From positions 1 to 20,209 of IMG/VR virus record IMGVR_UViG_3300006350_000020: a stretch of 20,209 bases of DNA. One strand, written 5' to 3'. The notes under the pieces were generated by a model that ran no database searches, had not been told where the DNA came from, and saw nothing but the letters and a program-made list of their open reading frames with translations. Source of the stretch: a virus. This document shows positions 1 to 20,209 of this stretch, piece after piece; the stretch's first letter is position 1, and each line of letters opens with the position of its first letter. Both the position numbers and the translations under genes were made by a program.

Positions 1-4
1 GGAC

Positions 5-265
5 TCATCCCCGATTGAGTTTTGATCGTGCATCTTTCTTCTCCTTTTGAATACCCTTTTTTATGTATATCATAGCATATTCAAAGTTTTTTGCAAAGTG
101 TTCTACGATACCATTATGGATTATAGCAAACTTTCTACCATCAGACGGAACTGCCGCCCACATACCATCCTTAGTAACATACCCACTCGGTTGTCCAACC
201 TTTGGGTCTAGTAAAGACGGAAATGTAGTCGGATAGAAAGTTTGATAATTTTGTTTTCTTGCCAC
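5..265 (-). CDS. Small hypothetical phage protein (86 aa)
   Basis: I do not recognise a function. The 86-residue product is soluble-looking, with no signal peptide or membrane segment. Its middle (DGMWAAVPSDGRKFAIIHNG) looks like a small beta fold, followed by an aromatic/basic helix and a Lys/Arg-rich C-terminus. The start is a GTG that shares one base with the stop of the preceding 46-residue gene (TAGTG). No good Shine-Dalgarno sequence precedes it, so translation is probably coupled to the upstream gene. The only internal ATG nearby is at codon 34 and would remove much of the putative fold. It is the last gene of the left-hand unit visible here and ends in TGA close to the window edge. 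The ORF is likely real from its tight packing; its role is unknown. Confidence 0.6.
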   Translation of the reverse strand: MARKQNYQTFYPTTFPSLLDPKVGQPSGYVTKDGMWAAVPSDGRKFAIIHNGIVEHFAKNFEYAMIYIKKGIQKEKKDARSKLNRG

Positions 266-405
266 TAGAAAATAGCATTAACACTAATAATTCTAGCATT
301 TGGATTTCTAGCAAGTGCAACTTGTCTTGCTTCTTGATAGTCAACTGCTCTTACCTCTTCAGTAAAAACTTGACCTGCAACGATGAGTTCTACTTTGACT
401 CTCAT
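265..405 (-). CDS. Very small hypothetical phage protein (46 aa)
   Basis: A 46-residue protein starting MRVKVELIVAGQVFTEEV, predicted as a beta strand pair followed by an Ala/Arg-rich helix (YQEARQVALARNPNAR) and a final strand. The frame is open upstream to a start at 447, but that version would overlap the methyltransferase end and adds 14 low-quality residues. The ATG at 405 is chosen because a strong Shine-Dalgarno sequence (AAAGGAGA) lies 7 bases before it. It resembles small conserved proteins I remember from T4-like cyanophages, which I could not verify. Function unknown. It sits 28 bases after the methyltransferase and overlaps the next gene by one base. Confidence 0.7.
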   Translation of the reverse strand: MRVKVELIVAGQVFTEEVRAVDYQEARQVALARNPNARIISVNAIF

Positions 406-412
406 TTGTGAT

Positions 413-420
413 TCTCCTTT
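413..420 (-). promoter_or_regulatory. Shine-Dalgarno site that decides the start of the 46-aa gene
   Basis: On the minus strand AAAGGAGA is followed by a 7-base spacer and ATG at 405. It is the strongest ribosome binding site in the left-hand unit and supports the shorter 46-codon reading over the 60-codon one. Confidence 0.8.
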
Positions 421-433
421 GTTTACTCTTCTA

Positions 434-1933
434 TTATATAAGATCAAGAATGTTTATAGTGGGTTCTTGTGCCACTTCTTGAACTGGTTGATAATCTTGT
501 ATTCTTTTCTGAATTAAGTTACCATAGTCTTCATTGAGTTCACACCCAATATAATAACGATTGAGTGATTTTGCTACTGCCGCTGTAGTTCCTGCACCCA
601 TAAATGGGTCAAGTACTGTGTCTCCTTCTTCACTCCCTGCTTTGATGCAAGGTTCGATTAAGTCAGGTGGATATGTTGCAAAATGCGCCTCTTTGTATGG
701 TTTAACAGTAACAGACCAAACAGATCGTTTATTCTTTGTGTTTGACACAACGACTTCATCAGTTTTTAACTCGTAGTAAGTCAATCCTTCATCCATCACA
801 CTAGAGTCATCTATGTACTCTCGTACCTTTTTCCAATCTTCGATGCTTGGATATGAAAAACCAGACTCATCAAATCTAAACCAATGCTCTATTTTTGTGA
901 GTGGAATATCAGTATGCTCTGCTAATATTTTTGCTTTGGTTTTTGATCTTAAAAATTCAACAAACTCTTGTTGTGTTGGTAATTTAGTGCGAACTGCAAT
1001 TAAATTATCTCCACGATTTGCATGGATACCCTGTCTGTGTTTTGCTTCATTCTCTTGTGAACCATACTTACCATGTGATTTTTCTTCTGCTAACCAAACA
1101 GACCGTTTGTTTTTTGTAGGATAAGACTTGGTAAGCCCACTATGAGGAGCCAAGCCACTACCAGGATTGTGGTACTTACCATTTGTGCGATCTCTTGTTC
1201 CCCAATCTTTTGCGGGTTCTTTAATTGCTTCATTGTCATAAAAATACTTTTTACTCTTGCTCAATAGAAATATGTACTCATGTGCTTTAGTACATCTATC
1301 CTTGACACTCTCAGGCATAGGATTGGGTTTATGCCATATGATATCTTGTCTTAGATACCAACCATCCGCACGTAATGCGAATGCTAACATCCAAGGTATG
1401 CCTATCAAGTCTTTTTGTTTCAATCCTTCTAGTTTATTACCTCTCACTGGTGTACTCTGTGGTAAATCCTGTCTAGTTTTAGATACTGTCTGTTTAGGAT
1501 AGTTACCATCACTACGATAGTTATAGTATGAATCTCCTATGTTCAACCATAATGTACCATCATCCGTAAGACAATCACGGACTAATGAGAACACCTTGAC
1601 CATTTCTTTCACATAATCTTCTGGTGTCTGCTCTAATCCAATTTGACTATCTTGTCTTATTGCACCACACTTAGGGCAAACAGATTTGTAAATGGCATCT
1701 CCCACTCCTGCCATGTCATCATGGTTCTTGTGTCCTGTGTTACAATTCTCAGGTTTGACTTTTGTATCTCTCCTATGATTGCAATTTGGGTCGCCACCTA
1801 TCCACGTTGCTGTACCATAGTCACGTAGACCATAATAAGGAGGTGATGTCACACACATCCGTGCTTTTGTATCAGAGGTTGCAATTGTTTTGAGTGACTC
1901 ACGACAATCGCCAAATAATATAAGGTCTTTCAT
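434..1933 (-). CDS. Site-specific DNA methyltransferase, beta class (N4-cytosine or N6-adenine)
   Basis: A 499-residue S-adenosylmethionine-dependent DNA amino-methyltransferase. The catalytic motif IV TSPPYYGLRDYG is at residues 29-40. The AdoMet-binding motif I LDPFMGAGTT is at 441-450, followed by an acidic CELNEDY stretch. The order IV then I marks the beta class. WHKPNPMPESVKDR (200-213) is typical of the family. SPPY favours N4-cytosine but N6-adenine is not excluded. Cys/His residues C51, H53, C64, C86 and C89 (CPKC) could form a zinc site. Residues 281-398 form an insert flanked by two copies of TKNKRSVW (273-280 and 399-406). The insert contains a helix-turn-helix-like segment (ILAEHTDIPLTKIEHWF), a candidate target-recognition element. 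The ATG abuts the TAA of the preceding gene (TAAATG). All key motifs are intact, so it should be active. Its partner may be the candidate nuclease at 2478-3071; alternatively it is a solitary methyltransferase that protects phage DNA. Family call certain, target base and sequence unknown. Confidence 0.95.
   Translation of the reverse strand: MKDLILFGDCRESLKTIATSDTKARMCVTSPPYYGLRDYGTATWIGGDPNCNHRRDTKVKPENCNTGHKNHDDMAGVGDAIYKSVCPKCGAIRQDSQIGLEQTPEDYVKEMVKVFSLVRDCLTDDGTLWLNIGDSYYNYRSDGNYPKQTVSKTRQDLPQSTPVRGNKLEGLKQKDLIGIPWMLAFALRADGWYLRQDIIWHKPNPMPESVKDRCTKAHEYIFLLSKSKKYFYDNEAIKEPAKDWGTRDRTNGKYHNPGSGLAPHSGLTKSYPTKNKRSVWLAEEKSHGKYGSQENEAKHRQGIHANRGDNLIAVRTKLPTQQEFVEFLRSKTKAKILAEHTDIPLTKIEHWFRFDESGFSYPSIEDWKKVREYIDDSSVMDEGLTYYELKTDEVVVSNTKNKRSVWSVTVKPYKEAHFATYPPDLIEPCIKAGSEEGDTVLDPFMGAGTTAAVAKSLNRYYIGCELNEDYGNLIQKRIQDYQPVQEVAQEPTINILDLI
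716..1117 (-). repeat. Direct repeat of TKNKRSVW flanking an insert in the methyltransferase
   Basis: Two 24-base stretches, 716-739 and 1094-1117, match at 21 of 24 positions and encode the same octapeptide in frame. They bracket about 118 residues that include the helix-turn-helix-like segment. The second copy leads directly into the conserved C-terminal half (PYKEAHFATYPPDL). The arrangement could reflect an old insertion or duplication, or simply be normal for this methyltransferase subfamily. Confidence 0.7.
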
Positions 1934-2137
1934 TTAGATTTTGTTAGTGTGCTTCCAATCACATCGGTATATACAAATATTACATTGTCCTACACCATGT
2001 AGTGTATCATTATCTTCCCATTGTTTAACGCATAGCGTGAAATAGTCAGAACTTATGAATGTAATGAAACCTGTCTCATGCAACAGTTCTCTTTTTACTT
2101 CCACACGTTCTCCCACATTAAATGGGAACTTGCTCAT
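1934..2137 (-). CDS. Small hypothetical phage protein (67 aa), possible SH3-like fold
   Basis: A 67-residue protein: VGERVEVKRELL, then GFITFISSDYFTLCV, then a C-terminal QCNICIYRCDW. The alternation of short hydrophobic strands with turns suggests a small beta barrel of SH3/KOW type, but this is a guess from composition. It resembles a conserved cyanophage hypothetical in which a 'GFI-FIS-YITICV' core ends in an aromatic 'YR-W' pattern; this is from memory and unverified. Its ATG overlaps the preceding gene's stop (ATGA), and its TAA is directly followed by the methyltransferase ATG, so it is translationally coupled on both sides. Function unknown. Its place between the candidate nuclease and the methyltransferase leaves room for an accessory or control role, without direct evidence. 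Confidence 0.7.
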   Translation of the reverse strand: MSKFPFNVGERVEVKRELLHETGFITFISSDYFTLCVKQWEDNDTLHGVGQCNICIYRCDWKHTNKI

Positions 2138-2475
2138 AATGAACTACCACGTTGAAATCTTCTTATGTCTGACATTGTTATGTCAGCAGCATATTCATAT
2201 GATTTAGATTTAACATATGATTCAACTTTTGGTGGTTCATCAGGTAATTTACCTGGTAATCCTGTTTCAACATATGGACGAGGATTAATCATCTTCTCCA
2301 CTAGTGTAATAATGTCCTCACGTATCTGCATGAGTTCATCAAAACAATGTTGATTGTGAGCACAACCACGAAGGTCATGATCTGGTTTATGCAATGATTC
2401 TAAGAATAAACTCTTAGCACGTTCCCATTTCTCATATGAGGATGGTTCTTCTATTGATCCTTGATCTTTAGACAT
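2134..2475 (-). CDS. Hypothetical phage protein (113 aa)
   Basis: A 113-residue soluble protein of unknown function. Residues 12-63 are mostly helical (YEKWERAKSLFLESLHK, then HCFDELMQIREDIITLVEKM). A Pro-rich linker follows (NPRPYVETGLPGKLPDEPP), then a short C-terminal segment ending MSDIRRFQRGSSL. Two Cys and several His cluster at DLRGCAHNQHCFDEL, possibly a metal-binding turn. The ATG lies two bases after the stop of the 197-residue gene. The TGA overlaps the next ATG by four bases. No clear Shine-Dalgarno sequence is present, so expression probably depends on coupling with its neighbours. I find no recognisable domain. Confidence 0.65.
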   Translation of the reverse strand: MSKDQGSIEEPSSYEKWERAKSLFLESLHKPDHDLRGCAHNQHCFDELMQIREDIITLVEKMINPRPYVETGLPGKLPDEPPKVESYVKSKSYEYAADITMSDIRRFQRGSSL

Positions 2476-2477
2476 GG

Positions 2478-3071
2478 TTATAAAGACATAAGTTTTTTAT
2501 AGAAAGGACCTACTACAACTCCTTCACTGTAGTGAGCATGTTCCTTGAGTAAATCCTTGTTTATGTAGTGAACTGTTAGGTCTGGATTGTCTATCCAGTT
2601 ACTGTAAGTCCATGAACAAGAGCGAACATATCTGTTCTTCTGTTCTTCACATATGCGTACAATTTGATCATTCAATCTTTCAGCGATTGATTCAAATTTA
2701 AACTCTACAACATATATTAGCATACCATCAGCAAAAAGGGAAGAGATGATAGGTAAATTAACACTTACATCTCTTTCATATCTACTTCTAGTATAATCAT
2801 TGAAACATCCACCACCATTTGTTCTCTTACCAGTATAGTTTTTAGGTTTGATTTCTTTCTCAACACCATTGATATCAATAGCATCACGACCTAATTTACC
2901 TGGTATAGTTTTACAACCCGCAACAGCAGCAGTTATCTGTTCACGTAAAGTAGAACTGTTTGGATCACCCATATACTCTTTGTATAGTTCTTCAAACAGT
3001 TCTCCTTGATTCTTAGTTGGTTTACCCAACGCACGATCTACTGCTAGTTTGAGTAGTTTAGTTGAGAACAT
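2478..3071 (-). CDS. Candidate PD-(D/E)XK-type nuclease (197 aa)
   Basis: A 197-residue protein not matched to a named family. GRDAIDINGVEKEIKPKN (residues 61-78) has the layout of a PD-(D/E)XK nuclease core: an acidic residue (D63 or D66) on one strand, a turn, then E73-x-K75 on the next. A Gly-rich segment (GKRTNGGGCFNDYTRSRYE, 81-99) follows, then a hydrophobic strand with a second E-x-K (VVEFKF, 121-126). The remainder is mixed alpha/beta. It is the first gene after a sigma-70-like promoter and shares a unit with a DNA methyltransferase. Type II restriction enzymes often have this size, fold and company. Other options are a phage DNA-processing nuclease or an unrelated fold with a chance ExK. 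The start is the ATG just downstream of the promoter, with a short leader and no canonical Shine-Dalgarno sequence. The ORF is firm; the nuclease call is inference. Confidence 0.5.
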   Translation of the reverse strand: MFSTKLLKLAVDRALGKPTKNQGELFEELYKEYMGDPNSSTLREQITAAVAGCKTIPGKLGRDAIDINGVEKEIKPKNYTGKRTNGGGCFNDYTRSRYERDVSVNLPIISSLFADGMLIYVVEFKFESIAERLNDQIVRICEEQKNRYVRSCSWTYSNWIDNPDLTVHYINKDLLKEHAHYSEGVVVGPFYKKLMSL

Positions 3072-3091
3072 TGTAATTTGTATTTGTGCTC

Positions 3092-3119
3092 ATTATAGCA
3101 TAAAAATACCCCCTGTAAA
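3092..3119 (-). promoter_or_regulatory. Sigma-70-type promoter of the nuclease-methyltransferase unit
   Basis: On the minus strand TTTACA (3114-3119) is followed by a 16-base spacer and a perfect TATAAT (3092-3097). Only one base departs from the -35 consensus. Transcription would start near 3085 and leave a leader of about 14 bases before the ATG at 3071. It lies in the largest non-coding gap in the window, exactly between two functional modules. A promoter readable by host RNA polymerase suggests early or middle expression, unlike the fibre genes upstream. Confidence 0.75.
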
Positions 3120-3125
3120 GGAGGT
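3102..3125 (-). terminator. Hairpin with T-tract ending the tail-fibre unit
   Basis: Reading the minus strand, ACCTCC (3125-3120) pairs with GGGGGT (3113-3108) across the 6-base loop TTTACA, with one G-U pair. After one A come five T (3106-3102). It begins 25 bases after the stop of the 113-residue gene at 3151. The stem is short, so termination may be partial. The loop is also the -35 element of the next promoter. Confidence 0.65.
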
Positions 3126-3150
3126 GTGTGACAGTTTGTAATAGTGTCTC

Positions 3151-3492
3151 TTAATTTTGCCAAGTTATATCACCAAGTAGATCAACAACATAAGCACTTA
3201 TGTAATGATCTGCATCTGGGCATTGTGTCAATTTAGGAAACCATGATTCTGCATTAATACCAGCAGCAGTTTCATCGTCAAATCTAATTGTATTGTATAT
3301 TCCACCTTGTTTTATTATATCCATAACATAATCATCCACAAAAGATTCGTAATATGTTGTCACAGTTGCTTTTTTTGTAGCGTCTAGACTATTATATTTG
3401 TCTAGATTGAAATACAAACATGCACACTGGTTCCTATTGGCATAATAAGATACCAAATCAAATAAAGATAGTTCGTTTCCCTGTATAATCAT
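3151..3492 (-). CDS. Hypothetical phage protein (113 aa) after the chaperone-like gene
   Basis: A 113-residue protein of unknown function. It has alternating short hydrophobic strands and helices (ELSLFDLVSYYANR, CACLYFNLDKY, then VTTYYESFVDDYVMDIIKQG) and an acidic, aromatic C-terminal half (DADHYISAYVVDLLGDITWQ). No membrane segment or signal peptide. The ATG overlaps the TGA of the 290-residue gene (ATGA), and a Shine-Dalgarno sequence (AGGA, 5-base spacer) sits within that gene's last codons. It is the last gene before the terminator hairpin of the tail-fibre unit, so a role in fibre assembly or as a minor structural part is possible, but only by position. Confidence 0.7.
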   Translation of the reverse strand: MIIQGNELSLFDLVSYYANRNQCACLYFNLDKYNSLDATKKATVTTYYESFVDDYVMDIIKQGGIYNTIRFDDETAAGINAESWFPKLTQCPDADHYISAYVVDLLGDITWQN

Positions 3493-4361
3493 GGTGATCC
3501 TAATTCATTTTGTGCTTGTTGAATTATTAAATTCAAGAACTCTGTCTTATCATAAGCATTAGCGAGTTCATCTGTAGCATTTACTGTTACAGATTTGCTT
3601 ATTTGATACTCAGTGATAAGTTGACTAAAGTAATTGGTCTGTGTTAATGATTTTAATAGTAAGAAGTGTGCTATCTTATCTTTAAACTGTTTGAGATAAT
3701 GATTTGCTAATGGTAAAAACTGATCATCTGTTGCAAGGTATGCATTAGATGGAAATTCTGCTTTGTATATTTTATTATAGAACTCAGGTGATATTGGAAA
3801 CTTAGTGCCTTCTGCATTACCAGAAAACTCAGGAGTATTAGTAATATCTCTCAGTTTAGTTCTATATGTAGTATACATTGCCTTATCATCAGCACTTAAT
3901 GGACAATCAGTACACATTACCCAATCAGATTCATCTAATAAGAAATTTCTTGCAAGTCTTACACTCAATGGTGTAACAGTCGCTTGCCTAGCATACATTT
4001 GTGCTAGTTCTGTTTGAAAATTAGTATTCTCTATAGAATCAATTAGATACCAACCTTCAATTAATTTATCTTTGAGAGCAGTAGCTTTAGCATTATCAAC
4101 TGCTTCCATCTCATAGTCTTTCCACTCATCAGTATTAGTCTTAAAGTTTCTTACAAACTTTCTACGTGCAGCAATATACTTATTACTGTCACTATAATAA
4201 CTAAATGTTATCAGTTTATCTTTATCACTGTCCCAATCAGGGTATAATAGAGGGACTAATGTATCTTTCCAATAAGTTTCTGGAATAGGTTTTGCTGAAC
4301 CCATATATGTTAATTCTTGTGCTATTACATCTAATTGCACTCTTAGTACTGGTGTTGACAT
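3489..4361 (-). CDS. Probable tail-fibre assembly chaperone-like protein (290 aa)
   Basis: A 290-residue mainly helical soluble protein. Residues 135-172 read RLARNFLLDESDW, then PLSADDKAMYTTYRTKLRDI. This fits the pattern seen in phage tail-fibre assembly/attachment chaperones: R-x-x-LL-x-x-SDW, a proline-led turn, then YR-x-x-LRDI. In those families the segment lies near the C-terminus of a shorter protein; here about 130 residues precede it and about 110 follow, so this is a longer relative or a fusion. A CTDC pair (150-153) sits between the two halves of the motif. Position supports the call: it directly follows the fibre/adhesin genes, where such chaperones usually sit. It would act in the infected cell to fold or trimerise the fibre tip and is not expected in the virion. 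Alternative: a structural protein with a chance match. A GGAG lies 14 bases before the ATG, rather far for a ribosome binding site. Confidence 0.6.
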   Translation of the reverse strand: MSTPVLRVQLDVIAQELTYMGSAKPIPETYWKDTLVPLLYPDWDSDKDKLITFSYYSDSNKYIAARRKFVRNFKTNTDEWKDYEMEAVDNAKATALKDKLIEGWYLIDSIENTNFQTELAQMYARQATVTPLSVRLARNFLLDESDWVMCTDCPLSADDKAMYTTYRTKLRDITNTPEFSGNAEGTKFPISPEFYNKIYKAEFPSNAYLATDDQFLPLANHYLKQFKDKIAHFLLLKSLTQTNYFSQLITEYQISKSVTVNATDELANAYDKTEFLNLIIQQAQNELGSP

Positions 4362-4383
4362 TTTAAAATTATAGTCTCCGTCT

Positions 4384-4391
4384 TATTTAGT
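4384..4391 (-). promoter_or_regulatory. Possible T4-like late promoter element before the chaperone-like gene
   Basis: On the minus strand ACTAAATA matches the T4 late consensus TATAAATA at 6 of 8 positions. It lies about 23 bases before the ATG at 4361, in one of only two non-coding gaps of any size in the right-hand module. The gap is only 29 bases and AT-rich, so a chance match is quite possible. Confidence 0.3.
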
Positions 4392-7300
4392 TAATATGCT
4401 TTAATTAAGTATTTACACGTTCTATAAGGATGTATTAATGGTACATCTATGTCTGGATCAATAGTAGCCTGTGGTTCAATTTTAGTTGTTGCTTTCATTG
4501 TTAATGTAGCATCACTACAACTAAGACCAGAACTATATGTAATAGAAGGACCGACTTCACCTTGAACTGTATAAGTTAATGAATCAACATTTTGTTTAAG
4601 TATTTTACCAGCAGTAGGAACATATACTAAAACGGTTGCCTTTCCATTCCACCATATAAATTCACAAATTGCAAAATGATCTGTATTACCAGCATTATCA
4701 TTTGTAGATGATGCATCAGCACGTGTCTGTTCTATTTTAAAATTAGTACCTGATGCCTTTGCATTTTGTGGTAATGCAACTGTATAAGTGTACCATTTAG
4801 TATCACCAGAAGCACCATCCCAACTATTATTCAAATCAACAGCTGGTACAGTACCAATAAAAGGATCATTTCTTGATGTAGTTCTTCCTGCGATAATAGT
4901 ATCAACCAATATCCAAGTAGTAGGTGATCCTGCTGTTGAGTAATATACTTTCAATGATTCTTCTGATGCATCACCACCGTTTACACCATTTCCTCTCGCT
5001 GCTTTAATAGAAAAATGAGTAGCATTTGATGTATCTACAGGCATCAATTCTATCCATCTCGTTTTAGCACCAACAGAACTCTGATTATGGTTTCCTCCAA
5101 ATAACACATAATTTGTATAGGCAGTTGCACCAGTAACAGCAATACTATCAACCTTATCAGAATTACCTCCAGTTCCTAGAGTTGCAGTAGCAACTGCGTT
5201 TCCACCTTGACCATTTAACACATGAACATATGGTGTCTCAGTATATCCAGATCCACCATTTGTTACATTAATACCTGTAATTAAACCACCTGTCATAACT
5301 GGTGTTGCTGTCGCACCAGTTCCACCACCCCCACGAATTAATATAATTGGATCTGCTGTTGGAAGTTTAAATCCACCAGCATTACCAGTTCCAGCACCGT
5401 TAGTTTTGAGTGAAACATCATCAACATTTTTATCATATGATGCTGATTTAATAATATCATCTTGTGTTTCAACTACTGTAGGGTTATCATATCCAGTAAT
5501 AACACCAACTGTAACTTTAGCATATCCATCAGCACCATTAGCTGTAGTTCCTGATGTTTGGCCTGCCATTGATACACCATTACCACCAGAACCTACTTTA
5601 ACTTCTATGCTTGAGGGACTACCTAGTTGAGCAAATTCCACATATCCACCCCATAGTCCACCACCAGCTCCACCTCCTCCACCTGGAGTCCAATAATCAT
5701 TATTATATTCTATTGTCACTGATGCTTTACCAGTATTTCTACTAGAATTAGCAAGAGTTCCAGATTCAAAGTAAGTAGTAGAATAAGATGAGACACCTTG
5801 GGAACCACCTGCACCACCACCGTGACCACCAGATCCACCAGGTCCACCACCGATACCACCAGTACCTCCACCTCCACCGATCAATTGGTTAGGAGTACCG
5901 CAGCCACCGCCACCTCCTCCTCCACCGCCACCGATGCATCCATAATTACCACCTTTACCACCAACACCAAATCCAAGTAGTGCGTTTGTTGCTTGAATAC
6001 CTCCAATAGATGAAGGAACTGGTTGTCCTACTTGTCCTGCACCACCATCATATCCATTAGAACCACCGCCACCGCCACCACCAGCACCAATAACAGCTGT
6101 TCCATTTCTTAATACTCCTGTGACTGCACCACCTCCACCACCATGAGCAGTTCCTGAACCACCTGGATGACCATTACCACCATTACCACCATCACCAGAA
6201 GCTGTTTTTGCTCCTCCTGCTTTTGAAAAATTACCATCTGCAAATCCACCACCTATCTCACATGTCCATGTGGCTGATGTAAAATTTGCTATTTGAGTTG
6301 ATTTTAAGGATACATTTACTTTACCACCAGCACCACCATCAATATTACCATAATTTCCCATACTTCCTCTACCACCATGCAATTCAAAAGTAACTGAAGT
6401 AATTCCAAAAATACCAGATAAATTAAAAGTACCATCACTGGTAAAATTTTGAGTCTGAGTACCACTCTGTCCACCAACCAATACATTTATTCCTGCTTTA
6501 CCATCACTATATGAACCAGTATTAGCACCACCAGCACCACCATCATTAGGGTTACTCGGATAATCAACATATGGCCATCCACCACCTGCTGTACCATCAC
6601 CACCAGCACCACCATCTTGTCCTGTTACTCCACCAGGTGCATTTGCAGAACCAGTATTAACTGCTGTTCCACCACTGCTAATACCTCCACCAAATAAACC
6701 AGTAGTCGCTTTTCCACCTTCTCCACCATTAGCTTTTAAGAATAAAAATGATCCATCACCAACCTTAACATAACTTTGATTACCATCATTACCTGCCTGT
6801 GTACCAGCAGCACCCGATCCGCCAGCACCACCTAAAGTATATGTTAATCTATCTGGGTCTCCATTGATAGAATTTAGATCAATAGTATAGGTTCCAGGAC
6901 TTCCATATTCAAAATCAGTATTATCAAATACTGGAACTCCACCTGTAGTAATATATTTACCACCAATAACAGTGGTAGTAAGAATAGGTTTCATTACAGG
7001 ATTTGGTATGATAGTCTGAAATTCATAGGATCCAGATCCACTACCAGATGCGAGATAATAATCACCAGGTTCATTAGATCCATTTGCGAAACCTGTAATA
7101 GGATCAGCAGTACCACCAGCACCACCTGCACCACCTGCAAAATCAAGAGCATCATATGTTGCAACTGTATTATCTGTAAGAGGTGATCTTAGAAGACCAT
7201 GCTTATGTGTTAATACAATACCATCACCAGTTGGATACCATCTATCAATTCTTCCTGTACCTGTCTCATAATCTTGTAGATATCTGTCTCCACTTGCACC

Positions 7301-8239
7301 ACCTACCCACTCGTTAATGCCAGGAGTAGAAAGAAATACAATATGATTGTGTTGAGGAACACCAGAAAGTTTTTTCTCTCTCATTGTTATTGTAACATCC
7401 TGACTACCAATAATATTACAACCAGTAGTTTCAATTACCTGATCATATCCACTGGTAATAATTGTACCTAAAGAGAAATATTCATCTTGTTGATCTTTAT
7501 CAAGATACCATGCACCACCTGTAATACCTGTTGATATACTAACATTTCCAATATTAGGAGAGTTGTTGCCATATACAGGACCATTACCAACTATTTTCTT
7601 AGCAATTAAATCAGGAACTTTAAATGTTCCTAGATATGGATCACCCCAATTCTCCATTACATTACTAGTATTAATCGCTCTTAATGTTCCACCTTCAAGT
7701 AATGGAGATATTCTCACTACAAATGTAGCACCAGTTCCACCAGATACTGATACAGTGGGAGCTGTAGCATATCCTTGTCCACTATTTGTAATATTGAAGA
7801 ACAAAATTTTTCCATTTGAATCAACAGCTCCAACTGATGCTTCCATATTAACTCCACCAGCTGGTGCTGAAGTTATAGTTACATTAGAAGATGTTGTGTA
7901 TCCAGATCCACCAGTAACTACATCAATTCCATTACTAGATCTTCCACCATATTTTGTACCAACAATTTCATATAATCCTGGATAATCAGCTATATTATAT
8001 TCTGTCCCATCACAATATAAGTATCCTTCATGTGTATATGCAGGATCATCACCTGTGACATAAGCATTACCAGAATTTTCAGATAGATTTGGATAAGAAC
8101 TAGCAGATGCCTTAACAAAACTATGATCGTAAGAATTTTGACCTGCTTTTAAGTTAGTTACAATAGAACCGATAGGTGTTGTATCTATGAGAAGATCTGT
8201 TAAATATCCTTTTCTATTATTTCTATATGCTTGTGTCAT
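4391..8239 (-). CDS. Glycine-rich tail-collar adhesin (1282 aa), probable receptor-binding fibre protein
   Basis: A 1282-residue virion protein. Residues 20-35 (TTPIGSIVTNLKAG), 72-99 (GYLYCDGTEYNIADYPGLYE) and 203-218 (LGTFKVPDLIAKKIVG) together form a phage tail-collar domain, split by about 100 residues containing two G-x-GY repeats. HxH motifs occur at 297-299 (QHNH) and 345-347 (THKHG). Residues about 365-911 are dominated by Gly tracts, with ten consecutive Gly between C768 and C780. Glycine-rich adhesin modules begin near 597 (NFTSDGTFNLSGIFGITSVT). A third G-x-GY repeat is at 995-1020, and a beta-rich region at 1040-1200 resembles a carbohydrate-binding or lectin-like fold, though unproven. 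The C-terminus KYLIKAY matches the 550-residue paralogue. By analogy with Gly-rich T-even phage adhesins it may form the receptor-contacting tip. It follows the 467-residue gene by two bases and precedes the chaperone-like gene. Collar call strong; receptor role inferred. Confidence 0.85.
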   Translation of the reverse strand: MTQAYRNNRKGYLTDLLIDTTPIGSIVTNLKAGQNSYDHSFVKASASSYPNLSENSGNAYVTGDDPAYTHEGYLYCDGTEYNIADYPGLYEIVGTKYGGRSSNGIDVVTGGSGYTTSSNVTITSAPAGGVNMEASVGAVDSNGKILFFNITNSGQGYATAPTVSVSGGTGATFVVRISPLLEGGTLRAINTSNVMENWGDPYLGTFKVPDLIAKKIVGNGPVYGNNSPNIGNVSISTGITGGAWYLDKDQQDEYFSLGTIITSGYDQVIETTGCNIIGSQDVTITMREKKLSGVPQHNHIVFLSTPGINEWVGGASGDRYLQDYETGTGRIDRWYPTGDGIVLTHKHGLLRSPLTDNTVATYDALDFAGGAGGAGGTADPITGFANGSNEPGDYYLASGSGSGSYEFQTIIPNPVMKPILTTTVIGGKYITTGGVPVFDNTDFEYGSPGTYTIDLNSINGDPDRLTYTLGGAGGSGAAGTQAGNDGNQSYVKVGDGSFLFLKANGGEGGKATTGLFGGGISSGGTAVNTGSANAPGGVTGQDGGAGGDGTAGGGWPYVDYPSNPNDGGAGGANTGSYSDGKAGINVLVGGQSGTQTQNFTSDGTFNLSGIFGITSVTFELHGGRGSMGNYGNIDGGAGGKVNVSLKSTQIANFTSATWTCEIGGGFADGNFSKAGGAKTASGDGGNGGNGHPGGSGTAHGGGGGAVTGVLRNGTAVIGAGGGGGGGSNGYDGGAGQVGQPVPSSIGGIQATNALLGFGVGGKGGNYGCIGGGGGGGGGGCGTPNQLIGGGGGTGGIGGGPGGSGGHGGGAGGSQGVSSYSTTYFESGTLANSSRNTGKASVTIEYNNDYWTPGGGGGAGGGLWGGYVEFAQLGSPSSIEVKVGSGGNGVSMAGQTSGTTANGADGYAKVTVGVITGYDNPTVVETQDDIIKSASYDKNVDDVSLKTNGAGTGNAGGFKLPTADPIILIRGGGGTGATATPVMTGGLITGINVTNGGSGYTETPYVHVLNGQGGNAVATATLGTGGNSDKVDSIAVTGATAYTNYVLFGGNHNQSSVGAKTRWIELMPVDTSNATHFSIKAARGNGVNGGDASEESLKVYYSTAGSPTTWILVDTIIAGRTTSRNDPFIGTVPAVDLNNSWDGASGDTKWYTYTVALPQNAKASGTNFKIEQTRADASSTNDNAGNTDHFAICEFIWWNGKATVLVYVPTAGKILKQNVDSLTYTVQGEVGPSITYSSGLSCSDATLTMKATTKIEPQATIDPDIDVPLIHPYRTCKYLIKAY
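5180..5287 (-). repeat. Third G-x-GY beta repeat in the 1282-aa adhesin
   Basis: Encodes residues 985-1020, with the pattern VTNGGSGYTETPYVHVLNG followed by a Gly/Ala/Thr strand. It matches the two repeats inside the collar insert (GGSGYTTSSNVTITSAP near 110 and NSGQGYATAPTVSVSGG near 152). The same element thus occurs on both sides of the Gly-rich core. Confidence 0.7.
5507..7147 (-). repeat. Low-complexity glycine-rich region of the adhesin gene
   Basis: Encodes residues about 365-911. The coding strand is made largely of GGN codons, seen on the plus strand as runs of CCA, CCT and CCG. The densest part, about 5800-6200, is clearly richer in G+C than its AT-rich surroundings. The Gly runs are irregular, without a Gly-X-Y triplet rhythm, so it is not collagen-like. 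Packed polyglycine type II helices, as in some T-even phage adhesins, are the best structural guess. Confidence 0.8.
7634..7939 (-). other. Insert splitting the collar domain of the 1282-aa protein
   Basis: Residues 101-202 separate the 'YLYCDGTEY..YPGLYEIVGTKYGG' half of the collar domain from its usual continuation 'TFKVPDL'. In most collar domains these are separated by only a few residues. The insert holds two G-x-GY beta repeats, an Ala/Val linker and a short segment ending NVMENWGDPY. Confidence 0.65.
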
Positions 8240-8241
8240 AA

Positions 8242-9645
8242 TTATATCTTAATTAGAAATTCCATTACAATAAATGGAGCGACAGCAGAATCAATTGATT
8301 TTGATGCATCCGTTCCTATAGTCATCGTTGTTGATAAATTTTCTGGACTAACAGTAATTGCATCCGTTTTTACTTTATATGTATGATCACCTTTTTCTAA
8401 ATCAACCCGATGACTATGCAATGTTGGATCACCATTTGGTTGTGATAAATCTTGAGTATCATACTCCTCATTTTGTACATCAGGAACTATACTACTATTA
8501 CCAACCTGTTGATTTGATTGCATAGGTAACACATCATGCAAACTTGCATTGTTAAAATCAAGTGGTACGCCAGGAAATCCATTAGCATAAGTTACAGGAA
8601 CAGTAAAAGTGTGACTTGCATCATCTCCTCCACCAGGAGAAAAACACCCACCAAAGAAACCTTTTACTGAGTTTTTATAACGAGCAGTGTTTTGTCCATC
8701 TGGTGATCCTGTTGCTGGTGTGCCTGATGGTTGATTATTTCCACCTTGTAATGAATATGGATCGTTATTAAGACATTGGTATGTGTATTGATTCTCACCT
8801 GGAAGCCAACCACCATTTATACAATGACCCCAATAAATTGTTTGTTGAAATCCCGCAAGTTGAGTACTAACCGCATTTCCACAAGGACTGACAGGACACC
8901 AACGACCAGTACGACATTGTTCTTGACCACTTCCAGGTTCACCACTATTATTTACAGTAGCATTTAACCAATCTTGTATGGCAATTGTTGTTGCATTTCT
9001 TTTACCAGTAAATCCTTGAACTTGTGGTTGATTAGTGCTAGGTTCATTAGTGGATAACAATCTTGATCTCTTTGCATCATGAAAATGTGAATGTGGATGA
9101 ATAGCATTTTCTTCAACTCCCTCTATATCTGTATAGTGAGTAGGACCAGCATATGTCCATGATGGTTTGCCTTTAACAGGAATTTCTTGACTAGGTACAT
9201 TAATTTGTCCTGAATATTCTATATTTACAGGACTTCCAATTGCAGATTCTACATCAATACCAATACCAGATCTACTAAATTCATTGCCTAAAGCATTATC
9301 TAATCTTATATTGTTATATACACCAGCATTAGCACCTGAAGTTGGTTCAGCATATTTAGATCCCATATCAGGAACCATAAACTGAGTATCTAACAAATTG
9401 TCAAAATTAGTACCATCTGCATTTTTTCTAATAAATTTACAATTAGATCCTGTTCCACAAATAGCAGCAAGTTGTGGATAATCTACTGCAAGGTATTTTG
9501 TACCATCACATTTTAAATAACCAGCAGGTAAATCATCTTTATTTCCCCCGTCATCTGGTAACCCACTATAATCAACTGGCCAAGTTATAATTTGACCTGA
9601 CAAATTACCATATTTAGATCTTTCTTTAGTGTATAAAACTGCCAT
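8242..9645 (-). CDS. Tail-collar domain fibre protein (467 aa)
   Basis: A 467-residue virion protein, second of three collar paralogues. The collar domain spans about 41-96 (AGYLKCDGTKYLAVDYPQL to QFMVPDMGSKY). Its central Gly-Gly turn is replaced by a GTGSNCKFIRKNADGT segment. A run of alternating histidines, HPHSHFH, lies at 183-189 and a further HSH at 410-412, reminiscent of the metal-binding HxH motifs of T4 short and long tail-fibre tips. Six cysteines between 244 and 334 may form disulphides or bind metal. The C-terminus ...VMEFLIKI is a variant of the FIIKAY tail of its paralogues. The N-terminus MAVLYTKERSKYGN resembles the upstream paralogue's MAVKYDSIKT. Its ATG shares one base with the stop of the 550-residue gene (TAATG), and the 1282-residue gene begins two bases after its stop. 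A gp12-like short tail-fibre role is possible. Confidence 0.8.
   Translation of the reverse strand: MAVLYTKERSKYGNLSGQIITWPVDYSGLPDDGGNKDDLPAGYLKCDGTKYLAVDYPQLAAICGTGSNCKFIRKNADGTNFDNLLDTQFMVPDMGSKYAEPTSGANAGVYNNIRLDNALGNEFSRSGIGIDVESAIGSPVNIEYSGQINVPSQEIPVKGKPSWTYAGPTHYTDIEGVEENAIHPHSHFHDAKRSRLLSTNEPSTNQPQVQGFTGKRNATTIAIQDWLNATVNNSGEPGSGQEQCRTGRWCPVSPCGNAVSTQLAGFQQTIYWGHCINGGWLPGENQYTYQCLNNDPYSLQGGNNQPSGTPATGSPDGQNTARYKNSVKGFFGGCFSPGGGDDASHTFTVPVTYANGFPGVPLDFNNASLHDVLPMQSNQQVGNSSIVPDVQNEEYDTQDLSQPNGDPTLHSHRVDLEKGDHTYKVKTDAITVSPENLSTTMTIGTDASKSIDSAVAPFIVMEFLIKI
9079..9099 (-). other. Alternating histidine motif HPHSHFH
   Basis: Encodes residues 183-189 of the 467-residue collar protein. Four histidines at every second position would point to the same side of a beta strand. 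In a trimer this could stack octahedral metal sites, as known for HxH motifs in T4 gp37 and gp12. Confidence 0.6.
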
Positions 9646-11297
9646 TAGTATGCTTTAATTATAAACGTAAGAGTTAAGCAAGGTTGTGATGTATCACATG
9701 CAATATTTAGAGCATTTTCAAGACTGTCTGCTTGCAATGTAGACCCATTTGCATCATCAGCAGTGTGTGATGGAGGTCCAGCCATTGAACCAATACCTTG
9801 AGCTATCTCAAAACTACCATGATTATGTGCTCTAAATGCTTGCTCTAAAGGATTTTTATTTTCCTTACCTTGATTTAATGTCATTGGGTATGAACCATGC
9901 CTGAACACTAAGGTTTCTGTACCAGTAACTGTTCCTAACTGATCTTTTACAGTGACTGTATATTGATCAGTTGTTGAATCATATACAACCTTCTCTACTA
10001 TTGAACCACCAGTATTTGTCCAGTAAGTATATTTTTTAGCAGGATCTTTTATAGTAACAAACATTAATGGAGTAATTCTATCATGCTGAATCCATGTGTC
10101 TGGTGCAGTACCATAGGTTCTACCGATATAAAGTCCAGCTGGTAATACAATTTCTCTTGTGTTTGAAGGAATAGTTACACTAGCAACTTCAAATGCTGCA
10201 CTTGCATGCTCTGGATCGTCAGCCAAACCATCAGCGGGTCTTGGTTGTCCATCATATCCAAGATAATTTGGTCTTGATCTTCTTTCCATTGGTCTTGGAA
10301 ACATACCAATGTGTGCAGGTTGTTGATGAGTAGATACTGGAGTTGTAGCATTGATCTGTGCTGTATTTCCTTTACCAAATATATTTTGAGTATAAGTTTG
10401 AGTTCCTTGACCAGATCCTTGATCAACTCCTCTCCAGTTAGCAGCACCAGCTGGAACATTATTCCAATAATCTTTACCAGCTTCATTAGTAAATTCATAA
10501 AATCTATCCATTATTGGTAACGTCCACTCATGTGCTTCATCTCCATACATTGATAATTCAACAGCACCTTCATTCCATGATACTGGTTGAGCAGCTGCGT
10601 TAGCACAAGTGTTAGGTCCTTCTATTTGATCACAAATAGTTTCTTGAGCAGTACCAGTCATTGCAATACCTTGGTCTGTCTCAAACGCCATAGGTCCAGT
10701 AGCATTTGGATTAGTGGTTTGAAGTGTATCACCATGACTATGTGCTGGTGTATGATTAATACCCAATTTACGATTGAGCACATACACGGTTTCTAAAAAA
10801 TCTGGAGCACTCAATGTGAATCCAGTAAATTTAAAATATAAATTACCAGCAAGATTTAAAGAAAAATCAATATCAGATGTTGCTGAATATGTTGTTGATA
10901 TTATGTTAGTTTCACCATATTCAAACACTCTACTTCCTATCACAGTTGCAGCATCAGATTGTCCTTGTTGATACTTAGGATTTTGTAAATTTGCAGGTTC
11001 TAAATCCATCAACACACTTGCTGATAACTGAGGTAATCTAAATGTTGCTCCTGTAGTAACATAAGGAAACTCATAATGATTACCCTGAGCATCAGTCATA
11101 TCACCACCATAAGTATCACCTATGACTGATGCTAATAAAGGATAATCAGCAGCACTAAGTGTATCACCTTTACATACAATCCATCCTTTTGGGATGTTAG
11201 ATTCAAGGAACCCATTTCCTCCATCGCCACCCCAAGGCATGATCGTACCAATTTTGGCAGATCTCATTGTTTTTATTGAATCGTATTTTACTGCCAT
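9645..11297 (-). CDS. Tail-collar domain fibre protein (550 aa)
   Basis: A 550-residue virion protein, first of three collar paralogues. The collar domain is the most canonical of the three: KIGTIMPWGGDG (15-26), KGWIVCKGDTLSAADYPLL (37-55), then VIGDTYGGD, ending at FRLPQL (86-91). HSH at 186-188 and HNH at 491-493 (FRAHNHGSFEIAQG) are likely metal-binding HxH motifs of a trimeric fibre. Residues 365-470 form a beta-rich domain (VTIPSNTREIVLPAG, then KKYTYWTNTGGSIVEKVVY). The C-terminus is CLTLTFIIKAY. A strong Shine-Dalgarno sequence (GGAG, 6-base spacer) lies in the last codons of the giant gene, whose TAA abuts this ATG, so it is probably well translated late in infection. It could be a gp12-like short tail fibre or a receptor-binding fibre component; sequence alone does not decide. 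Confidence 0.85.
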   Translation of the reverse strand: MAVKYDSIKTMRSAKIGTIMPWGGDGGNGFLESNIPKGWIVCKGDTLSAADYPLLASVIGDTYGGDMTDAQGNHYEFPYVTTGATFRLPQLSASVLMDLEPANLQNPKYQQGQSDAATVIGSRVFEYGETNIISTTYSATSDIDFSLNLAGNLYFKFTGFTLSAPDFLETVYVLNRKLGINHTPAHSHGDTLQTTNPNATGPMAFETDQGIAMTGTAQETICDQIEGPNTCANAAAQPVSWNEGAVELSMYGDEAHEWTLPIMDRFYEFTNEAGKDYWNNVPAGAANWRGVDQGSGQGTQTYTQNIFGKGNTAQINATTPVSTHQQPAHIGMFPRPMERRSRPNYLGYDGQPRPADGLADDPEHASAAFEVASVTIPSNTREIVLPAGLYIGRTYGTAPDTWIQHDRITPLMFVTIKDPAKKYTYWTNTGGSIVEKVVYDSTTDQYTVTVKDQLGTVTGTETLVFRHGSYPMTLNQGKENKNPLEQAFRAHNHGSFEIAQGIGSMAGPPSHTADDANGSTLQADSLENALNIACDTSQPCLTLTFIIKAY

Positions 11298-14200
11298 TTA
11301 TAACTCCATTAACCACCAACCTCTTAGTGAAGCTGGAATTGTTTGTTGTGATGTAGATCCTTCTATATCATATACACCAACAAAGACTAATCCAAATGCA
11401 CAGTTACGTGTTTGAACTACCATTTCACCAGAATCCCATGCTACTGTTCTGAACTGGCCATTACCTGCTTCAAGTTTAGATCCAGAATTATCACCTTGAA
11501 TTGCTGTAGCAACATTATTTATTTTCTTTGCTCTGATAATCAGACTTGTATTATATGTTAAATTACCACTAAGTTCAGTAATTCTAATCATATCACCTGT
11601 TTGTGGATTATCTGGTAGATATAAAACCATATTACTTCCAGATGTAGCATTGATTAAGTAGTTATTATTAGACTGTAGTGGGTTAGTTTCTTGCTGACCT
11701 AAACCAGTTGAAGCATCAAATGCAACATATGTGTGTCTTCTACCACCATTTGCTGTCCAGTATTTTTCAATACCAAATGAATCAATAGCATTGTTTTGAT
11801 AAATTGTAAAGTCTTTAGGACCAGCAGTACCACCAACTCCAGCAGATCCAAGATTATCTATTTGGAATATCTTATCAGATGAAGACTCTACAGCAGTAAC
11901 TTTACCTGCCTGATAATATTGATCACCTATGAACAGACTACCTTCACGAGAGGTCATCTTGATAGATTCTACGTTATTGCAGACTCCTGTAGACTGACAG
12001 TTTTCATAGAATATTCTAAGATCACCAAAGAAGTTAGCAGCACCCTTGAGTGTCATACCATTGGTATTAGTTATTGGATCTTCAATTGATCCATCACCTG
12101 CGTGTCCATCATCATTTGCAATAGATAGAATTAAAGTTTCACTATCAGAACCATACATTCTGAACACACCACTATTGATAGTAACATCATCATTAATGAC
12201 TGTTTTACCACCATTAAACAGATTAACCAAAGGTGTAGCAACAGTATTTGGATTCCTAATAGACTTAGGCATCTTGATTGCATAGAAAGCATCAAGACTT
12301 CCATCAACACTATCAGTAAGGAAGAACTCAGATCCAATTCTGATGAATTGAATATAATCAAGTTTTGGTTGAATTAAATCAGCATCAAGTAATCCAAGTT
12401 CAAGTCTTGTATCATTAGTGTTAGGAGTTCTTGCCTTAAATGACTGTGCTCTTAACGCAGTAGTACCAGGTAAATCCTGTAGTAATGTTGTGGTTCCTAT
12501 TTTGTTTAATTTAACAACATTAACACCGACAGCAGCTGCTATTGCGGTTGTTCCTTCTACACCTCTACCACCATTAGGATAATTGGCGTTAGATGCTGTT
12601 GGTAAGAACTGAGTTGTTGTTCCACCTATAGTGTTGACAAATGGGTTAGCAGTAATTTGTATAATCTCAATCTGAGAACTATCGTAAATTGCTACTAAAT
12701 CACCTAATGTAAATGAGTCATAGTTTGATTGAATTTGTATATTTGAAGTTGCTGGTACGACAGCAGCTGCAATTGTTGTAAACGGTACTGAACCAAAATT
12801 AGGGTTGGTTGACTGTGGATCATGTTTATAAACATGAACTACATCACTGGTTGTATATGCAGCTGGTGATGTACCGAAGGATTCAGCAACAGCAAAGTGA
12901 ATTCCATGTTTATTACCAATCTGTGTATCACCTGTACAAGTGTCAACCTCAAAGGTTTTAACTCCACTACCATTTGTTATAGTTAACTTCTTATTAGTAG
13001 TTGAATTGGTAAATGGTGTTGAACAAGTACCATTAATAGTAAGAGCTCCAGTATATGTCTGGTCACCATTGATTGTTACATTACCAGTTACAGAATCAAC
13101 TTCAAAGACTGTTGTTTCATTGGAGGTATTACATCCATTTTTAACTGATAATTTTTTAGCAACTTGTGATAATGTAGATTTTAATTTTAAAATTTCACCA
13201 TCATCAAAAATGTTATCAGTTGGATCACTTAAATCTCTACGTGATAATATTACATAATCATCTACATCTAAACTACCACCAAACTGTGCGAGATATATGT
13301 CATCTGTATCAAAAGAGTTAATTCTTGTACCATCAACATCTTGAGTTAACCATGTGGCATCAAACTGAACAATACACTTGTAGATAGCAGTTGTATCAGG
13401 ATGTTTATAGTTAATAGAACTAAATGTTCCAAATGGTTGTCTTTGAACTTCAACATAGTATGGTGTAGTATTAATTTGTGGTAAACGAGTTACTCTGACA
13501 AATTCAGGAGCTCCTAAAACAAGAGCTATGTAATTAACCGTTGTAATACCATAATGATCATAATTAGCACCACTATTTTGTGGTTGGTATAATCTGAATG
13601 CTACACTAGAAACTTGAGCAGCAGCTGGTATGTCTAGACCATAGGTAGACTTACCATTTGGAACAGATGAATAGGGTAGAATAGGAATAATTTCACCAAC
13701 GGTAGTCCATGTTGCAGTACTTAATGTAGGATCAGCATCCGTAGAATACTCAAGCAACAACTCCTCTTGACCAACAATATCAGGATATTCACCACCATTA
13801 TTATTATTAGCAACAAAAGATTCAATTTCAATTCTTTCTAATGGAACACCATTATTACCAGCTGCTGATGCGTCTATCTTAGGAAGGATAACATAACGCT
13901 GATCGCCTCCATATCCATCCACTTGTCCAGAGAACCATAAGTAATCAAGACCACCATTGTCAAATCCACCTGAATTACCAGTACCTAAACCAGTATGATT
14001 TGAAGATGAACTTGCAAGTCCTACACCTTGACTAAGTGCTAAATGATTAGAACTAAGAGTCATGTCAAGAGTAGCACGAACACCATAACCTTCTGGTGTA
14101 TCAATAAGTAGGATATCATTCTCAGTATAATATTGAGAACCATCCGCAGCATAAGGAGTTTTCTTTATTGGTAAGTAATACTTATCAGTACCTGTTAAAT

Positions 14201-17200
14201 CTGGGAATGTAGCAACACTTTGACCAGCAGGAGTAGCTTGGAAGTTTACTTGTCCTACATTTGATGCATTACCACCCCATGCACCAGAACCAGCTGTATC
14301 AACTTGGTTAAACTCACCCGTTGAAGCGGTGCTACGAAGAACATCAATAATATCTACATTTTTATTGAATGTATTGTTACCGAGAATACCAGAAGAATGA
14401 GGTTCAATAATAGTACCTGCCTGTGCTCTTAGTGCTTTGAATGAATAAGAAGCATAACCACCACATAAAGTAATATCAGAGTTACCTCTTAAATATCCAT
14501 CAACAAGGAGGTTATTTCTGACTGTAGTAGTACCACCTTGACCTGCAATTGTTATCTCAGAAGAATTTTCACCGAATTTAATTGTAGAAGTTGCACTATT
14601 ACCAGAGAAAAATTCAACAGTTCCAGCAGTAGATTCTAACTTAACTAAATCTGACAAACCTCTTCTAGTACCTAACTGGAAATCTCCAGCAACCTTAAGT
14701 GCCTTAGTATCAATTTGTACGAAAGAGTCAGACTCAGTGCTTGCATATGCACCACCAAGAGTTAACTTAGATTTATTAGTATTAGGTCCGTCAATGGTAT
14801 CACCAATAGTAATCTCACTGTCACCACTTGCATTACCAATCTTGATATTTTGTGATCCAGTTGTTACATTACCAATTTCAATGTTTCTTGCAGATCCACC
14901 AATCAATAGACCTTGAGTTGGTCTGGTTCCAGTTGTTAGACCGACAAACGTATTGTTATTGAATAATGTTGCTGTACCATTAGTAATAGTTGTATTAATA
15001 TCAGCACTATTAGCACTACCTGCACCACCACCATTGACTGATATATCGTCTTGGAATACAGCACTAGCAGTAAATTCAGAAGTTCCAGTAACAGTCAATG
15101 CACTGTTCATATTTGCTAGAGTTGTATTAATACCAACTCTTCCATTATTTGTAGTAGAAACTCTAAATGTTGCTGCTGTTTGTGGAGCAGAACTATCACC
15201 ACCAACCATAAATGCATGATCTTGAGCAGTCTGAGTTCTTGCTGCATATGTTGAATGAGCAGCAAAGTTTTCAATAGTCTTACCACTAATCCATGCAGTA
15301 CCAACAACATCTAAGTTAGCAAGAGGATCAGTCGCAGCAGATACAAATGCGTCTGCATAATCAACATGAGCAGCACGAGCAACAGTGTTAATACCAATCT
15401 TAAATTCACCAATCTTCTGAGTATCAGTTCTAATTGTCTGAGCACCAAGTACACCAACTTCCTTCCAAGAAGCATTTGCAAGTTTTACTACAGCATTTGG
15501 TGTATTAGTATTGTTGAATACTAACTCACCAGCTGAAATAGTATCATTTGCAGAAATACTAAATGTGCATGTATTACCACCATTGGTAAATCCAGTATTA
15601 ATTAAGAAAGTTCCATTAAGTTTGTTCTCAGTTAATCCTGATAACTTAATTTCTTGACCAGCAACCAAACCACCAGTTATGACGTTTCCATTAGTGACAC
15701 CAGACTTCCATTGAATTGTAATTGTTCTGGTAGAATTAAAGATAAATTTCTCAATCTGAGAGGTGATTGTTGTAAAGGAGTTAGAGAATATCCAACCAAG
15801 TGAACCACTATTTCCTACAGACTCACCCTTAAGTAAGATATCTCCAGTTAAAGGAGCTCCTGCTGAACCATAAGCAACAGCCTGTGATGCATCATAAGTT
15901 GCATCTTGATCAGGTGTAATATTAGATGCTACAGATGCAACAGCATGTGTTTGAATCTTATATCCTTGACCAGAACCAAGTGAACCACGTTGGTTAAACT
16001 GGAATACACCAGCTGTTACTCTGTTACCTGCAATTAGAATATCACCATTAGTTTGGCGATTTTTTGTCATCGCAGTTCTATCAAGACTTGAATCATCCTT
16101 AGTGGAAGATACATTAGAAGTTACCTTCAATGAAGATAGAACACCAACATTAGGTAATCCTAGTGTCAAGTCTCTGACATCAGCACCAACATTAATAGTT
16201 ACAGGTGAATTGAATGTGCTTGTTTGATCACCATTTTCACCGCCATTAACTGTGATGTACTCATTAAATGTAACAGGGGTATCAAATGTAGTAACTAAAT
16301 TTCCTATTGCATCATCTTCATCCTCAGATGCTGTGAGTGATGCAGACTCTAGGAATATTTCTTCACCAGTAATAGCATCAATCTTACGATTACCAATATA
16401 AAGATCACCGTTAGAGTTTAGACCAGTGTAGAATACTAAACCACCATCCTGTTTCTTAGACTGTGCAAAGAAGTCTTGTTCTACAGTCAACAGAACTTCT
16501 TGACGTGCGGGTAGACCAGTTGAGTAGTTACCTGGACCAAAACCAAGATATTCAAATGTGTGGTTACCAGCTCTTGCGATGGATGGTCTTCGTAATTCAA
16601 CGTACATGCGTTGATCTACAACAACCGTGCTGTCACCTGCAATTGGTATCTTACGATCTTCAGAACCAGAAGAAGCATTACCACCTTGTGCTTGAAGAAT
16701 ATTATTACCTGTGTAATTATTATTTGCAAGTGCTTCAGTAGCAAGGAAATCAGCAACAGATTCCTTAGTCAATGAACCTTTAAAGTCATTAACTGTAACT
16801 AAACCATGAACATAATTGTCAGCAGCAGAATATGTTTGACCAGGATCCTTAGCATTAGGATCAATCTGCTTGAACCATAATGGATCATTCTTATAATCTA
16901 ATGGATATAACTTACTGATTGGTTGAGAGAACTTAAAGTTCCTGAAGTTACCTAAATTACCTGCACCCTGTGGGAATGGAGATATATTACCACGAACAGC
17001 TGTTATATAGAATATACCATCTTGCTGATCAAAAATACGTCTCTGTATTTCCTGAACATCATAAACGTAGAATGTTTCATCAATTTCACCAGCATCTTCT
17101 ACAGATTCAACATAGAATTGTACGTTAGCAGCGTCAGTAATAATATCACCAGGTGTGATAGTATAAACTTTAGCACCATTTTGTCTGTAGTAGAATTGTG

Positions 17201-20200
17201 GTAAACTCTCTTTGATAAGATCCTTACGTACAAGTGACTTACCACTATCAGGGAAGTCTATAAGATCTGCAAATACAGAACCTTGAGTGAATCTAATATT
17301 ATCTGTAGATGAATACTTAATCTCACCACTAACACCTTTAAGAATTAAATGCCATGTGGATGTATTAGGTACATTTAATGCAGCATGAATATAACCAGAA
17401 CCAGATGAATTACCAGTCCATGTTACAGCATTGGCAGTTACAGATGATGTCTTATTAGCAGTAAAGTTACCACCTTGAGGTGCAGTTACCTTGACTGTTG
17501 TAAAGTTCTCATTCTTAAGTCCAGTATTTGTGATATTGTGATCAAATACAGTTAGTTCTAAGTACTCATTACTATTTTCTGTGTAGTATCTACCAGACTG
17601 AATAGACATTGAAACATAGTTTGATGTCTCAATAGTTCTTAGATAGTTCTTAGTTCCTGAAGTATCTTTTTTATATGGATCATAAAATATATTTTCACCA
17701 GAAGCATTGGTTTTAGTAATACTATTTGCAGTGAAGTCAGCATCAGTAAATCCAATAACTTCATTTGCGTTACCACTATCAGTTGTGTTAAAGAACTTCG
17801 CTTTAGTTACATTACCTGTGACTGGTTTTAACTTAATTTTTTGTGGAAGAAGTTTTCTTGTATCATCTTTTCTTGCCTTGATACTAAATCCATTTAGAGG
17901 ATCACGAACAGACTTGAGATACTTAGGAATAACATAACGTAAACGATAGATACGATCATTTGCTTCTCTTTCAGAATCATCAATTCTTTCATAATAAGAG
18001 TCATTTGTTTTGTTATTACCAGAACTGTCACTGTACTCAGCGTCATGGAATCTTCCTAGAATACTCTGAGCATTTGAGGACTCATTCTTAACATTTAAGT
18101 ACCACTTACCTTTATCACTAGTTCCAACATTACCATCATATGTTGGATCATAACGCATAGGTGACTCACGCTTATCTGCAAATACAGAGAAGTTGTAAGT
18201 TCCACTGTTTAGAGGAACAAATATAACAGGATTAGTTCCTGCTATCGCATCGGCATGTGTCTTGTGTATAGTAATTACTTTAGCAGTGTTGTACTTAGCA
18301 TAAAAGAACTTATCTCCTCTAAGTCTACTGTTACTGTCAGCAACATCAGGATCATTAGCAGATGATCCACCTACGACTGGTAAGTTACCACCTTCATTCT
18401 TTCTGAAGAATACTTTATGTGGTGTGACAGAAGCATTAGGAACATCAAATATATGAGGAATATCTGTAATAATTCCTCCACTAACAGCAGTTGAAAGAAC
18501 ACAATTATATTCATGTAGATCATATTTGTCATCAAGAACAAATTGATACATATCAATCTCAACATCTGGATGAATTGCTTCTACTTCAGCTGAGTGTATG
18601 TAAATACCAGCAGCAGCATTATCTTTACTACTTGCAAGCATTAACTTAGTTTGATCACTTCCGTTAAATGTTGTTGTACCAGAATAATCTTCTGGTTTTG
18701 TAATTCTACCAGGTGCAATTACATAATACTCTGTATTAGTATCAAAACCATTTGGTAATCTTACATTACGTTTATCAACAGTAACATATTGATTAGTTGT
18801 TGTATTATAACGAGGTCTTGGAACTAATCTTATAGGTGTTCCAGTTTCTAATTGGTGAGGATTAGAACCTGATGTAGGTCCTGGTGTCCAATCTTTCAAT
18901 CCCCAAATAGTTGCTCTAGCAGCAAGACTAGAAGTGGCACTAGGAGGTTGAGTTCTAGTTACAGTTCCTACACCAGTCTGAATGATTGTTGTAATATTAG
19001 CAAAGTACTGACGTATGGTATCAGAAACACCCACACATTCAGGATAGGTTGTATCTTGAGTAATAGTTTCATCAACATCTGGTGTATATGCAGTTGTGTA
19101 TCTACCAGCTGGTAGTGTGAAGTAGAGATATGTATTGGTTGTAGTAGCAGTAGCATTGACAGCATTACCTGTTGACAATCCAAGTGGAGCAACAGTCCTT
19201 TCAATAGAACTTAAATTACCTTGTGTGGTAATTGTATCTGTAATTAGTTTATAGAGAGTTGTAATAGCAGAAGCAACATTTTGACAAGGTCCGTTAGAAA
19301 TATTTCTAACTACATTGTCTAGAGAAGCTGGTGTTGCTACAGTATCAGTAACAATCTTGAATAGAGTATCAATAGTAGATTTGACGTTATCACATCTTGC
19401 ACTACCTGTATGTCCTGTCCTAGTTACAGCAGCGAGACTCTCAGGTGTTGAAATAGCATTTTGTACAATGTTAGATAGAGTAGTGATTGAAGACTCTACA
19501 GCATTACACTTGTAAACTGACTGAGTACGTGTAACATTTTTGAGTGTTGAACCATTACTAATCGCATTTGTCAAAGTAGTTGAGAATGTATTAATATCAC
19601 TAATTTCACCTGCTAGTTCTGCATCAGTCCAGTTAGCAGTACTAGCACCAGAGTAAATAATTTGATTTAGTGCAGTATGTCCACCAACAGTGACTGTATC
19701 ACTCTTAATTATTTGAAGAGCAATATCTTTTAGATGATTAATAGCTTCTACTGTTTCAGTAATAGCATCAGGTTTTACAGCACCACCAACATATAAGTTA
19801 GCAGTATCCCAGACTCTATCATTACCACCAAACCCTACATTAAATGCAACTTCAACAACAAAATCTTTGATGTCATCAATACAATCTTGCTTATTACCAG
19901 TTGGAGGTAAGAAACCAGGATGATTAAGAATCATTCTCTCATATGCTTCTGCTGCAATAAACGCAGCATTAGAATTAAGAAGATTGTATGCATCACCAGC
20001 ACCATTGTTTATAGAAATTTGAGTGTCAAGTGTAATTGTAGTATCATAAGTTTGATGTAATCCATGAGAACCAACAGAAAGAATTTTTTGGTTCTTGATG
20101 ACTTGAGCTGCCATATCTTTGGCATGTTCAAATACTATGTTAGTCTCAGTTTCTTCACCAGCAACATGAGCACCAGTCTTATATGAGTATGCAGCATCCC

Positions 20201-20209
20201 ATGTTTTGT
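11298..20209 (-). CDS. Giant phage structural/tail-fibre protein, N-terminus outside window
   Basis: 2969 codons are visible. The ATG at 20114 is internal: 31 further open codons (including TWDAAYSYKTGAHVAGEE) run to the window edge, so the protein starts beyond it. The N-terminal part has duplicated 'WD-A--Y--GA' units and 36-38-residue repeats with one Cys each. Residues 400-950 (from the Met at 20114) are a long mixed region (TEYYVIAPGRI, RIYRLRYVIPKYL). The middle and C-terminal parts carry short beta repeats (YIGNRKIDAITGEEIFLE, NIEIGNVTTGSQNIKIGN, FEVDSVTGNVTING), as expected for a trimeric beta-helical fibre shaft. It ends SLRGWWLMEL. The style is that of giant virion proteins in cyanophage T4-like genomes, perhaps the proximal long tail fibre, but this is from memory. 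No enzyme motif is seen. It is first in the visible operon and ends directly at the collar genes, consistent with one fibre assembly. Structural role likely; exact position in the virion unknown. Confidence 0.8.
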   Translation of the reverse strand, partial: KTWDAAYSYKTGAHVAGEETETNIVFEHAKDMAAQVIKNQKILSVGSHGLHQTYDTTITLDTQISINNGAGDAYNLLNSNAAFIAAEAYERMILNHPGFLPPTGNKQDCIDDIKDFVVEVAFNVGFGGNDRVWDTANLYVGGAVKPDAITETVEAINHLKDIALQIIKSDTVTVGGHTALNQIIYSGASTANWTDAELAGEISDINTFSTTLTNAISNGSTLKNVTRTQSVYKCNAVESSITTLSNIVQNAISTPESLAAVTRTGHTGSARCDNVKSTIDTLFKIVTDTVATPASLDNVVRNISNGPCQNVASAITTLYKLITDTITTQGNLSSIERTVAPLGLSTGNAVNATATTTNTYLYFTLPAGRYTTAYTPDVDETITQDTTYPECVGVSDTIRQYFANITTIIQTGVGTVTRTQPPSATSSLAARATIWGLKDWTPGPTSGSNPHQLETGTPIRLVPRPRYNTTTNQYVTVDKRNVRLPNGFDTNTEYYVIAPGRITKPEDYSGTTTFNGSDQTKLMLASSKDNAAAGIYIHSAEVEAIHPDVEIDMYQFVLDDKYDLHEYNCVLSTAVSGGIITDIPHIFDVPNASVTPHKVFFRKNEGGNLPVVGGSSANDPDVADSNSRLRGDKFFYAKYNTAKVITIHKTHADAIAGTNPVIFVPLNSGTYNFSVFADKRESPMRYDPTYDGNVGTSDKGKWYLNVKNESSNAQSILGRFHDAEYSDSSGNNKTNDSYYERIDDSEREANDRIYRLRYVIPKYLKSVRDPLNGFSIKARKDDTRKLLPQKIKLKPVTGNVTKAKFFNTTDSGNANEVIGFTDADFTANSITKTNASGENIFYDPYKKDTSGTKNYLRTIETSNYVSMSIQSGRYYTENSNEYLELTVFDHNITNTGLKNENFTTVKVTAPQGGNFTANKTSSVTANAVTWTGNSSGSGYIHAALNVPNTSTWHLILKGVSGEIKYSSTDNIRFTQGSVFADLIDFPDSGKSLVRKDLIKESLPQFYYRQNGAKVYTITPGDIITDAANVQFYVESVEDAGEIDETFYVYDVQEIQRRIFDQQDGIFYITAVRGNISPFPQGAGNLGNFRNFKFSQPISKLYPLDYKNDPLWFKQIDPNAKDPGQTYSAADNYVHGLVTVNDFKGSLTKESVADFLATEALANNNYTGNNILQAQGGNASSGSEDRKIPIAGDSTVVVDQRMYVELRRPSIARAGNHTFEYLGFGPGNYSTGLPARQEVLLTVEQDFFAQSKKQDGGLVFYTGLNSNGDLYIGNRKIDAITGEEIFLESASLTASEDEDDAIGNLVTTFDTPVTFNEYITVNGGENGDQTSTFNSPVTINVGADVRDLTLGLPNVGVLSSLKVTSNVSSTKDDSSLDRTAMTKNRQTNGDILIAGNRVTAGVFQFNQRGSLGSGQGYKIQTHAVASVASNITPDQDATYDASQAVAYGSAGAPLTGDILLKGESVGNSGSLGWIFSNSFTTITSQIEKFIFNSTRTITIQWKSGVTNGNVITGGLVAGQEIKLSGLTENKLNGTFLINTGFTNGGNTCTFSISANDTISAGELVFNNTNTPNAVVKLANASWKEVGVLGAQTIRTDTQKIGEFKIGINTVARAAHVDYADAFVSAATDPLANLDVVGTAWISGKTIENFAAHSTYAARTQTAQDHAFMVGGDSSAPQTAATFRVSTTNNGRVGINTTLANMNSALTVTGTSEFTASAVFQDDISVNGGGAGSANSADINTTITNGTATLFNNNTFVGLTTGTRPTQGLLIGGSARNIEIGNVTTGSQNIKIGNASGDSEITIGDTIDGPNTNKSKLTLGGAYASTESDSFVQIDTKALKVAGDFQLGTRRGLSDLVKLESTAGTVEFFSGNSATSTIKFGENSSEITIAGQGGTTTVRNNLLVDGYLRGNSDITLCGGYASYSFKALRAQAGTIIEPHSSGILGNNTFNKNVDIIDVLRSTASTGEFNQVDTAGSGAWGGNASNVGQVNFQATPAGQSVATFPDLTGTDKYYLPIKKTPYAADGSQYYTENDILLIDTPEGYGVRATLDMTLSSNHLALSQGVGLASSSSNHTGLGTGNSGGFDNGGLDYLWFSGQVDGYGGDQRYVILPKIDASAAGNNGVPLERIEIESFVANNNNGGEYPDIVGQEELLLEYSTDADPTLSTATWTTVGEIIPILPYSSVPNGKSTYGLDIPAAAQVSSVAFRLYQPQNSGANYDHYGITTVNYIALVLGAPEFVRVTRLPQINTTPYYVEVQRQPFGTFSSINYKHPDTTAIYKCIVQFDATWLTQDVDGTRINSFDTDDIYLAQFGGSLDVDDYVILSRRDLSDPTDNIFDDGEILKLKSTLSQVAKKLSVKNGCNTSNETTVFEVDSVTGNVTINGDQTYTGALTINGTCSTPFTNSTTNKKLTITNGSGVKTFEVDTCTGDTQIGNKHGIHFAVAESFGTSPAAYTTSDVVHVYKHDPQSTNPNFGSVPFTTIAAAVVPATSNIQIQSNYDSFTLGDLVAIYDSSQIEIIQITANPFVNTIGGTTTQFLPTASNANYPNGGRGVEGTTAIAAAVGVNVVKLNKIGTTTLLQDLPGTTALRAQSFKARTPNTNDTRLELGLLDADLIQPKLDYIQFIRIGSEFFLTDSVDGSLDAFYAIKMPKSIRNPNTVATPLVNLFNGGKTVINDDVTINSGVFRMYGSDSETLILSIANDDGHAGDGSIEDPITNTNGMTLKGAANFFGDLRIFYENCQSTGVCNNVESIKMTSREGSLFIGDQYYQAGKVTAVESSSDKIFQIDNLGSAGVGGTAGPKDFTIYQNNAIDSFGIEKYWTANGGRRHTYVAFDASTGLGQQETNPLQSNNNYLINATSGSNMVLYLPDNPQTGDMIRITELSGNLTYNTSLIIRAKKINNVATAIQGDNSGSKLEAGNGQFRTVAWDSGEMVVQTRNCAFGLVFVGVYDIEGSTSQQTIPASLRGWWLMEL
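11304..11307 (-). promoter_or_regulatory. Shine-Dalgarno site embedded in the end of the giant gene
   Basis: On the minus strand the giant gene ends ATGGAGTTATAA and the next ATG follows at once. GGAG is 6 bases before that ATG, so the final Met-Glu-Leu codons also serve as the ribosome binding site of the 550-residue collar gene. Confidence 0.75.
12901..13170 (-). repeat. Pair of FEVD-TG beta repeats in the giant protein
   Basis: Two in-frame copies read KKLSVKNG...FEVDSVTGNVTING and then KKLTITNG...FEVDTCTGDTQIGN. They share a K-K-L strand, an N-G turn, FEVD and T-x-T-G. This kind of repeat is common in fibre shafts of marine phages. The copies are diverged at the DNA level, so duplication is not recent. 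Confidence 0.6.
18951..19607 (-). repeat. Cys-containing 36-38-residue repeats near the N-terminus of the giant protein
   Basis: Numbering from the Met at 20114, cysteines at 203, 241 and 277 each begin a unit of the form C-x-x-V-x-S-x-I-x-TL-x-x-IV, then an acidic/Thr stretch, TP-x-x-L and a closing V-x-R-T/N. A partial unit without Cys precedes them (EISDINTFSTTLTNAI) and a degenerate one follows at C360. Helical hairpin repeats are likely. Confidence 0.75.
19662..20204 (-). repeat. Duplicated ~51-residue unit at the visible N-terminus of the giant protein
   Basis: The unit at 20204-20052 (TWDAAYSYKTGAHVAGEE, then HAKDMAAQVIKN) aligns without gaps over 51 residues with the one at 19814-19662 (VWDTANLYVGGAVKPDA, then HLKDIALQIIKS). 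About 19 positions are identical. Between them lies DAYNLLNSNAAFIAAEA, then GNKQDCIDDIKDF and GGNDR. More copies may lie beyond the window. Confidence 0.8.

What the first reader, a model, noticed from the sequence alone, without database searches (positions are those of the whole stretch)
5507..7147. Exceptionally large glycine-rich adhesin region
About 550 residues are dominated by irregular Gly runs. In T-even relatives with a Gly-rich adhesin (for example phage S16 gp38) a much smaller set of such motifs forms packed polyglycine helices that display receptor-binding loops. A far larger version fused to a collar domain in one polypeptide would be a new architecture for host recognition.
Basis: partly seen in the sequence, partly recalled or inferred. 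Interest (0 to 1): 0.55.

Follow-up and report, generated by a model that had tools for sequence, protein, structure and literature searches.

The report
Nested glycine-rich cyanophage tail-fibre head
A marine cyanobacterial virus carries a tail-fibre protein whose unusually glycine-rich stretch is predicted to be two folded domains, one inside the other, the inner one resembling the ligand-binding domain of the animal receptor ALK and known phage fibre tips; it probably helps the virus recognise its host.

Summary
In detail: residues 365-911 of a 1282-aa minus-strand protein (window 4391-8239) contain 169 Gly in 547 (31%). It is not one oversized gp38-type polyglycine sandwich. AlphaFold2 (mean pLDDT 83) predicts an ordered, nested structure. 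An inner domain (residues 592-846) matches the ALK/LTK glycine-rich domain (Z 14.4) and phage proteins Pam3 gp24 (Z 9.3) and Bxb1 tail tip (Z 9.1). It sits inside a second Gly-rich jelly-roll-like unit (437-591 + 847-916). A Reelin-like jelly roll (Z about 14) probably encloses both, and everything is inserted between the HxH knob and last strand of a collar-type fibre head. Gly positions are conserved; residues between them evolve fastest (dN/dS 0.61, against 0.23-0.28 in collar part and C-terminus). In several relatives the C-terminal Reelin-like part is exchanged together with the next gene, a fibre-chaperone homologue, at a 37-bp conserved junction. Isolates S-WAM2 and S-RSM4 carry the same kind of protein. 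Most likely role: a multi-domain receptor-binding head. Fold is predicted; binding is inferred. New variant of a known kind: known domains in a nested arrangement that limited literature searches did not find described.

The parts
4391..8239 (-). 1282-aa collar-type tail-fibre protein carrying the Gly-rich region
   Evidence: ORF; Pfam Collar E 1.4e-8, 35 bits against cut-off 24; phrog_30655 virion structural protein E 3.6e-176
7937..8035 (-). Phage Tail Collar domain core, residues 69-101
   Evidence: PF07484
7700..7933 (-). Small module inserted after the collar core, residues about 103-180; also found alone in other cyanophage fibre proteins
   Evidence: 14 of the 18 records match only residues 93-172; similar to residues 961-1030
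7199..7351 (-). Knob with two HxH motifs (residues 297-299 and 345-347), as in collar-type fibre heads
   Evidence: Two HxH motifs in 23 of 23 full-length family members; HxH motifs also in fib2, fib3, L042 and L043. A metal-binding role is recalled from T4 gp12
6980..7006 (-). Probable first strand of the Reelin-like jelly roll, residues about 412-420
   Evidence: VIA matches to reelin/MAM/Eph begin at model residue about 330 and end at about 1118, i.e. protein 412-1200
6467..6931 (-). Outer Gly-rich jelly-roll-like domain, N-terminal part, residues 437-591
   Evidence: pLDDT mostly above 80, strands predicted; weak jelly-roll matches spanning model 23-502, Z 5.2 or less
5702..6466 (-). Inner ALK/Pam3-type glycine-rich domain, residues 592-846, 90 Gly of 255
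   Evidence: VIA Z 14.4, rmsd 3.4, 189 aligned to ALK; Pam3 fibre 7ypx Z 9.3; Bxb1 tail tip 9d93 Z 9.1; Gly count; profile match to the single GRD of L042
5492..5701 (-). Outer Gly-rich jelly-roll-like domain, C-terminal part, residues 847-916
5358..5394 (-). 37-bp conserved junction where two groups of relatives switch between near-identical and diverged
   Evidence: 35-37 of 37 bases identical in all 8 loci compared; identity changes sharply on either side in L001 and in L010-L012
4394..5359 (-). C-terminal exchange block, residues 961-1282: small module, Reelin-like jelly roll, last strand of the collar head
   Evidence: Reelin_subrepeat-B below threshold in 6 of 6 members scanned; reelin VIA Z 14.3; C-terminal strand shared with L042/L043
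3489..4361 (-). Tail-fibre assembly chaperone homologue directly downstream
   Evidence: PF16778 E 1e-9; phrog_4697 and phrog_4912; same place in S-WAM2; exchanged with the fibre C-terminus in L001
8242..9645 (-). Second collar-type fibre gene (467 aa)
   Evidence: PF07484, phrog_31602
9645..11297 (-). Third collar-type fibre gene (550 aa), with a sequence match to T4 gp12
   Evidence: PF07484; phmmer to T4 short tail fibre 1ocy E 0.0011

Best explanation
This is the receptor-binding head of a collar-type (T4 gp12-like) tail fibre of a marine T4-like cyanophage. Between the HxH knob and the last strand of the collar head about 780 extra residues are inserted. They form a probable Reelin-like jelly roll, a Gly-rich jelly-roll-like domain carried by it, and inside that an ALK/Pam3-gp24-type domain: a TNF-like beta sandwich whose Gly-rich extensions pack side by side into a stiff lattice. 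Sequence-variable loops at the ends of these extensions, and the exchangeable C-terminal Reelin-like domain, would contact the host surface. The gene next door encodes the assembly chaperone. Shown here: ORF, collar domain, conservation pattern, chaperone homologue, exchange block. Predicted: inner fold (strong), outer fold and nesting (moderate), Reelin-like enclosure (moderate). Inferred: polyglycine-II helices, receptor binding, virion location.
For: Collar domain above cut-off. AF2 on 26 sequences: mean pLDDT 83.2, five models 80-83. Foldseek's first ten rows are all ALK/LTK domains, best E 4.2e-5; VIA Z 14.4 ALK, 9.3 Pam3 fibre, 9.1 Bxb1, unrelated rows 5.2 or less; the inner domain is reproduced in the second, longer model at Z 14.3. 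Profile comparison of the inner domain with a single Gly-rich domain of another phage fibre (L042) scores 51.8 against a maximum of 18.3 in 30 column shuffles. Gly columns conserved (entropy 0.23 against 0.87 bits); dN/dS 0.61 at non-Gly sites of 437-916 against 0.28 for residues 1-360 and 0.23 in the C-terminus. Chaperone homologue next door; Pam3 gp24 also works with a chaperone, gp25 (PMC9608196, passages and one section read). An insert-free collar head exists in L042: the same two flanks are 153 residues apart instead of 935.
Against: No experiment places the protein in a virion or shows binding. Pfam and PDB sequence searches do not recognise the Gly-rich part, although the Gly-rich domain of L042, used as a control, is missed too. 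The outer domain has only weak structural matches (Z 5.2 or less). The HxH knob is modelled with very low confidence (model 2, pLDDT below 50 over residues 199-405), as may happen for an intertwined trimer folded as a monomer. pTM is only 0.61 and 0.38. No negative control with a scrambled Gly-rich sequence could be folded. Over all 13 close relatives the chaperone's divergence follows the Gly region (0.64) as well as the C-terminus (0.61), so the statistics do not single out its partner.
Confidence: 0.7

Rival explanations
1. The Gly-rich insert is structural: a stiff spacer or trimer-stabilising element that positions the real receptor-binding part, the exchangeable C-terminal Reelin-like domain. 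Loop variation reflects relaxed constraint, not recognition.
For: In L001 the fibre up to the end of the Gly-rich part is 99.5% identical to the window (2832 of 2845 nt for 5395-8239) while the C-terminal domain, the chaperone and the next gene are diverged (85%), with identity returning beyond them. dN/dS in the Gly region stays below 1.
Against: The same kind of domain is proposed to bind receptors in Pam3 gp24 (PMC9608196), and mutations in a gp24-like Gly-rich domain were linked to host adaptation of another phage (PMC12671077, passages read). Non-Gly positions there are the fastest evolving of the protein.
Confidence: 0.25
2. The Gly-rich region is low-complexity, largely disordered linker grown by replication slippage.
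For: High Gly content; many short CCA-rich DNA repeats on the + strand.
Against: Confident ordered prediction, specific fold match far above other rows, invariant Gly spacing down to 32-42% identity, and Gly columns under purifying selection (dN/dS 0.29).
Confidence: 0.05
3. A gp38-type T-even adhesin domain (beta-helix plus polyglycine sandwich) expanded and fused to a collar domain.
For: Conserved Gly runs separated by variable segments, as described for gp38 (PMC6851490, PMC12892980, passages read).
Against: Best fold matches are ALK/LTK and Pam3 gp24, which have a TNF-like sandwich; two nested units rather than one enlarged lattice. Gp38 did not appear in the list, which is inconclusive.
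Confidence: 0.08

Closest known systems
Tail fibre gp24 of myocyanophage Pam3 (PDB 7ypx, 7yfw; PMC9608196)
   Same: TNF-like beta sandwich with a Gly-rich lattice at the tip, presumed receptor-binding; a fibre chaperone (gp25) is also encoded; fold match Z 9.3, rmsd 3.0, 141 aligned
   Different: Pam3's Gly-rich domain has 125 residues with 49 Gly and stands at the end of a short alpha-helical fibre; here the inner unit (sandwich and lattice together) is 255 residues with 90 Gly, nested in a second Gly-rich domain and in a collar head
Glycine-rich (TG) domain of the receptor kinases ALK and LTK
   Same: Best fold match, Z 14.4 over 189 residues
   Different: Animal receptor ectodomain; a shared fold does not show a shared function
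S16/PP01/T2 gp38 adhesin with polyglycine-II sandwich (6F45; PMC6851490, PMC12892980)
   Same: Conserved Gly motifs separated by variable segments, at a fibre tip
   Different: Separate protein on gp37 with a beta-helix base; 10 Gly motifs, 37 Gly of 73; no fold match listed here (inconclusive)
T4 short tail fibre gp12 and other collar-domain fibres
   Same: Collar domain, HxH motifs, terminal IKA-type strand; neighbour fib3 matches 1ocy
   Different: About 780 extra residues between the first HxH and the last strand, compared with the insert-free head of L042
Same protein family in Synechococcus phages S-WAM2 (P29B0810_030) and S-RSM4 (SRSM4_211)
   Same: Full-length homologues, 42% and 32% identical in alignment A1, after two other fibre genes
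   Different: Annotated only as hypothetical, virion structural or putative short tail fibre; in S-RSM4 another gene separates the fibre from the chaperone homologue

Membership tests
Collar-type (T4 gp12-like) tail fibre | Pfam Collar domain PF07484 above cut-off | tested here: met
   35 bits against cut-off 24, E 1.4e-8
Collar-type (T4 gp12-like) tail fibre | HxH motifs in the knob and a terminal strand closing the head | tested here: met
   Two HxH motifs and an IKA-like end in 23 of 23 full-length members; 45-residue C-terminus matches insert-free L042 (E 3e-9) and L043 (E 7e-8)
Collar-type (T4 gp12-like) tail fibre | Trimer with metal bound by HxH | not testable with these tools
   Monomer prediction only; the knob has very low pLDDT
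Pam3 gp24-like Gly-rich fibre | TNF-like sandwich with Gly-rich lattice | tested here: met
   Predicted fold of residues 592-846, Z 9.3, rmsd 3.0, 141 aligned to 7ypx_A; prediction, not a solved structure
Pam3 gp24-like Gly-rich fibre | Associated Tfa-type chaperone gene | tested here: met
   Adjacent gene 3489-4361: PF16778 E 1e-9, phrog_4912 tail fiber assembly E 6.8e-14
Pam3 gp24-like Gly-rich fibre | N-terminal alpha-helical docking domain leading directly into the TNF-like domain | tested here: not met
   Here a collar domain and HxH knob precede it; so it is a gp24-like domain inside another kind of fibre, not a gp24 fibre
ALK/LTK-type glycine-rich domain (fold) | Fold similarity over most of the domain | tested here: met
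   Z 14.4, rmsd 3.4, 189 of 255 residues; reproduced at Z 14.3 in a second model
Pfam Gly_rich_2 (PF21722) | Score above the curated cut-off | tested here: inconclusive
   1 of 24 members matched, E 0.021; the Gly-rich domain of L042 is not matched either
T-even gp38 adhesin | Beta-helix base with polyglycine-II sandwich, capping gp37 | tested here: inconclusive
   Not listed among fold matches, which does not exclude it; no family match named gp38 or adhesin
Reelin-like jelly roll | Pfam Reelin_subrepeat-B above cut-off, or fold match | tested here: inconclusive
   Fold match Z 14.3, rmsd 2.7, 146 aligned; sequence below cut-off in 6 of 6 (best 18.6 bits against 27)

The most novel reading that the evidence does not exclude
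A matryoshka receptor-binding head: an ALK-type glycine-rich domain inserted in a second glycine-rich jelly roll, inserted after the first strand of a Reelin-like jelly roll, inserted in a gp12-like collar head, all in one chain. It would hold two recognition surfaces that evolve by different routes: fast point change in the Gly-lattice loops, and wholesale exchange of the C-terminal domain with its chaperone.
Probability: 0.4. Interest if true: 0.62.

Novelty: new variant of a known kind. Interest (0 to 1): 0.46.

Why it matters
Receptors and receptor-binding proteins of marine T4-like cyanophages are largely unknown (recalled). A defined head with candidate binding loops, a natural exchange block and a linked chaperone gives a direct experimental entry. 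It also extends the ALK/Pam3 fold from single domains to a nested form inside a common fibre type, and shows that sequence-profile libraries can miss such domains.

Tried and rejected
Single enlarged polyglycine sandwich: rejected as the main reading because two separate predicted units were found, only the inner one matching ALK/Pam3. Gp38 did not appear in the fold lists; that absence proves nothing. Disorder or slippage: disfavoured. Sequence-only searches of the PDB with the protein and with a family profile gave nothing relevant. Pfam and NCBIfam did not name the Gly-rich part. tblastn of the inner domain alone against phages found nothing even at E 10, probably because the low-complexity filter masks it. 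I tested whether the chaperone follows the C-terminal domain rather than the Gly region over 13 sequences: no preference (0.61 against 0.64), so the link rests on individual recombinants only. Outer against inner domain by profile: score 29.5 against a shuffle maximum of 17.1, but over 50 columns at 16% probability, too weak to claim a duplication. The count of Gly runs alone is not above shuffles. The PDB sequence search with the collar part found nothing.

Rows dropped before counts: L009 (same match coordinates and per-gene identities as L008) and partial loci were left out of full-length counts. Searches used the window plus 12 close relatives, leaving out the more diverged L018, L021, L027, L028, L032 and L033. 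The lists were read only as far as printed (50 rows each).

Literature: ten searches in an open-access library; none of the listed titles and abstract starts described this nested arrangement, but subscription papers and preprints are mostly not held, and I read only passages of four papers (PMC9608196, also one section; PMC6851490; PMC12671077; PMC12892980). PMC3157838 was not held.

Full report
WHAT IS THERE. The window is a 20209-base virus record. The finding lies in a minus-strand ORF, 4391-8239, of 1282 aa. The clustering and the longest run exceed 2000 shuffles of the protein; the number of runs does not. Around it stand two more collar-domain fibre genes (8242-9645, 9645-11297) and a 2938-aa short-tail-fibre-like protein upstream, and a tail-fibre assembly chaperone homologue directly downstream.

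RELATIVES. Relatives were found in 31 IMG/VR loci (in L030 the ORF I extracted was the neighbouring fibre gene), and more distant ones in a profile scan (of its ten loci, L035-L038 carry a full-length homologue). Among 50,697 phage records, two isolates carry matches along the protein: Synechococcus phages S-WAM2 (84% of the query covered) and S-RSM4 (31% in two pieces), each present as a GenBank and a RefSeq record. Their genes are annotated as hypothetical/virion structural protein and putative short tail fibre. The other 14 of 18 records match only a small module at residues 93-172.

CONSERVATION. In the alignment of the Gly-rich region (24 sequences, down to 32% identity) 58 of 59 invariant columns are Gly and one is Cys. 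Among 13 close sequences, Gly positions of residues 415-935 have a mean entropy of 0.23 bits and other positions 0.87; outside this region non-Gly positions have 0.22-0.63 by segment. Median pairwise dN/dS is 0.28 for residues 1-360, 0.61 for non-Gly sites of 437-916, 0.68 for non-Gly sites of 661-835, 0.29 for Gly sites and 0.23 for 961-1282. So a Gly framework is kept while the residues between change fast. All values are below 1: diversifying selection is not proven.

PREDICTED FOLD. AlphaFold2 on residues 415-935 with 26 sequences gives mean pLDDT 83.2, pTM 0.61, with pLDDT below 50 only at the ends and in two short stretches. The ten best Foldseek matches in the PDB are ALK or LTK glycine-rich domains. 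On re-alignment ALK scores Z 14.4 (rmsd 3.4, 189 residues) for protein residues 592-846, the Pam3 fibre Z 9.3 and a Bxb1 tail-tip protein Z 9.1; the next unrelated row has Z 5.2. That next group (galectin-like, other lectin-like and viral-capsid jelly rolls, Z 3.3-5.2) spans residues about 437-916, that is, strands before and after the inner domain. I read this as an outer Gly-rich jelly roll with the ALK/Pam3-type domain inserted in it. A second model of residues 83-1282 (mean pLDDT 66) reproduces the inner match (Z 14.3) and shows a Reelin/MAM/Eph-type jelly roll (6a48 Z 14.3, rmsd 2.7, 146 aligned) whose aligned range begins at protein residue about 412 and ends at about 1201. A range gives only first and last residue, so that the first strand precedes the Gly-rich part is probable, not shown. 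A weak Reelin_subrepeat-B match at a similar place occurs in 6 of 6 members scanned, all below cut-off. Coordinates of the models were not available to me, so polyglycine-II geometry is inferred from the ALK/Pam3 match and from the absence of strands in most of the Gly runs. The AF2 parameters used are recalled to predate the ALK structures (2021), so memory of them is unlikely; this was not tested.

PLACE IN THE FIBRE. All 23 full-length members examined have two HxH motifs and an IKA-like C-terminus; fib2, fib3, L042 and L043 share these signs. L042 and L043 have collar flanks like these without this insert: in L042 the two matching stretches (residues 202-302 and 1238-1282 here) are 153 residues apart, here 935. 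L042 carries a single Gly-rich domain at its other end; its profile score with the inner domain here is 51.8 against a shuffle maximum of 18.3. So Gly-rich domains of this type appear to have been attached to collar fibres in at least two ways.

EXCHANGE BLOCK. Compared with L001, the window is 99.5% identical over 5395-8239 (2832 of 2845), 85% over the fibre C-terminus (809 of 954), 85% over the chaperone (737 of 867) and over the next gene (288 of 338), and 98% again in gene 2478-3071 (581 of 594). L010, L011 and L012 show the reverse: 77-80% over the part of 5395-8239 that they hold, 94-98% over the C-terminus, 97-99.8% over the chaperone. All eight loci compared share 35-37 of 37 bases at 5358-5394. 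This looks like natural recombination at a conserved junction, exchanging the C-terminal domain with its neighbour genes. Over 13 sequences, however, the chaperone correlates with the Gly region as well as with the C-terminus (0.64, 0.61).

HOW IT LIKELY WORKS. By analogy with Pam3 gp24, whose Gly-rich tip is presumed to recognise the host and whose chaperone gp25 covers the tip loops during assembly (PMC9608196), and with another phage fibre of the same fold in which mutations in the Gly-rich domain were linked to host adaptation (PMC12671077), I propose that the Gly lattice is a rigid platform for variable loops, and that the Reelin-like C-terminal domain is a second, exchangeable recognition or positioning element. 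Which of the two decides host range is open; the exchange pattern favours the C-terminal domain for large shifts, and the rate pattern favours the loops for fine change.

NOVELTY. The domains are known; a Gly-rich domain nested within another, within a collar head, was not seen in the listings that my searches returned (see Tried and rejected). In the viral predicted-structure library, matches to the second model are led by S-WAM2 and S-RSM4. I therefore call it a new variant of a known kind.

Noticed in passing
window 7700-7933 and 5150-5359 (-): A small module ('GSGY...P' type) occurs twice in the protein, once after the collar core and once after the Gly-rich part, and alone in tail fibres of S-CAM4, S-RIM44 and others: it looks like a mobile insert domain of cyanophage fibres.
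   Followed up: partly
BFVD hits: Several phage proteins with this Gly-rich fold are named 'receptor protein-tyrosine kinase' in databases, probably by transfer from ALK.
   Followed up: no
L001, around residue 600 of the homologue: A 9-residue insertion sits near the boundary between the outer and inner Gly-rich domains although the flanking sequence is nearly identical to the window.
   Followed up: no
window 3151-3492 (-): Small gene without a family match, diverged together with the fibre C-terminus and chaperone in L001; possibly part of the same fibre-assembly module.
   Followed up: no
window 434-1933 (-): DNA methyltransferase-like gene (phrog_67) near the fibre cluster.
   Followed up: no
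L042:2781-6113: A different collar fibre with one Gly-rich domain at its N-terminus followed by repeated-looking domains and an insert-free collar head.
   Followed up: partly
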